Below, in pieces: positions 1 to 64,000 of a DNA stretch of 64,000 nucleotides; within the stretch, counting starts at the first letter, position 1; every line of letters begins with the position of its first letter. The stretch is from Modestobacter sp. VKM Ac-2984 (lineage in GTDB: Bacteria > Actinomycetota > Actinomycetes > Mycobacteriales > Geodermatophilaceae): positions 1 to 64,000 of the forward strand of contig NZ_JAPVBJ010000011.1 in NCBI RefSeq assembly GCF_026967985.1, written 5' to 3'. The notes beneath the pieces were generated by a model. That model did no database searches and was not told the origin of the DNA. It saw only the letters and a list, made by a program, of their open reading frames with translations. Position numbers and translations under genes: made by a program.

Positions 1-404
1 GCCGGTGACGCCCACGAGCACCCCGCCTCGGCGACGGGACGCCCCTTCGTACCGCAGGTGCAAGAGGTGTGTCGGACATGATCTTGCTTGTTCGGGGGTG
101 CCGCCTGATCGGGGTGACTGACCGATGGGTGTCCTTCGGGGTGAGCACTTTCAAGGGCGCCTGCTCATGTTGAGGCCGACGCGCGTATCGGTTCGGTGCC
201 GATCCGGGTCTCGTGCCCGGCAGCTGTTCTGGACCTGCGGTCGCCTGCGGGCTGCCTCGCTCCTATCGGGTTGGCGCCGCTACGGATTGCCGGCTTCACC
301 CCGGCGGCCGGTCACCGCCGGTCGCGCATAGGAGAGGTCGTCGGATCGCCTGGGCTGGGTGACGCAGCCAGGTGCTGCGGCGACCTTGCTGTCAGGCTGT
401 ACCG
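1..404. other. Window edge without a convincing gene
   Basis: I see no supported gene here. Short open frames exist on both strands, but they are arginine/proline-rich compositional frames with no recognisable domain and no good ribosome-binding site. The stretch leads into the small membrane-protein gene that follows and belongs to the accessory region on the left of the window. Confidence 0.5.
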
Positions 405-620
405 GTGAAGGCTGACCGGGGGCCAGGCTGGTCTCGTTCGCAGTGGATCATGTATGCGAGCTTTCTCGTTGTGGCGTTGGTCGGTGCGATCACGACCTGG
501 ACCATCAAGGGCGAGCCTGGTTGGGGCTTCCTTGGGATGGCCACGGTCATCTGCGTCGGGCTCGTAGTTCAAGCAGTCCTTTGGCTCCGACGGCGACACT
601 CGGCGCGGACCCGCAAATAA
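405..620 (+). CDS. Small two-helix membrane protein
   Basis: A 71-residue protein if the GTG at 405 is used. A short basic N-terminus rich in R, W and S is followed by two hydrophobic segments, roughly residues 12-27 and 34-54, and a basic tail ending in RRRHSARTRK. This suggests a hairpin membrane protein with both ends in the cytoplasm. An ATG at 372 in the same frame would add 11 unlikely residues. I do not recognise the family. It lies 77 bp upstream of the TIGR02391-like gene on the same strand and may be its membrane partner; that link is inference only. Confidence 0.5.
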   Translation: MKADRGPGWSRSQWIMYASFLVVALVGAITTWTIKGEPGWGFLGMATVICVGLVVQAVLWLRRRHSARTRK

Positions 621-697
621 CCTCCTTTATCAGCGGATTGGTTGTTGTGCGTTCGACGGGCCGGGATGTGTCGCCCGCCGCGGCTACGGTGCTGGCC

Positions 698-1513
698 GTG
701 GCAACTCCTAGACCGCCGTGGCCAGAAGGAGTCATCGACTCGCTGAGTGGGGTGCTAGCACAGACGAACTGGCCGGGGCTAAAGGGGCCAGAGATCGGCC
801 GCCTGCTCGAGGTGGTGAACATCGATGACCCGTGGCCGACAGCCACGAAGCACAAGCGGCTCGGAGCAGCGTTGGTGAACCGTCAGGTACTTGATCAGTC
901 GAGTCACCGACTGATCACCTTCATCGTGCAGGCGATGGCACCCTCGCGGTACATCAGCGATCCCGACCGCTTTGCCGCCCTGCAGGCCGGCGTCAACGAG
1001 GTCCTCTCGATGGTGGGGTTGCGGATCAACGACCGCGGCCAGATGGCCAGGGCGACGCAGTCGCGCACCCTGGATGAGGTCGCCCAGCTCACTGGTCGCC
1101 TGCGCGGTGAGCTCACGCGTCGCGGCGTACACACGGAAGTGCTCCGCTATTGCGAGCATGAGCTTTTAAGGCGCTCGACCTTTCATGCCGTCTTCGAAGC
1201 CGCCAAGGGGTTGTCTGAGCGACTGCGTCAGATGAGCGGAAGCACGCTCGACGGCGCAGACCTAGTGAACTATTGCTTTACCAAGCAGGCGCCAGTCATA
1301 TGTATCAACAACAACGCGACGCGGAGCGAGGTTAGCGAACAGGTCGGCTTTGCCAACCTGTTGCGCGGTATCGTCGGTACCTTCAGAAATCCGACCGCCC
1401 ACACTCCTCGTACCGAGTGGTTGGTGAGCGAACCCGACGCGCTCGACTTCTTTGCGATGCTTTCCTATATGCACCGTCGCCTCGATGGCGCTGCGGTTTC
1501 CAGGCGGATTTGA
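698..1513 (+). CDS. TIGR02391 (Ymh-type) family protein with HEPN-like Rx4H motif
   Basis: The body of this protein fits the TIGR02391 / Hypo_Ymh family. Signs are an N-terminal segment beginning PPWPEGVIDSL, then GLKGPEIGRLL, a central FHAVFEAAKGLSERLR, and a C-terminal GFANLLRGIVGTFRNPTAH followed by HRRLDGA. The RNPTAH stretch is an Rx4H motif like that of HEPN ribonucleases; that this family has RNase activity is inferred, not shown. Start choice is uncertain: GTG at 698 matches where similarity begins, GTGs at 668 and 689 are alternatives, and extending to 443 would overlap the small membrane gene. The next gene begins on its stop codon, so the two are probably translated together. Confidence 0.75.
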   Translation: MATPRPPWPEGVIDSLSGVLAQTNWPGLKGPEIGRLLEVVNIDDPWPTATKHKRLGAALVNRQVLDQSSHRLITFIVQAMAPSRYISDPDRFAALQAGVNEVLSMVGLRINDRGQMARATQSRTLDEVAQLTGRLRGELTRRGVHTEVLRYCEHELLRRSTFHAVFEAAKGLSERLRQMSGSTLDGADLVNYCFTKQAPVICINNNATRSEVSEQVGFANLLRGIVGTFRNPTAHTPRTEWLVSEPDALDFFAMLSYMHRRLDGAAVSRRI

Positions 1514-2574
1514 TGGAGTTGCGAGAATCATGCCCATGTCCAGCCCCTGATCCCCGAAGGTTGAGCGCCTCGGCTCAAGCCACTGATTTGGGTGGGGCCG
1601 AAAAAATCGTCGTCCCTCATGCCCCAGCGCCCGTGGCGAAGCACATGCTCGCGGCAGCTCGTCGACAGGCGGCAAGTGGTCTTCGAGCGCGTAGCGAGGG
1701 TGAGCACGATGATGCCGCGCTTCACCTCGGCACGATGATCGAGTTACTGGCAAAGTCCTATTTGGTGCCCCTCAATCCAGCGCTGATCGCTGAGGAGAAG
1801 AGCGACATCGCGAACATCGTCCGAGTGACGGGGCACAGTCATCGGTTGATTAAGTTGGAGCCGATGAGGACAGTCGGAGTCGAGGCGGCCCTCGTCAGGA
1901 TTGGTCTGCTGCATCAGACCAACGGGCAACTGCGCCAGCTCGTGGACCTACTGCGTCCCGTTGGCCAGGCCCGGAACGGCGCAGCACACGTCGGGCGGGT
2001 CGGAGTCGACCCCGATGTGGTCGCCCAAGCCGCCTTGCGTGGCGCTAAACTGCTGCTTCCGCTAGTAGGAGACAACCTTGAAGTGTTCTTCGGCGACTAC
2101 GCGGACGCGGCCGCCGTACTCCTGGACGAGCGCGCTACGGTGCTCCACCGGGCGCTCGAGCTCCGCGCTGGGCGCGGGAGCGAGAACTTTGAAAAGCGCT
2201 TTGGGCGAGTACCGCTGGACGCCGATCAAGGGCTGGCCTACGGACTCATCAACGTGCCGGCACTCGTCGACGATAGGCATCGGCTTTGGAACTGCCCGGC
2301 CTGTCTTCAGCAGGGTCTTCTCAGCGGCGACGTGCAGGTTGACGTCGACCATGAGGTGGCTTCAGAGGACGGCGTTCAGTACAGCTACGTTGTCGGCGCA
2401 CAGGTCATTTTCTTCGCGCGGCGTTTCAGTTGCCCCTACTGTGACATGTCGCTCGTCGGACCGGAGGAGCTCGACTGGGGGCTCATGCCACTAACCGAAA
2501 CCATTCGAGAGGCGACCGAACTAGACTTCGAGAGTTACGCCGACGCGATCGTTGAAAGCATGGACTTCGGCTGA
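1513..2574 (+). CDS. HEPN-like protein with C-terminal zinc-ribbon-like CxxC pairs
   Basis: A 353-residue protein of unrecognised family. The ATG at 1513 overlaps the upstream TGA (TGATG), which decides the start and implies coupling. A helical region (about residues 45-190) carries GTMIELLAKSYL and then ARNGAAHVGR, an Rx4H motif in the setting typical of HEPN domains. The C-terminal third has two CxxC pairs, NCPAC near residue 260 and CPYC near residue 315, suggesting a zinc ribbon. Both this protein and its coupled neighbour therefore show RNxxAH. Known: many HEPN proteins are RNases in toxin-antitoxin and phage-defence loci. Inferred: this pair may be such a system. It could also be an uncharacterised housekeeping pair. 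Confidence 0.6.
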   Translation: MELRESCPCPAPDPRRLSASAQATDLGGAEKIVVPHAPAPVAKHMLAAARRQAASGLRARSEGEHDDAALHLGTMIELLAKSYLVPLNPALIAEEKSDIANIVRVTGHSHRLIKLEPMRTVGVEAALVRIGLLHQTNGQLRQLVDLLRPVGQARNGAAHVGRVGVDPDVVAQAALRGAKLLLPLVGDNLEVFFGDYADAAAVLLDERATVLHRALELRAGRGSENFEKRFGRVPLDADQGLAYGLINVPALVDDRHRLWNCPACLQQGLLSGDVQVDVDHEVASEDGVQYSYVVGAQVIFFARRFSCPYCDMSLVGPEELDWGLMPLTETIREATELDFESYADAIVESMDFG

Positions 2575-2648
2575 TGTGTTGCGCAGGGACAATAAGTCGT
2601 CCGGCCCTAAGTTAGAGGACGTGCGCATTCGTTGGACGTGACCGCGTC

Positions 2649-2680
2649 GACCCATAGGAAACGTCCTTTATCTGTGGGTC
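2649..2680. terminator. Possible hairpin downstream of the HEPN-like pair
   Basis: GACCCA and TGGGTC form an outer 6-bp stem, with an inner AGGA/TCCT stem closing an AACG loop. It lies 75 bp after the stop codon of the HEPN-like gene and has no long T-tract. Terminator function is a guess from position. Confidence 0.3.
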
Positions 2681-2856
2681 TGAGGTGCATCCGACTGAGT
2701 GCGGGGCTGGTCAGACAATCTTGACAGGGGCACCCGTGCGCTAGCAGCGCACCGACTAGGTGAAATGATGCGTCTTCTTAAGGCAAAGAACAGAGCGCAT
2801 CTTGTCGCCGTGGCGCTCACCCGCGTACGATCATCGCCCACTGACCGAGGGATCTC

Positions 2857-3045
2857 GTGAGAACTTCCAAGAACCGTCTCGTCCGCGTATCGGTCTACCT
2901 GTTCGCCGGTCTGGCCGCCGCCTTATATTCGATGCTTGCCGAGTCGCCGAGGCTTTGGGTAATGATTCTTGTTGCTGGCGTCGCGACTATTATCGGAGAG
3001 TCTGCGGTGTCGTGGTGGGAATCTCGAAAACTGGGTCAGGAATAA
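2857..3045 (+). CDS. Small two-helix membrane protein
   Basis: A 62-residue protein starting at GTG with a plausible GAGGGA ribosome-binding site six bases upstream. A basic N-terminus (RTSKNRLVR) is followed by two hydrophobic stretches, about residues 10-25 and 32-48, and a charged tail ending ESRKLGQE. No family is recognised. The codons are less G/C-biased at third positions than in the core genes of this window, in line with its place in the accessory region. It stands alone on its strand between the HEPN-like pair and a frameshifted gene. Confidence 0.5.
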   Translation: MRTSKNRLVRVSVYLFAGLAAALYSMLAESPRLWVMILVAGVATIIGESAVSWWESRKLGQE

Positions 3046-3389
3046 CCACTCCTGGACCAGAACCCCGACTCTCAAGAGGCCGGGCTGCGTGCCGCCGGCG
3101 CGGTGCGCGTGTTCGTCGACCACGGCGAGTCGAGCCGCGTCGCCGACCGGCCGCAACGGAGCGCGAACGAGCAGCGATTCTCCAAGCCTTGTCAGCCGTC
3201 GCCGACTGCGTCGGCATGACCGGCCCGCAAAGGTCGTGAGGTGACGGATTCGGGCCGTTGATTTCGGGCATGGGTTCTGGGCCGGTTGACTAGTCGGCCG
3301 ACCTGCACGAACGTCCCGTGGTTGTGTCGAGGTTGAGGGCGGCTCAAGAACGGGCGGTTCTGGGCCGGGGACTGTCATAGCCTGCGCAG
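3046..3389. other. Gene-poor spacer
   Basis: About 340 bp with no gene I can support. All open frames are short, arginine-rich and lack ribosome-binding sites. The stretch separates the small membrane protein gene from the frameshifted gene and may be debris of an older insertion. Confidence 0.4.
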
Positions 3390-3652
3390 ATGGAGCGCGA
3401 GGATGGCCTTGGCGGTGCAGAGCGGCAGCGGTTGGTACGCCTCGCCCTGGCTGACTGGCCCGAGGCTGCCGAGGCCCGTGTCGACTCCGTCCTCGTGTCG
3501 AAGAGTCGGGCGGTCGTGAACCTGCTCGTCAACGCCGACTACGAGTACTGCATCTACTTCATGCGAGATCGGGATGGGCATGGGAGGAAGCCGGGTCCTC
3601 CAGCGGTCATGCGGACCACGCCTACCTGGACGCTCAAGACCAGGAGGCTTGA
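3390..3652 (+). pseudogene. Small hypothetical gene broken by a frameshift
   Basis: The ATG at 3390 opens a frame whose first 60 or so residues read like a real soluble protein (RLVRLALADWPEAAEARVDS, then YEYCIYFMRDRDG). At about 3577-3583 the frame turns into low-quality sequence. In the next frame, however, codons rich in G/C at position three continue from WEEAG to AYLDAQDQEA and stop at 3650-3652. A one-base change near 3580 explains both observations. The downstream ISL3 remnant lies about 160 bp away. The family is unknown, and a sequencing error cannot be excluded. Confidence 0.45.
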
Positions 3653-3813
3653 GCGAGTGAGCTGGATGGCCCACGCCCTTGAGGCACCGCTTGCACCAAC
3701 GGCACTCTCCCCGTTGATCTTTCGCCGCTGCCGATAGCGCCCGTTACGTCAGGACAGGATGCCAGGTCGGTCCCTACTGGCTCCGCTGGGAGCTAGATCT
3801 CAGCGCCCGACGA

Positions 3814-4961
3814 TTGGCTGGTCCGGTGCACCGTGTTGCTAACTCGAGGCGACGGCAGCGGCTGCGGGACCTGCCGGTGGCCGGGCCGGTGGAGCTGGTG
3901 TGGGTCAAGCGCCGATGGTTCTGCGACGAGACCCGCTGCCCGCGGAAGACGTTCAGCGAGGTCACCGCCAGGTGCCGGCCTACGCCCGCTCGACCGCCCG
4001 GTTGTGTCAAGCGCTGGTCGCCGCGATGGCCGGTCTCCGGCCCGGCGGCCAGCGAGGTCGCCCGCGCACAACGGGTCTCGTGGTGGCTGGCGCAGTCGAT
4101 GCTCACCGCCGCCGCTGACCTGCTCACCGACCCCGACGACGTGCTCGTGCGTCGGCTCGGGGTCGATGAGCACCGCTACCGGTCGGTGCGGTCTTACCGC
4201 GAGCCCGACGGGGCCTGCTGCCGCTACGAACCGTCGATGACCACCTTGGTCGACACCAGCACCGGCCGCCTCCTGGGCGTGGTCGACGGCCAGGACTCCG
4301 CCGGCGTCGGGACCTGGTTGGCCGCGCGCAGTCAGGCCTGGCGCGATCCCGTGGAGGTGGTCGCGATCGACCCTTCGACGGCGTTCCGCAAGGCGCTACG
4401 TGAGGACCTGCCGGCAGCGGCGGTCAGCGTGGACGCCTTCCACCTGGTCAAGCTGGCCAACGACATGGTCACCGCCGTCCGCCAGCGGGTGATCCGTGAA
4501 GCCAAGGGGCGCCGCGGACGCTCGAGCACCCGGCACTGGGTCAACCGGCGGCTGCTGCTGCTGCGCGCCGACAACACCTCAGCCCCCGGGCGCTTGCCCG
4601 GCTCAAGGCCACCCTCCGCGCCGACGACCCCACCGATGAGATCGGCGCCGCCTGGGGCATCAAGGAACAACTTCGCGGGCTGCTGACCAGCCGTTCCCTC
4701 GCCGACGCCCACGAAGCGAAGATGCGTCTCGGCGTCTCGGTGCTCGCCGCGGACATGCCCGAGACCTACCGCCTCTGGACCACCATCACCGCCTGGTGGG
4801 AGGAGATCGAGGTCCTCGCCGTCACCGGCGTCACCAACGCCCGCACCGAGGCCGCGAACACCAGCATCAAGCAGATCGAGCGCACCGGCCGCGGCTACCG
4901 CAACCCGGCCAACTACCGCACTCGAGTCCCGCTCGCCAGCGCCGCCCAGACGACAGCGTGA
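3814..4961 (+). pseudogene. ISL3-family transposase, frameshifted and 5'-truncated
   Basis: Recognisable ISL3 pieces appear in order but in different frames. They are an N-terminal LRDLPVAGPVELVWVKRRWF segment with a cysteine pair, then PAYARSTARLCQALVAAMAG in a second frame (about 3973-4040), then the DDE core GVDEHRYRS...TTLVDTSTGRLLGVVDG with VVAIDPSTAF. Near 4580 the frame shifts again and continues through DEIGAAWGIKEQLRGLL to the C-terminal GVTNARTEAANTSIKQIER. At least three frameshifts are therefore needed to read the full protein. The initial residues upstream of the LRDLPV block are missing. No intact copy is present in this window. Confidence 0.8.
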
Positions 4962-4984
4962 ACACCCTTCTCAACTGGACCTTT

Positions 4985-5006
4985 CACCGAGAACCGCGAA
5001 GAGCCC
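4985..5006. repeat. Candidate right terminal repeat of the ISL3 remnant
   Basis: The sequence CACCGAGAACCGCGAAGAG, continuing to 5006, follows the transposase stop and marks where IS-like sequence gives way to the AT-richer immunity gene. It resembles the reversed GGCTCTTCGCGGTT-type ends of actinobacterial ISL3 elements (from memory). No inverted partner was found near 3,700-3,800. Confidence 0.45.
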
Positions 5007-5038
5007 GATTAGTCGCTAACTCGGCCCGGCGTGCTGCG

Positions 5039-5458
5039 TTAGTGTTTATATCGCGAGCCCCCCAGTAGATTCTTCCAATCTTCGACGACAGTCCGCCTCA
5101 GAGTGATACTCGACCGGACTCCCTGAACCTCAATTCCAGGGAATCTCCACCTACCAAAATAGGTCACCTTAGGCGGCTTGGTGAGGTACAAGACTGCTAA
5201 ATCGACTAAATCTTGCAGTGCCGATTCGACCTGACCGTCCGAAGCCTCGTCGTTAAATGAGAGGTTGGCGTATCCACCGTCCACGCCCAAGCGGATCCAA
5301 TTATCTCCAGAAGTGGATACCCAACACCACCGTTCGGGATTCGATTGCACCGACAGGTGCATTCCTGCCATGTCGTCGGTTATCCTCACCTCCGAAATAA
5401 TATTGGGCGTGGGGGGCTGAATTCGTCGCAGGATCGCCCCTGCACTGGCCGGTGTCAT
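5039..5458 (-). CDS. Candidate immunity protein of the adjacent RHS toxin
   Basis: A 139-residue acidic protein with no recognised domain. Its ATG at 5458 overlaps the toxin stop codon as ATGA, so it is translated right after the toxin, the usual place and geometry for a polymorphic-toxin immunity gene. The text includes NPERWCWVSTSGDNWIRLGV, LDLAVLYLTKPPKV and a C-terminal RTVVEDWKNLLGG. There is no signal peptide or membrane segment, fitting cytoplasmic neutralisation. The gene is clearly AT-richer than the host DNA, suggesting recent transfer of the cassette. A longer start at 5575 would lie inside the toxin gene and is rejected. Function is inferred from context. Confidence 0.65.
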   Translation of the reverse strand: MTPASAGAILRRIQPPTPNIISEVRITDDMAGMHLSVQSNPERWCWVSTSGDNWIRLGVDGGYANLSFNDEASDGQVESALQDLVDLAVLYLTKPPKVTYFGRWRFPGIEVQGVRSSITLRRTVVEDWKNLLGGSRYKH

Positions 5459-6804
5459 TGAGGTACCCAGTCTCCGTAATACCACACGGTGCGCGGCTTG
5501 GAGCCTCGGAACGAGGTTACAGCTCCGCGGGAGCGCTCCAAGTGTACGTGAAAAGGTTGCAGTCTCTGTCGCCAAGCGGGCATTTGCTTCCAGTACTTTT
5601 CGGCCCCGCCCGCCGATATGCGAAATGCTCCATCCTTTCCCTTGTTTCCCATTCTCAGGACACTGTTATTCTTGACCTTATTCTTGGCCTTTGGAACCAC
5701 ATTATAACCAGCTCGCTTGCTATTGATCCACTTCACTGCAGCACGGACACCTTTAGCACAAAAAGCCCGACACAAGTACGCCGCTACACACCACGGGCAA
5801 CGACCGTCGATGTCGGTCACGTTAATCGGGTCTGCATTGACGTACTCGTAGTCGTTGGCGCTGCCGCCGTGGACGGGGTCGACGGTGAGGAAGCGGCCGA
5901 GGGCGGGGGCGTAGAGGCGGACGCCCATGAGGGTGAGGCCACCGGGGATGCTGGCGTCGCGCTGGTGGGTGCCGAGCCAGCTGTAGCGGGGTGCGGTGGT
6001 GCCGGCGGCGGGTTGGGTGCGGGATTCGCCGTATTCGGTGGTCTCGGTGACCTTCATGTCGTTGGGTGTGGCGGCGGTGAGGGGCATGGTGGCGGCGATG
6101 TCGCCGTGCAGGTTGGCCAGCTGCATGGTCACGACCGGGCTCTGGGTGCCGGCGAGGGTGACGACGGCGGCGAGGCCACCGAATGAGGCGATGTTGCGGG
6201 TGTAGCTGTTGTCGGTTTCCTTGACGACGTCGGGGTTGTCATCGTCGCCGGAGTAGTAGCTGACGGCGGGATTGGAGCCGCCGGTGTCGGTGCGGATGGT
6301 GCGGCGGGCCGCGGCGTCGAGGCCGAAGGTGGTGGTCTTGGTGCCTTGGGTCATCTTGGCGACGAGGTCGTCGACGTAGTAGTCGATGGTGACGTCACCG
6401 CCCTGGTCGGTGGTGTCGGTGGAGGCCAGGACGCGGGTTCGTCCGAGGGTGTCGTAGCGCAGGCCCGTGCGGGCGCCGGTGGGTTGGAGCCGGTCTGCGG
6501 TGTCGTAGCTGTAGGTGTCGGCGGCGGGGACGCTGGTGGGGCAGGTGCCGGCTGGTGCGCCTGCGGTGGCGGTCTGGGTGAGGCCGGTGCGGTTGCTGTT
6601 GGCGTCGAAGGTGTACCGGCGGGTGCAGGACGGCCCGGTGGGCAGTCCGTTGGCCCCGAGCTGGGTGGTGTCGGTGACGGTGGCGAGCCGGCCGATGTTG
6701 TCGTAGCCGTAGCGGTTGGTGCGGTCGGTTCCGTTGGCGGTGGCCAGTCGGTAGGAGTCGACCTGGTCGAAGCCGGTGATGGTGGCGGTGGAGCGCAGCC
6801 ACTC
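5455..6804 (-). pseudogene. RHS-repeat polymorphic toxin, C-terminal cassette, 5'-truncated
   Basis: The frame encodes the last RHS/YD repeats (YDNIGRLATVTD, YDTLGRTRVL) and the RHS-associated core GLTLMGVRLYAPALGRFL...DPINVTDIDG near residue 365 of the open frame. A variable C-terminal domain of about 115 residues follows. That domain begins with a cysteine cluster (CPWCVAAYLCRAFC) and contains GAFRISAGGAEKYWKQ, HVHLERSRG and a terminal VWYYGDWVPQ. RHS proteins normally exceed 1,500 residues; here sequence similarity stops near 6,800, where a plus-strand gene fragment begins, so the export and shell portions are gone. The domain boundary also marks a drop in G+C. The toxin domain is not one I can name, though conserved H/R/K residues hint at a nuclease. 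Confidence 0.75.
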
Positions 6805-6824
6805 GAGCAGCGGACGCCACCAGC

Positions 6825-7331
6825 GAGGCCGACTCCGCCACTGCCGAGGCGGAGTCGGAGGCAGAAGCAGCGCAGGCGCTGGCCGAAGCCCAGGCCCAGG
6901 TCGCGACATTCGGGGAGGCGGAGTTGACCCGTGGCCGAACCGATCTCGCCGCGGACGCGGCGCACTCCCAGGCCTTCGGGCAAGTCATGCACGACTGCTT
7001 GTCAGCGGCAGGCATCGACAGCACCGTGCTGGGCGAAGGCCTCAGCGTGTCACCCGAGGACCAAGCGGCGACCGACGCCGCCTTCGCGGCCTGCCAGCAG
7101 CAGACTGGCTACCCCGCCGACAGCCGGCTCAGTGACGACGCCTACCGGGCCTTGTACGCCGACTATGTCGCCGTCCATCAGTGTCTGGTCGCCAACGACT
7201 ACAACCCGACGGCTCCGGCGAGCGCTGACGCCTTCATCACCAGCGGCGGTAGGGCCTGGCTGCCCTATGACGGCCTATCGGCACGAGTCATCCAAACGTC
7301 GCAGTCCGTCTGCCCTCTCCCCACGTACTGA
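6825..7331 (+). pseudogene. 5'-truncated secreted-type protein with coiled coil and four cysteines
   Basis: The frame is open from 6780 but has no ATG or GTG at its beginning, so the gene appears to have lost its 5' end, or it starts at the TTG at 6924. It starts with an Ala/Glu-rich coiled coil (AEAAQALAEAQAQ), then MHDCLSAAGI, FAACQQQTGYP, YVAVHQCLVANDY and QTSQSVCPLPTY. Four cysteines spread over 110 residues suggest two disulfides and an extracellular protein. The break coincides with the truncated 5' end of the oppositely oriented RHS gene, so one rearrangement may have cut both. The family is not recognised. Confidence 0.5.
6830..6857. repeat. 10-bp perfect palindrome at a gene-fragment junction
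   Basis: CGACTCCGCC at 6830-6839 and GGCGGAGTCG at 6848-6857 pair perfectly around an 8-base loop. It lies within the coding sequence of the Ala/Glu coiled coil, so amino-acid bias could produce it, but it is also exactly where two truncated genes meet. Confidence 0.5.
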
Positions 7332-8325
7332 CGGATGGGAGAGGGGGGACCACTCCAGCAGTCCCTCGGGGCGCCCCGTCGTCAGGCTGGTTCCGATAGG
7401 GGCGTTCTGTCGGCTCGCTTCAACGTGCTGTCCATAGCGCGAGGACCAGTCCTGGGTCGCATCAGACGCCGAGTTGCTTGTCGCCGTGCCGTCGCTGGCT
7501 GGCATCGGGCTCCTGATGTCTCCCGACGGACGACGGCGCTCGGACGAGGAGGCCAGTCGTGGCGCTAGCTCAGCCCGTCTGGCCGAGTGGTGAGCGGCGC
7601 ATTGAGGTTCGAAGAAGTGGTGCTCAGTCCGCAGCCAGTCCGCAAGAAGTCCGCAAAGCGGTCGATCTCACTCAGCAGGCCCCAACGTCACCAAATGGCA
7701 AAGTGCCAGCTCAGGGGCTTGTCCCGTTGATCATCGTCGACGTCCGAACATCCCGTCGACGTTCCGCTTCAACGTCTAGGCGCCGGCCGGTGCTCGGCTC
7801 TGAGCGAGGCAAATAGCCCCTTCTTACCTCGCTGTTCGTGTTGAGAGTGTTGAGATGCCGTGTGCCTCGACATGCCCGCGGATGCCACTGCTCACAGGGA
7901 TCGCGTGTCATTTCAGTCTGCAAGGTGTTTGGTACCGGCACGCCCTGCTCTTGCTCCCTCAGCGCCAGGAGTAGGGAACACACGTTGGTCAAGCCGCCGA
8001 TCAACTTCAGGTAGGCCGTTGCGTCGTCGGTCCCTGACTCGGCCACGCAAACTGGCCGCCACGGCCGGCCCGAGCTTGGGGCCGTCTCCACCGTCCTGCA
8101 TGGCGGTCAGGATTGCGATGGCTCATGGAACGCCGCTCAATCTCTCACTCATGGCAGGACGCTATGAGGGCGCGGACGTTGGCGCTGCCTGAGCGCGCCA
8201 CCTGGCCAGGGTCACGCGGCGCTGGGTCGGGTCGAGTCCACTGGCATGGAGTGTGTCCCACCGGCCGAGCACGGACACAGCCATCACCGGTCCCACACCG
8301 GGATCCCGTCCGCGGTACCGACCCG
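7332..8325. other. About 1 kb without a convincing gene
   Basis: No intact gene is evident. On the minus strand, 7711-8100 shows two patches with gene-like codon use in different frames: MQDGGDGPKLGPAVAASLRG near 8100-8040, then DDATAYLKLIGGLTNVCSLL near 8020-7960. This could be a frameshifted relic of a small gene. Short cloverleaf-like words near 7,560-7,620 do not make a tRNA. The remainder looks like decayed intergenic DNA. Confidence 0.4.
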
Positions 8326-9237
8326 TCAGCGTGGCACGAGCACCGACCAAGCGTGGTGCTCCACCCGCCACGTCCGGCGGACCACTCCCTCCTCGAGTTC
8401 GCCGTCCGCGACCAGGTCGACCGGGTCGCCCGACACGGTCACCTCCCGCCCCCGCACGACGAGGACGTCGTCGCGTTCGACGTGCCGCCCGGTGCTCAGC
8501 GCCGCCGCGAAGGTGGCCCGCGCCAGCAGACCTGTCGCGGTGGACACGACGACATCGAGGAGTCCGTCGTCCACCAGCGCGTCCGGGGCCAGGGGGGTGG
8601 ACCCGCCGACGGTCGGTCCGTTGCAGACGCCGACCATGAGCACGCTCGGGGTCCGAGCGGGCGACGACCCCGCGGCGTGGGGTACGACACCCCGGCCGTC
8701 GACCTCGACCCGTAGGTGCCAACCAGCGGTCGTCACGCCGGCGATGACGGCGCCCAGCGGGTACGCCGCCGACCCCAGTCGGTCCTTGAACCGGGCCGCC
8801 TCCGCGCCCGCCCGAGCGCCGGCGCCAAGGTGGACGGCATTGACGACCAGGCCACCGGCGTCGTCCCGCACGACGTCCAGCGGTCGAGGAGCTCCCGTCA
8901 GAACGACGGCGGCGCTCTCCACCGGATCCAGCGGCAGCCCGAGCGCCTGGGCCAGGTCGTTGCCGGTCCCCCGCGGGATGATCCCGACAGGATCATCCGC
9001 GTCCAGGCCTTCCACCGCGTCCAGTGCCGCGACCGCCGCATGGACGGACCCGTCGCCACCGATGACGACCAGCCGCCGGTCACCTCGACCTCTCACCGCC
9101 CGCAGCAGCTCCTCGGGGCCTGCGGTCGCTGCCACGGTGACGTCGGCACCCTCGCGGAGGGCGGTCAACGCCGACTCCACCGAATCGTCATCCATGTCTC
9201 CCGCGGCACGATTCACCACGGCCAACAGTTGCTGCAC
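8326..9237 (-). CDS. Diacylglycerol kinase family lipid kinase
   Basis: A protein of 303 residues from GTG 9237. That start is preferred because GGAGG lies eight bases upstream and QQLLAVVNRAAG is the usual beginning of the family; an ATG at 9291 would add 18 residues. The nucleotide-binding glycine motif GGDGSVHAAV and the GTGNDLA motif of DagK/YegS-type lipid kinases are intact, and the C-terminal half reads as the all-beta lipid-binding domain. It probably phosphorylates diacylglycerol or a related lipid at the membrane using ATP; the true substrate cannot be told from sequence. It lies between accessory debris on both sides and has no operon partner. Confidence 0.85.
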   Translation of the reverse strand: MQQLLAVVNRAAGDMDDDSVESALTALREGADVTVAATAGPEELLRAVRGRGDRRLVVIGGDGSVHAAVAALDAVEGLDADDPVGIIPRGTGNDLAQALGLPLDPVESAAVVLTGAPRPLDVVRDDAGGLVVNAVHLGAGARAGAEAARFKDRLGSAAYPLGAVIAGVTTAGWHLRVEVDGRGVVPHAAGSSPARTPSVLMVGVCNGPTVGGSTPLAPDALVDDGLLDVVVSTATGLLARATFAAALSTGRHVERDDVLVVRGREVTVSGDPVDLVADGELEEGVVRRTWRVEHHAWSVLVPR

Positions 9238-9501
9238 GGGAGAGGCCTCCGTTCCCCGCAGATCGCGGCTACCCAGTCGGGCGATGGGCATGAAGGACCT
9301 CGCATACGGTAATCACGATGCACGACCTCACCCCCGCCGGCCAGCCGATGCCCCACCTGGCTGGTCTCCCGCTACGCGGCTCCCCGTACCGGACCCATCG
9401 GTCGAACCCGAGCACCAGGCTCTCTGGGGCTCCCCTGGCGAGGGCGGCGGTCAAGTCCGCTGGCGTGGCGTGTGACGACTTCCGCGTGATCTCTTGTCTG
9501 G

Positions 9502-10203
9502 TCAGGCGCTGAGCGCTGGGATGGTCGTCTGAGGGGTCACCTCCTCGGTCGTGCTGGCGGTGTCGGTGGCCGGTCGGATGCGGCAGCGGGCGAGGACGTC
9601 GAGGCCGAGGTAGCGGCGGCCTTCGGTCCACTCGTCGTGTTGTTCGGCGAGCACGGCGCCGACCAGGCGGATGAGGGAGTCGCGGTCGGGGAAGATGCCC
9701 ACGACGTCGGTGCGGCGGCGGATCTCCCGGTTGAGCCGCTCGCTGGGGTTGTTGCTCCAGATCTGGCGCCACACCCCCTTGGGGAAGGCGGTGAACGCGA
9801 GCACGTCGGCGCGGGCGGTCTGGAGGTGCTCGGCCACGCGTGGGAGCTTGTCGACCTGGGCGTCCAGATCCTTGGCCATCTCGCTGACCTGCGACTTCGA
9901 CAGCCGGGTGATCCCGAGGGACTCGACGAGCTTCTCCATCCGCCGGGTGGAGACCCCGAACAGGTAGCAGGTGGCGACCACGGTGGTCAGCGCCCGTTCG
10001 GCCCGCCGGCGGCGCTCCAGCAGCCAGTCGGGGAAGTAGGACCCGGAGTGCAGCTTGGGGATCGCGACGTCCAGGGTGCCGGCGCAGGTGTCGAAGTCCC
10101 GGTGCCGGTAGCCGTTGCGGGTGTTGGTGCGCTCGGCCGAGCGGGCGCCGTAGTCGGCGCCGCATGCCGCGTCGGCCTCGGCTGACACGAGCGCGTCGAT
10201 GAA
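9502..10203 (-). pseudogene. IS256-family (mutator type) transposase, internally deleted
   Basis: The N-terminal part (DALVSAEADAACGADYGARS, NGYRHRDFDT, GVSTRRMEKLVESLG) and C-terminal part (VWRQIWSNNPSERLNREIRR, DVVGIFPDRD, EWTEGRRYLGLDVL) belong to one IS256-type transposase. After SKSQVSEMAKDLDAQV the sequence jumps straight to AEHLQTARADVLAFTAFPKG. In intact members roughly 150 residues holding the first two catalytic aspartates lie between these blocks. The in-frame deletion is near 9,850. The N-terminus is also cut, since the frame continues upstream of the GTG at 10188 into unrelated sequence. The product cannot transpose; no terminal inverted repeats were recognised. Confidence 0.85.
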
Positions 10204-10331
10204 CGTGGTCGGGCGCGCGGCCCCGACCTGGGCGCCGGTCCGCGGCGGCGAACGATCAGTGCCAAGGTGAGCACCCGACGTGGCGACGGCGTCGGTGACC
10301 GCACCACTGCCCGTACCTGGAGGACCTGCAC

Positions 10332-11675
10332 ATGGTCGTGGCGCACACCGCGATAGCGATCGCCGTCATCGTCCTGCTCATCATCAAGGCCAAGGTCGAC
10401 CCGGTGATCTCGCTGATCATCGGGTCGCTCTACCTCGGCCTCGCGACGGGTGTCGGCTTCGCGGCGACGCTGGCGGCGATCGCGACCGGCTTCGGCGAGA
10501 TCATGGCCGAGGTCGGCCTGCTCATCGGCTTCGGCGTGCTCATCGGGGCCCTGCTCCACGCGGTCGGCGCCTTCCGGAAGATGGTGGCGCTGCTCGTCGA
10601 CCGGGTCGGGGCGCAGCGGCTCCCGTACGCGTTGACGGCGGCGATGTCGACGATCTTCCCGTCGATCTACGTGGACGTGCAGGTCGTGCTGGCCTCTCCG
10701 GTGGCGCGGTCGACTGCGCCGTTCATCGGCCGGACCGGGTTGCCCCTCATGGCCGGTGCGCTCGGTGCCGGGATCTTCGCCGGCTACGTCTTCGTGATCC
10801 CGGGGCTGGCCGCGATCTCCATCGCGGGCCTGCTCGACGTCCCGCTCGGGACCTGGCTGGTCTACGGCTTCGTGCTGGGGCCGTTGACCGCGATCGTGAC
10901 GACGATCGTCCTCCGGCTGCTCCTGCGTGGCCGCTACTGGAACTCGGCCACGGACGAGCAGGTGGACGAGGCGATGGTCGAGCAGGAGAGCGCTGAGCTG
11001 GTCGAGGAGGAGAGGTCGACGCCTCCGCTGCTCGTGAGCCTGCTGCCGATCCTCGTGCCGCTGGTGCTGATCGCGTTCGGCGCGTTCGCGGAGCTCCTGG
11101 AGTTCTCCAACGACTTCATCGCCTTCCTCGGCGACGCCAACTTCGCGCTCTTCCTCGGCCTGGTCGGGGCCTACGTGCTCTGTCGGCGCACGCTGGGCTC
11201 GGCGGGCACGGAGGCCGCGATGAGCGAGGGCTTCCACACCACCGGCGCGATCCTGCTCATCACCGGCATCGGCGGGTCACTGGGTGCCGTCATCGGGGAG
11301 ACCGGGCTCGACACGATCCTGGCCGGCCTCTTCGCTGCCGACGCCGCGGCGCCGGTCGTCCTCAGCATCCTGCTCGCCTGGCTCATCGCGGCGGTGCTGC
11401 ACCTGGCGATCGGGTCGGTGTCGGTGGCCGCGATCGCGGCCGCCGGGATCATCGGCCCGGTGCTCGGGTCGATCGACGTGGCGCCGATCGTCATCGGTCT
11501 GGCCATCGCCTCGGGCGCGATGTTCGCGCTCCAGGTGAACAGCAACTTCTTCTGGATGTACAAGTCGCTGCTCGGGCTGTCGACCCAGGGGACCTTCAAG
11601 ACCCTGACGATGGGCACCTCCATCGCCTCGGTCGTCTCGCTGCCGATGGTCATGGCGGTGGCGCTCATCGCATAG
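10332..11675 (+). CDS. GntP-family permease (gluconate/organic acid symporter)
   Basis: A 447-residue, very hydrophobic protein with about 12 predicted membrane spans. Family sequence features are VDPVISLIIGSLYLGLATGV near the start, FGVLIGALLHAVGAF, and the C-terminal region with SVSVAAIAAAGIIGP and NSNFFWMYKSLLGLS. An acidic cytoplasmic loop (about residues 215-240, rich in E and D) is typical of the central loop. GGAGG lies eight bases before the ATG. Known members import gluconate, glycerate or related hydroxy acids by proton symport; the substrate here is open. The gene begins about 100 bp after the truncated IS256 remnant, so an upstream operon partner may have been lost. Confidence 0.85.
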   Translation: MVVAHTAIAIAVIVLLIIKAKVDPVISLIIGSLYLGLATGVGFAATLAAIATGFGEIMAEVGLLIGFGVLIGALLHAVGAFRKMVALLVDRVGAQRLPYALTAAMSTIFPSIYVDVQVVLASPVARSTAPFIGRTGLPLMAGALGAGIFAGYVFVIPGLAAISIAGLLDVPLGTWLVYGFVLGPLTAIVTTIVLRLLLRGRYWNSATDEQVDEAMVEQESAELVEEERSTPPLLVSLLPILVPLVLIAFGAFAELLEFSNDFIAFLGDANFALFLGLVGAYVLCRRTLGSAGTEAAMSEGFHTTGAILLITGIGGSLGAVIGETGLDTILAGLFAADAAAPVVLSILLAWLIAAVLHLAIGSVSVAAIAAAGIIGPVLGSIDVAPIVIGLAIASGAMFALQVNSNFFWMYKSLLGLSTQGTFKTLTMGTSIASVVSLPMVMAVALIA

Positions 11676-11716
11676 GGGAGAAATCGGGCGACCAGCAGGC
11701 CGCTGCGCGCGATGCT

Positions 11717-12133
11717 GTGCCGGTGGACGTGGGGGAGCCGGTCTGGCAGGACCTCGAGAGTCCGCGCGACCTGACCAGGGACGAGCGCCGGTTGATCGAG
11801 CAGTTGGTCGGCGTCGTCGGCGAGTCGGTGCTGCAGCGTCAGCTGGCCGCCGCCGTCGTCACTGCCGGCTGCCGCTGTGGGTGCTCCTCCGTTCGACTGC
11901 ACAGCACTGGCCCACCCGTGGCGGAGGAACGGGTCCGCCACTTCTCGGGCCTCGACCGATCGGACCACTTCTCCGTCGACGCACGCAGTCGCGCTCCCGG
12001 GCTCCCGGACGTGCATGTCGTCCTGCACGTCGTGAACGGGCTGATCGCCGAGCTGGAGCTGTTCGCCGGAGAGGAGGGGGTCGCCGTCTCGGCCGCCGAG
12101 CTCGCCGACCCGACCGGCATCACCGTGACGTGA
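11717..12133 (+). CDS. Conserved hypothetical protein
   Basis: A 138-residue protein starting at GTG 11717. It has an N-terminal helical segment (LTRDERRLIEQLV), a central CRCGCSS cysteine cluster, and a beta-rich C-terminus (DVHVVLHVVNGLIAELELF). No enzyme motif is visible and there is no signal peptide. It follows the GntP gene by about 40 bp on the same strand and may be cotranscribed. Codon use matches the host, so I treat it as a real gene, but I do not recognise a family with known function. Confidence 0.6.
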   Translation: MPVDVGEPVWQDLESPRDLTRDERRLIEQLVGVVGESVLQRQLAAAVVTAGCRCGCSSVRLHSTGPPVAEERVRHFSGLDRSDHFSVDARSRAPGLPDVHVVLHVVNGLIAELELFAGEEGVAVSAAELADPTGITVT

Positions 12134-12213
12134 GCGTCCCCGCGCCGAACGGGGGCCGGCCAGAGGTCGGCCCCCGAAGGCCTCCGACGGGGTCGCTGCT
12201 GCGGGGGGCGCGG

Positions 12214-12687
12214 TCAGCCCAGGGTCGCGGTCATGACGACGTTCTCGGGCGTGACGGTCGTGCACTCGAGGCTGAGCGGCCCGGCCGACACGGTCTCGCC
12301 CTCGCTGCAGGAGACCTCCTGGCCGGCGATGCCGACGGTGGCCTGGCCGTTCTCCACCTGCCCGAGGGTGACCGTCTGGCCGAGGACCTCGACCTCGGTG
12401 CCGTCACCGGACAGCGTGACGACGCAGGAGCTGCCGGTGCACTCCACCCCGGACTCCATGGCCATGGCGTCGGTCTCGGTCGCCATCGCGTCGGTCTCGG
12501 TGGCGGAGTCCTCCGTCATCGTCGGCTCGCTCGTCTCCCCTTCGTCGGGGGTCTCGATCGCGGTGTCCAGTGCGCTCGTGGCGTCGTCCACGGGCTCGTC
12601 GGAGCAGGCGGAGAGCGGAACGAGCAGCAGGCCGGCGGCGGCGAGGCCGGACGCCAGGCGGCGGGTGGGTGTCGGAGAAGTGGCCAT
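12214..12687 (-). CDS. Secreted lipoprotein
   Basis: A 157-residue protein with a basic N-terminus, a hydrophobic signal segment and a lipobox LSAC at about residues 25-28, so the mature protein starts at a lipidated cysteine on the outer face of the membrane. An acidic Thr/Glu/Asp-rich linker carrying two copies of ATETDAM follows, then a domain with two cysteine pairs (VECTGSSCVV, EVSCSEG, LECTTV). The C-terminal part is reminiscent of small mycobacterial lipoprotein antigens, but I would not name a family. No ribosome-binding site is obvious, and a CRP-like palindrome lies just upstream. Confidence 0.75.
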   Translation of the reverse strand: MATSPTPTRRLASGLAAAGLLLVPLSACSDEPVDDATSALDTAIETPDEGETSEPTMTEDSATETDAMATETDAMAMESGVECTGSSCVVTLSGDGTEVEVLGQTVTLGQVENGQATVGIAGQEVSCSEGETVSAGPLSLECTTVTPENVVMTATLG

Positions 12688-12700
12688 GCCAGGAGCGTAA

Positions 12701-12716
12701 TGTGATACAGGTCACT
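12701..12716. promoter_or_regulatory. CRP-like palindrome upstream of the lipoprotein gene
   Basis: TGTGATACAGGTCACT matches the TGTGA-N6-TCACA consensus of CRP/GlxR-type regulators with one mismatch. It sits 14-29 bases upstream of the lipoprotein ATG on the minus strand, where it would overlap the promoter. A second palindrome, GTCACGTCAGCGTGAC, lies at 12739-12754 in the same divergent intergenic region. Confidence 0.4.
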
Positions 12717-12835
12717 TCGCGCCCGGTGTCGGGAAAGTGTCACGTCAGCGTGACCTGCCGGCCACCTGTGGCCCGCCCGGGGGCCTCCTGCGGCGCGCCT
12801 GACTGATGCGCGGCCTCCTGGAGCATCATCCCGGC

Positions 12836-13681
12836 ATGCCGGTCGCCCTGCAGCTCACCGACGTCCTGGCCGCGGTCGAGGACGTCGACGTCGTCGTCGA
12901 GGACGACATCGCGGTCAGCGAGGCCCTCCAGGCGCTGGCGGTCTTCCTCGCCTCCATCCTGCTCGCGGTGCTGCTGCGGCGGCTGCTGGTCCGGGCTCTC
13001 GACCGCGACGCCAACCGGCACGTCGGGCTGGTCGCCGGCCGGTTCCTCGGGTTGCTCGCGGTCGGCCTCGGCGTCGTCTACGCCCTGGACCTGCTCGGTG
13101 TGCAGATCGGCCCGCTGCTCGGTGCGCTCGGCGTGGGCGGCATCGCCATCGCGTTCGCGGCCCAGGACATGCTGCAGAACCTGATCGCCGGGGTGATGCT
13201 GCAGATCCGGCGTCCCCTGCGGCTGGGCGACCAGGTGGCCAGCGGCGACTTCGAGGGCGTCGTCATCGACGTCAACCTCCGGACGACGGTGCTGCAGACC
13301 TACGACGGCCTCATCGTCTTCCTGCCCAACGCCGAGGTGTTGAAGAACCCGATCATCAACTACACCCGCACCCCGCTGAGCCGGACGACGCTCACGGTCG
13401 GGCTGGCCTACGACACCGACCTGGAACGTGCCCGGGCGGTGCTGCTGCGGGCGTGCGCGGCCGCCGACGGCGTCGCGGACACCCCGGCCCCGGAGGTGTG
13501 GGTGGAGGAGTTCGGCGACTCCTCGATCAACCTCGCCGTGCGCTGGTGGCACCCCGCGGACATCGCCAGCCGCTGGCGGGTGCGCAGCGGTGTCGCCATC
13601 TCGGTGAAGTCCGCGCTGGACCAGGCCGGGATGACCATCCCGTTCCCTCAGCGGGTCCTCTGGTCGGGAGAGCAGGACTGA
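12836..13681 (+). CDS. MscS-family small-conductance mechanosensitive channel
   Basis: A protein of about 281 residues from ATG 12836; ATG 12806 would add ten residues and has no better ribosome-binding site. An acidic N-terminus is followed by three membrane helices. The third is the pore helix GIAIAFAAQDMLQNLIAGVM, leading into QIRRPLRLGDQV and the beta domain with GLIVFLPNAEVLKNPIIN, both hallmarks of MscS. The C-terminal alpha/beta domain is complete. It opens under membrane tension to release solutes during osmotic downshock. It is transcribed divergently from the lipoprotein gene and converges on the DUF2993 gene. Confidence 0.88.
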   Translation: MPVALQLTDVLAAVEDVDVVVEDDIAVSEALQALAVFLASILLAVLLRRLLVRALDRDANRHVGLVAGRFLGLLAVGLGVVYALDLLGVQIGPLLGALGVGGIAIAFAAQDMLQNLIAGVMLQIRRPLRLGDQVASGDFEGVVIDVNLRTTVLQTYDGLIVFLPNAEVLKNPIINYTRTPLSRTTLTVGLAYDTDLERARAVLLRACAAADGVADTPAPEVWVEEFGDSSINLAVRWWHPADIASRWRVRSGVAISVKSALDQAGMTIPFPQRVLWSGEQD

Positions 13682-13697
13682 CTGCGCGGAGCCCGCA

Positions 13698-14513
13698 TCA
13701 GGGCCGGATGACGACGTCCGTGCCCCGGGTCCGCAGCACCAACCCCTCCTCGGCACCCTCGATCGCGGTCAGCTCCTGACCGAAGGGCAACGGGTCCAGT
13801 GGCACCCGTAGCGAGAAGCGCTGGCCGAGCAGGAGCCGGCTGGCCTCCGCGAGGTCGATCTCGGTGTCCAGCGCGGTGGGCGCGATGGACAGCGCGCCCA
13901 TCTCGGGGGACAGCTGCGCCAGGGCGGAGGCCGAGACGGACTGGCCGAGGAGGTCGACCGTCCCGGTCAGCCGCACCTCCTCGCCGGGCGCCGCGCCGAT
14001 CGTCACCGGGCGCCCGGTGACCTCCAGGTAGCGGTTGAGGTCGTCGTAGCCCAGGAACGCCTCCCCGATCGACCGCTCGATCCACACCGCCGCCGGGTCC
14101 TGGACGAGGAGGTCGTGGAAGGAGACGTGCACGCCGCTGAGCCGGGCCTCCACCCGGTCGACCGACATCGGCCCCGACGTCACCTCGCGGACGGCGACCT
14201 CCACGTCGTCGTAGCGGCCCTGCACCGCCTGGAGCAGGAAGAACGGGCCGTTGACCTGCACCGACGGGCGTACGGAGACGCCGGTCGCCTGCTGGATGTC
14301 GCGCGCCAGCAGGGACTCGGCCGCCCACCGGGCCAGCCGGTCGGACCCCCACAGCAACAGCAGCGTGCCCAGCACCACCGAGACGCCGAGGGCCACGGTC
14401 CGCCGCGCCGGCCGAGGTCGTGGCCGGGCGGCCGGGCGGGTGACCTGGCGGGCGGTCGCCCCGCCGTCGGAGTCCACCCAGCCGTCGTGGGCGGGTTCGC
14501 CACCACCGGTCAC
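13698..14513 (-). CDS. DUF2993 (LmeA-like) phospholipid-binding protein
   Basis: A 271-residue protein starting at GTG 14513, which overlaps the MMPL stop as GTGA; longer upstream frames are inside the MMPL gene. A Pro/Arg-rich cytoplasmic N-terminus and one hydrophobic segment (VALGVSVVLGTLLLLWGSDR) precede an extracytoplasmic DUF2993 domain (QQATGVSVRPSVQVNGPFFL, VTSGPMSVDRVEARLSGVHV). Known: LmeA of mycobacteria is a periplasmic phospholipid-binding protein affecting mannan elongation and envelope integrity. Coupling to an MMPL exporter suggests the two handle the same lipid. Which lipid is unknown. Confidence 0.8.
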   Translation of the reverse strand: MTGGGEPAHDGWVDSDGGATARQVTRPAARPRPRPARRTVALGVSVVLGTLLLLWGSDRLARWAAESLLARDIQQATGVSVRPSVQVNGPFFLLQAVQGRYDDVEVAVREVTSGPMSVDRVEARLSGVHVSFHDLLVQDPAAVWIERSIGEAFLGYDDLNRYLEVTGRPVTIGAAPGEEVRLTGTVDLLGQSVSASALAQLSPEMGALSIAPTALDTEIDLAEASRLLLGQRFSLRVPLDPLPFGQELTAIEGAEEGLVLRTRGTDVVIRP

Positions 14514-16915
14514 CGTCCGCCCACCTCCGACCCGGACGGCTGGCTCTCCCGAGCCTCCTCGTCCCGTGCCGTGTCCTCCCGTGCCTCCTGCTCCAGGGTC
14601 TCGTCCAGGACCACCTCCGGGCCTCCGATCCGGGCTCCCGCGGCGCCGGTGCGACGCAGCTCGTCGACCGGCACCGACTCGGTGCGCACCCGCCTGCTGG
14701 GCCAGCTGGCCGCCCGGCCCAGCAGGGTGAGCACGGCCGGGGTGAGCACCGGGCGGATCAGGAACGTGTCGATGAGCAGACCGGCGGCCATGGTGAAGGC
14801 CACCTGCCGGAACGTCTGCAGCGGGATGATCGCCACCATCCCGAAGGTGGCGGCGAGGATCAGCCCGGCCGCGCTGATCGCCCGGGACGTGCTCGGCATC
14901 GCCAGCATGATCGCCTTGCTGAGCGGATGTCGCGCAGCCGCCTCCCAGATGGAGCCGACGGCGAACACGTTGTAGTCCGACCCCAGCGCCAGCAGCAGCA
15001 CGGCGGTCGCGAACGGGACGTAGAAGGCCAGCCCGGGGTCGCCCAGCACCACCTGGAAGAGCAGGACGCTCAGCCCGAGCGCCGCCGCGACACCCAACGC
15101 GCTGCACGCCATCAGCACCAGCGGCGCGCAGAGCGCGCGCAGGTAGACGATCAGGATCAGCAGCTCCACCAGCAGAACCGCGGTGAGCGTGATCCGCAGG
15201 TTCTCCCGGGTGATCGCGGCGAGCTCACCGGCGATCGCGGTCTGCCCGGTCACCGCCACCTCGGCGTCCGCCAGCCCGGCCTCCGCGGCCAGGGTGTCCA
15301 GCTCGTCGCTGAGCTGGCGCAGGTCGCTGATCGCCGGCGCTGCCAACGGGTCGCTGTCGAGGATCACCACGAAGCGGGCGGCGTCGCCCTCGGAGGAGAA
15401 GACGACGCCGTAGCCGTCGGGGAGCGGGTTCTGGGCCGGGCCGAGCACCTCGGCGACCCCGGGCTGGGCCTCGATGGCCGCCTGCAGCCGTTCCAGCGCC
15501 GGCCGCTGCTCGATGACCGCGTCGCCCTCGACGATGACCTCCGTGGGGGCGATGACGCCCCGGATCCCGGAGTCCTCGAGCACCCCCGCGCCCCGGCTCA
15601 CCGGGTCGTCGGCCGGCAGGCCCGAGGTGAAGGACAGGTCCAGGCGCATCTGCAGCAACGGCGCCGCGGCGAGGACGAGCACACCGGTGGCCAGCAGTGC
15701 CGCCACAGTCGCGCCGCGCCGGTTGACGACGATCCGGAGCAGCCAGCCGTTCCCTCGGCGACTCGGGCGGCGGGGTGAGGGGCGCCGGGTCCCCAGCCCG
15801 AAGAGCCGCTCGCCCAGGATCGCCATCAGCGCCGGCACCAGGGTCAGCGACACCAGCACCCCGATGACGACGGTCAGCGACAGCGCCGGCCCGAACGCCT
15901 GGAACAGCTGGAAGTCCGCGGCCAGCAGCGCCGCGGTGCCGGCTGCGACCGTGATCCCGGCGACGGCGATGATCGGCGCGTTGGTGCGCACCGCCCGCCG
16001 GGTCGCCTCCAGCCGCGGCAGCCCTCGGTCCAGCTGCTGGCGCAGACCGGCGAAGAACAGCACGCAGTAGTCGGTGACCACCCCGATCAGCAGCGCGGCG
16101 ATCAACGGCTGCAACTGGTCGGGGAGCGCGAAGCCCAGGGCGGCAGCGAGCACCCCGAGGCTGCGGATCGCGACCAGGTAGCCCAGCCCGGCGGTCAGCA
16201 GCACCACGAAGGGCGCCACGACCGAGCGGAAGGTGAGCCCGACGACGATGGCGATCAGCACCAGGGTCGCGACCTCGAACAGGTGCAACCGGGCCTCGAG
16301 GTAGTCGGCCTGGGCGACCTGGGCCGGGACCACCCCGGTGACGTAGGTCTGCACCGAGCTCTGGTTGTGGAAGTGGGAGGCGTACTCGCGGGCGAGGTCC
16401 CTGGTCCGCTCCAGCGACGTGTAGTTGGAGACGTACAGGTAGGTGACCACGGTGTCCGGCGTCGACGTGGGCAGCGGGACGGCGGCGACGATCTGCCCGC
16501 GCCCGGGGGGCACGGTGCCGTCCAGGTAGGCCTGGGTGTGGGTGGCTGCCCAGAGCGCCACGTCGGCCTGGGTGAGGAGGCTGAGGCCGTCGGGGTCGTG
16601 CACCACCACGGAGACCTGGGAGAGCACCGGCACGTCGAACAGCTCCAGGGAGCGGTCCTGGACGGCGGCCGCCGGGCTGTCCTCCGGGAGGAGGTTGCCG
16701 ATGTCGGCCCCGCCGCCCCCACCGGCCGTGGGGAGGAACGCCGACACCACCACGGTCAGCAGGATCCAGCCGGCCACCACGAACCAGCGGGCCTTGACGA
16801 CGGCGTCCCGGTAGCCGCGGGCGGCCCGCCGCGTCGCGAACCGGACCGGTCGGGTCACCCACCGGGCGGCACGGGCCAGCCCGGAGAGCCGACGCGTGAC
16901 GGCCGTGGCTGGCAC
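14510..16915 (-). CDS. MMPL/RND-family lipid transporter
   Basis: An 801-residue protein from GTG 16915. It has the duplicated MMPL plan: one membrane helix (near residue 45), an extracytoplasmic domain, five clustered helices (about 215-370), then a repeat of this layout with helices near 400 and 590-740. The first cluster contains GVVTDYCVLFFAGLRQQLDR and the second LALGSDYNVFAVGSIWEAA; the paired aspartate-tyrosine (DY) is the proton-relay signature of MmpL proteins. The acidic C-terminal tail is likely disordered. It exports envelope lipids or their precursors, driven by the proton gradient. Cotranscribed and translationally coupled with the DUF2993 gene. Confidence 0.88.
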   Translation of the reverse strand: MPATAVTRRLSGLARAARWVTRPVRFATRRAARGYRDAVVKARWFVVAGWILLTVVVSAFLPTAGGGGGADIGNLLPEDSPAAAVQDRSLELFDVPVLSQVSVVVHDPDGLSLLTQADVALWAATHTQAYLDGTVPPGRGQIVAAVPLPTSTPDTVVTYLYVSNYTSLERTRDLAREYASHFHNQSSVQTYVTGVVPAQVAQADYLEARLHLFEVATLVLIAIVVGLTFRSVVAPFVVLLTAGLGYLVAIRSLGVLAAALGFALPDQLQPLIAALLIGVVTDYCVLFFAGLRQQLDRGLPRLEATRRAVRTNAPIIAVAGITVAAGTAALLAADFQLFQAFGPALSLTVVIGVLVSLTLVPALMAILGERLFGLGTRRPSPRRPSRRGNGWLLRIVVNRRGATVAALLATGVLVLAAAPLLQMRLDLSFTSGLPADDPVSRGAGVLEDSGIRGVIAPTEVIVEGDAVIEQRPALERLQAAIEAQPGVAEVLGPAQNPLPDGYGVVFSSEGDAARFVVILDSDPLAAPAISDLRQLSDELDTLAAEAGLADAEVAVTGQTAIAGELAAITRENLRITLTAVLLVELLILIVYLRALCAPLVLMACSALGVAAALGLSVLLFQVVLGDPGLAFYVPFATAVLLLALGSDYNVFAVGSIWEAAARHPLSKAIMLAMPSTSRAISAAGLILAATFGMVAIIPLQTFRQVAFTMAAGLLIDTFLIRPVLTPAVLTLLGRAASWPSRRVRTESVPVDELRRTGAAGARIGGPEVVLDETLEQEAREDTARDEEARESQPSGSEVGGR

Positions 16916-16960
16916 CGGGGCCTCCAGCCTCGCGGTCCTACCGATTGAGCTGAGCAGCCG

Positions 16961-16966
16961 TAGGCT
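16961..16966 (+). promoter_or_regulatory. Candidate -10 element (TAGGCT)
   Basis: TAGGCT fits the actinobacterial housekeeping -10 pattern TAnnnT. It lies 42 bases upstream of the ATG at 17009, allowing a short leader that contains the GAGAGGA ribosome-binding site. No clear -35 is visible. Confidence 0.4.
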
Positions 16967-17008
16967 ACCGGCGGTTGTGCGCCTGCGCTCGACGGTGAGA
17001 GGACGACC

Positions 17009-17563
17009 ATGGCCGATCCCGAGACCGATCCCGAAGACAGGCCCCCCGCCGACGGGACAGGCCCCGGTCGTGCGGTGCGCTGGTGGCTGGCCGCGGCCAC
17101 CTTCGTGGCCGGGATCTTCCTCGGAGGGCTCGTCGTCGGCCTGCTGAGCGAGGGGTCGGCGCCGGTCCCGATCGCTGCCCAGGACGCTCCCGCCACCGAT
17201 GACGCCGTCCCGCTGCCGGAGGCCCCGGCGACGGGGGAGACCGCCGAGGTGGTCGTCAACGCCGCCTGCCTGCGGGCCGTCAACGGGGCACAGGACGTCG
17301 TCGCCGTCATCGACGACCTGGGTGAGGCGGTCAGCGAGTTCAACGCCGCCCGGCTGGACGAGGTGGTCCGGCGGCTGCAGCCCCTGCAGGGACGGCTGAG
17401 CGCCGACATCGCCGGCTGTCAGGTGGTCGGCGAGGTCCAGGAGGCGACACCTTCCGGGACACCTTCCGGGACGCCGACGGGGACGCCCACGGGGACGCCC
17501 ACCGGGACGCCGCCGGGTGAGCCGACGCCTCCCTCACCGACCACTGTCGCACCGCCCAGCTGA
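17009..17563 (+). CDS. Single-pass membrane protein with Gly-Thr-Pro repeat tail
   Basis: A 184-residue protein. An acidic cytoplasmic N-terminus (PETDPEDRPPADG) is followed by one membrane helix (WWLAAATFVAGIFLGGLVVG). The extracytoplasmic helical domain has two cysteines (NAACLRAVNGAQDVVAVIDD and DIAGCQVVGEV), probably a disulfide. The C-terminus is low complexity: repeated GTPT/GTPS units encoded by tandem ACGGGGACGCCC-like DNA. GAGAGGA precedes the ATG by five bases. The family is not recognised; the repeat tail may span cell wall. It is transcribed divergently from the MMPL operon, so a role in the same envelope process is possible but unproven. Confidence 0.65.
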   Translation: MADPETDPEDRPPADGTGPGRAVRWWLAAATFVAGIFLGGLVVGLLSEGSAPVPIAAQDAPATDDAVPLPEAPATGETAEVVVNAACLRAVNGAQDVVAVIDDLGEAVSEFNAARLDEVVRRLQPLQGRLSADIAGCQVVGEVQEATPSGTPSGTPTGTPTGTPTGTPPGEPTPPSPTTVAPPS

Positions 17564-17614
17564 TCCGGGACACTGCAGCGCGGCGTCCGGACGGCCGACC
17601 GCACCGGCCTGGCC

Positions 17615-17659
17615 CCCACAGGCAGTGCACCCACAGGCAGTGCACCCACAGGCAGGGCA
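17615..17659. repeat. Three tandem copies of a 15-bp unit
   Basis: CCCACAGGCAGTGCA is repeated at 17615-17629 and 17630-17644, with a third copy at 17645-17659 differing by one base. It is intergenic, about 50 bp after the Gly-Thr-Pro protein gene. There are no spacers, so it is not a CRISPR. It is a simple tandem repeat that could vary in copy number. Confidence 0.85.
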
Positions 17660-17766
17660 CATCTGGATCACAGCGGCGTGCCGACGAGCCCGGTGAGGTT
17701 GGCGGCATGCCACCGTGGAACTCACCCGACACCGATGCGAGCGCACCAGTCGGGAGGGTGCCGGAC

Positions 17767-18000
17767 ATGGACCACGGTGCCGCCCCGCCGCGGCGGGACT
17801 TCCCGTTCCCCGAGCCCAGCGGTCACCACATGCGGGAGTGGCCACTGGTCTGGGACCCGGAGCGTGGCCACTACGCGCGGACCTGCCCGCACGGCTTCGG
17901 TCACCCAGACCCCGACGACGTCGTCCACCTGCAGTCGGTGGGCGGCGTCTCCGGGGTGCACACCTGCGACGGGTGCTGCATCGCCCCGCTCCGGGACTGA
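17767..18000 (+). CDS. Small conserved hypothetical protein with CDGCC motif
   Basis: A protein of 77 residues from ATG 17767, which has a GGGAGGG ribosome-binding site; ATG 17707 in the same frame would add 20 residues and lacks one. It is rich in H, P, W and R (REWPLVWDPERGHYARTCPH) and has three C-terminal cysteines in HTCDGCC plus one in RTCPHG, enough to bind a metal such as zinc. There is no membrane segment. I do not recognise the family. A hairpin separates it from the convergent spermidine-synthase-like gene. Confidence 0.55.
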   Translation: MDHGAAPPRRDFPFPEPSGHHMREWPLVWDPERGHYARTCPHGFGHPDPDDVVHLQSVGGVSGVHTCDGCCIAPLRD

Positions 18001-18029
18001 CCCGGCGGCCCGCCTCGCGGTGCAGGGGT

Positions 18030-18054
18030 GACGAGGGGCTGGGACACCCTCGTC
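18030..18054. terminator. Hairpin between convergent genes
   Basis: GACGAGGG at 18030-18037 pairs with CCCTCGTC at 18047-18054 around a 9-base loop. Its place between two convergent stop codons suggests a bidirectional terminator. There is no T-tract, as is common in actinobacteria. Confidence 0.5.
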
Positions 18055-18071
18055 GTGAGGGGCCCCAACGG

Positions 18072-18803
18072 TCAGCGCGGCTTCGTGCCCAGGTAGACGG
18101 TGTTCGTGGCCGGCCGGTCCTGCAGGGGGTTGGGGAAGCTGACGACCTCGGCGGCGACGTCGGTGAAGACCTCGGCCAGCACGGACAGGTAGCCGTCCTC
18201 GGGCGGGTCGTTCGACCACAGGGAGAACACCCCTCCCGCCCTCAGGTGCTGGGCCAGCCGTCGCGTGCCGTCGACCCCGTAGAAGCCGGCGCTGCCGTCG
18301 GCGAGCAGGTGCTGCGGTGAATGGTCGATGTCGACGACGACGGCGTCGAACACCCGGCCGGGCGTCGCGGGGTCGAAGCCGGCGCCCTCGGTCATCGCGA
18401 AGAAGTCCCCGTGCACCAGCCGGCAGCGGGGGTCGGCGGTGAGCGTGGGGCCGACCGGCACCAGCCCACGCTCGTGCCAGCCGATCACCGGCTCGAGCAG
18501 GTCGACGACCACCAGCTCCCGCACCCGCGGGTCGGCCAGGACCGCCTCCGCGGTGTAGCCGAGCCCGAGCCCGCCCACGGCCACGTCCAGCCCGGGCGCA
18601 CCGGCGGCGGGCCCGTCGAGCCGCGCCAGCGCGAGCCGGGCCACCGCCACCTCGGCCACGGTGAACTGGGTGGACATCAGGAACTCGTCGCCGAGCTTCA
18701 CCTCGAAGACGTCGAGTCCGGTCACCGGGTCCCGCCGCCGGCGCAGGCTCACCTCGCCGATCGGCGTGGGGCTCCAGTCCAGCTCCTCGATCCGGGCGCT
18801 CAT
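18072..18803 (-). CDS. Spermidine synthase-like (class I methyltransferase fold) protein
   Basis: A 243-residue protein from ATG 18803. It reads as the Rossmann domain of polyamine aminopropyltransferases: GLDVAVGGLGLGYTAEAVL (cofactor loop), VRELVVVDLLEPVIGWHERG, CRLVHGDFFAM and FDAVVVDIDHSP. The short N-terminal beta domain of classical SpeE is reduced, so this is a spermidine synthase-like protein whose substrate is uncertain. The gene starts 26 bp after the stop of the reverse transcriptase gene on the same strand, so the two are probably cotranscribed. Similar genes occur widely in actinobacteria as stand-alone genes, so any link to the retron-like locus needs comparative evidence. Confidence 0.75.
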   Translation of the reverse strand: MSARIEELDWSPTPIGEVSLRRRRDPVTGLDVFEVKLGDEFLMSTQFTVAEVAVARLALARLDGPAAGAPGLDVAVGGLGLGYTAEAVLADPRVRELVVVDLLEPVIGWHERGLVPVGPTLTADPRCRLVHGDFFAMTEGAGFDPATPGRVFDAVVVDIDHSPQHLLADGSAGFYGVDGTRRLAQHLRAGGVFSLWSNDPPEDGYLSVLAEVFTDVAAEVVSFPNPLQDRPATNTVYLGTKPR

Positions 18804-18829
18804 CCCGGGACCACGATCATCGACCGAGC

Positions 18830-20179
18830 CTACGAGGGCGGGGGAGCCGACCAGTCGATCCGGTCGGCCAGGGCGTGCAGCCGGGCGCCGAACCCCGGGT
18901 CGATGGAGGCGGCCCAGGCCACCCGGCCCAGCACGTGGTCGCGGAAGGTGGCCGGGTCGTGGCCGCGGGTCTGGGTCGTCCAGCCGTGGACGGCGCAGTT
19001 GTGCAGCAGCGCCCGCAGCGCGTCCCGCTCCGGCCGTGGCAGGGCGGGGTGGTCGTTGACCACCGTGCCCAGCACCGACTGCCGGCGGGCGGCGCTGGTC
19101 GCCGAGGTCTTCGCCGCGTTCACCCGGAAGCCCTCCTCCTCGACCACCGCGGTGACCAGGGCGGCAAACCGGTCGCGGGCGATCCGCCGGTCCCCGCTGA
19201 AGGTCAGGTCGTCGACGTAGCGGGTGTAGGTGGCACCGGTGGCGGCGGCGAGCCCGGTCAGCCGGCGGTCGAGTCGGTGGCAGACCAGGTTGGCCAGCGC
19301 CGGGGACGTCGGCGCCCCCTGCGGCAGGTGCGGCACCGCCAGCCGCTGACCCAGCCGCCGGTGCCGTTCCCGCGCCTCGATCCCGTCCGGGGCAGGGATC
19401 TGCCGCCACACCTCGGTCGGCAGCACCGTCGTCACCAGCCCGGTGAGCACGTGCGCCACCGGCTCGGGCAGGCCGGCGACGCCCAGCAGCAGGCCGTGCA
19501 CCCGCCCGGCGGCGACGCTGGCGAAGAACGCCTCCAGGTCCATCCGCAGCACCACCGCGGACCCGGCGTGCGGGGCGACCGCGGTGCGCACCGAGCGGCC
19601 GGGCACGCAGCCGTGCGCGGCGTCGTGCACCGGGATGCGGTCGAACACGTGCCGCAGCACCCGCCGCTGCGCCTCCTTGAGCCGCGGCTTGGGGGCGGCG
19701 AGCAGCCGCACCCCGGCCGGGCGCCGGACCACCCGCCACCGGTAGTGCCGCAGCGCCTCGCCGGCCGTGCACTCCAGCCGGCGGGCGTCGGCGAACCACG
19801 CCAGCTCGCCGGCGTCGACGTCGAGCAGTCGGGCGACCGCGGCCTGGTCCGGGAGGTCGGCGACCGGCCACCGCCGCCAGGCCAGCGCCGTCGGCACCGG
19901 TTGCCACCGCACGGGCCGGGGGAGCGGGGGCTGGGACTGCCCGCGCTCCCACCCCCGCGTCGTCCGGACGACGTCGGCCAGCTCCCGCGGCCGGTCGACC
20001 GGGGCGGCGGGGTAGACCGTCTGCACCTCCCCGACCAGCGTGCCCACCCAGGTACGGGCGCGGTCCTGGCCCAGCGCCACCGCCACCCGGCGGACCATCT
20101 CCCGCCGGCGCCACGGGCCGGCCAGCAACGCGGTCGCGATCGCCGCGGCGGTGGCTGCGGCCTGCCGCTCGGCGGTCAT
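18830..20179 (-). CDS. Retron-like reverse transcriptase
   Basis: A 449-residue protein from ATG 20179, preceded by GGGGAG. Residues 1-140 form an unassigned extension. The RT domain follows: PKPRLKEAQRRVLRHVFDRI (163-182), first catalytic Asp in LRMDLEAFF (Asp214), HLPQGAPTSPALANL (284-298), YVDD (Asp323, Asp324), GFRVNAAKTS (350-359) and SVLGTVVND (368-376). The QGAPTSP box and the last motif resemble retron and actinobacterial retron-like RTs; the usual VTG reads VLG here. No maturase, endonuclease or integrase domain is present, so a group II intron or diversity-generating element is unlikely. The hairpin-rich element immediately upstream strongly suggests a retron-type template. The catalytic triad is complete, so activity is expected. 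Confidence 0.88.
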   Translation of the reverse strand: MTAERQAAATAAAIATALLAGPWRRREMVRRVAVALGQDRARTWVGTLVGEVQTVYPAAPVDRPRELADVVRTTRGWERGQSQPPLPRPVRWQPVPTALAWRRWPVADLPDQAAVARLLDVDAGELAWFADARRLECTAGEALRHYRWRVVRRPAGVRLLAAPKPRLKEAQRRVLRHVFDRIPVHDAAHGCVPGRSVRTAVAPHAGSAVVLRMDLEAFFASVAAGRVHGLLLGVAGLPEPVAHVLTGLVTTVLPTEVWRQIPAPDGIEARERHRRLGQRLAVPHLPQGAPTSPALANLVCHRLDRRLTGLAAATGATYTRYVDDLTFSGDRRIARDRFAALVTAVVEEEGFRVNAAKTSATSAARRQSVLGTVVNDHPALPRPERDALRALLHNCAVHGWTTQTRGHDPATFRDHVLGRVAWAASIDPGFGARLHALADRIDWSAPPPS

Positions 20180-20192
20180 CGCAGCTCCCCGT

Positions 20193-20208
20193 GTGCACGG
20201 CGGGGCGG
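20193..20208. repeat. Inverted repeat arm (a2 candidate)
   Basis: GTGCACGGCGGGGCGG on the plus strand, an exact reverse complement of 20338-20353. Pairing stops at the flanking bases on both sides. On the RT-coding strand this is the downstream arm, ending just before the RT ribosome-binding site. Confidence 0.95.
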
Positions 20209-20337
20209 CCAGCCGCTCCTCGCTGGAGGCGCCGCCTGGTGCGCGGAGCGCACAGCGCGGCTCATGACGCCATGCCCGACCTGCTCACGATGCCCCGGGG
20301 TTGCCCCGGGGTGACCGGCTGATGCCGACCGTCCTGC

Positions 20338-20353
20338 CCGCCCCGCCGTGCAC
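20338..20353. repeat. Inverted repeat arm (a1 candidate)
   Basis: CCGCCCCGCCGTGCAC on the plus strand, the exact partner of 20193-20208. It touches a further 9-bp perfect hairpin, CCCGGCCAC-cgta-GTGGCCGGG at 20353-20374, which would form the 5' side of the transcript. Confidence 0.95.
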
Positions 20354-20458
20354 CCGGCCACCGTAGTGGCCGGGCCGGGAGGCGGATGCGGGACACAGCC
20401 ACCCGTCGTGCCCCAGGATGGGCTGCCCGCAGTACCCGACCCGCCCAGGAGCACCGCT

Positions 20459-21079
20459 GTGACCTCGTCCTACTCCGGCCAGCCGCCGGCCCCGATGGCC
20501 GTCCCGGCCTTCTTCGTCTCGCAGCGGGTCACCATGATGGTCAACCGCTACGAGATCCGGGCCGTGCAGCCCGACGGCTCCGAGGGCCACCTGCTCGCGC
20601 TGGCCGAGCAGAAGCGGATGAAGCTGAAGGAGGAGGTGGTCTTCTACGCCGACGAGGCGAAGAGCCGCGCGGTCTTCTCCTTCAAGGCCCGCCAGCGGCT
20701 GGACGTCTCGGCCCAGCACGACGTCTTCGACGAGCACGGTGCACCGCTGGGCATGTTCAGCAAGCAGTTCGGGGCCAGCCTGCTCCGCTCGACCTGGACC
20801 CTCTCGGCCCCGGGCATCGAGGCGGTCGGCCGGGAGCGTCGGCCGGTCCTGGCGGTCGTGCGCCGGGTCTGGACCGCGCTCCCGGTCGTCGGCGACGTCC
20901 CGGTGCCCTTCGTCTTCCACTTCGACTTCGTCGACACCGCGACCGGGGCCCCGGTGCTGATCAGCGAGCGGAAGAAGGCCATCCGGGACCGCTACACCGT
21001 CACGGTGCCCGACCCGCGGCTGGACTTCCGGGTCGCCGCCGCGATGGCCGTCGCCCTGGACGCGCTGCAGAGCCGCTGA
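20459..21079 (+). CDS. LURP-one-related / scramblase-like protein
   Basis: A protein of 206 residues from GTG 20459, with AGGAG seven bases upstream; the longer frame from 20348 would cross the hairpin element and is rejected. A Pro-rich N-terminus leads into a beta-rich domain with YEIRAVQPDGSEGHLLALAE, FSFKARQRLDVSAQHDVFDE and FSKQFGASLLRSTWTLSAPG, the Tubby-like/LURP-one pattern of phospholipid-scramblase relatives. It has no clear membrane segment. The biochemical role of bacterial members is not established. Divergent from the RT locus. Confidence 0.7.
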   Translation: MTSSYSGQPPAPMAVPAFFVSQRVTMMVNRYEIRAVQPDGSEGHLLALAEQKRMKLKEEVVFYADEAKSRAVFSFKARQRLDVSAQHDVFDEHGAPLGMFSKQFGASLLRSTWTLSAPGIEAVGRERRPVLAVVRRVWTALPVVGDVPVPFVFHFDFVDTATGAPVLISERKKAIRDRYTVTVPDPRLDFRVAAAMAVALDALQSR

Positions 21080-21091
21080 CGCGGGCGGGCG

Positions 21092-21496
21092 CTACAGGTA
21101 CCGGCTCTCCAGCTCCGCGAAGAAGGCCTTCGCCAACGCGGTGAAGTCGGCCTCGCGGACGGCGATCTCGTCGCCCACCCGGTACTTGAGCACGGTGCGC
21201 GCCGGGTCCAGCCGGACGTGCTTGTCGGCCTTCATCGTGCTGCCGTGCACCAGCGACTCGGCGATCAGCCGCACCTCGTTCAGCGCGTTGCCGTCCGAGC
21301 CCTCGATGCCCCGGCCGCGGTACACGAACCAGTTCTCCAGCACCACGACCAGGTCGTTGAAGAAGACGGGTTCGAACTCGCGCAGGGCGGCCGGCTCGGC
21401 GGCGGCGGCCAGCTCCCGGTAGGCGGCGACGCGGGCGTCGACCGCCGCGCGCCGTCCCTCGATGTAGTCCAGTGCGTAGGTGCTCTGACACAACAC
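21092..21496 (-). CDS. Conserved hypothetical protein
   Basis: A 134-residue protein from GTG 21496, with GGAGGAG upstream. It is predicted mostly helical: [20 protein letters not shown], then [35 protein letters not shown] and a C-terminal [17 protein letters not shown]. No catalytic motif, signal or membrane segment is seen. Codon use fits the host and the protein looks like a conserved actinobacterial cytoplasmic family, but I cannot give it a function. It converges with the LURP-one-like gene only 12 bp away. Confidence 0.65.
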
Positions 21497-21597
21497 GGCT
21501 GCTCCTCCCCGGCTCGCGACGCTGCGCTCCGGCTGGTCCTCTCAGGGTGACACCGCGCGCGGCTGTCCGGAACCGGTCCGGGTGGCGGACCGGTCGG

Positions 21598-21936
21598 TCA
21601 GGCCCGGCTCGTGTCGGGCTGCAGGCTGCGGGGGACCGGCAGCGGGGGGAGGGGCGTCGGGGTCCGCCGGGCGCGCTCTGCGCCGGGGAGCAGCAGGTCC
21701 GGCCGGGTGCGCGGCTCGAGCGGGCGGGGGACCAGCGGGGCGGTCTGGGGCAGGCGGAGGTCGGCCAGCTGCATCCAGCTGGTCCGGTGGAGTCCGGAGA
21801 CGACGGCCTGGACGTGCACCCGACAGGTGCCGTCGGGCTCGTGCCGCCAACCGAGCAGAACCGCGGGCTGCCAGTCCCCGCCCACCAGGAACTCGACCGC
21901 CAGCGGTTCACCCAGCAACGTCGTCGTCTCCTGCAC
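21598..21936 (-). CDS. Conserved hypothetical protein
   Basis: A 112-residue protein from GTG 21936. The N-terminal 70 residues read as a compact beta-rich domain ([40 protein letters not shown]), followed by a proline/arginine-rich tail that is probably disordered. The much longer open frame running upstream to 24,537 is antisense to the flavin-oxidoreductase and peptidase region and is not real. No known family is recognised. It is divergent from the downstream LLM-class oxidoreductase gene. Confidence 0.6.
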
Positions 21937-22059
21937 GGCGGCGACTGTAGGTGTGCGCTCGGTCACGGAGTGGCAGGCGCGCGTGCGGCGACCCGGTTGG
22001 GAAGCGCCCGGGGGCGTGGTGCGTTGACCCGGACAACCAACGCGAAAGGCACCTCCCTC

Positions 22060-23049
22060 ATGCGCATCCCGCTGTCCGTCCTCGACCTCGCCCCGATCGC
22101 CCGCGGGGAGACCGTCAGCAGCAGCATCGCGGCCAGCGTCGCCCTGGCGCAGCGCGCGGAGGAGCACGGCTACCAGCGGGTCTGGTACGCCGAGCACCAC
22201 AACATGCCCAGCATCGCCTCCTCGGCCACCAGCGTGCTCATCGCCCACGTGGGCGCACAGACCAGCCAGATCCGGCTCGGTGCCGGCGGGGTCATGCTGC
22301 CCAACCACGCGCCGCTCACCATCGCCGAGCAGTTCGGGACCCTCGACGCGATGTACCCCGGCCGGATCGACCTCGGCCTGGGCCGCGCGCCGGGCTCGGA
22401 CCAGAACACGATGTACGCGCTGCGCCGCGACCCGAACTCCGCCGACACCTTCCCGCAGGACGTGCTGGAGCTGCAGGGCTACCTGGCCGGCCGGACCCGG
22501 GTGCCCGGCGTCGACGCCATCCCCGGCAAGGGCTCGGACGTCCCGCTCTACGTGCTCGGTTCCTCGCTGTTCGGCGCCCACCTGGCTGCTGCGCTCGGCC
22601 TGCCCTACGCCTTCGCCAGCCACTTCGCGCCGCAGGCCCTGGAGGCCGCCGTCGCGACCTACCGGCGCGAGTTCCAGCCGTCCGACCAGCTGGCGGAGCC
22701 CCACGTCATCGCCGGGGTCAACGTGATCGCCGCCGACACCGTGCGCCAGGCGGAGGAGAACCTGCAGGCGGTCCGCCGGAACATGGCCGTGGGCCTGTTC
22801 GGGCGGGGGCGCAGCTTCACCGACGAGGAGGCCGACCTGCTGCTCGAGCAGGGGGCGGGGCAGCACGTCAGCTCGATGTTCACCTACGCCGCGATCGGCA
22901 CCCCGCGCGAGATCGGCGACTACCTCGAGGGCTTCCGCAAGCAGGCCGACGCCGACGAGCTGATCGTCGCCCACCAGGCCCCCACCACCGAGGGCCGGCT
23001 GCGCTCGGTGACCTTGACCGCGGAGGCCATGGAGTCCGTCAGCGCATAG
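22060..23049 (+). CDS. LLM class flavin-dependent oxidoreductase (MsnO8/YhbW-like)
   Basis: A 329-residue protein from ATG 22060; the frame extends further upstream but similarity begins at [20 protein letters not shown]. It is a luciferase-like TIM barrel: [60 protein letters not shown] and [13 protein letters not shown] are classic for this subgroup. Members use reduced FMN and oxygen to oxidise small molecules; the substrate is unknown. No flavin reductase gene is adjacent. It converges with the NlpC/P60 gene. Confidence 0.88.
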
Positions 23050-23075
23050 CTGCATCGGGAGAGCCCATGGCCGGG

Positions 23076-24422
23076 TCAGGCGCTGGGGCGGACGCCGCCG
23101 ATGAAGCCGCTCCACCGCATCGACGTCACCCGGATGACCGAGCCGCTCTGCGGTGCCTCCAGGATCTGGCCGCCGCCGAGGTAGATGGCCACGTGGTGGA
23201 TGGTCGAGGGGCTGCTGGTGTTGGTGGCCCAGAAGACCAGGTCGCCGCGCTGCAGGTCCGACCGGGAGACCTTGGGCAGGGCCGAGTACTGGGCCCGGCT
23301 GTTGCGCGGGATCGAGACGCCGGCCTGGGCGTAGGCGTAGCGGGTGAGCCCGGAGCAGTCGAAGCCGACGATGCCCGCGTCCACCCCCCAGCCCATGCTG
23401 GGCCCGGTGAGCGACCCGCCGCCCCAGGAGTAGATGGTGCCCAGGTGCCGGCGCGCGGCGGAGATCGCGGTCTCGACCGCGGAGGAGTCGCCGGTCCCGG
23501 CGGAGGTGCTCGTCCGCGGCTGGGAGACGACGGAGCGGGTGGGTGCAGACGCCCGCTCGGCGGCGGCCCGTTCGGCGGCAGCGCGCTCGGCGGCAGCGCG
23601 CTCGGCGGCAGCGCGCTCGGCGGCAGCGCGCTCGGCGGCGGCCTGCTGGGCGGCGTGCTGCTCGGCGGCGGCGCGGGCGCCCTGCAGGCCGAGGAGGGCC
23701 TGCTGGGCCTGGGCGAGCTCCTGCTCGAGGGTGGCCTGCCGGGCGGCGAGCCCGGCCGCCTGCGCCCGGGCCCCGGCCTCCATCGCCACGGCGGTGGCCA
23801 GCGCGTCCTCGGCCTCCAGCTCCAGCGTCGCGGCCGCGGCCAGGCTCGCCTGGGCGGCGGACTCGGCCGCGCGGGCCCGCTCCTCGGCGGCCGTGACCGC
23901 GGTGACGACGTCGCCCTGGTGGGCGCCGGCGGCCTCGAGGAGGGCGGCGCGCTCCAGCATCTGCGCCGGGCCGTCGGCGGTGGTCAGCGCCTCCAACGTC
24001 GGGGAGGTGCTGCCCTGCTGGTAGCTCTGCCGGGCGAACGAGGCGATGTTCGTGCGGGCGGTGGACAGCTCGGCCGCGGCCTGGTCGGCGGAGGCCGCTG
24101 CGGCGTCGGCCGCGACCTGGGCCAGCTCGTACTCGGCCTGCTGGGCCTGGAAGGTGTCCAGGGCGATCGCCGACTGCGCCCGGGCGGCGTCCACCTCGGC
24201 CTGCGCGGTGGCCAGCTCGGCGGAGAGGGAGCCGACCTGCTGCGCGGCGGCGTCCTGCTGCTGCCGGGCCGCGCTGATCTGCTCGTCGGAGGGGTTGGTC
24301 GGGGTCGCCGCGGCGACGCCGGGGGCCGCCACCAGGCAGAGGGCGGCCACGACGACCACGCCGGCCATACGGCGCACCGGACGGGTGCCGGTCCACCGCT
24401 GGGTCGATGCCTTGGTGCCCAT
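23076..24422 (-). CDS. Secreted NlpC/P60 (C40) peptidoglycan endopeptidase, RipA-like
   Basis: A 448-residue protein. A signal peptide (VVVAALCLVAAPGVAA, about residues 22-38) is followed by a long Ala/Gln/Glu coiled coil (about 45-285). A linker of six AERAA repeats comes next, then a C-terminal catalytic domain. The NlpC/P60 triad is visible as Cys in GFDCSGLTRYAY, His in TIHHVAIYLG and a later polar residue. Coiled-coil plus C40 domain is the plan of RipA-type hydrolases, where the coil blocks the active site until processed. It cleaves peptide stems of peptidoglycan during cell separation. The repeats are encoded by near-identical 15-bp DNA units. Confidence 0.9.
   Translation of the reverse strand: MGTKASTQRWTGTRPVRRMAGVVVVAALCLVAAPGVAAATPTNPSDEQISAARQQQDAAAQQVGSLSAELATAQAEVDAARAQSAIALDTFQAQQAEYELAQVAADAAAASADQAAAELSTARTNIASFARQSYQQGSTSPTLEALTTADGPAQMLERAALLEAAGAHQGDVVTAVTAAEERARAAESAAQASLAAAATLELEAEDALATAVAMEAGARAQAAGLAARQATLEQELAQAQQALLGLQGARAAAEQHAAQQAAAERAAAERAAAERAAAERAAAERAAAERASAPTRSVVSQPRTSTSAGTGDSSAVETAISAARRHLGTIYSWGGGSLTGPSMGWGVDAGIVGFDCSGLTRYAYAQAGVSIPRNSRAQYSALPKVSRSDLQRGDLVFWATNTSSPSTIHHVAIYLGGGQILEAPQSGSVIRVTSMRWSGFIGGVRPSA
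23551..23640. repeat. Six tandem 15-bp units encoding AERAA repeats
   Basis: Four successive units from 23581 are near-identical GCGCGCTCGGCGGCA, preceded by two diverged copies. They lie within the peptidase gene and keep the frame, so copy number could change linker length without inactivating the enzyme. Confidence 0.85.
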
Positions 24423-24593
24423 GTCCTCGCGTCCCTCCGCTGCCGTCGTTCACCCGATCAGGTGACCTGACAGAGAGGTCGGACGTTCCCGGAGGGTCCT
24501 TGAGCGCCGCGACACCCTGAGTTGGTGAAAGCAACACGACGTCCTGGCCGGGGGGACCGGGGGTCGGCGTGGCACGCGGGAGACGATGGGGGC

Positions 24594-24791
24594 ATGAACG
24601 TCTTCACCGACTACGCCGAGACGCACTGGGTCCCGATCAACGGCGACATGGTGACCGTGCAGACCATCGACGCCGCGGGGGAGCGGGAGACGCACGTGCT
24701 CTCGGTGCCGGACGCGCTGGCCCAGTTCAAGGTCAAGTACCCGTTCGTGGACGACGCGCAGGCCGCTGCGCTCTTCGCCCAGGGCGGCTGA
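24594..24791 (+). CDS. Small conserved hypothetical protein
   Basis: A 65-residue protein from ATG 24594. The sequence (YAETHWVPINGDMVTVQTID, then VLSVPDALAQFKVKYPFVDD) suggests a small beta-alpha domain with no cysteines, signal or membrane segment. The frame stays open upstream to 24522, but that part is Arg/Gly-rich and unlikely to be coding. The family is not recognised. It is followed 60 bp later by an SGNH hydrolase gene on the same strand. Confidence 0.6.
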   Translation: MNVFTDYAETHWVPINGDMVTVQTIDAAGERETHVLSVPDALAQFKVKYPFVDDAQAAALFAQGG

Positions 24792-24851
24792 GACGCTGCC
24801 ACGAGGCCCGGATCACGGCACACCTGGCGGCATCGGACCGTTGACCAGGGT

Positions 24852-25460
24852 GTGACGCTCCGCTTCCTCGTCCTCGGTGACTCCCTCGCCTTCGGCACCG
24901 GTGCCGCGACGATGCAGGACACCGTCGGCGCGCGGCTGACCCGTGCGCTGGTGCAGGCCGGGCACGACGTCGACCTGCAGGTGGTCGCCGTGCCCGGTGC
25001 CACCTCCCTCGACCTCGGCGCCCAGGTCCGCCGGGTGACCGGGCCCGTCGACGTCGCGCTGCTGGTCGTCGGCGCCAACGACCTGACCCGCCAGGTGTCG
25101 CCGCTCCGGGCGGCCGCGGCGCTGGGCTCGGCCGTGCAGGAGCTGCGCGGGGCCGGCGCCTCGGTGCTGGTGGTCCCGACCCCCGACCTGTCGTCGGTGG
25201 CCTGGGTGCCCCCGGCCTTCCGCGCGGTCGTCGCCGGCCTCTGCGATCAGCTGCGCACCCGGCAGACCGTCGCCGCCGCGCAGGCCGGCGCCGTCGTCGC
25301 ACCGGTCGCCCCGGAGCTGTCCCGGCGGTTCGCCGCGGACCCCACGCTGTTCTCCGCCGACCGGTTCCACCCGTCCTCGGCCGGCTACGCGCTGGTGGCC
25401 GAGGCCCTGGTCCCGGACCTGCTCCGGCTGGCCGCCGAGCGCACCGACGCCGCGGCCTGA
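24852..25460 (+). CDS. SGNH/GDSL-family hydrolase
   Basis: A 202-residue protein from GTG 24852. Block I is LVLGDSLAFGTG with the nucleophile serine, block III is VVGANDLTR with the oxyanion Asn, and block V is DRFHPSSAGY with the catalytic Asp and His, so the SGNH set is complete. There is no signal peptide, so it should act in the cytoplasm on an ester or thioester; the substrate is unknown. It converges with the DCC-family gene, whose stop lies 2 bp away. Confidence 0.88.
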   Translation: MTLRFLVLGDSLAFGTGAATMQDTVGARLTRALVQAGHDVDLQVVAVPGATSLDLGAQVRRVTGPVDVALLVVGANDLTRQVSPLRAAAALGSAVQELRGAGASVLVVPTPDLSSVAWVPPAFRAVVAGLCDQLRTRQTVAAAQAGAVVAPVAPELSRRFAADPTLFSADRFHPSSAGYALVAEALVPDLLRLAAERTDAAA

Positions 25461-25461
25461 C

Positions 25462-25851
25462 TCAGCCGGGATCGCGCGGGGGCAGCCGGCAGGCCGCCGT
25501 GCCGCCGGGGAGCCGGTGCCGGTGGGCGGCGACCAGCCGGTAGCCGAACGGGGCGACCCAGCGCACCGGGGGCAGGGACAGGACGGCGCCGAACAGCCAC
25601 CACGGCCGACCCGCCGCCCGCAGGGCCCGCGCCACCGCCGGCGCACCCCCGGTCACCGCGCCGTCCCAGTCGAGCCACAGCACCTCCGTCTGCGCCCGCT
25701 CGGTGCTCACCCCGATCTCCGCCAGGTCGACGAACTGCCACGGGACCACCTGCACGTCGGCCGGCAGCAACCGCCGGGCGACGTCGGCGCAGCGGGTGCA
25801 GAAGGCGCAGTCGCCGTCGAAGACGAGCGCGGGTGCGGTCACGGACGTCAT
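25462..25851 (-). CDS. DCC-family thiol-disulfide oxidoreductase-like protein (DUF393)
   Basis: A protein of 129 residues from ATG 25851; ATG 25869 would add six. The family motif is intact at the N-terminus: VFDGDCAFCTRCADV, with Asp followed by the CxxC pair, in a thioredoxin-like fold. The rest (LWLDWDGAVTGGAPAVARAL, LPPVRWVAPFGYRLVAAHRH) is typical of DUF393. It may exchange disulfides, but partners are unknown. Close to the sdh operon, yet about 100 bp upstream of the sdhB stop side and convergent with the hydrolase gene. Confidence 0.85.
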   Translation of the reverse strand: MTSVTAPALVFDGDCAFCTRCADVARRLLPADVQVVPWQFVDLAEIGVSTERAQTEVLWLDWDGAVTGGAPAVARALRAAGRPWWLFGAVLSLPPVRWVAPFGYRLVAAHRHRLPGGTAACRLPPRDPG

Positions 25852-25957
25852 CCTGGCCCGGCTGCGCACGGAGGTCGACGACGACCCCGGGACGCCGGAC
25901 GGGCCGGCACCCCAGGTGGGGTGCCGGCCCGTCCGGCCATCGGGAGGGTGCCTGCGA

Positions 25958-26733
25958 TCAGCTCATCGGGACGGCGCCGGCGCGCAGCGCACCGAGCAGG
26001 TCGTGGTTGAGCCGGGAGATGGTCTCCATCGAGATGCCCTTGGGGCACACGGCGGAGCACTCGCCGATGTTGCTGCAACCACCGAAGTCCTCGGCGTCCT
26101 GCTGGGCCACCATCTTCAGCACCCGGGTGTCGCGCTCGGGCTGGCCCTGCGGCATGAGCCCGAGGTGGGCGACCTTGGCCGCGGTGAAGAGCATCGCCGA
26201 TCCGTTCGGGCAGGCGGCCACGCAGGCGCCGCAGCCGATGCAGGTCGCGGCGTCGAAGGCGGCGTCGGAGTTCTTCTTCGGCACCGGGGTGGAGTGCGCC
26301 TCGGGAGCCGTGCCGGTGGGGGCGCTGATGAACCCGCCGGCGGAGATGATCCGGTCGAACGCCGACCGGTCCACCGCGAGGTCCTTGACCACCGGGAAAC
26401 CGCCCGCGCGCCACGGCTCGATGTCCAGCACGTCGCCGTCGGAGAACGACCGCATGTGCAGCTGGCAGACGGTGGCCTGCTCGGGGCCGTGCGCGATGCC
26501 GTTGATCATCAGACCGCAGGAACCGCAGATGCCCTCGCGGCAGTCGTGGTCGAAGGCCACCGGGTCGTCGCCGTCGAGGATCAGCTTCTCGTTCAGCACG
26601 TCGAGCATCTCGAGGAAGGACATGTCGGGCGAGACGTCGGTGACGTGGTAGGTCACCATCTTGCCCTTCTTGGTCCGGTCGCGCTGACGCCAGATGCGCA
26701 GCGTCAGGCTCATCATCGGTGTCTCTGTGCTGG

Positions 26734-26737
<4 letters not shown>
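25958..26737 (-). CDS. sdhB: Succinate dehydrogenase iron-sulfur subunit
   Basis: A 259-residue protein. GTG 26737 overlaps the sdhA stop as GTGA and is chosen as start; an internal ATG pair near 26,715 is an alternative. The [2Fe-2S] ligands are in [20 protein letters not shown] and a later Cys. The [4Fe-4S] and [3Fe-4S] ligands are in [14 protein letters not shown] and [14 protein letters not shown]. It passes electrons from the SdhA flavin to the membrane subunit and menaquinone. Last gene of sdhCAB, translationally coupled to sdhA. Confidence 0.95.
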
Positions 26738-28680
<1,943 letters not shown>

Positions 28681-28699
28681 GGCGGTGTGTCCTTCTCTC

Positions 28700-29410
28700 T
28701 CAGTCGATCAAGCCGAAGGCGACGGACAACGGCACGAGCAGGAAGCCGACGGTGATGACCCCGGCGACGACGTAGGCGAGGCCGTTCACGGCTCGCTCAC
28801 GCTTCTTGTTGGTCTGCCCGAGCGTCTGCGTGGCGGCGAAGATCCCGTGCCGCAGGTGCAGGCCCAGCAACAGCATGGAGACCACGTAGAACGCCGTGAT
28901 CGGGATGTTCGAGAAGCTGGCGACCAGGCGGTCGTAGGGCGTGGAGTCGTGCCCGACCGGGTTCACCGCACCGAGGGTGAGGTCCAGGATGTGCCAGATG
29001 ATGAACAGGGCCAGGATCAGCCCGCCCCAGCGGACGGTGCGTGAGGCGAAGCTCTGCTGCACCCGCTTCTTGGTCACGTAGGGCACCGGGCGCGCCCGCC
29101 GGGCCTGGCGCCACAGCGAGATGGCCGCCCAGAAGTGCAGGACCACCGCCGCGAGCAGCACCAGCCGGATGATCCAGAGGACGGTCTGGGTCGGCAGCGC
29201 CGGCTCGCCGATGGTGCGGATCCACCCGGAGTAGCTGTTGAACGACTCAGCGCCGGAGAAGGCCTTCAGGTTGCCGACCATGTGGGCGAGCAAGTACAGG
29301 ATCATGATGATCCCGCTGACCGCCATCACGGTCTTCTTCACGACCGAGCTGTCGAACCGGCCGGTCTTGGGGGCCCTGCGCTGGGCCGGCTGCGTCGTCA
29401 CTGTCGCCAC
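28700..29410 (-). CDS. sdhC: Succinate dehydrogenase cytochrome b membrane subunit
   Basis: A 236-residue protein from GTG 29410. It has five hydrophobic segments with histidines suited to haem ligation ([53 protein letters not shown]), the single-subunit, five-helix anchor that pairs with this type of SdhAB. A TACCTT -10 element lies about seven bases upstream of the GTG, so the transcript may be leaderless, supporting this start over the longer frame to 29659. It anchors SdhAB and reduces menaquinone. Confidence 0.9.
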
Positions 29411-29417
29411 AGGGCCA

Positions 29418-29423
29418 AAGGTA
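29418..29423 (-). promoter_or_regulatory. Candidate -10 element of the sdhCAB operon (TACCTT)
   Basis: On the minus strand TACCTT (TAnnnT) ends seven bases before the sdhC GTG, which places the transcription start at or very near the start codon. No confident -35 hexamer is visible. Confidence 0.45.
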
Positions 29424-29595
29424 AGCCCAGTGCCCACATGACACCCAGGTGAACGCACCGTGACACAGCTCATGTAAGGCCACCCTGACCGCTGGACCGG
29501 CCCCGCGGGACCCGCACCACCCAGGGGGACAGCGGCCTCGGGGGGTGGAGGAAGATCGGCTCCGACCCAGTCCGGTGCCCCGAGAGGACGACGAC

Positions 29596-30207
29596 GTGCC
29601 AGGACCCACCCGCGGCTTCCTCGGCCGCCGCCGCGCGGCCGGAGACCCCCGGCTCCCACCCGGTCAGTACGACGCCGGCAGTGACTGGCCGGTGCTGACG
29701 GCCGAGCCCACCCCCCGGATCGCCCCGGAGACGTGGAGCATCGCCGTCGACGGCGAGGTGGAGACCCCGACCACCTGGACCTGGGACGAGGCGCACGCCC
29801 TGCCCGGGGCCGAGTACCGCGGCGACATCCACTGCGTCACCACCTGGTCGAAGTTCGACACCCGGTTCGGTGGCATCAGCGTGGACTCGCTCCTGGACGT
29901 CGCCCGGCCCACGGCCGAGGGGCGGTTCGTGATGGCCACGTCCAAGACCGGCTACACCACCAACCTGCCGATCGAGGACGTCACCGGTGGCAAGGCCTGG
30001 CTGGTGTGGGAGTTCGACGGCAAGCCGCTGACCGCCGAGCACGGCGGGCCGGTCCGGATGCTGGTGCCGCACCTGTACTTCTGGAAGAGCGCGAAGTGGA
30101 TCAGCCGGATCACCGTGCTGAAGCGGGACCAGCCCGGCTTCTGGGAGCAGAACGGCTACCACGACCGCGGCGACCCGTGGAAGCAGCAGCGGTACCAGGG
30201 CGACTGA
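29596..30207 (+). CDS. Sulfite oxidase-like molybdopterin oxidoreductase
   Basis: A 203-residue protein from GTG 29596, with GAGAGGA nine bases upstream. It is the compact YedY/MsrP-like Mo-pterin domain: PETWSIAVDGEVETPTTWTW, then GDIHCVTTWSKFDTRFGGIS with the Mo-ligating cysteine, and PVRMLVPHLYFWKSAKWI. There is no Tat signal, unlike MsrP, so it should be cytoplasmic. It sits 4 bp before an FNR-type reductase gene, probably its electron partner. Substrate is unknown; sulfite or sulfoxide chemistry is a guess from family. Confidence 0.88.
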   Translation: MPGPTRGFLGRRRAAGDPRLPPGQYDAGSDWPVLTAEPTPRIAPETWSIAVDGEVETPTTWTWDEAHALPGAEYRGDIHCVTTWSKFDTRFGGISVDSLLDVARPTAEGRFVMATSKTGYTTNLPIEDVTGGKAWLVWEFDGKPLTAEHGGPVRMLVPHLYFWKSAKWISRITVLKRDQPGFWEQNGYHDRGDPWKQQRYQGD

Positions 30208-30211
30208 GCCG

Positions 30212-31000
30212 GTGAACGACCTGACCCAGGACCCCGGGCCGGACTCCGGCAGCACCTCCGTGACCGCCGGCGGCCCGCCCGCGGGGGGCGCCGCACCCGC
30301 CGGCGGCTGGCGGACGGCGACGGTCGCCGGGCTCCGCCGGCCGATCGTGCGCTCGGTGGAGCTGCGGCTGGACGTCCACGACCGGGTCGACCACCTGCCG
30401 GGCCAGCACTACGTCGTCCGGCTGACCGCCGAGGACGGCTACACCGCGCAGCGCTCGTACTCGGTGGCCTCGGCGCCGGACGACCCGCTGGTGGAGCTGT
30501 TCGTCGAGCGGCTGGACGACGGCGAGGTCTCCACCTACCTCGCCGACGTCGTGGAACCCGGCGACGAGCTGGAGGTCCGTGGTCCGATCGGCGGCTGGTT
30601 CGTCTGGGACGGCGCCACCCCGGCCCTGCTGGTCGGTGGCGGCAGCGGCGTCGTCCCGCTGGTCGCGATGGTGCGGCACGCGCGTGCGCTCGGGCGGCTG
30701 GACCTGCTCCGGGTCGCGGTCTCGGCGCGCACGCTGGCCGAGCTGCCCTACGCCGACGAGCTGGCGGAGGCGGGGGCGTTGATCGCGCTGACCCGCGAGG
30801 CACACGGCATCCGCCCGGCGGCCCGGCTGACCGCGATGGACCTGCTCCCGCTGTGGGAGCCCGGGCAGACCGCCTACGTCTGCGGGTCCGCGGGCTTCGC
30901 CGAGTCGGCCAGCCAGCTGCTGGTCGGGCTGGGCCTGCCGCCGGCGTCGGTGCGGGTGGAGCGGTTCGGGCCGTCGGCGCTGGAGCTGCCGAAGCGCTGA
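30212..31000 (+). CDS. FNR-type ferredoxin/flavin reductase
   Basis: A 262-residue protein from GTG 30212. A disordered Gly/Ala/Pro N-terminus (first 30 residues) precedes the FAD-binding barrel with QRSYSVASAPDD (RxYS box). The NAD(P)-binding domain follows, with LLVGGGSGVVPLVAMVRHAR and AYVCGSAGFAESASQLL. There is no iron-sulfur motif. It follows the molybdoenzyme gene by 4 bp, so they likely form a two-component redox pair using NAD(P)H. A strong hairpin follows. Confidence 0.88.
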   Translation: MNDLTQDPGPDSGSTSVTAGGPPAGGAAPAGGWRTATVAGLRRPIVRSVELRLDVHDRVDHLPGQHYVVRLTAEDGYTAQRSYSVASAPDDPLVELFVERLDDGEVSTYLADVVEPGDELEVRGPIGGWFVWDGATPALLVGGGSGVVPLVAMVRHARALGRLDLLRVAVSARTLAELPYADELAEAGALIALTREAHGIRPAARLTAMDLLPLWEPGQTAYVCGSAGFAESASQLLVGLGLPPASVRVERFGPSALELPKR

Positions 31001-31040
31001 GCCGGACCGCGACCCGCCCCCCCGGTCGGCCGCCGGACGC

Positions 31041-31080
31041 ACGGCAGGCCCGGTACGCGTCCGCGTACCGGGCCTGCCGT
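31041..31080. terminator. 18-bp perfect hairpin, bidirectional terminator candidate
   Basis: ACGGCAGGCCCGGTACGC (31041-31058) pairs perfectly with 31063-31080 around a GTCC loop. It lies between the convergent reductase and catalase genes. No T-tract is present. Confidence 0.8.
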
Positions 31081-31106
31081 GTCCGGCCCCGGGGTGGGGC
31101 GGTGGC

Positions 31107-33218
31107 TCAGGCGGCCGGCGGCACCGCGCTTGAGGTGACCAGGTCGGCCCGCGCCCAGACCCGGTGCTGGCCCATCGCCGCGATGAGGTCCGCGGCCAGG
31201 GCTGCGCCGCTGTCCGCGCGGAGCACGCCCGGGCCGGCCGTGTCGATGCCGGCGGCGGTGAGCACCTCGGCGCCGTCGCCCCAGGTGCCGAACGCCTTCA
31301 GCTGGCGGAACGCCTCGTGCAGCAGGACGACGGCCTTGATGTCCTTCTCCTTCGGCGCGCCGTCGGCGATGACGACCGCGTCGAACTCGATCGAGCGGGC
31401 GGTGTCGTAGGTCCGCTCGACGATCTCCACGCCCTCGCCCGAGCCGAGCTCGCCACCGGACGGGGCGATCACCTTGGCCACGACGCCGGCGTCCTCCAGC
31501 GCCGTCCGCAGAGCGGTGATCCCGGCCAGGTCGGCGTCCGGGCCGGCGACGATGCCGACGATCCGGCCGTCGACCGGGTAGCTCGTGCCGTCGACCTGGG
31601 CCAGTGCGGGGGAGGGGGCCAGGTGCGCGACCGGCTCACCCTCCGGGGCCGGCAGCCCCAGCCCGGCGGCGACCCGCTGGCACAGCTCGGTGTCGATCCT
31701 GGCGAGCACGGTCAGTGCCCGCTCCTTGACCGCCTTCTCGTAGACCTTGCCGAGCTCGAAGGTGTAGGCCGCGGTGGTGTGCACCTTCTCGACGTCGGAG
31801 AGGCTGGCGTAGAACAGCGCCGCGTGCGAGAAGTGGTCGTCGAAGGACGCCGGGGCGCCGCGCAGCACCTCGCCCTCGACCCTGCGCGGCACGTTGACGT
31901 AGCCGCCGTGCTCGGCGTCGGCCACGGCCGGTGCGTCCCCGTCGAGGCCGTTGGGCTTGTAGGCCACCACGCCCTCGTGGAGGGCGTGCTGGTGGAAGCC
32001 GTCCCGGCTGTTGTCGTTGACCGGCACGTGCGGCCGGTTGATCGGGATCTGGGTGAAGTTCGGGCCACCCAGCCGGCTCAGCTGGGTGTCCAGGTAGGAG
32101 AAGTTGCGGCCCTGCAGCAGCGGGTCGTTGGTCCCCTCGATCCCGGGCACGAGGTGGCCGGTGTGGAAGGCGACCTGCTCGGTCTCGGCGAAGTAGTTGG
32201 TCGGGTTGCCGGTGAGCACCAGCTTCCCGATCGGCTGCACCGGGCAGAGCTCCTCGGGGATGATCTTCGTCGGGTCGAGCAGGTCGATGCCCTCGAAGGT
32301 CTCCTCGTCGGTGTCCGGCATGACCTGGACGCCGAGCTCCCACTCCGGGTACGCGCCGGCCTCGATGGCGTCGGCCAGGTCGCGGCGGTGGAAGTCGGGG
32401 TCGACGCCGGCCGCGATCTGGGCTTCCTCCCAGGTGAGGGAGTGCACGCCCAGCTTGGGCTTCCAGTGGAACTTGACCAGCGAGGTCTCGCCGGCGGCGT
32501 TGACCAGCCGGAAGGTGTGGATGCCGAAGCCCTCCATCGTCCGGTACGAGCGCGGGATGCCCCGGTCGCTCATGTTCCAGATCGTGTGGTGGGTCGCCTC
32601 GGTGTGCGTCGTGACGAAGTCCCAGAACGTGTCGTGCGCCGACTGCGCCTGCGGGATCTCCCGGTCCGGGTGCGGCTTCCCGGCGTGGATGATGTCGGGG
32701 AACTTGATCGCGTCCTGGATGAAGAAGACCGGCATGTTGTTGCCGACCAGGTCCCAGGTGCCCTCCTTCGTGTAGAACTTCACCGCGAAACCGCGGGTGT
32801 CCCGGACGGTGTCGGCCGAGCCGCGGGAGCCCAGCACGGTGGAGAACCGGACGAACACCGGCGTCTCCAGGCCCTCCTCCGCGAGCACCGCGGCCCGGGT
32901 CACGCCCTCGGCCCTGCCGTAGGCGGTGAAGACGCCGTGCGCCCCGGCGCCGCGGGCGTGCACCACGCGCTCCGGGATCCGCTCGTGGTCGAAGTGCATG
33001 ATCTTCTCGCGGAGGTGGAAGTCCTCCAGCAGCACCGGGCCCCGGCGCCCGGCCTTCAGCGAGTGGTCGGTGTCGGGGATGCGCACACCGTTGGGCGTGG
33101 TGAGGAAGTCGCCGGCCTGGGCGCGGGGGTCACGGCCCTGCTCGGGGCCGTCGTACACGACGCCGGTGGCGCTGACGGTGGCCGGGGCGGACTGGTCGGG
33201 CTGGCGCTTCGGGGGCAT
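31107..33218 (-). CDS. katE: Large-subunit (clade 2) monofunctional catalase, KatE-like
   Basis: A 703-residue protein from ATG 33218 with AGGAG upstream. Catalase core: the distal His in [14 protein letters not shown], the Asn region [20 protein letters not shown], and the proximal Tyr region near [18 protein letters not shown]. Beyond residue 540 there is a C-terminal flavodoxin/DJ-1-like domain ([40 protein letters not shown]) found in large catalases such as E. coli HPII. It converts hydrogen peroxide to water and oxygen in the cytoplasm. The gene stands alone. A longer frame upstream to 34,097 is antisense to the FNT gene and is not coding. Confidence 0.95.
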
Positions 33219-33396
33219 GCGGGAGCTCCTGTGCTCGGAGGAGGGAACGGCGTCGACTACCCGGTCCCCGGCGCGGGGGAAACGGTGGCCGGCGAGGTGT
33301 GACGTCGTCGGCCCCGGGTGTGGGTTGCCCACCACCGGGTAGGTCGCGGCCGGACCGCGGCACCCCGACTGCCCGGCCGTCGTGGCAGGAGACGCC

Positions 33397-34266
33397 GTGC
33401 GCACCACCCGTGACGACCTCGGGGAGATCGACCCCGCAGCGGAGCAGCCCGCCGGCGCCGACTCGGCGCGTGACGAGCTCGGCGAGGCCGACGGCCCGAC
33501 GGAGGACGAGCTGCAGGAGGCCTTCGACGCCGTCGTCAGCGACGGGGCGCAGCGGCTGCACCGCAGTTGGCGCGAGGTGCTCACCACCGGGTTCGCCGGG
33601 GGACTCGAAGTGGCCACCGGGCTGCTGCTGTTGTTCGCCGTGTACGCCGAGACGGGCAGCCACCTGCTCGCCGGGCTCGCCTTCTCCGTGGGCTTCATCG
33701 CCCTGCTGCTGGCCCGCAGCGAGCTGTTCACCGAGGGCTTCCTGGTGCCGGTCACCGCCGTGGCCGCCGGCCGGGCGAGCATGGCGCAGCTGGGCAAGCT
33801 GTGGAGCGGCACGCTGGTGAGCAACCTGCTGGGGGGCTGGCTGTTCATGTGGCTGGCCGTCCAGGCCTTCCCCCAGCTGCGGGACACCATGACGGACATG
33901 GCCGTCCACTTCGTGGACGCGCCGCTGGACCTGCAGTCGGCCGCGCTGGCCTTCCTCGCCGGGATCGCGATCACGCTGATGACCCGGATGCAGCACGGCA
34001 CCGACTCCGACCCGGCCAAGATCGTCGCTGCGGTCGCCGGCGCCTTCGTGCTGGCGGGGCTGCAGCTGTTCCACTCGATCCTGGAGTCGCTCGTCATCTT
34101 CGCCGCACTGCACGCCGATGCGCCGTTCGGCTACGGGGACTGGCTGGCCTGGTTCTGGTACACGGCGCTGCTGAACATGGCCGGGGGACTGTTCGTGGTC
34201 ACCCTGCTGCGGCTGGTGCGCAGCAAGGACATGATCAAGGAGGAGCGCGCGAAGGCAGGTGCCTGA
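33397..34266 (+). CDS. Formate/nitrite transporter (FNT) family protein
   Basis: A protein of 289 residues from GTG 33397, with AGGAG seven bases upstream; GTG 33382 would add five. An acidic N-terminal region of about 60 residues is followed by six membrane helices: WREVLTTGFAGGLEVATGLL, ARSELFTEGFLVPVTAVAAG, LWSGTLVSNLLGGWLFMWLA and later. The pattern is that of the FNT-like branch common in actinobacteria rather than FocA or NirC proper. It probably forms a pentameric channel for a small anion or acid; the substrate is unknown. Divergent from the catalase gene. Confidence 0.82.
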   Translation: MRTTRDDLGEIDPAAEQPAGADSARDELGEADGPTEDELQEAFDAVVSDGAQRLHRSWREVLTTGFAGGLEVATGLLLLFAVYAETGSHLLAGLAFSVGFIALLLARSELFTEGFLVPVTAVAAGRASMAQLGKLWSGTLVSNLLGGWLFMWLAVQAFPQLRDTMTDMAVHFVDAPLDLQSAALAFLAGIAITLMTRMQHGTDSDPAKIVAAVAGAFVLAGLQLFHSILESLVIFAALHADAPFGYGDWLAWFWYTALLNMAGGLFVVTLLRLVRSKDMIKEERAKAGA

Positions 34267-34268
34267 CC

Positions 34269-34817
34269 TCAGCCGGCCCGCGTGGCGCGGCGGATCGCGG
34301 CCACGTAGCGGTCCAGGGCCAGCCGCTGCACCCGCCGGCTGACCGGGCCGCCCAGCCGGGACAGCGGCGTCGCCAGCCGGGAGAACGCCCGCAGCGTGTA
34401 GACCACGTCGCCGTCCGGCTCCAGCGTGACGACGAAGGACTCCTCGCCGCTCTCCGGGTGCCCGGGCAGCGTGCCGTACCCGAACCCGCGTCGCCGGGGC
34501 TCGTCGACCACCCAGACCACCCGGCAGGGGATGTCCATCCCCAGCCGCCCGAGCCCCGCCGTCATCAGCACGACCGTGCCGGGGGTGCTGGCCGGCCCGT
34601 CGGCCCGGACCCGCAGCCCCGCGCCACGCTGAGCGGCCCAGCCGAACACCGCGGCCGTGGCCCGCTCGAACTCCGCCCGGCCCGAGCCCACGACGGCGGA
34701 CCGCTCGACGTGGTGGTGGCCGGCCGGCAGGGTCGCGTCCTGCGTGGCCCCGACCTCGGAGTAGGTGAACGGCGCGTCGACCAGCTGTGGCAGCGCCGTG
34801 CGGCGGAGGAGTCCCAC
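34269..34817 (-). CDS. DUF1990 family protein
   Basis: A 182-residue protein from GTG 34817 (start of GLLRRTALPQLVDAPFTYSE, where family similarity begins). Typical DUF1990 features are GATQDATLPAGHHHVERSAV, CRVVWVVDEPRRRGFGYGTL, PGHPESGEESFVVTLEPDGD and a C-terminal RVQRLALDRYVAAIRR. There is no membrane segment. Function is unknown for the family. It ends 2 bp from the convergent FNT gene and is divergent from the HipA-like kinase gene. Confidence 0.85.
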   Translation of the reverse strand: MGLLRRTALPQLVDAPFTYSEVGATQDATLPAGHHHVERSAVVGSGRAEFERATAAVFGWAAQRGAGLRVRADGPASTPGTVVLMTAGLGRLGMDIPCRVVWVVDEPRRRGFGYGTLPGHPESGEESFVVTLEPDGDVVYTLRAFSRLATPLSRLGGPVSRRVQRLALDRYVAAIRRATRAG

Positions 34818-34853
34818 GCCATCAGTCTCCCCGGCCGGGGCCGGGGCCGCCGG

Positions 34854-34859
34854 TAGGCT
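34854..34859 (+). promoter_or_regulatory. Candidate -10 element (TAGGCT) of the HipA-like operon
   Basis: TAGGCT ends ten bases before the GTG at 34870, so transcription would begin at or just before the start codon. This leaderless arrangement supports the chosen start. No clear -35 is seen. Confidence 0.5.
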
Positions 34860-34869
34860 GCGCAGCACT

Positions 34870-35727
34870 GTGCTCCCCGCCGTCTCCGCCACCCGGTACG
34901 TCACCCCGCTGCGTGAGGGTGGCTCGCTGCCGGGGCTCATGGAGGCCGACGACCTCGGCACCTACGTGGTCAAGTGGCGGGCCGCCGGGCAGGGCGTCAA
35001 GGTGCTCGCCGCGGAGGTGGTCTGCGGGGAGCTGGCCCGTCGGCTGGCCCTGCCGGTGCCCGCGCTCGTGACGGTGGACGTCGTCCCGGAGCTGGCGGTG
35101 GGGGAGCCGGACCAGGAGGTCCAGGAGCTGCTGCGCAGGTCCGCCGGGACGAACCTCGGGATGGACTACCTGCCCGGCGCGCTGGACTTCGAGGCCGGCG
35201 CCGCCCAGGTCGACCCGGAGCTGGCCGGGCGGGTGCTGTGGTTCGACGCGCTGATCGGCAACGTGGACCGGTCGTGGCGCAACCCGAACATGCTGTTCTG
35301 GCACGGGCGGCTGCACCTGATCGACCACGGTGCCGCACTGACCTTCCACCACCACTGGCCGGGCGCGCCCGCCGCCGTCCCCCGCCCGTACGACGCGGCC
35401 CAGCATGCGCTCGTGGAGTGCGCCCCCGACGTCGTGGCCGCCGACGCGGCGCTGGGGCCGCAGGTCACCGGCCCGTTGCTCACCGACGTGCTGGCCCAGG
35501 TGCCCGACGCGTGGCTGGAGGGAGCGACGCCCGAGGAGACCGCCGAGGAGGTCCGCGCCCGCTACGTCGGCCAGCTGCTGCAGCGGTTGGCCGCCCGCGA
35601 CGCCTGGCTGCCCGGGCTCGTCGCGGCGGCCGCCGCGGGCGGCGCCGGTCGGCGCACCGCGCCCCGCGGGCAGAACCGCCCCTCGTGGCTCGGCCCGCCG
35701 CCACCGGAGGGCGTGAGCCAGCGATGA
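34870..35727 (+). CDS. HipA-like kinase family protein
   Basis: A 285-residue protein from GTG 34870. It matches the stand-alone HipA-like family of actinobacteria: GGSLPGLMEADDLGTYVVKW, AEVVCGELARRLALPVPALV, DQEVQELLRRSAGTNLGMDY, WFDALIGNVDRSWRNPNMLF with the catalytic-loop Asp/Asn, and HLIDHGAALTFHHHW with the metal-binding Asp. The N-terminal HipA subdomain and a HipB-type repressor gene are missing, so it is not a classic toxin-antitoxin pair. It overlaps the DUF3037 gene by ATGA, the usual partner. Substrate is unknown. Confidence 0.8.
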   Translation: MLPAVSATRYVTPLREGGSLPGLMEADDLGTYVVKWRAAGQGVKVLAAEVVCGELARRLALPVPALVTVDVVPELAVGEPDQEVQELLRRSAGTNLGMDYLPGALDFEAGAAQVDPELAGRVLWFDALIGNVDRSWRNPNMLFWHGRLHLIDHGAALTFHHHWPGAPAAVPRPYDAAQHALVECAPDVVAADAALGPQVTGPLLTDVLAQVPDAWLEGATPEETAEEVRARYVGQLLQRLAARDAWLPGLVAAAAAGGAGRRTAPRGQNRPSWLGPPPPEGVSQR

Positions 35728-36119
35728 CCGGCCTGGACACCTTCGAGTACGCCGTCCTGCGGGTGGTGCCGCGGGTCGAGCGCGGGGAGTTGCTCAACGC
35801 CGGGGTGCTCGTCTACTGCCGGCAGCGGGACTACCTGGGCTCGCGCGTGCACCTGGACGTCGACCGGCTGCGCGCCCTCGACCCCACGGCGGACCCCGCC
35901 GCGATCACCGCCGCGCTGCAGGCGGCCGCCGACGTCTGCTCGGCCGCGGTCGCGGCCGGCGCCGCCGGGCGCGAGGCGCTGGGGTCACGGTTCCGCTGGC
36001 TGACCGCCCCGCGCAGCACCGTCGTGCAGCCCAGTGCCGTGCACACCGGGCTCACCGCCGACCCGGACGCCGAGGCCGACCGCCTGCTGCAGCTGCTCGT
36101 CCTCCCCGTCATCGGCTGA
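35724..36119 (+). CDS. DUF3037 family protein
   Basis: A 131-residue protein. ATG 35724 overlaps the kinase stop as ATGA. The start FEYAVLRVVPRVERGELLNA and GVLVYCRQRDYLGSRVHLD are the DUF3037 signature; the C-terminus includes RFRWLTAPRSTVVQPSAVH. Known only as the regular neighbour of HipA-like kinases. The tight coupling suggests a complex or substrate-modifier relation, which is inference. Confidence 0.85.
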   Translation: MTGLDTFEYAVLRVVPRVERGELLNAGVLVYCRQRDYLGSRVHLDVDRLRALDPTADPAAITAALQAAADVCSAAVAAGAAGREALGSRFRWLTAPRSTVVQPSAVHTGLTADPDAEADRLLQLLVLPVIG

Positions 36120-36224
36120 GCGCGTCCGGCTGCGGCGAGCCGACGCCACGCGTCGCCGGTCGGGTGTCGGGGACGACACGCCCGACACGCACAGGGTCCA
36201 CAGGCAACACTGGATTCGCCGTCC

Positions 36225-36258
36225 GTTCACCGGTTGGATGACCTGGCCGACCTAGCGT
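36225..36258 (+). promoter_or_regulatory. Possible Pho-type promoter upstream of phoX
   Basis: GTTCACCGGTTGGATGACC starts at 36225 and resembles one or two weak units of the actinobacterial PhoP direct repeat (GTTCAYC-type). TAGCGT at 36253-36258 can serve as -10. The position suits phosphate-starvation activation of the phosphatase gene. The second unit is a poor match. Confidence 0.35.
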
Positions 36259-36292
36259 CTGTGGAACGTCCCCCCCGACCAGAGGACTCCCC

Positions 36293-38524
36293 ATGACGGA
36301 CATCGTCCCTGCCCGCCGCCGGCTCCTGCTGCCGCTCCTGAACTCGGTTCGGCATGGCAGCCGCAGCCACACCACGTGCTTCTACAAGTGCGGCAACGCC
36401 TGCGACGCCCCCGTGCCGAACAAGACGGACAACCCGACCATCGGCGAGGTCGTCGAGGGCGCGTTCAGCCGACGGACCATGCTGAAGGCCGCCGGGGCCG
36501 GGGCGCTGGTGGTGGCGGCCGGTCCGCTGCACGCCGCCCCGGCGCGGGCCGACGAGGCGGACCTGCTGAACTGGCGGCCGGCGCCCAACGCGCCGCTCAC
36601 CTTCGAGCCGGTCGAGCAGAACCTCCTCGACGAGCTGGTCACCGCCACGGGCTACACCTACGGCGTGGTGATGCGCTGGGGCGACCCGGTGCTCCCGGAC
36701 GCCCCGGACTTCGACGTCGACGCCCAGACGCCGGAGGCCCAGGCCATGCAGTTCGGCTACAACTGCGACTACATCGGGCTGCTGCCGCTGGACCGGAAGG
36801 GGCGGCGGGCGCTGCTGGTGGTCAACCACGAGTACACCGACGAGCAGCTGATGTTCGCCGGCGTGGCCGACGAGGAGGCGCCGACCACCGAGGTGCAGAA
36901 GCGCATCGCGATGATGGCCCACGGCATCTCGGTGGTGGAGCTGCGTCGGGAGGGCAACGCAGGCAACTGGCAGCCCGACCGGCGGGGGAAGCGCAACCGT
37001 CGCATCACGGCGGTGACGCCCTTCGAGCTGACCGGCCCGGTGGCCGGCTCGGAGTACGTGCAGACCAGCGCCGACCCCGCGGGCCGGCACGTCCTCGGGA
37101 CGCTGAACAACTGCGCCGGCGGGATGACGCCGTGGGGCACCACCCTGCACGGTGAGGAGAACTTCAACCAGTACTTCGGGGCGTCGGCCGCGATCGCCGA
37201 GGACCCGAAGGAGCCACGGTGGTCCCGCTACGGGATCTCCACCGAGGAGCCCCCGGGCCGCCGGTGGGACGAGATCGACCCCCGGTTCGACATCGTCGCG
37301 GAGCCCAACGAGGCGAACCGCTTCGGCTACGTCGTGGAGCTCGACCCGTACGACCCCACGTCCACCCCGAAGAAGCGCACCGCCCTCGGTCGCTTCAAGC
37401 ACGAGGGCGCCAACGTCCAGATCGCCGAGGACGGCCGGGTCGTGGCGTACTCCGGTGACGACGAGCGGTTCGACTACATCTACAAGTTCGTGTCCAAGGC
37501 GCGTTACCGGCCCGGCATCGACCGTGCGTCGCGGGCGCACAACATGACCCTGCTGGAGGAGGGCGACCTCTACGTCGCGCGCTTCACCGGCGACTCGCCG
37601 CCGGAGCAGATCGACGGCCTGGCGAGCGTGCCGGCCGACGGGGAGTTCGACGGCACCGGCCAGTGGATCCCGTTGGTGAAGGACGGGCAGTCGATGATCC
37701 CGGGGAAGTCGGTGCCCTGGGTGCTCACCTTCACCCGGCTGGCCGCTGACCGGCTGGGCAAGGAGCTGGACGCCAACGGCGACTTCCCCGACCCGGCGGC
37801 CCCGGTGGTCCTCGACCCGTCCCAGCTGCCCACCCGGATGGACCGGCCCGAGGACATCCAGGTGAACCCGGTCAACGGCCGGGTCTATGCGGCACTGACC
37901 AACAACTCCCAGCGCGAGGTCGCCGACGAGCCGAACCCGGTGTCCCGGTCCTTCGCCTTCGACGTCGAGGACGGCACCTACGAGGAGCGGGCCGGCAACC
38001 GCAACGGGCACGTCCTGGAGTGGCTGGAGACCGACGGGATCGCCGGGGACGACTTCTACTGGCGGGTGTTCATCGTGGCCGGTGACCCGGAGACCCCCGG
38101 GACGTACTTCGCCGGCTACGACAAGAGCCAGGTCAGTGCGCTGTCCTGCCCGGACAACCTGGAGTTCGACCTGTCCGGCAACCTGTGGATCTCCACCGAC
38201 GGGAACGTGCTCTCCACCCGGAACCGGGAGGTCGGCACCTACGCCGGGACCAACGACGGGCTCTTCGCCGTGCCGACGGCGGGACCGGAGCGCGGTCACC
38301 TCAAGGCGTTCCTCACGGTGCCGATCGGTGCGGAGTGCAGCGGGCCGCTGATCACGCCGGACTCCCGCTCGGTGTTCGTCTCGGTGCAGCACCCCGGGGA
38401 GACCGCCGGGTCGACGCGTGAGTCGCCGTCGAGCGCCTGGCCGGACCAGCTGGCCGAGCGGCCGTACCCGCGCCCCAGCGTGGCGGTCGTCTTCCGGACC
38501 GACGGCGGTCGGATCGGCAGCTGA
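36293..38524 (+). CDS. phoX: PhoX-family alkaline phosphatase, Tat-exported
   Basis: A 743-residue protein with AGAGGA before the ATG. It starts with a conserved cytoplasmic segment containing TCFYKCGNACDAP. The Tat signal SRRTMLKAAGAGALVVAAG follows near residue 60, and the PhoX (DUF839) domain fills the rest: FGYNCDYIGLLPLDRKGRRA, VNHEYTDEQLMF, HGISVVELRREG, NNCAGGMTPWGTTLHGEENF and CPDNLEFDLSGNLWISTDG. PhoX enzymes are calcium/iron-dependent phosphomonoesterases releasing phosphate outside the cell. It is monocistronic and is followed by a strong hairpin. Confidence 0.9.
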   Translation: MTDIVPARRRLLLPLLNSVRHGSRSHTTCFYKCGNACDAPVPNKTDNPTIGEVVEGAFSRRTMLKAAGAGALVVAAGPLHAAPARADEADLLNWRPAPNAPLTFEPVEQNLLDELVTATGYTYGVVMRWGDPVLPDAPDFDVDAQTPEAQAMQFGYNCDYIGLLPLDRKGRRALLVVNHEYTDEQLMFAGVADEEAPTTEVQKRIAMMAHGISVVELRREGNAGNWQPDRRGKRNRRITAVTPFELTGPVAGSEYVQTSADPAGRHVLGTLNNCAGGMTPWGTTLHGEENFNQYFGASAAIAEDPKEPRWSRYGISTEEPPGRRWDEIDPRFDIVAEPNEANRFGYVVELDPYDPTSTPKKRTALGRFKHEGANVQIAEDGRVVAYSGDDERFDYIYKFVSKARYRPGIDRASRAHNMTLLEEGDLYVARFTGDSPPEQIDGLASVPADGEFDGTGQWIPLVKDGQSMIPGKSVPWVLTFTRLAADRLGKELDANGDFPDPAAPVVLDPSQLPTRMDRPEDIQVNPVNGRVYAALTNNSQREVADEPNPVSRSFAFDVEDGTYEERAGNRNGHVLEWLETDGIAGDDFYWRVFIVAGDPETPGTYFAGYDKSQVSALSCPDNLEFDLSGNLWISTDGNVLSTRNREVGTYAGTNDGLFAVPTAGPERGHLKAFLTVPIGAECSGPLITPDSRSVFVSVQHPGETAGSTRESPSSAWPDQLAERPYPRPSVAVVFRTDGGRIGS

Positions 38525-38535
38525 GTCGAGGAGGA

Positions 38536-38570
38536 CGGGACCCCGGCCGCGCTCCGCGGCCGGGGTCCCG
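38536..38570. terminator. 16-bp perfect hairpin after phoX
   Basis: CGGGACCCCGGCCGCG (38536-38551) pairs with 38555-38570 around a CTC loop, directly after the phoX stop and before the convergent dehydratase gene. It is a good bidirectional terminator candidate. Confidence 0.8.
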
Positions 38571-38586
38571 CCTCAGCGGCCCGGCC

Positions 38587-38880
38587 TCAGCCGGGGAAGA
38601 GCACGTCCACCCGGCGGGCGAGCTCCAGGTCCAGCTCGGTCAGCCCACCGGCAGAGTGGCTGACGACGGCGAGCCGCACCGTCGTCCAGCGCAGGTCCAT
38701 GTCCGGGTGGTGGTCCAGCTGCTCGGCGACGTCGGCGACCACGCTGATCGCCTCGACCGCCGCGCGGAAGGTCGGCAGCTGCAGCGTGCGTTCGATGCCG
38801 TCCGGGCCGCCGGTCCACAGCGGCAGCCGGGACAGCTCGGTGGCGACGTCGTCGGGGGAGAGGCGCGGCGGGCGGGGCAC
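38587..38880 (-). CDS. Pterin-4a-carbinolamine dehydratase
   Basis: A 97-residue protein, the usual size of the family, from GTG 38880. The active-site block is present: AEQLDHHPDMDLRWTTVRLA with the histidine pair, then SHSAGGLTELDLELARRVD. It dehydrates 4a-hydroxytetrahydrobiopterin after aromatic amino acid hydroxylation, or may help molybdopterin-related proteins in bacteria lacking a hydroxylase. No hydroxylase gene is nearby. It lies just downstream of cysH on the same strand, 24 bp away, and could be read through from the sulfur operon. Confidence 0.88.
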   Translation of the reverse strand: MPRPPRLSPDDVATELSRLPLWTGGPDGIERTLQLPTFRAAVEAISVVADVAEQLDHHPDMDLRWTTVRLAVVSHSAGGLTELDLELARRVDVLFPG

Positions 38881-38903
38881 CCGCTCATCCTGGCGCGCTC
38901 AGC

Positions 38904-39617
38904 TCACGTGTGCAGGCCGCACTCGACCTTGTTCTTGCCGGCCCAGCGGCCGGCGCGCGGGTCCTCGCCCGGGGCGACCGGGCGGGTGCAGGGCGCGCAG
39001 CCGATCGAGGCGTAGCCGATCTCCGACAGCGGGTTGACCGGCACCTGGTGCTCGGCGATGTAGGCGTCCACGTCGTCCTGTGTCCAGGCGGCGAGCGGGT
39101 TGACCTTCACCATGCCGCGCTTGGCGTCCCAGTCGACGACCTTGGTGCCGGTCCGGGTGGCCGACTCGTCGCGGCGGACGCCCGAGCCCCAGGCGGTGAA
39201 GCCGGCCAGCGCCTGCGCCAGCGGCTGGACCTTGCGCATCGAGCAGCACAGGTCGGGATCGCGCTCGTAGAGCTTCGCCCCGTGCTCAGCGTCCTGCTCG
39301 GCGACGGTGCGCGGCGGCTGGACGTTGTGCAGCGTGATCGGCAGGACGCTGGTGATCCAGTCGCGGGTGCCGATCGTCTCGGCGAAGTGGTACCCGGTGT
39401 CCAGGAAGACGACGTTCACCCCGGGGACGGCGCGGCTGGCCAGGTGTGCCAGCAACCCGTCGGCCATGGAGGAGGTGATGGCGAAGGACTCGCCGAACGT
39501 CTCCCCGGCCCAGGTGAGCACGGCCAGCGCCTGCTCGACGGGGTCGGTGATGCCCGCGAAGCGCGCATCGGCCTCCGCCGCGAGCTCCGGCGTCGGCGTG
39601 GTGATGGCGATCGTCAT
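38904..39617 (-). CDS. cysH: Phosphoadenylyl/adenylyl-sulfate reductase
   Basis: A 237-residue protein from ATG 39617. Features are SFAITSSMADGLLAHLASRA (nucleotide site), VFLDTGYHFAETIGTRDW, the iron-sulfur cysteines in DLCCSMRKVQPL and GCAPCTRPV, and the catalytic Cys in the terminal ECGLHT. The CC...CxxC set indicates a [4Fe-4S] enzyme acting on adenosine 5'-phosphosulfate, as in other actinobacteria. It makes sulfite, which SirA reduces to sulfide. Overlaps the zinc-ribbon gene as ATGA. Confidence 0.93.
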   Translation of the reverse strand: MTIAITTPTPELAAEADARFAGITDPVEQALAVLTWAGETFGESFAITSSMADGLLAHLASRAVPGVNVVFLDTGYHFAETIGTRDWITSVLPITLHNVQPPRTVAEQDAEHGAKLYERDPDLCCSMRKVQPLAQALAGFTAWGSGVRRDESATRTGTKVVDWDAKRGMVKVNPLAAWTQDDVDAYIAEHQVPVNPLSEIGYASIGCAPCTRPVAPGEDPRAGRWAGKNKVECGLHT

Positions 39618-39784
39618 GGGTTCCGCACCCCCGTTCCGGTCAGCCGCAGGGTGAAGGTCCGCAGGCAGGCACCGCAGTGCCAGCCGGTCGATTCGTCACC
39701 GTGCGGGGTCAGGTCCTCTTCGCCGCAGTACGGACAGTGGAACGGTGGCAGCTGCCGCGTCCTTCCGGCTGTGCTGTCTGTCAC
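39614..39784 (-). CDS. 56-aa zinc-ribbon protein in the sulfite reductase operon
   Basis: GTG 39784 to TGA 39614. The protein is VTDSTAGRTRQLPPF, then HCPYCGEEDL, a short loop with HGDESTGWH, CGACLRTFTL and a Thr/Gly-rich end. Two CxxC pairs 21 residues apart define a small zinc ribbon or rubredoxin-like knuckle. It overlaps sirA by GTGA and cysH by ATGA, so all three are translated in series. Small genes in this place are known between sulfite reductase and cysH genes in Streptomyces. The role is unknown; an assembly or electron-transfer aid is one guess. It is easily missed by gene finders. Confidence 0.8.
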   Translation of the reverse strand: MTDSTAGRTRQLPPFHCPYCGEEDLTPHGDESTGWHCGACLRTFTLRLTGTGVRNP

Positions 39785-41460
39785 ACCAGCCACTCGTCGT
39801 CCGCCCGGGCGACGTAGGCGGCGAACCGCTCGCCGGGCTCACGACGGTCCAGGTAGCCGCGGAGCACCCGCTCGCAGTAGTCCGCCGTCTCGTCCTTGGT
39901 GATCTTGTGACCGCGGAACTTGCGGCCGAACGAGGCATCGACGCCGAGGTGACCGCCCAGGTGGACCTGGAAGCCCTCGACGCTCTCGCCCTCGGCGTTG
40001 CGGACGATCATGCCCTTGAAGCCGATGTCGGCGGTCTGGAACCGGGCGCAGCTGTTCGGGCAGCCGTTGACGTTGATCCCGATCGGCTCGTCGAACTCCG
40101 GCAGCCGGCGCTCCAGCTCGGCGTAGAGCTCCTGGGCGTGCTGCTTGGTCTCGACGATCGCGAGCTTGCAGAACTCCAGCCCGGTGCAGGCCATGGTGCC
40201 GCGGCGGAAGGCGCTCGGGCGCACCAGCAGGTCGTGCTCGGCCAGTGCGTCCACCAGGTCCTCGACCCGGTCGTCGGGGACGTCCAGGATGACCAGCTTC
40301 TGCTGCGTCGTGGTCCGGATCCGCCCGCCCTGGGTGCCGTACTCCTCGGCCAGGTCGGCGATCCGGGTGAGCAGCGTGCCGCTGATCCGGCCGGTGCGCA
40401 GCGCGAAGCCCAGCGCGTTGTTGCCGTCCTTCTGCTTGCTGACCCCGACGTGGTCGCGCTGGTCGTGCTTCGCCGGGGCCGGGGCCGGGCCGTCGGGCAG
40501 CTCGGCGTGCAGGTACTCGTCCTGCAGCACCTGGCGGAACTTCTCCGGGCCCCAGTCGGCCATCAGGAACTTGATCCGGGCGTGGTTGCGGGACCGGCGG
40601 TAGCCGTAGTCCCGGAAGATCGAGGTGCACGCCGCCCAGACGCCGGTGACCTGGTCGGGGCGGACGAAGACGCCGATCCGCTTGGCGAACATCGGGTTGG
40701 TCGACAGGCCGCCGCCGACCCACAGGTCGTAGCCGGCCTCGCCGGCGGAGTTCACCACGCCGACGAAGGAGACGTCGTCGATCTCGGGCTCGGTGCAGTG
40801 GTCGACGCAGCCGGACATCGACGTCTTCCACTTGCGCGGCAGGTTGCTGAACTGTGGGTCGCCCAGGTACTTCGCGACCGTCTCGGCCAGCACCTCGGAG
40901 GCGTCGATCACCTCGTCCTCGAGGATGCCTGCCATCGGGCAGTTCAGCATCACGCGCGGCACGTCGCCGCAGGCCTCCATCGTGCTCAGGCCGACCGATT
41001 CGAGCCGCCGCCAGATCTCCGGCACGTCCTCGATCCGGATCCAGTGGTACTGGACGTTCTGGCGGTCGGTGACGTCGGCGACGTCCCGGCCGAACTCGGT
41101 GCTGATCCCGCCGAGGACCCGGAGCGACTCACTGGTCAGCGCCCCGCCGTCGATCCGGGCCCGCATCATGAAGTACGAGTCCTCGAGCTCCTCGGCCTCC
41201 AGCACGGCGGTCTTGCCGCCGGGGATGCCCTGCGCCCGCTGGGTGTACAGGCCCATCCAGCGCATCCGCCCGCGCAGGTCGCCGGGGTCGATGCCGTCGA
41301 AGCCGGTGTGCGCGTAGATGTCCAGGATTCGCTGGCGGACGTCCAGGCCGTCGGAGTCCTTCTTCATCCGCTCGTTCGGGTTCAGCGGCTCGCGGTAGCC
41401 CAGCGCCCACTGGCCCTGTCCGCGGACGGGGCGGTTGCTGCTGCGGGTGGGGGTCGACAC
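39781..41460 (-). CDS. sirA: Ferredoxin-dependent sulfite reductase (NirA/SirA type)
   Basis: A 559-residue protein from GTG 41460. It has the duplicated siroheme reductase plan, with GGISTEFGRDVADVTDRQNVQ in the first half. The siroheme-[4Fe-4S] cysteines sit in ACTGLEFCKLAIVETK and NGCPNSCARFQTADIGFKG near residues 430-485. Together with cysH in the same operon this indicates assimilatory sulfite reduction to sulfide, using ferredoxin, rather than nitrite reduction. A leader-peptide gene precedes it by about 93 bp. Its stop overlaps the zinc-ribbon gene start. Confidence 0.93.
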   Translation of the reverse strand: MSTPTRSSNRPVRGQGQWALGYREPLNPNERMKKDSDGLDVRQRILDIYAHTGFDGIDPGDLRGRMRWMGLYTQRAQGIPGGKTAVLEAEELEDSYFMMRARIDGGALTSESLRVLGGISTEFGRDVADVTDRQNVQYHWIRIEDVPEIWRRLESVGLSTMEACGDVPRVMLNCPMAGILEDEVIDASEVLAETVAKYLGDPQFSNLPRKWKTSMSGCVDHCTEPEIDDVSFVGVVNSAGEAGYDLWVGGGLSTNPMFAKRIGVFVRPDQVTGVWAACTSIFRDYGYRRSRNHARIKFLMADWGPEKFRQVLQDEYLHAELPDGPAPAPAKHDQRDHVGVSKQKDGNNALGFALRTGRISGTLLTRIADLAEEYGTQGGRIRTTTQQKLVILDVPDDRVEDLVDALAEHDLLVRPSAFRRGTMACTGLEFCKLAIVETKQHAQELYAELERRLPEFDEPIGINVNGCPNSCARFQTADIGFKGMIVRNAEGESVEGFQVHLGGHLGVDASFGRKFRGHKITKDETADYCERVLRGYLDRREPGERFAAYVARADDEWLV

Positions 41461-41553
41461 GTCAGTCGTTCTCCTCTGCGCCGGCACGGGAGCGTGCGCG
41501 ACGCGGCCGGGTGTGGGTGCAGCAGGGAGGCTGCGGGGGAGCGGTGGCCGTGG

Positions 41554-41640
41554 TCAGCGCGCGGCGCGACACGCGGCGCTGGAGACCCGCGCCAGATCGA
41601 CGTGCAGGCGCTCCACGAGGAGGGCGCCGCAGTCCGTCAC
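41554..41640 (-). CDS. Sulfur-operon leader peptide (LHVDLxRVSSAxCR type)
   Basis: A 28-residue reading frame: V-T-D-C-G, then ALLVERLHVDLARVSSAA and C-R-A-A-R before TGA. The RLHVDLxRVxSAxCR core is the known signature of actinobacterial putative leader peptides upstream of sulfur-assimilation genes. Slow decoding of the late cysteine codon is thought to control the downstream operon. It ends 93 bp before sirA. GTG 41616 gives a shorter 20-residue version. No strong ribosome-binding site is visible, so the mRNA may begin at the start codon. Confidence 0.75.
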   Translation of the reverse strand: MTDCGALLVERLHVDLARVSSAACRAAR

Positions 41641-41691
41641 GGTTCGATCGTGCCACACGTACGGCCTCGGGGCTCGGGACCGCTGCGGCGG

Positions 41692-42174
41692 TCACTCCGC
41701 GGCCGGGACGCCGAAGGAGCGCCAGGCGCTCTCCAGCTCGATCATCTCGGCCACCGACGGCGGCATGGTGCCGTCGACGACGTCGGCCAGGGTCACGTTC
41801 TCCAGCACCCGGCGGTAGGCCTCGCGGGCCGCCACCCACACCGAGGCCAGCGACTCGGCCGCCCCCGGGTACTCGACGTCCTCGGGGCGCTGCCCGTGCA
41901 CCTCGGCGAGGAACCCCTGCTCGACCCGCATGACCCGGGCGATGGAGATCTCCGACGGTGGCATCGCCAGGCGGTAGCCGCCCTCCCGGCCGCGCTGGCT
42001 GGTCACCAGCCGGGCGTGCTGCAGGTCGCCGAGGATGGCCTGCAGGAAGCGGGCCGGGATGCCCTGCGCCTGGGCGATCCGCTCGGAGGTGAGCGAGCCG
42101 GGCGCCACGGCGGCCAGTTCGACGGCAGCGCGGACGGCGTAGTCGACCCGGGCAGAGATGCGCACGACGGCCAT
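41692..42174 (-). CDS. Rrf2-family transcriptional regulator
   Basis: A 160-residue protein from ATG 42174. The N-terminal winged helix reads ISARVDYAVRAAVELAAVAP, IAQAQGIPARFLQAILGDLQ and VTSQRGREGGYRLAMPPSEI, the classic Rrf2 pattern. The three cysteines of IscR/NsrR are absent, so no iron-sulfur cluster; that is the CymR-like type, which in Firmicutes controls cysteine metabolism. It lies 51 bp upstream of the sulfur leader peptide on the same strand, so control of sirA-cysH is a reasonable inference. Confidence 0.88.
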   Translation of the reverse strand: MAVVRISARVDYAVRAAVELAAVAPGSLTSERIAQAQGIPARFLQAILGDLQHARLVTSQRGREGGYRLAMPPSEISIARVMRVEQGFLAEVHGQRPEDVEYPGAAESLASVWVAAREAYRRVLENVTLADVVDGTMPPSVAEMIELESAWRSFGVPAAE

Positions 42175-42201
42175 CCTGCCGTGTCTGGGACGCTGCTCCC
42201 C

Positions 42202-42966
42202 GTGTTCCAGCTGCGGTTCACCACCTTGGTGGAGGCACCTCTGACCGTCGCCTTCGACGTGGCCCGGTCCCTGGGTCGCCCGTGGCCGGCCCCGCTGCAG
42301 GAGGTCGTCTCCGAGCGGCCCTGGCGCGACGTCCAGGTGGCGGCCCCGGGCAGCGGCTGGCGGGCCCTGGTCCACACCCGTTCCTTCACCGCCACCGCAG
42401 CCGGCACGCTGGTGACCGATCAGGTCGAGGTGGAGGCGGCGCTGCCGGGCCGGCTGGGCGCCCTGGCCGCCCGGGCGGTGCTGCGGCGCCGCGTCGTCCG
42501 GGCGATGCAGGCCCACCTGGACGCGTACGCGTCCGCAGCAGCGCAGCGGGCGCGGGAGGTGACCCAGGTGGTCGGGGCCGCGTTGGTCGACGACCGGCGG
42601 CGGGTGCTGGTCGCCCAGCGGGGCTCGGGGTCGCTGGCCGGGCTGTGGGAGTTCCCCGGCGGGAAGGTCGAACCGGGGGAGTCGGAGTTGTCGGCGTTGG
42701 TCCGGGAGTGCCGGGAGGAGCTCGGCGTCGGCATCTCGCCCCGGTCCTTCCTCGGGGAGGTGCCGCTGGACGGCGTCGTCGCCGGCGGCGTGCCCGGCGC
42801 CTCGACCCTGCGCGTCTGGTGGGGCCGGATCACCGCGGGTGAGCTGGTCGCCCACGAGCACAGCGAGCTGCGCTGGCTGGGGTCCGACGAGCTGGAGGAG
42901 CTGGCCTGGATCCCTGCCGATCGCCCGCTGCTCCCCGCCGTGCGCGCGCTGCTGGCCGGCGTCTGA
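42202..42966 (+). CDS. SRPBCC-like domain fused to a Nudix hydrolase (MutT-like)
   Basis: A 254-residue protein from GTG 42202; GTG 42181 would add seven residues. Residues 1-105 look like an SRPBCC-type domain (FQLRFTTLVEAPLTVAFDVA, WRALVHTRSFTATAAGTLVT, DQVEVEAALPGRLGALAARA). Residues 120-250 are a Nudix hydrolase with an intact box GGKVEPGESELSALVRE followed by CREELGV, and the MutT-like start VVGAALVDDRRRVLVAQRGS. It may sanitise oxidised nucleotides such as 8-oxo-dGTP. The fusion is unusual. The long open frame upstream is antisense to the sulfur operon and not part of it. Confidence 0.82.
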   Translation: MFQLRFTTLVEAPLTVAFDVARSLGRPWPAPLQEVVSERPWRDVQVAAPGSGWRALVHTRSFTATAAGTLVTDQVEVEAALPGRLGALAARAVLRRRVVRAMQAHLDAYASAAAQRAREVTQVVGAALVDDRRRVLVAQRGSGSLAGLWEFPGGKVEPGESELSALVRECREELGVGISPRSFLGEVPLDGVVAGGVPGASTLRVWWGRITAGELVAHEHSELRWLGSDELEELAWIPADRPLLPAVRALLAGV

Positions 42967-43320
42967 CGCCCGGCTGGGGAGGACGGGCAGCGCGCACGCT
43001 GCGTGAGCAGGGCAGGACGGCGCCATGATCGCCTGTCCCGAACCTGCGTCGCACGACCGGAAAGTCTGCGGTCCAGAGCCCCGTGTTGCCGAGAAGTTCC
43101 AGTCCGCTCACGGTGGTCCTTTGCACAGGTCACAAAATGATGACGGCCGTGGACGGCCTCTTCCGGCTCTGCCTAGGGTTCGGCCGTTGCGCTTGTCGGA
43201 AAGCGATTCGTCAGCTGGATGACAGCGCGTGTTCATGTACGAGCCCAGTCCGCCCGGCGATCCCCGGTCGGTCAGACCTGATCGTCCCCCCGCACTCGCG
43301 GGTCGAGGAGGCAAGCGAAC
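42967..43320 (+). other. Promoter region of the peptide ABC operon
   Basis: No gene is supported in these 354 bases. They are less G+C-rich than the neighbours and should hold the promoter of the substrate-binding protein gene. TAGGGT at 43174-43179 is a possible -10 and TTGCAC at 43121 an isolated -35-like word, but their spacing does not match. GAGGAGG near 43,303 serves as ribosome-binding site for the GTG at 43321. Confidence 0.4.
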
Positions 43321-45039
43321 GTGAAGTTGAGCAAGCGCACTTCCATGCTCATCGCTACCGGGCTCACCGGCGCGATGGCGCTCTCCGCGTGCGGCGGTGG
43401 CAGCGAGGACAGCGAAGGCGGCGAGGCCAGTGGTGGCTCGGGTCGTGTCGTCTTCGGTGAGTCGACCGATTTCCCGGAGAACCTGTACCCGAACATCGCC
43501 GCGGGCAACGCCACCTCGGTGGCCAACGTCCTGATCAAGGTGCTGCCCTCGGCCTACCAGGTCCAGCCCGACTTCACCGTCGAGTTCAACGAGGACCTCT
43601 TCACCGGCGAGCCGACCCTCGAGGAGGTCGACGGCCAGCAGGTGAACACCTACGAGATCAACCCGGACGCGGTGTGGAGCGACGGCACCCCGATCACCGC
43701 GGACGACTTCAACTTCACCTGGCGGGCCAACCGCAGCGGTGACCCGGCCGACGGCGGCTGCCCCGCGGTCCTGTCGACCACCGGCTACGAGCAGATCGCC
43801 TCGGTCGAGCCCGGCGAGGACGAGAAGACCGTCGTCGTGACCTACGAGACGCCCTTCGCCGACTGGCAGGGCAACTTCGAGAACCTGCTGCCGGCCCACC
43901 TCATGGACTCCGACGACCCGGCCGCGGTCTGCGAGACGATCACCGAGGGGTGGCCGATCGCGGAGGGTCTGCCGGAGGGCATCTCCGGTGGCCCGTGGCA
44001 GGTGTCGAACATCGACGCCGGCGCGCAGGTCATCGTGCTCGAGCCCAACCCCGAGTGGTGGGGCGACGGGCCGCAGCTCGAGCAGCTGATCATCCAGAAC
44101 ATCGGCAACGACCCGACGGTCGCCGTCCAGGGTCTGCAGAGCGGTGAGCTGGGCGTCATCTACCCGCAGCCGCAGCTCGACCTCGTCGAGCAGGTCCAGG
44201 CCCTGGAGCCGAACGTCGAGAGCGAGATCAACTTCGGTCTCACCTTCGAGCACCTCGACCTCAACACCCAGGACCCGCACCTCGCGGACCCGCTGGTGCG
44301 CCAGGCCCTCGCCTACGCCCTGGACCGCCAGGAGATCGTGGACCAGACCGTCGGGCAGTTCTCCTCCGACGCGCAGGTGCTGAACAACCGGATCTGGCTG
44401 AACACCCAGCCGGAGTACGAGGACACCGCCCCCGAGCAGGTCAAGACCCAGAACGTCGAGGAGGCCCGCGCGCTGCTGGAGCAGGCCGGCTACACCGCCG
44501 GCCCGGACGGGTTCTACACCCACCCCGAGCGTGGCCCGCTGGACATCGCGATCGACACCACGGAGAACAACCCGCTGCGGGCGACCACGATCGAGGTGAT
44601 GATCCCGCAGCTGGCCGAGGCCGGGATCAACGCGTCGCTGAACATCAACCCGGACATCTTCGCCGGTGCCGAGTCGCCGACCTCGCTGGAGGGTGGCGGC
44701 TTCCAGGCAGCGCTCTTCGCCTGGGTGGGCAACCCGTTCATCACCTCCTCGCAGTCGATCTACCAGACGCCGCAGGGTGACAACATCCAGCAGAACTACA
44801 GCCGGATCGGCAACCCCGAGATCGACGCGCTCTTCGCCGAGCTGGCCACCGAGCCGGACCGCGAGCGGCAGGCCGAGCTGGGCAACCAGATCGACGGCCT
44901 GCTCTGGGAGCAGATGGCCACCATCCCGCTCTACCAGAAGCCGACCTTCGTGGCGCACCAGGCGAACATCGAGGGTGTGCAGGACAACCCGACCGAGGCC
45001 GGTCCGCTGTGGAACTCGGAGACCTGGACGGTCGAGTGA
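43321..45039 (+). CDS. Peptide ABC transporter substrate-binding lipoprotein
   Basis: A 572-residue protein from GTG. The signal peptide ends in lipobox ALSACGGG (Cys near residue 24), followed by a Gly/Ser/Glu-rich linker. It is a solute-binding protein of family 5 (SBP_bac_5): YEINPDAVWSDGTPITADDF, WQVSNIDAGAQVIVLEPNPE, VRQALAYALDRQEIV and a C-terminal LWEQMATIPLYQKPTFVAH. It captures oligopeptides outside the membrane for the DppBCDF-type importer encoded next. Two strong hairpins follow it, so it may be made in excess over the permease. Confidence 0.93.
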   Translation: MKLSKRTSMLIATGLTGAMALSACGGGSEDSEGGEASGGSGRVVFGESTDFPENLYPNIAAGNATSVANVLIKVLPSAYQVQPDFTVEFNEDLFTGEPTLEEVDGQQVNTYEINPDAVWSDGTPITADDFNFTWRANRSGDPADGGCPAVLSTTGYEQIASVEPGEDEKTVVVTYETPFADWQGNFENLLPAHLMDSDDPAAVCETITEGWPIAEGLPEGISGGPWQVSNIDAGAQVIVLEPNPEWWGDGPQLEQLIIQNIGNDPTVAVQGLQSGELGVIYPQPQLDLVEQVQALEPNVESEINFGLTFEHLDLNTQDPHLADPLVRQALAYALDRQEIVDQTVGQFSSDAQVLNNRIWLNTQPEYEDTAPEQVKTQNVEEARALLEQAGYTAGPDGFYTHPERGPLDIAIDTTENNPLRATTIEVMIPQLAEAGINASLNINPDIFAGAESPTSLEGGGFQAALFAWVGNPFITSSQSIYQTPQGDNIQQNYSRIGNPEIDALFAELATEPDRERQAELGNQIDGLLWEQMATIPLYQKPTFVAHQANIEGVQDNPTEAGPLWNSETWTVE

Positions 45040-45096
45040 CCTCCAGCTCCACCCTGCACGGCTGAGCACGACCGAGCACGACCGCACCACCCGATG

Positions 45097-45170
45097 CCCG
45101 GCGCCGCCCTCGGCGGCGCCGGGCACCGGCTGCCGCGGCCCCCGGGGAGACCGTTCCCGGGGGTCGCGGC
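45097..45170. terminator. Two tandem hairpins between binding-protein and permease genes
   Basis: CCCGGCGCCGCC-ctc-GGCGGCGCCGGG spans 45097-45123. A second stem of 15 bp with one G-T pair joins 45132-45146 to 45156-45170. They lie within the operon, before a new -10 element, and probably act as a partial terminator or mRNA stabiliser. Confidence 0.75.
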
Positions 45171-45254
45171 GCGTCCGGACCCAGCACGACCTGCGGGGGT
45201 CCGGTGAAGGCACGCTGAACTGGTCGTTCGACCGGACAGCTTCCGCTCCCGGCG

Positions 45255-45260
45255 TAAGGT
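45255..45260 (+). promoter_or_regulatory. Candidate -10 element (TAAGGT) before the permease genes
   Basis: TAAGGT ends six bases before the ATG at 45267, consistent with a leaderless internal promoter after the hairpin pair. No convincing -35 is visible. Confidence 0.45.
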
Positions 45261-45266
45261 CACCAC

Positions 45267-46256
45267 ATGTTCTTCTTCACGATCCGGCGTCTGCTCGCGT
45301 CGGTCCTCGTGTTGCTGGTCAGCTCGTTCCTGGTGTTCGCGCTGTGCGCGGCGAGCTTCGACCCGCTGGAGAGGTACTACACGCAGAACCCCCGGCCGCC
45401 GGAGTCGTTCTTCAACAACCTGCGCGAGACGCTGGGCCTGAACGACAACTTCTTCGTCCGGTACTGGCGCTGGCTCTCCGGGGTGGTCACCGGCGACTTC
45501 GGCGAGACGATCAACGGCACGCCGGTCGTCGACCAGCTCCTCCCCCGGATGCTGGTGACCGGGCGGATGATCATCGGTGCGATCGTGATCGCCGTCCTGC
45601 TGGCGATCATCGTGGGTGTCATCGGTGCCGTCCGGCAGTACAAGGCGTCGGACTACACCTTCACGTTCATCGCCTACATCCTGATCGCCCTGCCGACCTT
45701 CTGGTTCGCCGCGCTGCTCAAGGAGTACGTCGCCGGCGGCGTGAACGACCTGTTCGGGGAACAGGTGCTCTACACACTCGGTGAGGAGACGCCGGGGTTG
45801 TCGCTGTACGCCTCCGGCTGGGAGCTCTGGTCCGACCGGCTCGGGCACCTGGTGCTGCCCACGGTGAGCCTGGCCGCACTGTCCTTCGCCGCCTGGAGCC
45901 GCTTCCAGCGGGCAGCGATGCTGGACGTGCTCGGGTCGGACTACATGCGGCTGGCCCGGGCCAAGGGGCTGACCTACCGCCGCGTCGTCTTCAAGCACGG
46001 GCTGCGCAACGCGCTGATCCCGCTCACCACGGTGGTCGCGCTCGGCGTGGGCACGCTGTTCGGCGGTGCGGTCATCACCGAGACGGTGTTCGTCTGGCAC
46101 GGCATGGGCGAGTACCTGCTCAGCAACGGCATCCGCCAGGAGGACACCAACGTGGTCCTGGGCTGGCTGCTGGTCAGCGCCGTGTTCATCGTCGTCTTCA
46201 ACCTGGTCGCCGACATCCTGTACGCGGTGCTCGACCCGCGCATCCGGCTGTCCTGA
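45267..46256 (+). CDS. dppB: Peptide ABC transporter permease, DppB-like
   Basis: A 329-residue integral membrane protein with six predicted helices. It begins FFFTIRRLLASVLVLLVSSF, typical of DppB/OppB. A large extracytoplasmic loop follows helix one. The coupling-helix (EAA) region reads DYMRLARAKGLTYRRVVFKH, then GLRNALIPLTTV. The C-terminus IADILYAVLDPRIR-like segment is standard. It pairs with the DppC-like protein to form the translocation path for peptides. Confidence 0.92.
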   Translation: MFFFTIRRLLASVLVLLVSSFLVFALCAASFDPLERYYTQNPRPPESFFNNLRETLGLNDNFFVRYWRWLSGVVTGDFGETINGTPVVDQLLPRMLVTGRMIIGAIVIAVLLAIIVGVIGAVRQYKASDYTFTFIAYILIALPTFWFAALLKEYVAGGVNDLFGEQVLYTLGEETPGLSLYASGWELWSDRLGHLVLPTVSLAALSFAAWSRFQRAAMLDVLGSDYMRLARAKGLTYRRVVFKHGLRNALIPLTTVVALGVGTLFGGAVITETVFVWHGMGEYLLSNGIRQEDTNVVLGWLLVSAVFIVVFNLVADILYAVLDPRIRLS

Positions 46257-46283
46257 CCCGGCATCGCGAGAAGGAACGAGCCC

Positions 46284-47240
46284 ATGGCCACCACTCAGAC
46301 CACCACCGGACCCGTGGTCCCCGCGACCCCCGGCACCCCCGAGGGGGGCGGGGTCGAGCGCGAGTTCACCGTCAAGGCGCGCAGTCAGCGCCAGCAGATC
46401 GTCGGCCGCTTCCTGCGCAACAAGGTGGGCATGACCGGGCTGGTCATCTTCCTGCTGCTGCTGGCGTTCGGGTTCCTGGGCCCGCTGGTGACCGGCATCG
46501 ACTACGCCGACCAGGACAGCGGCTCCCAGTCGGTCCCCCCGGGCACCGCGGGGTACCTGCTGGGCAGCGACGCGATCGGCCGTGACCTGATGGCCGGGAT
46601 CATGACCGGGGTGCAGCGCTCGCTGTTCATCGTGCTGCTCTTCGTCGCCATCGCACTCCCGCTCGGCCTGCTGGTCGGGGCGCTGGCCGGGTACTTCGGC
46701 ACGTGGGTCGACAGCGTCCTGATGCGGCTGGTCGACCTGATCCTCACCGTGCCGCTGCTCGTCGTGCTGATCGTCGTGGCCAGCAACTTCCCGGGCTCCC
46801 GCACCCCGCTGGGCGTCGGCATCATCCTCGGCCTCTTCGGCTGGCTGGACCTCGCGCGGATCGTGCGCAGCCAGTTCCTCTCCCTGCGGGAGAAGGAGTA
46901 CGTCGAGGCCGCGCACGCGATGGGCGCCTCCAATGTGCGGATCATCTTCAAGCACCTGATCCCCAACGCGCTGGGGTCGCTGATCGTCTGGACGACGCTG
47001 GCCGCCGCCACCGCGATCATCCTCGAGGCATCGCTGACCTACCTGGGCTTCGGCGTCAACGGCGCCAACCAGACCTCGCTGGGGCGGCTGGTGTCCGACG
47101 GTGTGCAGGCGGCGAGCACCCGCCCCTGGCTCTTCTACTTCCCCGGCATCACCCTGCTGATCATCGTGCTGTCGATCAACCTGATCGGCGACGGGATCCG
47201 GGATGCCTTCGACCCGAGCAACCGCCGCGTGCGGGCCTGA
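46284..47240 (+). CDS. dppC: Peptide ABC transporter permease, DppC-like
   Basis: A 318-residue membrane protein with a polar N-terminus of about 45 residues (Thr/Pro/Gly-rich) and six helices. DppC/OppC marks: [20 protein letters not shown] near the start, [13 protein letters not shown]-like [20 protein letters not shown], and the EAA loop [20 protein letters not shown]. It forms the channel with the DppB-like subunit. It lies 27 bp after dppB and 8 bp before the ATPase gene. Confidence 0.92.
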
Positions 47241-47248
47241 GGAGCTCC

Positions 47249-48547
47249 ATGTCCACGATCGGGACCACGGGCCCCGCCATGTCCGGTGCCACCTCCACGG
47301 GGGCCATGACCCAGGGTCGGACCACCAGCCTCCCCGGCTTCGACCCGAGCGCGCCGCTGCTGGAGGTCACCGACCTCAACGTCCGGTTCCCCACCGAGGA
47401 CGGCCTGGTGCACGCCGTCCGCGGGGTCGACTACAGCCTGCGCTCCGGTGAGGTGCTGGGCATCGTCGGCGAGTCCGGCTCCGGGAAGTCGGTGACGTCG
47501 CTCGCGGTGATGGGGCTGCTGCCCGGGTCGGCGCGGGTCACCGGATCGATCAAGTACCGCGGCCAGGAGCTGCTGGGGCAGAGCGACCGGAGCATGTCGC
47601 GGATCCGCGGCAAGGGTGTCTCGATGATCTTCCAGGACCCGATGACGTCGCTGGACCCGGTCTACAAGATCGGGGCGCAGATCGAGGAGACGCTGCGCAT
47701 CCACGACAAGCAGCTGTCGTCCAAGGCCGCGGAGGCGCGGGCGGTCGAGCTGCTGGAGCTGGTCGGCATCCCGAACGCCGGCGACCGCGTGGACGCCTAC
47801 CCGCACGAGTTCTCCGGCGGCATGCGCCAGCGGGTGGTCATCGCGATCGCGATGGCGAACCAGCCGGAGGTGATCATCGCCGACGAGCCGACGACGGCCC
47901 TGGACGTCACGGTCCAGGCGCAGATCCTCGAGGTGCTGCAGACCGCCCTCCAGGAGACCGGCGCCGCGATGGTCATGATCACCCACGACCTGGGCGTCGT
48001 CGCCGGGATCGCCGACCGCGTCCTGGTCATGTACGCCGGCCGGCCGGTGGAGATCGGCAGCGTCGAGGACATCTACTACGAGCCCCGGATGCCGTACACG
48101 CTCGGGCTGCTGGGCTCGCTGCCCCGGCTGGACTCGACCAGTCGCGAGCGGCTCACCCCGATCAAGGGCGCGCCGCCCTCGGTGGTCAACATGCCGCCTG
48201 GCTGCCCCTTCGCCCCGCGCTGCCCGCTGCACATCGCCGAGTGCGACGAGGCCGAGCCCGAGCGGTTCCAGGTCGGGCCCGGTCACACGGCCGCCTGCAT
48301 CCGCACCGAACAGGTCGCGGCCGCGCACGGACGGGCCGCCGACATCTTCAGCGAGTCCGCCGACGACGCGGCCCTGGCCGCGGACCGGACCCCCGCCGGG
48401 GTCGCCCTCGCCCAGGACGACCTGGACGATGACGGTCCCGCCGTCCCGCCCGGCGACCAGACCTCGCCACGGGCCGGGCTCGGTGACGCCGGCACCCAGA
48501 GCGTCGTCAGCTCCCCGCCACGCCCCACGAACGGAGACCGGGCATGA
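47249..48547 (+). CDS. dppD: Peptide ABC transporter ATPase, DppD-like
   Basis: A 432-residue protein. Walker A is [14 protein letters not shown], the signature is [17 protein letters not shown], Walker B is [14 protein letters not shown], and the switch His is in [11 protein letters not shown]. The family C-terminal domain with four cysteines ([25 protein letters not shown]) can hold an iron-sulfur cluster, as in other Dpp/Opp ATPases. About 90 residues of Ala/Asp/Pro-rich tail extend beyond the usual length and are probably disordered. Overlaps dppF as ATGA. Confidence 0.93.
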
Positions 48548-49608
48548 CCGCCCCCACCACCCAGCGGCCTGCCGGCGGCGCCCCCGACCGCGGTGAGCCG
48601 ATCCTCTCGGTGCGCGGCCTGGAGAAGCACTTCCCGATCAAGGGCGGCGGCCTGGTCAAGCGGACCGTCGGGGCGGTGCGTGCCGTCGACGGCATCGACC
48701 TGGACCTCTACCCCGGTGAGGTGCTCGGGCTCGTGGGTGAGTCCGGGTGCGGCAAGTCCACGACCGGGCGCGCCATCCTCAACCTCCAGCCGGCCACCGC
48801 CGGCTCGGTGGTCTTCCAGGGGCGGGAGCTCGTCGGGCTGGACCGCAAGCAGATGCGCCCGCTGCGCCGGGACATCCAGCTGATCTTCCAGGACCCCTAC
48901 GCCTCGCTGAACCCGCGGCTGCCCGTCTTCGACATCGTCGCCGAGCCGATGGTCATCCACGGGCTCACCAAGGACCAGGCCGAGCTCCGCTCGCGGGTGC
49001 GGGCGCTGGTGGAGACCGTCGGGCTGAACCCCGAGCACACCAACCGGTACCCGGCCGAGTTCTCCGGCGGGCAGCGCCAGCGCATCGGCATCGCCCGGGC
49101 GCTCGCCCTGCAGCCCAAGGTGCTGGTCCTCGACGAGCCGGTGTCGGCGCTGGACGTCTCGATCCAGGCCGGCGTCATCAACCTGCTCGAGGACCTGAAG
49201 AACGAGCTGGGGCTGAGCTACCTGTTCATCGCCCACGACCTGTCGGTGGTCCGGCACATCTCCGACCGGGTCGCGGTCATGTACCTGGGGCGGATCATCG
49301 AGATCGCCGACCAGGAGGAGCTGTTCAGCCGGCCGGCGCACCCCTACACGCAGGCCCTGCTGTCGGCGATCCCGCTGCCCGACCCGCGCCGCGAGCGTGC
49401 CCGCCAGCGGATCATCATCAGCGGCGACGTCCCGAGCCCGGCCAACCCGCCCTCGGGCTGCCGGTTCCGCACCCGCTGCCAGAAGTTCGCCAACGAGCTG
49501 ACCGACGGGCAGCGCGAGTTGTGCCTGACCGTCGACCCGAAGCTCGAGGACCGCGGCGCCGGCCACCTCAACGCCTGCCACTACGCCGAGGTCAAGTCGG
49601 TGCTCTGA
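48544..49608 (+). CDS. dppF: Peptide ABC transporter ATPase, DppF-like
   Basis: A 354-residue protein. Walker A is [14 protein letters not shown], the signature [16 protein letters not shown], Walker [15 protein letters not shown], and the switch [31 protein letters not shown] is typical of the DppF branch. The C-terminal cysteines ([18 protein letters not shown]) match the Dpp/Opp C-terminal domain. It forms a heterodimer with DppD to power import. Last gene of the importer; two hairpins follow before mshB. Confidence 0.93.
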
Positions 49609-49671
49609 CATGGCGATCCTGACGGATCGCATCGCGGCCAGGTGCCGTCCCCGCTCTCGCTGAGCCGTTTC

Positions 49672-49715
49672 GTCGGATCCGAGCAGGACCCTCCGGGCCC
49701 GTGCTCGGATCCGAC
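49672..49715. terminator. 14-bp perfect inverted repeat between dppF and mshB
   Basis: GTCGGATCCGAGCA (49672-49685) pairs with TGCTCGGATCCGAC (49702-49715) around a 16-base loop. A smaller stem GCGATCC-tgac-GGATCGC at 49613-49630 lies just after the dppF stop. Together they probably end the ABC operon. Confidence 0.7.
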
Positions 49716-49776
49716 AGCCCTCCGGGCGTGGTGGGTGCGCGAAGGCCGCTGTCCGCACTCCAGGAAGATGGACCCT

Positions 49777-50673
49777 GTGACTGCTCCACGCCGGCTGATG
49801 CTCGTGCACGCCCATCCCGACGACGAGACGATCAACAACGGGGCCACGATGGCCCGGTACGTCGCGGAGGGGGCTCAGGTCACCCTGCTCACCTGCACGC
49901 TGGGGGAGGAGGGAGAGGTGCTGGTGCCCGAGCTGGCCCAGCTCGCCGCCGACCAGGCCGACCAGCTCGGTGGGTACCGGATCGGTGAGCTGGCCGCGGC
50001 CATGGCGGCGCTCGGCGTCACCGACTGGCGGTTCCTCGGCGGGGCGGGCCGCTACCGGGACTCCGGGATGATGGGGACGGCGGCGAACGAGCACCCGCGC
50101 GCCTTCTGGCAGGCCGACCTGGACGAGGCGGTGGCGCACGCGGTCGCCGTCCTCCGCGAGGTGCGCCCGCAGGTCCTGGTCACCTACGACGAGGACGGCG
50201 GCTACGGCCACCCGGACCACGTCCAGGCGCACCGGGTCGCGATGGGCGCCGTCGAGGCGGCCGCCGACCCCGGCTACCGGACCGATCTCGGGCCGGCCTG
50301 GCAGGTCGAGAAGGTCTACTGGAACGCCATGCCCCGCTCGGTGGTGCAGCGGGGCATCGACGCGATGGCCGCCCTGGGGGAGGAGTCCCCCTTCGCCTCG
50401 CTGGGCGACCTGGACGAGGTGCCGTTCGCCGTCGCCGACGACGTCGTCACCACCGAGGTCGACGCCCGCGCCCACGCCGGCGCCAAGGAGGCGGCGATGC
50501 GCGCCCACCCGACCCAGATGACCGTGGACGGCCCGTTCTTCGCGCTGTCGAACAACCTGGGCCAGGAGGTGCTGGCCACCGAGCACTACCGGCTGGTGCG
50601 CGGGGAGCGGGGCCCGGCCGGGGCGGGCCCGCAGGGCTGGGAGGACGACCTGTTCGCCGGGCTGCCGGGGTGA
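49777..50673 (+). CDS. mshB: Mycothiol synthesis deacetylase MshB
   Basis: A protein of 298 residues from GTG 49777 (AGGAAG nine bases upstream); ATG 49768 is an alternative. Zinc-binding motifs [18 protein letters not shown] and [15 protein letters not shown] are intact, with [18 protein letters not shown] and [14 protein letters not shown] closely matching mycobacterial MshB. It deacetylates N-acetylglucosaminyl-inositol to give GlcN-Ins, the second committed step of mycothiol. This marks the host as an actinobacterium. A GTGA overlap couples it to the membrane protein gene. Confidence 0.95.
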
Positions 50674-51086
50674 GGCTGCTCCGACTGCTGGGCTGGTCGG
50701 TCGTGGCGGTGGTCGTGTCCGCCTGGCTCGCGCTGGTCGAGGTCTTCTGGCTGCCCTGGCGGGTCGCCGGGGTGCCGGTGCCGATCTCCCTGCTCGTCGC
50801 CGTGGTCGGCAACCTGCTGCTGGTCGACGCGGCCCGCCGGCTGTCCGGCTCCCGGCTGGTGGCCGTCCTCCCGGCCGTCGTCTGGCTGGTCATCGTGCTG
50901 GCCGGCACGATGCGCCGTCCGGAGGGCGACCTGCTGCTGGCCGGCGGCAACGCCGTCACCCAGGCGACCACCCTCGGGTTCCTGCTGGTCGGGGTGGTCG
51001 CCGCGGCGTTCGCCGTCGGCCGGGCGCTGGGCGCCCCGCCGGTCAGGCCGGCCGGTGCCGGTAGTGGTAGCGGTGGTGCTCGATGA
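50670..51086 (+). CDS. Four-helix membrane protein downstream of mshB
   Basis: A 138-residue protein starting on the mshB stop (GTGA). Four hydrophobic segments: [57 protein letters not shown] and [21 protein letters not shown] Gly/Ser-rich tail follows. Membrane proteins at this position beside mshB are common in actinobacteria (as Rv1171 in M. tuberculosis), but their role is unknown. The last 44 bp overlap the convergent acetyltransferase gene. Confidence 0.75.
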
Positions 51087-51795
51087 ACCCCGCCTCCCGG
51101 TAGAGCGCTCGCGCAGCGGCGTTCCCCGCGGTGACCTGCAGGTAGGTGGAGTGGGCGCCCCGCTCGGCCGCCCAGCGGCCCAGCGCCGCCATCACGGCGG
51201 TCGCCAGCCCGCGGCGCCGGTGCTCCTCGGCGACGGTCACCGCGGTGACGCCCAGCCAGCCGTCGGTCAGCGCACCCCGGCCGACCGCAGCCAGCGGGGC
51301 CGGTGCCGGGTCCAGCCGCACCGCCGCGAAGACGACGTCCGCGGCGGAGGTCAGCACCTGGCGGGCGCCCGGCGGCAGCGGTGCCCCGCGGTGCCGGTAC
51401 CCGGCCAGCCAGGCGTCGTCCGGCGTGGGGGAGAGGTCGACCGGGACGGCCGGCTCGGCCGGCCGACCGACGGGTGCGGTGAGCATCAGCACGTCCTCGT
51501 CCCGGGTCCAGCCGGCCGCGGCGAAGGCGGCGTCGGCGCGCCGGGACTGGACGCCGGGCAGCTGGGCGGCCGGCCGGAGCCCTCGTTCGTCGTACCACCG
51601 GGAGACGGCGGCGACCGCCTCGGACAGCGGCACCCCGGGGTCACCGACGACCAGGGCGGAGTTGGCCCGCCCGGTGAAACCGCCGCCGGCGCGCAGCAGC
51701 CAGTCGCCCAGCCGCTCCTCCTCCAGTGCCTGCCAGCCACGTGCAGCGAGCAGTTCCAGCTCCGGTACCCCCAGGGGTGAGCGCCTCTGTCCCAT
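51043..51795 (-). CDS. GNAT-family N-acetyltransferase (Rv0428c-like)
   Basis: A 250-residue protein from ATG 51795. The N-terminal half (LGDWLLRAGGGFTGRANSAL, VGDPGVPLSEAVAAVSRWYD, RGLRPAAQLPG) matches the two-domain Rv0428c-type family. The C-terminal half is the catalytic GNAT fold with the acetyl-CoA loop VAEEHRRRGLATAVMAALGR and [13 protein letters not shown]. Acceptor unknown. Its 3' end overlaps the membrane protein gene by 44 bp on the other strand. Confidence 0.85.
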   Translation of the reverse strand: MGQRRSPLGVPELELLAARGWQALEEERLGDWLLRAGGGFTGRANSALVVGDPGVPLSEAVAAVSRWYDERGLRPAAQLPGVQSRRADAAFAAAGWTRDEDVLMLTAPVGRPAEPAVPVDLSPTPDDAWLAGYRHRGAPLPPGARQVLTSAADVVFAAVRLDPAPAPLAAVGRGALTDGWLGVTAVTVAEEHRRRGLATAVMAALGRWAAERGAHSTYLQVTAGNAAARALYREAGFIEHHRYHYRHRPA

Positions 51796-51812
51796 GGGTC
51801 GATCCTGCGGTC

Positions 51813-54662
51813 TCAGCCGGGCAGCGGCGTCGCCGGGGTCGGCAGCTGCTGGGCGAGCCAGTCGAGGAACTGCTCGGCCGGCATCGGTCGGGCCACGTGG
51901 TAGCCCTGGGCGACGTCGCAGCGCCACTCCCGCAGGGCCGCCAGTGCGGCGGCGTCCTCGACGCCCTCCACCACTATCGTCATCCCGAGGTCCCGGCCCA
52001 GCTGCACCGTGCTCCGCACGATGGCCGCGGCTCGGACGTCGGAGGTGAGCTGGCCGACGAAGCTGCGGTCCAGCTTCAGCTCGTGCACCGGCAGCGCACG
52101 CAGGTACGTCAGGGACGAGTAGCCGGTGCCGTAGTCGTCGATGGAGAGCCGGACGCCGAGCGCCCGCAGCCCGGCGAGGACCTGGGAGCTGCGCGCCGCA
52201 TCGGCCATCAGCACGTCCTCGGTGATCTCCAGGGTGAGCGCCGGGGCGGGCACGCCGGTCGCCTCCAGCAGCATCGCGACCTGGTCGGGCAGGGCGACGT
52301 CGGCGAGGTTGGACACCGACAGGTTCACCGCGACCGACAGGTCGTGGCCGGCGGCGCGCCAGCCCTGCAGGTCGCGGAGCGAGCGCTCCAGCACCCGCAG
52401 CGCCAGCCGGCGCATCAGGCCGGCCTGCTCGGCGAGGCCGAGGAAGGCGTCCGGGGTGAGCAGGCCGCGCTCGGGGTGCGCCCACCGCACCAGCGCCTCC
52501 ACGCCGGACACCCGACCGGTGTGCAGGTCCAGCTGCGGCTGGTAGTGCGGGACGAGCTGGTCGGAGTCCAGGGCGCCGCGCAGCTCCTCGAGGGTCTGCA
52601 GCCGGTCCCGCGGGTCCGCCTCGCCGTCCGGGGTCCAGACCTGGGCGCCGTCGCGGGCCCGCTTGGCCGAGTACATCGCGGTGTCGGCCCGGGCGAGCAG
52701 CAGCGAACGGTCCCGGCCGTGGTCGGGACACACGGCGATACCGACGCTGGCGTCGACGTGCAGCGACATGCCGTCGAGCACGAACGCCTCCCGCAGGGCC
52801 GCGCCGATCCGGTCGGCCACCTCCTGTGCCCGGGCCGTGTCGGCGTCGGGCAGCAGGACGGCGAACTCGTCACCACCCATCCGGGCCAGCAGGTCCGTCG
52901 GCGCCAGCGGCTCCTGGAGGCGGGGTCCGACCAGCCGCAGCAGCTCGTCGCCCACGCTGTGCCCGAAGCTGTCGTTGACCTCCTTGAAGCGGTCCAGGTC
53001 GATCATCAGCACTGCACAGGACCGGGCCGGCGTCGCGTAGACGGTGCGCTCCAGCTCCTCGGTGAAGCGCCGCCGGTTGGCCAGCCCGGTGAGCGGGTCG
53101 TTGTGCGCCTCGCGGGCCAGTTGCTGGACGCGCAGCTGCTCGACCGCCCGAAGCTCGGCGTTCTGCACGACCAGGGCGCCCTCGAGCACCACCTGGTGGA
53201 CCGCCTGGCGCAGCGCCGGTGGCCACTCGGCGGCCCCGCTGGAGGAGCCGGTGACGACCATGCCCAGCAGCCGGTCACCGGACAGCAGCGGCACGGTGAG
53301 GTAGGCGGTGAGGTTCAGTGCGCGCACCAGGTCGGCGTCCAGCAGGTCGCTGGCGACGGCGTCGGGGACGAAGACCGGGCGGCGGTCGCGGGCGGTCAGC
53401 TGCCACAGCCGGACGTCGCTGACGTCCCGGCCGACCAGCCGGTCGCGGATCACGCCGATGTTCTCCTCGGACCAGCCGACGTGGCGGACCTCGGTGAGTC
53501 GACCGGCGTCGTCGACCAGGAAGGCGGCGCTGCGCTCGGCGCCGGTCAGCCCCCGGACGACGGTGGCCAGCACCTCGGCGGCCTCGGCCACCCCGGTCAC
53601 CGATGTCCCGTCCACGAGCAGTTGGCGGACGGCGCGCGCCGTGCTGAGCGATGCGGCACGGGCCTCGGTGGCGCGGGCGTGTTCGATGACCCCGCCCAGG
53701 TGGGCCCCGGCGGCCGAGGCGAGCCGGCGGACGTCCTCGGGGAAGGGGTGGATCGAAGGGCTGTCCAGGGTCAGGACGCCGGACAGCTGCGGGCTGCGGC
53801 CCAGGGGCACGGCCAGGCCGGAGGCGATGCCGAACGCATCGACCCACCAGCCGGCCAGCAGGTCGGAGTCCCGGTCGGCGGTCAACGGCCGGCCGGTGCG
53901 GAGCACCTCGTCGGCCAGCCGGAGCGGCTCCGGTGCCTGGCGGAACTGCGTCCACGAGTCCGGGTCGCGCCGGCCGTCGGCGTAGCTGGCCATCCGTGGC
54001 ACCAGGACGCCGTCCTCCAGCAAGAACACGCAGGCGCGGTGCACCTCGCCCAGCGCGGCCAGCTGCTCGCACGCCGAGCCGAGCAGCTGGTCCATCGACC
54101 GGGCGAGGGCGGCGCTCTCGATCAGCCCGAGCAGCACGTCGGACTGGGCCAGCCGGCGCTGCGCCGACCGTCGCGTCCAGGCCTCCTGCAGGGCCAGGGC
54201 CAGGCGTGGGGCCGCGTGCCGGAGCTGTGCCGCCGAGGCCGCGGCGGCCGGTTCGATGATGAGGGCGCCGACGACGTCGTCGCCCACCAGGAGCGGTTCG
54301 CCGTGGGCCGAGCGGACGCCGTACCGGCCCGCCTCGTCGGCGAGGGACTGCGGGGCGTCGTCCTGGTGCATGTTCAGGGTGCGGCGCTCGCCGATCACGG
54401 CGGACATCACCGGGGAACGGTCCAGCGACAGCGGCACCCGCTCGGAGGCCGGCACCTGACCGACCGGCTCGCCGGACCGGACCTGCCGGAAGGGGAACGC
54501 GACGCCGGTGCTCGCCTCGTGCACCCAGACCGCCACCCGGCTGGCGCCGGAGCTGCGCTGCAGCCGGAGCATCAGCTGCTCCAGGGCGGCGACCGCGTCG
54601 TACGGCGAGGGCGGGCGCTCGGCTGCCTGCGCACCTGCAGCGGACGTCGGGACCTCTGACAC
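51813..54662 (-). CDS. Cyclic di-GMP enzyme with GAF sensors, GGDEF and EAL domains
   Basis: A 949-residue cytoplasmic protein; GTG 54662 chosen, with GGAGAGG very close, so the start is uncertain. Three GAF-like regions (about 25-170, 185-335, 345-500) precede a GGDEF domain (about 525-690) with intact RMGGDEFAVLLPDAD and an EAL domain (about 700-945). EAL motifs EALVRW, EITED, DDYGTGYSS, KLDRSF and EGVED are all present, so both synthesis and breakdown of c-di-GMP look possible. The RxxD inhibitory site before GGDEF is absent (APTD). No membrane segment. Monocistronic, divergent from fdxA. Confidence 0.9.
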   Translation of the reverse strand: MSEVPTSAAGAQAAERPPSPYDAVAALEQLMLRLQRSSGASRVAVWVHEASTGVAFPFRQVRSGEPVGQVPASERVPLSLDRSPVMSAVIGERRTLNMHQDDAPQSLADEAGRYGVRSAHGEPLLVGDDVVGALIIEPAAAASAAQLRHAAPRLALALQEAWTRRSAQRRLAQSDVLLGLIESAALARSMDQLLGSACEQLAALGEVHRACVFLLEDGVLVPRMASYADGRRDPDSWTQFRQAPEPLRLADEVLRTGRPLTADRDSDLLAGWWVDAFGIASGLAVPLGRSPQLSGVLTLDSPSIHPFPEDVRRLASAAGAHLGGVIEHARATEARAASLSTARAVRQLLVDGTSVTGVAEAAEVLATVVRGLTGAERSAAFLVDDAGRLTEVRHVGWSEENIGVIRDRLVGRDVSDVRLWQLTARDRRPVFVPDAVASDLLDADLVRALNLTAYLTVPLLSGDRLLGMVVTGSSSGAAEWPPALRQAVHQVVLEGALVVQNAELRAVEQLRVQQLAREAHNDPLTGLANRRRFTEELERTVYATPARSCAVLMIDLDRFKEVNDSFGHSVGDELLRLVGPRLQEPLAPTDLLARMGGDEFAVLLPDADTARAQEVADRIGAALREAFVLDGMSLHVDASVGIAVCPDHGRDRSLLLARADTAMYSAKRARDGAQVWTPDGEADPRDRLQTLEELRGALDSDQLVPHYQPQLDLHTGRVSGVEALVRWAHPERGLLTPDAFLGLAEQAGLMRRLALRVLERSLRDLQGWRAAGHDLSVAVNLSVSNLADVALPDQVAMLLEATGVPAPALTLEITEDVLMADAARSSQVLAGLRALGVRLSIDDYGTGYSSLTYLRALPVHELKLDRSFVGQLTSDVRAAAIVRSTVQLGRDLGMTIVVEGVEDAAALAALREWRCDVAQGYHVARPMPAEQFLDWLAQQLPTPATPLPG

Positions 54663-54861
54663 ACCTCTCCATCGGCGGCACGGGTCGGCGCTTGAGCATG
54701 TGCGGCAGGTCACCCCCCGATCGGGGGGCACGGTCCGGTGGTGTGTCGGCGGCCCACCCGTCGCGCTGAGCGAGGGGGCTTCGGGTGATACTGGGGATGA
54801 TCGATCCGCAGTCCCTGGTCCGCCAGGGAGCTCACCGCCCCGCACGTCCCGGAGGAACCCC

Positions 54862-55188
54862 GTGACCTACGTCATCACCCAGGCCTGTGTCGACGTCCTC
54901 GACAAGGCGTGCATCGACGAGTGTCCGGTGGACTGCATCTACGAGGGCGACCGGATGCTCTACATCCACCCCGACGAGTGCGTGGACTGCGGTGCCTGTG
55001 AGCCGGTCTGCCCGGTGGAGGCCATCTACTACGAGGACGACGTCCCGGACAAGTGGAAGGACTTCTACAACGCCAACGTGGAGTTCTTCTCCGACTTGGG
55101 CAGCCCCGGTGGCGCCGCCAAGACCGGCAAGATCGACAAGGACCACCCGCTGGTCGCCGCGCTCCCGCCGCAGGGTGAGGGCAACTGA
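54862..55188 (+). CDS. fdxA: Seven-iron ferredoxin
   Basis: A 108-residue protein from GTG 54862 with GGAGGA five bases upstream. ACVDVLDKACIDECPVDCIY carries the [3Fe-4S] ligands and CVDCGACEPVCPVEAIYYED the [4Fe-4S] ligands. The C-terminus DKWKDFYNANVEFFSDLGSP is the usual extension of actinobacterial FdxA/FdxC. It transfers electrons to ferredoxin-dependent enzymes; SirA in this window is a possible client. Overlaps dapC by CTGA, the same order as in mycobacteria. Confidence 0.95.
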   Translation: MTYVITQACVDVLDKACIDECPVDCIYEGDRMLYIHPDECVDCGACEPVCPVEAIYYEDDVPDKWKDFYNANVEFFSDLGSPGGAAKTGKIDKDHPLVAALPPQGEGN

Positions 55189-56288
55189 GCACGGTCCGGC
55201 TGCCGGACTTCCCCTGGGACTCGCTGGGTCCTGCCCGCGCTCGCGCCGCTGAGCACCCCGGCGGTGCGGTCGACCTGTCGATCGGCACGCCGGTCGACCC
55301 GACCCCGCCGCTGCTGGGGGAGGCGCTGGCCGCGGCCGGCGACGCCCCCGGGTACCCGACAGCGCTGGGCACCGCGGACGTGCGGCGGGCCGCGGCCGGC
55401 TGGCTCAGCCGCCGGCTCGGCGTCGAGCTCGCCGACCCCCTCGGGGCCGATCCGTCGGTGATCCCGACGGTCGGCTCCAAGGAGCTCGTCGCGCTGCTGC
55501 CGACGCTGCTGGGGCTGTCCGGCACCGGGACGGTGCTGATCCCGGAGGTCGCCTACCCGACCTACGAGGTGGGCGCCGTCGTGGCCGGGCTCGCCGTGCA
55601 GCGCACCGACACCCCGCCGGCAGGGCGCGGTGACGCCGTCCTGGTCTGGCTGAACTCGCCGGGCAACCCGCACGGCCGGGTGCTCACCGACGACGAGCTG
55701 CGTGCATGGGTCGGCTGGGGCCGGGCGCACGGCGTGCCCGTCGTCGCCGACGAGTGCTACATCGAGCTGGGCTGGGGCGACGTCCACCCGCGGTCCCTGC
55801 TGCACCCCGACGTTGCCGGGCCCGAGCACGCCGGGCTGCTGGCCGTCCACTCGCTGTCCAAGCAGTCGACGGCGGCGGGCTACCGCGCCGGTCTGCTGTC
55901 GGGCGACCCGGCGCTGGTCCGCCGGGTGTGGGAGGTGCGGCGGCACCTCGGTCTGCTCGTGCCGACACCGGTGCAGGCGGCCATGGCCGCGGCGCTGGCC
56001 GACGACGGGCACGTGGACGCCCAGCGGGAGCGCTACCGGTCCCGCCGCGACCGGCTGGCTCCGGCCGTGCGGGCCGCCGGTGCCCGGATCGACCACTCCG
56101 CGGCCGGCCTGTACCTCTGGGTGACCCGGGACGAGGACTGCTGGGCGACGATCGACTGGCTCGCCGGACTCGGCATCGTGGCCGCCCCCGGCAGCTTCTA
56201 CGGCCCCGCCGGGAGCCGGCACGTGCGGATGGCGCTCACCGCCACCGACGAGCGGATCGACGCCGCCGTGGAGCGCCTCTCCCGCTGA
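55185..56288 (+). CDS. dapC: Succinyldiaminopimelate aminotransferase, apparent CTG start
   Basis: A 367-residue PLP enzyme of fold type I. The conserved N-terminus RLPDFPWDSLGPARARAAEH needs a start near 55185, but no ATG, GTG or TTG lies in frame between the stop at 55176 and GTG 55380. CTG at 55185 overlaps the fdxA stop as CTGA and has GAGGG five bases upstream, so I take it as start. Active-site parts: NSPGNPHGRVL, VADECYIELGW and the PLP lysine in HSLSKQSTAAGYRAG. It makes N-succinyl-LL-diaminopimelate in the lysine/peptidoglycan pathway with DapD and DapE. Confidence 0.9.
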   Translation: MSTVRLPDFPWDSLGPARARAAEHPGGAVDLSIGTPVDPTPPLLGEALAAAGDAPGYPTALGTADVRRAAAGWLSRRLGVELADPLGADPSVIPTVGSKELVALLPTLLGLSGTGTVLIPEVAYPTYEVGAVVAGLAVQRTDTPPAGRGDAVLVWLNSPGNPHGRVLTDDELRAWVGWGRAHGVPVVADECYIELGWGDVHPRSLLHPDVAGPEHAGLLAVHSLSKQSTAAGYRAGLLSGDPALVRRVWEVRRHLGLLVPTPVQAAMAAALADDGHVDAQRERYRSRRDRLAPAVRAAGARIDHSAAGLYLWVTRDEDCWATIDWLAGLGIVAAPGSFYGPAGSRHVRMALTATDERIDAAVERLSR

Positions 56289-56294
56289 ACGGCG

Positions 56295-57227
56295 TCAACC
56301 CGCCAGCGACGAACGGTGGGCGGCCGGGCTGACCCCGGTGGCCCGCTTGAACGCGGTGCTCAGCGCGAACGGGCTGGCATAGCCGACCCGGCGGGCGATG
56401 CCGGACAGGGTCAGCGTGCGGTCGCGCAGCAGGTCGGTGGCGAGCGCGATCCGCCAGCTGGTCAGGTAGCCCATCGGCGGCTCGCCGACCAGGTCGGTGA
56501 ACCGGCGCGCCAGCGTGGCCCGGGCGACCCCGACCGCGTCGGCGAGCGAGGCGACGGTCCACGGCTCGGCCGGGCGGTCGTGCATCAGGGTCAGCGCCGG
56601 CCCGACGACCGGGTCGCCGGCAGCGACGTACCAGCCGGGGGCGCGCGCCTCCGGCCGGGCGGCCCAGACCCGCAGCGCGGAGACGAGGGTGACGTCCAGC
56701 AGCCGGTCGAGCACGGCCTCCTGGCCGGGCGCCTCCCGGGCCACCTCCGCGGCGAGCAGCCGGGTCACCGCAGCGGTGCCCTCGTCGGCGGGGACGACCA
56801 CCAGGGGCGGGAGCGCCCGCACCAGCCGCTCGCCCACCGCGCCGGGTTCGGCATAGGTGCCGGTGAGCAGGACGGTGTCTCCTTCGGCGTCGTTGCCCCA
56901 CGCCCGGGTGCCCAGGTCGGTCATCCCGGCGCCCGGCCCCACGGGGGTGCACCGCTGCCCGGGGCCGACGGTCACCTGCGGCGGCGTCGACGGCTGGTCG
57001 GCCACCGTGTAGTGCTGCGGGCCGCGGACCAGGGCGACGTCACCGGCGCCGATGCGCTCGGTGCGGCCGTCGGCGAGCACCACCCACGCCGAGCCACGCA
57101 GGACGGCGACCAGGGTCAACGGCGCCTCGTCGGCGATCCGCATCGACCAGGGTGGGCTGAGCAGGGAGCGCAGCAGGAAGGCGCCGCGGGCGTGCGGACC
57201 GTCGAGCAGACCGGAGACGGCGTCCAT
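56295..57227 (-). CDS. AraC-family transcriptional regulator
   Basis: A 310-residue protein from ATG 57227. The N-terminal half is a cupin-like AraC-binding domain (LLSPPWSMRIADEAPLTLVA, DVALVRGPQHYTVAD). The C-terminal half has two helix-turn-helices: WTVASLADAVGVARATLARR and LTLSGIARRVGYASPFALST, then FKRATGVSPAAHR. It is divergent from the NmrA-like/DUF1772 pair and probably regulates it in response to a small molecule. It converges with dapC, 6 bp apart. Confidence 0.9.
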   Translation of the reverse strand: MDAVSGLLDGPHARGAFLLRSLLSPPWSMRIADEAPLTLVAVLRGSAWVVLADGRTERIGAGDVALVRGPQHYTVADQPSTPPQVTVGPGQRCTPVGPGAGMTDLGTRAWGNDAEGDTVLLTGTYAEPGAVGERLVRALPPLVVVPADEGTAAVTRLLAAEVAREAPGQEAVLDRLLDVTLVSALRVWAARPEARAPGWYVAAGDPVVGPALTLMHDRPAEPWTVASLADAVGVARATLARRFTDLVGEPPMGYLTSWRIALATDLLRDRTLTLSGIARRVGYASPFALSTAFKRATGVSPAAHRSSLAG

Positions 57228-57308
57228 GCGGCGCAGCGTAGACGCTGGCGCATGTCCTTGCGGCTCCTGACCATGGATCGTCTCGCTTCCCGACGCTGTA
57301 CTGACGTC

Positions 57309-58142
57309 ATGACCGAACAGCTGATCCTCGTGACCGGCGGCACCGGGATGACCGGCAGCCGCATCGCCCGTCGACTGCGCGCCCGGGACGTGCCCGTCCG
57401 GGTCGCCTCCCGGAGCTCCGCCTGCCGGCTCGACTGGGCCGACCCCGCCACCTGGGACGCCGCCCTGGCCGGGGCGTCGGCGGTGTACCTGGCGTACGCG
57501 CCGGACCTCGCCGTCCCGGGGTCGGACGACGTCCTGACCGCCTTCGCCGAGCGGGCCGCCCGCGCCGGCGTGGGCCGGGTCGTGCTGCTGTCCGGGCGGG
57601 GCGAGCCCGCCGCGCAGCGGGCCGAGCAGGCGGTGCAGCGGACGGCCACCGGCGCGGGGCTCGGGTGGACGGTGGTGCGGTGCAGCTGGTTCGTGCAGAA
57701 CTTCACCGAGGGGCAGTTCGCCGACGCGGTGCGCGCCGGTGAGCTCGCGCTGCCCGTGGACGACGTGGTCGAGCCGTTCGTGGACGCCGACGACATCGCC
57801 GAGGTGGCCGTCGCCGCACTGCTGGACGACGGGCACGCCGGACGGACCTACGAGCTGACCGGCCCGCGGGCGCTCGGCTTCGGTGCGGCCGTGGCCGAGA
57901 TCGCCGCGGCGACGGGCCGGCCGGTGGCCTTCCGGCCGATGCCGCTGGGGGAGTTCACCGCCGGCCTGGCCGAGCACGGTGCGCCGCCGGAGGTGGTGCA
58001 GCTGATGACCCACCTGTTCACCGAGGTCCTGGGCGGCCGCAACGCCGCGCCCGCCGACGGCGTGCAGCAGGCGCTGGGCCGCCCGGCCACCGACGTCACC
58101 GACGCGGTGCGCCGGAGCGCACTCGCCGGGACCCGGCGATGA
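57309..58142 (+). CDS. NmrA-like NAD(P)-binding protein
   Basis: A 277-residue protein from ATG 57309. The Rossmann motif is ILVTGGTGMTGSRIARRLRA, followed by VRVASRSSACRLDWADPATW and AVYLAYAPDL, then VRCSWFVQNFTEGQF and VEPFVDADDIAEVAVAALL. This is the atypical SDR (NmrA/HSCARG/QorB-like) family, often lacking the YxxxK pair, acting as redox sensor or quinone/aldehyde reductase. Overlaps the DUF1772 gene as ATGA. Likely controlled by the divergent AraC-type regulator. Confidence 0.88.
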   Translation: MTEQLILVTGGTGMTGSRIARRLRARDVPVRVASRSSACRLDWADPATWDAALAGASAVYLAYAPDLAVPGSDDVLTAFAERAARAGVGRVVLLSGRGEPAAQRAEQAVQRTATGAGLGWTVVRCSWFVQNFTEGQFADAVRAGELALPVDDVVEPFVDADDIAEVAVAALLDDGHAGRTYELTGPRALGFGAAVAEIAAATGRPVAFRPMPLGEFTAGLAEHGAPPEVVQLMTHLFTEVLGGRNAAPADGVQQALGRPATDVTDAVRRSALAGTRR

Positions 58143-58609
58143 GCGGGGATCGCGCCCCCGTGCTGGTCGTCGCGACCGTCGGGTCGGGGCTGGTCGCCGG
58201 GGCCTTCACCGTCTTCGGGCTGATGGTGCTGCCGGCCCTGACCGCCCTGCCCGGTGCCGCCGGTGCGACGGCCATGCAGTCGGTCAACCGTGCCGCCGTC
58301 CGTCCCGGGTTCATGACGCTGCTCTTCGGCACGGCGCTGGTCTGCCTGGTGCTGGGCGGCGTCGAGCTGGCCGGGCAGCGCCGGCCCGCCGTGCTCACCG
58401 GTGCCGCGCTCCACCTGTTCGGCGTCGTCGGGGTCACCGTGCTGGCCAACGTGCCGCTCAACGACGCGCTGGCCCGGCTGGACGCCGCCGCGCCGGGAGC
58501 GGCGGAGACGTGGCGGGAGAACGCGGCCCGCTGGGGCAGGTGGAACACCGTGCGCGCGCTCGCCGCGACGGGTGCGGCGACTGCGTTCGTGCTCGTGCCG
58601 ACCGACTGA
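58139..58609 (+). CDS. DUF1772 / anthrone oxygenase-like membrane protein
   Basis: A 156-residue protein starting on the upstream stop (ATGA). Four hydrophobic segments (VLVVATVGSGLVAGAFTVFG, LLFGTALVCLVLGGVELAG, LTGAALHLFGVVGVTVLA and the last 15 residues) with NVPLNDALARLD and WRENAARWGRWNTVRALAA between them are the DUF1772 signature. Some relatives oxidise anthrones; here the partner NmrA-like reductase suggests detoxification of a quinone-type compound, which is inference. Its stop lies 2 bp from the convergent gene. Confidence 0.85.
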   Translation: MSGDRAPVLVVATVGSGLVAGAFTVFGLMVLPALTALPGAAGATAMQSVNRAAVRPGFMTLLFGTALVCLVLGGVELAGQRRPAVLTGAALHLFGVVGVTVLANVPLNDALARLDAAAPGAAETWRENAARWGRWNTVRALAATGAATAFVLVPTD

Positions 58610-58611
58610 GC

Positions 58612-59550
58612 TCAGCTCAGCTGAAGCTGGAGCGGCAGCTCGAAGGTGCTCGGGGTGCTCTCCCAGCCCACCGCCGGGGTCCAGCGCCAGCCGTCCTTCG
58701 TGACCTCGGTGAGCCCGAACCGCTCGGCGTGCGTCACCGCCCAGGTGGCCTCCGGCCAGCCGGCGTCGGCGATCGTCACGGTGCCGTCGGTCTCGACGGT
58801 GGGCGCGCCGGCCTCCCGCCGGGCGGCCTCGGTGACCAGCGCCGTCCGCTCCGCCACGGTGGCCGGTTCTGCAGCTGGCGTGTAGCTGCACGAGAGCTGC
58901 CCCGGCTGATCGGCGAGCAGAGCGGGGGCCAGAGACTCTGCCATCGCGGTCCACTGTCGGTAGGCGAGCGGGAAGGCGCTGCGCTGAACAGCGTCTGCCA
59001 CGGTCGTCAGGTCTCCGGTCTCCCAGTCCGGCACCTTCACCAACCCGTCGAAGAACTTGCCGGCCGAGTAGACCGGGTCCTGAACCTGGGCTTCGCTGCC
59101 CCAGCCCTGGGAGGGCCGTTGCTGGAAGAGGCCGAGTGAGTCGCGGTCGCCGTAGTCGAGGTTGCGCAGCCGGGACTCCTGCTGGGCGGTCGCCAGCGCG
59201 ATCACGGTGGCCCGTGGCGGCAGCCCACGGGAGCGGGCCACCGCGGCGATCGTCGCGGCGTTGGCGGCCTGCTCGGTGGTGACGGTGACGTCCGAGCCGG
59301 GCACGGCGCACCCGGCGGGCACCGACGGCGTGCCCTCCTCCTCGCGCCAGACCAGGGCGACGGCGGCGATCAGGACGGCGACGACCAGCAGCGGCCACAG
59401 GCCGCCCGCACGGGACCTGTGTGCGGTCCTGCGGGCAGGGGGGCGAGCCGCCGGCCGGCCCGCTCGGGCCTGCGGCCGGCTCGACGGGCGACCCGACGGG
59501 CGAGCAGCCCGGGCCGGGGGCCGTCGGCTCGCGACCGGGCTGCTGACCAT
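58612..59550 (-). CDS. Membrane-anchored lysozyme-like protein
   Basis: A 312-residue protein. The first 48 residues are a basic Arg/Pro/Ala-rich cytoplasmic tail, then one membrane helix (LWPLLVVAVLIAAVALVW), then an extracytoplasmic domain. ATVIALATAQQESRLRNLDY, GDRDSLGLFQQRPSQGWGS and DPVYSAGKFFDGLVKV match the lysozyme-like family common in actinobacteria and resemble a transglycosylase core with the E in QQESR. Residues 230-312 form a second, unassigned domain. Peptidoglycan cleavage is probable but unproven. Confidence 0.75.
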   Translation of the reverse strand: MVSSPVASRRPPARAARPSGRPSSRPQARAGRPAARPPARRTAHRSRAGGLWPLLVVAVLIAAVALVWREEEGTPSVPAGCAVPGSDVTVTTEQAANAATIAAVARSRGLPPRATVIALATAQQESRLRNLDYGDRDSLGLFQQRPSQGWGSEAQVQDPVYSAGKFFDGLVKVPDWETGDLTTVADAVQRSAFPLAYRQWTAMAESLAPALLADQPGQLSCSYTPAAEPATVAERTALVTEAARREAGAPTVETDGTVTIADAGWPEATWAVTHAERFGLTEVTKDGWRWTPAVGWESTPSTFELPLQLQLS

Positions 59551-59657
59551 CGCGCCGATGGTAGGTCGCCGCGCTGTCAGTCAGCTGGACGTCGGTGGCC
59601 TGCGCGGCGGTCGTGTCCGGTGGGGAGGACGAGCCCGATGAGCCGGTCTCGCCCGCG

Positions 59658-60641
59658 TCAGTTGGCGTGCAGTGCGGCGTTGAGCGCGCCCCAGTCGCCG
59701 TCGCGGGGCAGGGCCTCGAGCGCGCCGCTGAGGGAGTTGCGGCGGAACAGCAGGCCGCTGCGCCCGGAGAGCTCGCCGCCCTTGATCGACGTCCCGTCGG
59801 GGAGCAGCACCTTCGACCCGGCGGTCACGTAGCAGCCGGCCTCGACCACGCAGCCGTCGCCGAGGGAGATGCCGATGCCGGCGTTGGCGCCGAGCAGGCA
59901 GCCCTTGCCGATCGAGATGACCTGCTTGCCGCCACCGGACAGCGTGCCCATGATCGAGGCGCCGCCACCGATGTCGGAGTCGGCGTCCACGACGACCCCG
60001 GCGCTGATCCGGCCCTCCACCATCGAGGGGCCCAGCGTGCCGGCGTTGAAGTTGACGAAGCCCTCGTGCATGACCGTGGTGCCCTCGGCGAGGTGGGCCC
60101 CCAGCCGGACCCGGTCGGCGTCGGCGATCCGCACACCGGAGGGGACGACGTAGTCGACCATCCGCGGGAACTTGTCGACCCCGAAGACGGTCAGGTGCCC
60201 GGCCTCCGACCGCAGCCGGGCCCGCACCGCGTCGAGCTCGGTGGCGAGCACCGGGCCCGCGCTGGTCCAGGCGACGTTGGCCAGCAGCCCGAAGACGCCG
60301 TCCACGTTGACCCCGTGCGGCCGCACCAGCCGGGCGGACAGCAGGTGCAGGCGCAGGTAGACGTCGTGGGCGTCGACGGGCGGGGCGGAGAGGTCGGCGA
60401 TGGTGGTGGAGACGGCGACCGACTGCACGCCGCGGGCGTCGTCGGTGCGCACCAGCCCGGAGAAGTCCGGCCCGAGCAGCCCCTCCAGCTCCAGCACCCC
60501 GATCTGCTGGGTGCCGCTCTCGCCCTGGTCGGCACCGCTGAGCGCCGGCGAGGGGAACCAGGTGTCGAGCACGGTCCCGTCGGCGGTGAGGGTGGCGATG
60601 CCGACGCCGTTCGCGCCGGTGGTCTCTGCAGCGGTCGTCAC
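59658..60641 (-). CDS. dapD: Tetrahydrodipicolinate N-succinyltransferase
   Basis: A 327-residue protein from GTG 60641. The actinobacterial DapD form is visible in [20 protein letters not shown] and the left-handed beta-helix hexapeptides [38 protein letters not shown] and [20 protein letters not shown]. It uses succinyl-CoA and tetrahydrodipicolinate, upstream of DapC in the lysine/diaminopimelate route. Divergent from dapE, which completes the succinylase branch. A Rossmann or SAM motif is absent, as expected. Confidence 0.95.
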
Positions 60642-60738
60642 GGGCAGTCAGGCTACCCAGGGCGCCGCGGCCCGGCCTGGCTGCAGGGGTCCGGTGCGGG
60701 CGTCGGCGAGGGTCCGGGGGAGCCGGGTCCTCCCTCAC

Positions 60739-60744
60739 TAGGCT
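60739..60744 (+). promoter_or_regulatory. Candidate -10 element (TAGGCT) of dapE
   Basis: TAGGCT ends eight bases before the dapE GTG at 60753, so the transcript is likely leaderless. The same hexamer precedes other genes in this window. No clear -35 is seen. Confidence 0.5.
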
Positions 60745-60752
60745 CGGTGGTC

Positions 60753-61879
60753 GTGAGCCCCGCCGAGCAGCCGCTGCCCCCGCTCGACCTGACCGCCGAC
60801 GTCCTCACCCTGACCCGGGCGCTGGTCGACGCCCCCTCGGTGTCCGGCACCGAGGGGCCACTGGCCGACGCCGTCGAGACGGCGCTGCGTGGGCTGGGCG
60901 GCCTGGAGGTGGAGCGGATCGGCGACTCGGTGCTGGCTCGGACGAACCTCGACCGGGACACCCGAATCGTGCTCGCCGGGCACCTGGACACCGTGCCGAT
61001 CGCCGGCAACGTGCCCAGCCGGCTCGAGGTCGTCGACGGTGAGGAACGGCTGTACGGCTGCGGCACCAGCGACATGAAGGCCGGGGACGCGGTGATGCTG
61101 CGGCTCGCCGGGATGTTCGGCGTCCCCGGGGCGCAGCCGGCCCGCGACCTCACGTTCGTCTTCTACGACAACGAGGAGGTCGAGGCGGTCCGCAACGGGC
61201 TGGGCCGGGTGGCCCGCGAGCGCCGCGGCTGGCTGTACGGCGACCTGGCGGTGCTGCTGGAGCCCACCGACGGGGTGGTCGAGGGCGGCTGCCAGGGCAC
61301 GCTGCGCGTCGTCCTCACCGTGCCCGGCACGCGCGCGCACAGCGCGCGTTCGTGGCTGGGCGTCAACGCCGTGCACGGCGCCGCCGGCATCCTCGCCACC
61401 CTGGCCGCACACCGGTCCCGCGAGGTCGAGATCGACGGGCTCCACTACCGCGAGGGGCTCAACGCCGTGCGGATCGAGGGCGGGGTGGCCGGCAACGTCG
61501 TCCCCGACGAGTGCCGGGTGACCGTCAACTTCCGGTTCGCCCCCGACCGGGACGAGGACCAGGCCCTGGCGTACGTGCGGGAGGTGTTCGCCGACGCGCT
61601 GGCCGCCGGGGTCACCCTCGAGCTCACCGACAGCTCCGGCGGCGCGCTGCCGGGGCTGTCGGAGCCGGCCGCCGCGGAGTTCGTCGCCGCGGTCGGGCAG
61701 CCGGCGCGGGCGAAGCTGGGCTGGACCGACGTGGCCCGCTTCGCCGCCTTCGGCATCCCCGCGCTCAACTTCGGTCCGGGCGACCCGACCCTGGCCCACA
61801 CGGTCGACGAGCACGTCCGGGTCGACCGGTTGCAGCCGGCCGAGGACGCCCTGATCGCCTATCTGAGCGGGAGTGACGC

Positions 61880-61883
<4 letters not shown>
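60753..61883 (+). CDS. dapE: Succinyl-diaminopimelate desuccinylase
   Basis: A 376-residue M20-family metallohydrolase from GTG 60753. Metal-site motifs: [50 protein letters not shown] and the C-terminal [20 protein letters not shown]. The dimerisation domain is in [19 protein letters not shown]. It releases succinate from N-succinyl-LL-diaminopimelate. Divergent from dapD. Overlaps the LOG-family gene as ATGA. Confidence 0.94.
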
Positions 61884-62710
<827 letters not shown>

Positions 62711-62712
62711 GC

Positions 62713-63114
62713 ATGGCCGGTCTCGTCTTCGTCATCGGCCTGCTGCTGGTCGGCGGGCTGCTGTTCCTCGGCGCCTCGCTGCTGCTCGGCCGGGGCGAGA
62801 CGCAGCCGCCCGCGGAGCCCGAGCGCTCGCCGGTGCAGCTGCCCGAGGGCCGGGCGGTGGTCGCCGACGACGTCCGGGCACTGCGGATCTCGGTGACCGT
62901 GCGCGGCTACCGGATGACCGAGGTCGACTGGCTGCTGGACCAGCTGGCCTCGGTGCTGGACGACCGGGACGCCGAGATCGCGGCCCTGCGTGCGCAGCTG
63001 CCGGCGGCGCTCCCGGAGGACGACCAGCGCGACACTGACCCCGGGGGCGTGCCCGTCCCCGGAGGCGGCCTCCGTGCCGGACCTGACGACGACGAGAGGC
63101 GGACCGGTGCCTGA
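62713..63114 (+). CDS. Small DivIVA-domain membrane protein
   Basis: A 133-residue protein. One N-terminal membrane helix (LVFVIGLLLVGGLLFLGASL) is followed by a DivIVA-type segment: LRISVTVRGYRMTEVDWLLD, then QLASVLDDRDAEIAALRAQL as coiled coil. The GYRMxEVDxLLDxL motif is that of DivIVA/Wag31 N-terminal domains, which sense curved membranes, though here it is short and placed after a helix. It may assist polar growth or division. It follows the LOG gene by 2 bp and overlaps the SRPBCC gene by 8 bp. Confidence 0.82.
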   Translation: MAGLVFVIGLLLVGGLLFLGASLLLGRGETQPPAEPERSPVQLPEGRAVVADDVRALRISVTVRGYRMTEVDWLLDQLASVLDDRDAEIAALRAQLPAALPEDDQRDTDPGGVPVPGGGLRAGPDDDERRTGA

Positions 63115-63577
63115 ACTGGTGGAGCAGATCGAGGTGGACGCACCACCCGAGCAGGTCTGGGCGGCGCTGGTCGACTGGGACCGGCAGGGCGAGTGGATGC
63201 TGCTCACCGACGTGCGGGCCGGCGCCCGGGACGGGCAGGGGGTGGGTGGGGAGCTGGCGGCCACCACCGGCGTCCGGCTGCCCGGGCCGTTCGCGGGCCG
63301 CCGGATCGGGGTGCTGGACACGATGCTGATCACCGGCTGGGAGCCGCCCCGCCGGGTCGACGTGCGGCACACCGGCCGGGTGGTGCGCGGCACCGGCACC
63401 TTCGAGGTGCGGCCCCGGGACGGCGGCGGGTCGACGTTCGTGTGGACCGAGGGCCTGGACCTGCCGCTGGGGGCGCTGGGCCGGGCCGGGTGGCCGCTGG
63501 TGCGCCCGGTGATGGCCGCCGGGGTGCGGCTGTCGCTGCGCCGGTTCGCCGCCTACGCGCAGGCCCACCCCGCCTGA
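63107..63577 (+). CDS. SRPBCC-family protein
   Basis: A protein of 156 residues from GTG 63107 with GAGAGGCGG upstream, overlapping the previous gene by 8 bp. The START-like fold reads ELVEQIEVDAPPEQVWAALV, DWDRQGEWMLLTDVRAGARD, and a C-terminal amphipathic helix VMAAGVRLSLRRFAAYA. Such proteins bind hydrophobic ligands in a central cavity; the ligand is unknown. Last gene of the dapE-LOG-DivIVA series, followed by a strong hairpin. Confidence 0.88.
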   Translation: MPELVEQIEVDAPPEQVWAALVDWDRQGEWMLLTDVRAGARDGQGVGGELAATTGVRLPGPFAGRRIGVLDTMLITGWEPPRRVDVRHTGRVVRGTGTFEVRPRDGGGSTFVWTEGLDLPLGALGRAGWPLVRPVMAAGVRLSLRRFAAYAQAHPA

Positions 63578-63612
63578 CGGGACTGCTCCGGCAGCCGGGT
63601 TGCACGCTCTTC

Positions 63613-63650
63613 GTCCGCTCCGCACGTGCTGCACCACGTGCGGAGCGGAC
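63613..63650. terminator. 16-bp perfect hairpin between convergent genes
   Basis: GTCCGCTCCGCACGTG (63613-63628) pairs perfectly with 63635-63650 around a CTGCAC loop, between the SRPBCC gene and the convergent membrane protein gene. It is probably a bidirectional terminator. Confidence 0.8.
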
Positions 63651-63683
63651 AGAACGCGTGCACAGGGAGGTGCGTCGGGGCGG

Positions 63684-64000
63684 TCAGGCCCCCGCGGGCA
63701 CTGTGGTGTGTTCGGCGTCCCGGACCGCTGCCCGCGAGCAGTACCACTGCCGCCACAACAGGGCCGCCACCAGCACGTGCACGACGGTGCCGCCGTGGTA
63801 CATCAGCTGGGCGCCGGCCTCCGCCTCGGTGACCCCGGCCGGCGGGGCCGCGTACAGCGCCTTGGCGAGCACGTCGTGGGCGGCCGCCCCGGCGGCCAGC
63901 GCCACGGCGCGGGCCACCACGCCGCGGCGGTGCCCGATCGGCTCCAGGGCCAGGACGGCGGCCGTGGCCAGCCAGCCGGTGAGCAGCACGTGCGCCGAGA
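63684..64000 (-). CDS. CtaG-like membrane protein, C-terminal part
   Basis: The gene runs off the window end; the open frame continues past 63989 to position 64000 as SAHVLLTGWL. Visible are three hydrophobic segments with AAAHDVLAKALYA and GAQLMYHGGTVVHVLVAALL, and the short cytoplasmic tail WRQWYCSRAAVRDAEH. This matches the C-terminus of the cytochrome c oxidase assembly factor (CtaG/caa3-type) family, which helps insert copper or haem into terminal oxidases. Only about 105 residues are visible, so the call rests on the pattern of the last helices. Confidence 0.65.
   Translation of the reverse strand, partial: SAHVLLTGWLATAAVLALEPIGHRRGVVARAVALAAGAAAHDVLAKALYAAPPAGVTEAEAGAQLMYHGGTVVHVLVAALLWRQWYCSRAAVRDAEHTTVPAGA

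Follow-up and report, generated by a model that had tools for sequence, protein, structure and literature searches.

The question raised by this locus is whether a reverse transcriptase (RT) gene and the inverted repeat upstream of it together make up a retron, a bacterial system credited with producing a small RNA-DNA hybrid, and, if so, what such a retron might do. The window, a 64,000-nucleotide stretch of DNA from Modestobacter sp. VKM Ac-2984, carries both on its minus strand, and a first-pass annotation had proposed a retron-like system in an actinobacterium. This proposal was right, and the nearest named relatives of the system are found in Modestobacter. The RT gene and the upstream RNA very probably constitute a retron that consists of a promoter, a non-coding RNA and the RT, with no linked effector found. 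They appear to represent a little-studied branch of retrons that travels without the partner toxin gene of the better-known ones. A 2019 review treats the retrons of this phylum, in the part bearing on them, as bioinformatic predictions of which none had been validated (PMC6868368), and a Rhodococcus ruber gene carries the label retron-type polymerase in a passage of another paper (PMC6498646).

The reverse transcriptase

The RT belongs to the retron clade. Its open reading frame (18830-20179, minus strand) encodes 449 amino acids from an ATG start and is taken to be a retron RT from its PADLOC, Pfam RVT_1 and Foldseek matches. The catalytic residues described in the first-pass annotation, Asp214, Asp323 and Asp324, are present and are invariant in all 33 aligned RTs. 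The best PADLOC profiles are RT_other (PDLC02949; 7.4e-164) and RT_outgroup (PDLC03740, kind 'retron'; 1.6e-153), and the window RT scores far lower with the third family, RT_XIII (1.7e-85), which matches residues 108-441 only. The first two profiles also lead in five of the six relatives tested, the exception being a planctomycete RT (L052) for which RT_XIII comes first. In the entries examined, RT_other and RT_outgroup are RT profiles with no effector, RNA or type attached. A group II maturase profile reaches 47.6 bits against a cut-off of 300, and the NCBIfam retron profiles match with scores below their cut-offs.

Structural comparison gives the same assignment. The AlphaFold model of the RT (pLDDT 88.3, pTM 0.65) was compared with the PDB by Foldseek, and the top 18 matches are all retron RTs (7v9x, E 6e-19); with VIA-align, 9lm3 aligns with a Z of 25.6 over 237 residues at 2.3 A, and residues 102-444 or so of the window RT are matched. 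The closest PDB sequences are those of Ec86, Ec78 and Ec67, and the nearest solved folds, the RTs of Ec86 (Eco1) and Ec67 (Eco2), share 23-32% identity with the window RT. The effector is a separate protein in Ec86 and is fused to the RT in Ec67, whereas none was found linked to the window RT. The retron motifs depart from their usual form, a point against the retron reading: the X motif reads HDAAH instead of NAXXH, with H189 kept in more than 90% of the rows of the RT alignment, and the Y motif reads VLG instead of VTG, which some relatives have. In the retron set of PMC4244168, as given in the part of that paper that deals with these motifs, NAXXH occurs in 59% and VTG in 47%. In nine comparisons that each include the window RT, dN/dS over residues 101-449 is 0.28-0.50, where dS is rough because of the strong GC bias.

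An upstream RNA closed by a1/a2 repeats

The exact 16-bp arms reported at 20193-20208 and 20338-20353 are both there, and the 13-nt gap between the end of the 3' arm and the ATG of the RT was also given correctly. The arms can be lengthened to 24 nt at 92%, and 121 nt separate them. When arms at least 60 nt apart are counted, the longest perfect inverted repeat in the 321 nt upstream of the RT is 16 bp, a length reached in none of 1000 dinucleotide shuffles (maximum 14). None of 199 tiles of 321 nt spanning the whole window has an inverted repeat longer than 11 bp, the element itself being split between two tiles. The RNA fold of 211 nt has a predicted energy of -138.6 kcal/mol (z -4.36).

Loss of the repeat beside homologous RT genes had been named in advance as evidence against a retron. 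When this comparison was run, a1 and a2 were found to be kept beside RTs down to about 44% identity. The relatives carry them in the same place with different letters and compensatory changes, and most loci of the host's family have the repeat about equally far from the RT start. The letters differ in distant loci, where they read, for example, GTGCGGTGGCGC or GTGCGGCAGCGC. Across a 29-locus family alignment the order of elements is a -10-like box, a1, CAGGAC, two msr-like hairpins, a variable stretch, an msd-like hairpin and a2. CAGGAC is invariant in this alignment, with G as the next base in all but one locus, and so is the tip of the msd-like hairpin, GCGCTCCGCGC.

The covariance test that the first-pass annotation had called for was carried out as well: a1/a2 and the inner hairpins covary, and a covariance model, R1, was built from 27 loci. 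In an alignment of 27 family loci (A3), 97.9% of the cells of the named structure are paired, and pairing falls to 41-48% when the partner is slid by one to three columns. Two-sided changes occur at 9 of 44 pairs, compared with 5.0 in shuffles, and in 35 cells, compared with 11.7, a count reached by none of 500 shuffles. The weak one among the five covariation measures is the number of further pair types (26 against 24.0, with 37 of 500 shuffles as high). A second alignment (A4) of 24 R1 matches outside the training set has two-sided changes at 36 of the 44 pairs and in 190 cells, against 52.5 after shuffling; A4 is fitted to R1, and two of its 24 members are chance matches. A structured upstream non-coding RNA closed by a1/a2 is conserved with the RT.

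The whole RNA (msr-msd; 20189-20356, minus strand, as are all parts described here) is matched by R1 with 152.9 bits (E 4.6e-24); the window locus is in the training set of the model, and the second-best score within the window is 18.5 bits. The 5' arm of the 16-bp repeat, a1 (20338-20353), continues as G-CAG to 20334. The CAG (20334-20336) closes the a1/a2 stem by pairing with CTG at 20210-20212 and is invariant in all 27 A3 loci. The 3' arm, a2 (20193-20212), consists of the exact 16-bp core at 20193-20208 together with this paired CTG. Over the 27 loci the a1/a2 helix is 97.5% paired, with changes on both sides at 7 of its 18 pairs. Inside the stem, four hairpins had been claimed, and three of them, two msr stem-loops and the msd hairpin, are firmly conserved. 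Stem-loop 1 (20313-20330) has a 6-bp helix with 100% of cells paired in A3 and two-sided changes at six of six pairs in A4. Stem-loop 2 (20293-20311), which reads CCCCGGGG-CAA-CCCCGGGG, is paired in 99.1% of cells in A3 and 99.5% in A4. The msd hairpin (20231-20261), with its near-invariant tip GCGC-TCC-GCGC, is supported by pairing and covariation: pair 101/125 changes from GC to AU in 8 of the 27 loci, and all four basal pairs have two-sided changes in A4. Its GCTCCGC tip is also found in Dietzia, Tsukamurella, Saccharothrix and one Nocardioides locus. The fourth, small hairpin (CCTC..GAGG, 20218-20229) held up less well, with 91.4% of cells paired in A3 and 75.9% in A4.

Distribution of the RNA

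Within the host's family, 49 of 112 genomes carry an RT homologue (match at E 1e-30 or better). R1, scanned over the same 112 genomes with stricter filters, gives one match each in 36. Every one of these 36 genomes belongs to the 49 that carry the RT, and the other 63 have no R1 match. The 13 RT-bearing genomes with no match under these filters include four with only partial RT matches (G045, G050, G052 and G109); RT identity in the other nine (G066, G071-G074, G078-G080 and G084) is 46-51%.

Among 29 RT loci outside the training set, R1 matches at the RT 5' end in 22. Five of the 22 (L045, L047, L053, L074 and L075) are close kin of training loci, and the five weakest matches (E 0.018-0.56) overlap two chance matches in score. 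There was no R1 match at the RT in the other seven (L051, L052, L079, L080, L087, L093 and L094). Scores outside the family reach 68.7 bits in Dietzia, 58.8 in Tsukamurella and 53.7 in Saccharothrix; those in Burkholderia, 27.1 and 21.8 bits, are weak alone, the two chance matches lying in the same range. The distance from the R1 match to the projected RT start, taken at 18 loci, is between a 15-nt overlap and a 108-nt gap in 16 of them. In L045 and L078 the match overlaps the projected start by more than 200 nt, in L045 because its RT is frame-shifted.

Inverted repeats occur in GC-rich leaders, and their general occurrence there would allow the repeat to be a transcription terminator, an attenuator or a transposon end with no tie to reverse transcription. 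The association with RT genes makes this highly improbable, since R1 matches in the 112 family genomes occur only together with an RT (36 of 36) and the internal msr-like hairpins covary over several families. In addition, no run of T follows a2, and a search of the window with 4227 Rfam models gave no match above the gathering threshold, the best sub-threshold match on the stretch having an E of 0.32.

A probable promoter and a proposed model for msDNA synthesis

A -10-like box, TACGGT (20360-20365, minus strand), precedes a1 and is kept in Geodermatophilaceae loci, unchanged in 22 of 29 and as a variant in the other 7. It lies 28-31 nt ahead of CAGGACG, where the spacing is counted from the base before the box and the patterns were written once the alignment had been seen. 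The sequence 5' of the box differs between genera. TACGGT probably acts as a promoter box, which would place the start of transcription close to a1. The 9-bp hairpin that had been noted at 20353-20374 is real, but relatives keep the TACGGT box and not the hairpin; it was therefore rejected as a part of the RNA and is most likely promoter sequence. Directly 3' of a2, GGGGAG (20185-20190, minus strand) is, from its sequence, the likely ribosome-binding site of the RT. In two Burkholderia loci, a -35 TTGACA and a -10 box can be read by eye just ahead of a1.

Transcription would run from the box through the RNA (about 20193-20353) and on into the RT gene, a unit for which the conserved box, the RNA structure and the gene order are the observed basis. 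Pairing of a1 with a2, which the covariation demonstrates, would set an AG at the inner end of the stem. If the system works as known retrons do, the RT would bind the msr hairpins, prime from the 2'-OH of G20334 and copy the msd template upstream of a2. We propose G20334 as the priming (branching) guanosine, with G20333 as the alternative, because the CAG resembles validated contexts in PMC6868368. The contexts that the review lists for validated retrons are TAGC, CAGC, CAGA, GAGC and ACGC, and the CAGG of the window is absent from that list. The stem-closing triplet is GAG in many distant loci, and some have GG rather than AG. The predicted start of reverse transcription lies opposite about 20213. 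The product would be a branched molecule of RNA and DNA, its DNA part reaching about 78 nt at most and including a GCGC-GGA-GCGC hairpin; the DNA fold of the predicted cDNA is no better than that of its shuffles (z 0.19). Most likely, the RT and its msDNA would form a nucleoprotein, with a partner that is either encoded elsewhere or provided by the RT's own N-terminal helical domain.

The search for a linked effector

The first-pass annotation had also hinted at phage defence. This hint is unsupported: no shared neighbour was found, and the five window neighbours searched have no PADLOC match. Two scans were made of the flanks. The first covered 608 ORFs of at least 25 aa from 35 loci in seven lineage groups, within 1.2 kb before to 2.6 kb after the RT start, and gave one weak between-group pair; pairs within the mixed group 'oth' were left uncounted, and BLAST has little power with the shortest ORFs. 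The second covered 1811 flanking ORFs of at least 90 aa from 53 loci, a set that includes some genomes twice, and yielded no RT-adjacent cluster across lineages among the 40 largest. These 40 are mainly single-lineage blocks, from 13 loci in Modestobacter, two groups of 7 loci on the Geodermatophilus side, and another genus with 5-6 loci. Lineages are joined by a few clusters, whose side of the RT and distance from it differ. One such cluster, of seven loci, is found immediately 3' of the RT at several loci of a single genus; in L076 and L078 it is kilobases upstream. Neither Pfam nor PADLOC matched the g9 members tested, and the L076 member is an ABC-type ATPase that matches defence ATPase profiles. 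At several loci of one genus within the family (L081, L086), an ORF of about 250 aa with no Pfam or PADLOC match lies directly 3' of the RT, and this ORF could be a lineage-specific partner.

No neighbour was found to be common to the seven lineage groups, and the unit therefore looks like promoter, msr-msd and RT only; the linked effector of a tripartite defence retron was not found at the loci scanned. DNA matches across changed neighbourhoods have much the same limits, window positions 18846-20371 in L070 and 18829-20373 in L071, and correspond to the -10 box, the RNA and the RT. The retron lies to one side of a neighbour gene in one Modestobacter sublineage and to the other side of it in a second, and a relative with no RT match has these neighbour genes.

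Two adjacent genes were considered as partners and rejected. The downstream gene (18072-18803, about 28 nt after the RT), which we take to be spermidine-synthase-like, adjoins the RT only in the window, L031, L032, L033 and L047 among the loci searched. The upstream divergent gene, presumably LURP-one-like, switches side or is far off elsewhere and is present in a retron-free genome. PADLOC found no match for seven neighbours in all (five from the window, two flanking the Tsukamurella copy), and four further window genes belong to ordinary Pfam families (NlpC/P60, MMPL, MscS and the succinate dehydrogenase flavoprotein). The NlpC/P60 family protein (23076-24422, minus strand) has a run of AAER repeats in its linker. 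The genes at 20498-21079 and 21092-21496 are conserved in Modestobacter, and neither is matched in Pfam or NCBIfam at E 0.001; depending on the species, the retron is found on one side or the other of the 20498-21079 gene.

Could this still be a classical phage-defence retron, with its effector gene in trans? In such a system the msDNA-RT complex would restrain a toxin, and phage interference would free it. Two papers (PMC12548924, PMC12405507) describe retrons as immune systems whose effectors are toxic, and several of the solved complexes nearest to the window RT include an effector, to judge by their titles. A defence gene would also fit the scattered occurrence, in 49 of 112 genomes of the family and 5 of 396 sampled from the phylum, and one likely transfer (G092). 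Against this stand the scans that found no gene linked across the seven lineage groups, the seven neighbours with no PADLOC match and the ordinary families of the four further window genes. We regard an effector in trans as plausible, though short of probable.

Inheritance and the myxobacterial parallel

The count of 5 in 396 phylum-sample genomes was obtained at E 1e-40 and includes the host's own genome. In a named collection, RT homologues occur at 23 loci, mostly in Modestobacter, Geodermatophilus and Blastococcus, with more distant ones in Nocardioides, Saccharothrix and a planctomycete. The RT tree largely tracks host genera. The RT at L064 (G092), a genome of the window's genus, groups with Blastococcus and not with the RTs of its own genus, and it lies in another gene context, which argues for horizontal transfer as the likely origin of this copy. 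Phages were rejected as carriers, the RT giving 8 weak matches there. Viral contigs were likewise rejected as a source: RT identity is at most 40% in the 80 loci retained out of 169, and when R1 was run on 29 of those 80, which carry other retron-like RTs, it gave a single match, at E 1.

In 5 of the 49 genomes (G043, G048, G063, G101 and G104) the RT coding sequence falls into different reading frames, so that either the RT is dispensable or some of the assemblies err. Split copies were seen at L047, L046, L074, L075, L045 and L053, some of which may be assembly errors; upstream of the split RTs at L047, L053, L045, L074 and L075, the RNA still scores 120-156 bits.

The myxobacterial retrons Mx162, Sa163 and Mx65 offer a parallel at the level of published descriptions. 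As described in part of PMC6868368, their RTs have an extended N-terminus, as the window RT does, and their priming context is CAGC or GAGC, where the window RNA has CAGG. The Mx162 msDNA is 162 nt long, compared with about 78 nt at most expected here, and the phylum differs. Like the long-discussed myxobacterial retrons, the window retron might be domesticated or selfish, its msDNA having a role outside defence or none. This would agree with the lack of any effector found, with an RT tree that runs mostly along host genera, and with Mx162 and Sa163, which are described as vertically inherited in the same part of that review. Selection on the RT and the RNA structure speaks against a total lack of function, and the 63 of 112 family genomes with no RT match speak against an essential role. 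A domesticated or selfish retron is thus a credible reading that we would not yet call probable.

The N-terminal helical domain

The retron is distinctive in two respects: scans over several host lineages found no effector linked to it, and its RT has an extra N-terminal domain. Residues 1-89 (19913-20179, minus strand) are modelled as five helices outside the RT fold (pLDDT 87.1). Alignments to retron RTs start around residue 102-103, and the domain has no counterpart in the alignment with Ec86 and Ec67. It has no Pfam match, and a Foldseek search of the PDB returned nothing better than E 1.5, a result that does not by itself show a new fold. Over residues 1-100, dN/dS is 0.36-0.62 in nine comparisons with the window. 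The domain is alignable in 27 of 33 RTs, the six with unclear starts being omitted, and its invariant residues are few (M1, L19, W44, P60, D62 and P64). At L078, the R1 match (6453-6676, minus strand) covers more than 200 nt of the 5' end of the assumed RT ORF; the RNA there overlaps the domain-coding region, so this RT may be without the domain.

This domain might itself be the effector, or bind one, so that the RNA and a fused protein would make up the system, much as in the single-gene types of PADLOC in which a Toprim or TIR domain is fused. The domain is well predicted, is under purifying selection (from the dN/dS values above) and is alignable in most of the RTs. On the other hand, neither a fold nor a family matched it, few of its residues are invariant, Mx162-type RTs likewise carry N-terminal extensions to which PMC6868368 assigns no role in the part describing them, and the L078 RT may lack the domain. 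An effector role for the domain seems unlikely.

A broader proposal is that the loci form a multi-family actinobacterial retron class, with relatives on Burkholderia megaplasmids, that works as a two-part machine. It would consist of the RNA and an RT with its own, so far unrecognised helical domain, and the msd tip GCGC-TCC-GCGC, which would become a C-GGA-G DNA hairpin in the cDNA, would serve in sensing or docking; the near-invariant tip would here be a feature of the actinobacterial members. We put this forward tentatively and consider it rather doubtful. If true, it would amount to a retron mode with no separate effector gene.

The analysis defines an RNA family, strongly supported by covariation, for a retron branch known to PADLOC only under 'other' and 'outgroup'; msr-msd covariance models are among those that PADLOC searches, according to the description in its web-server paper. 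With this RNA in hand, the role of effector-less retrons becomes a testable question in culturable desert actinobacteria. Modestobacter caceresii (L032) and Geodermatophilus telluris (L042) are among the culturable carriers. The loci could also be a possible source of native producers of single-stranded DNA for GC-rich actinobacteria.

Relatives on plasmids of other bacteria

The same retron class appears to be present in another phylum, on Burkholderia plasmids (L089, 4540-4779; L092, 4490-4722), with a consensus-like promoter before a1. Read by eye, the msd tip of these two loci is GCGC-GTT-GCGC instead of GCGC-TCC-GCGC. A Methylobacterium plasmid (L093) carries a related RT at which the R1 element is not detectable; by eye, a long palindrome-like stretch lies about 200-270 nt before its projected RT start.
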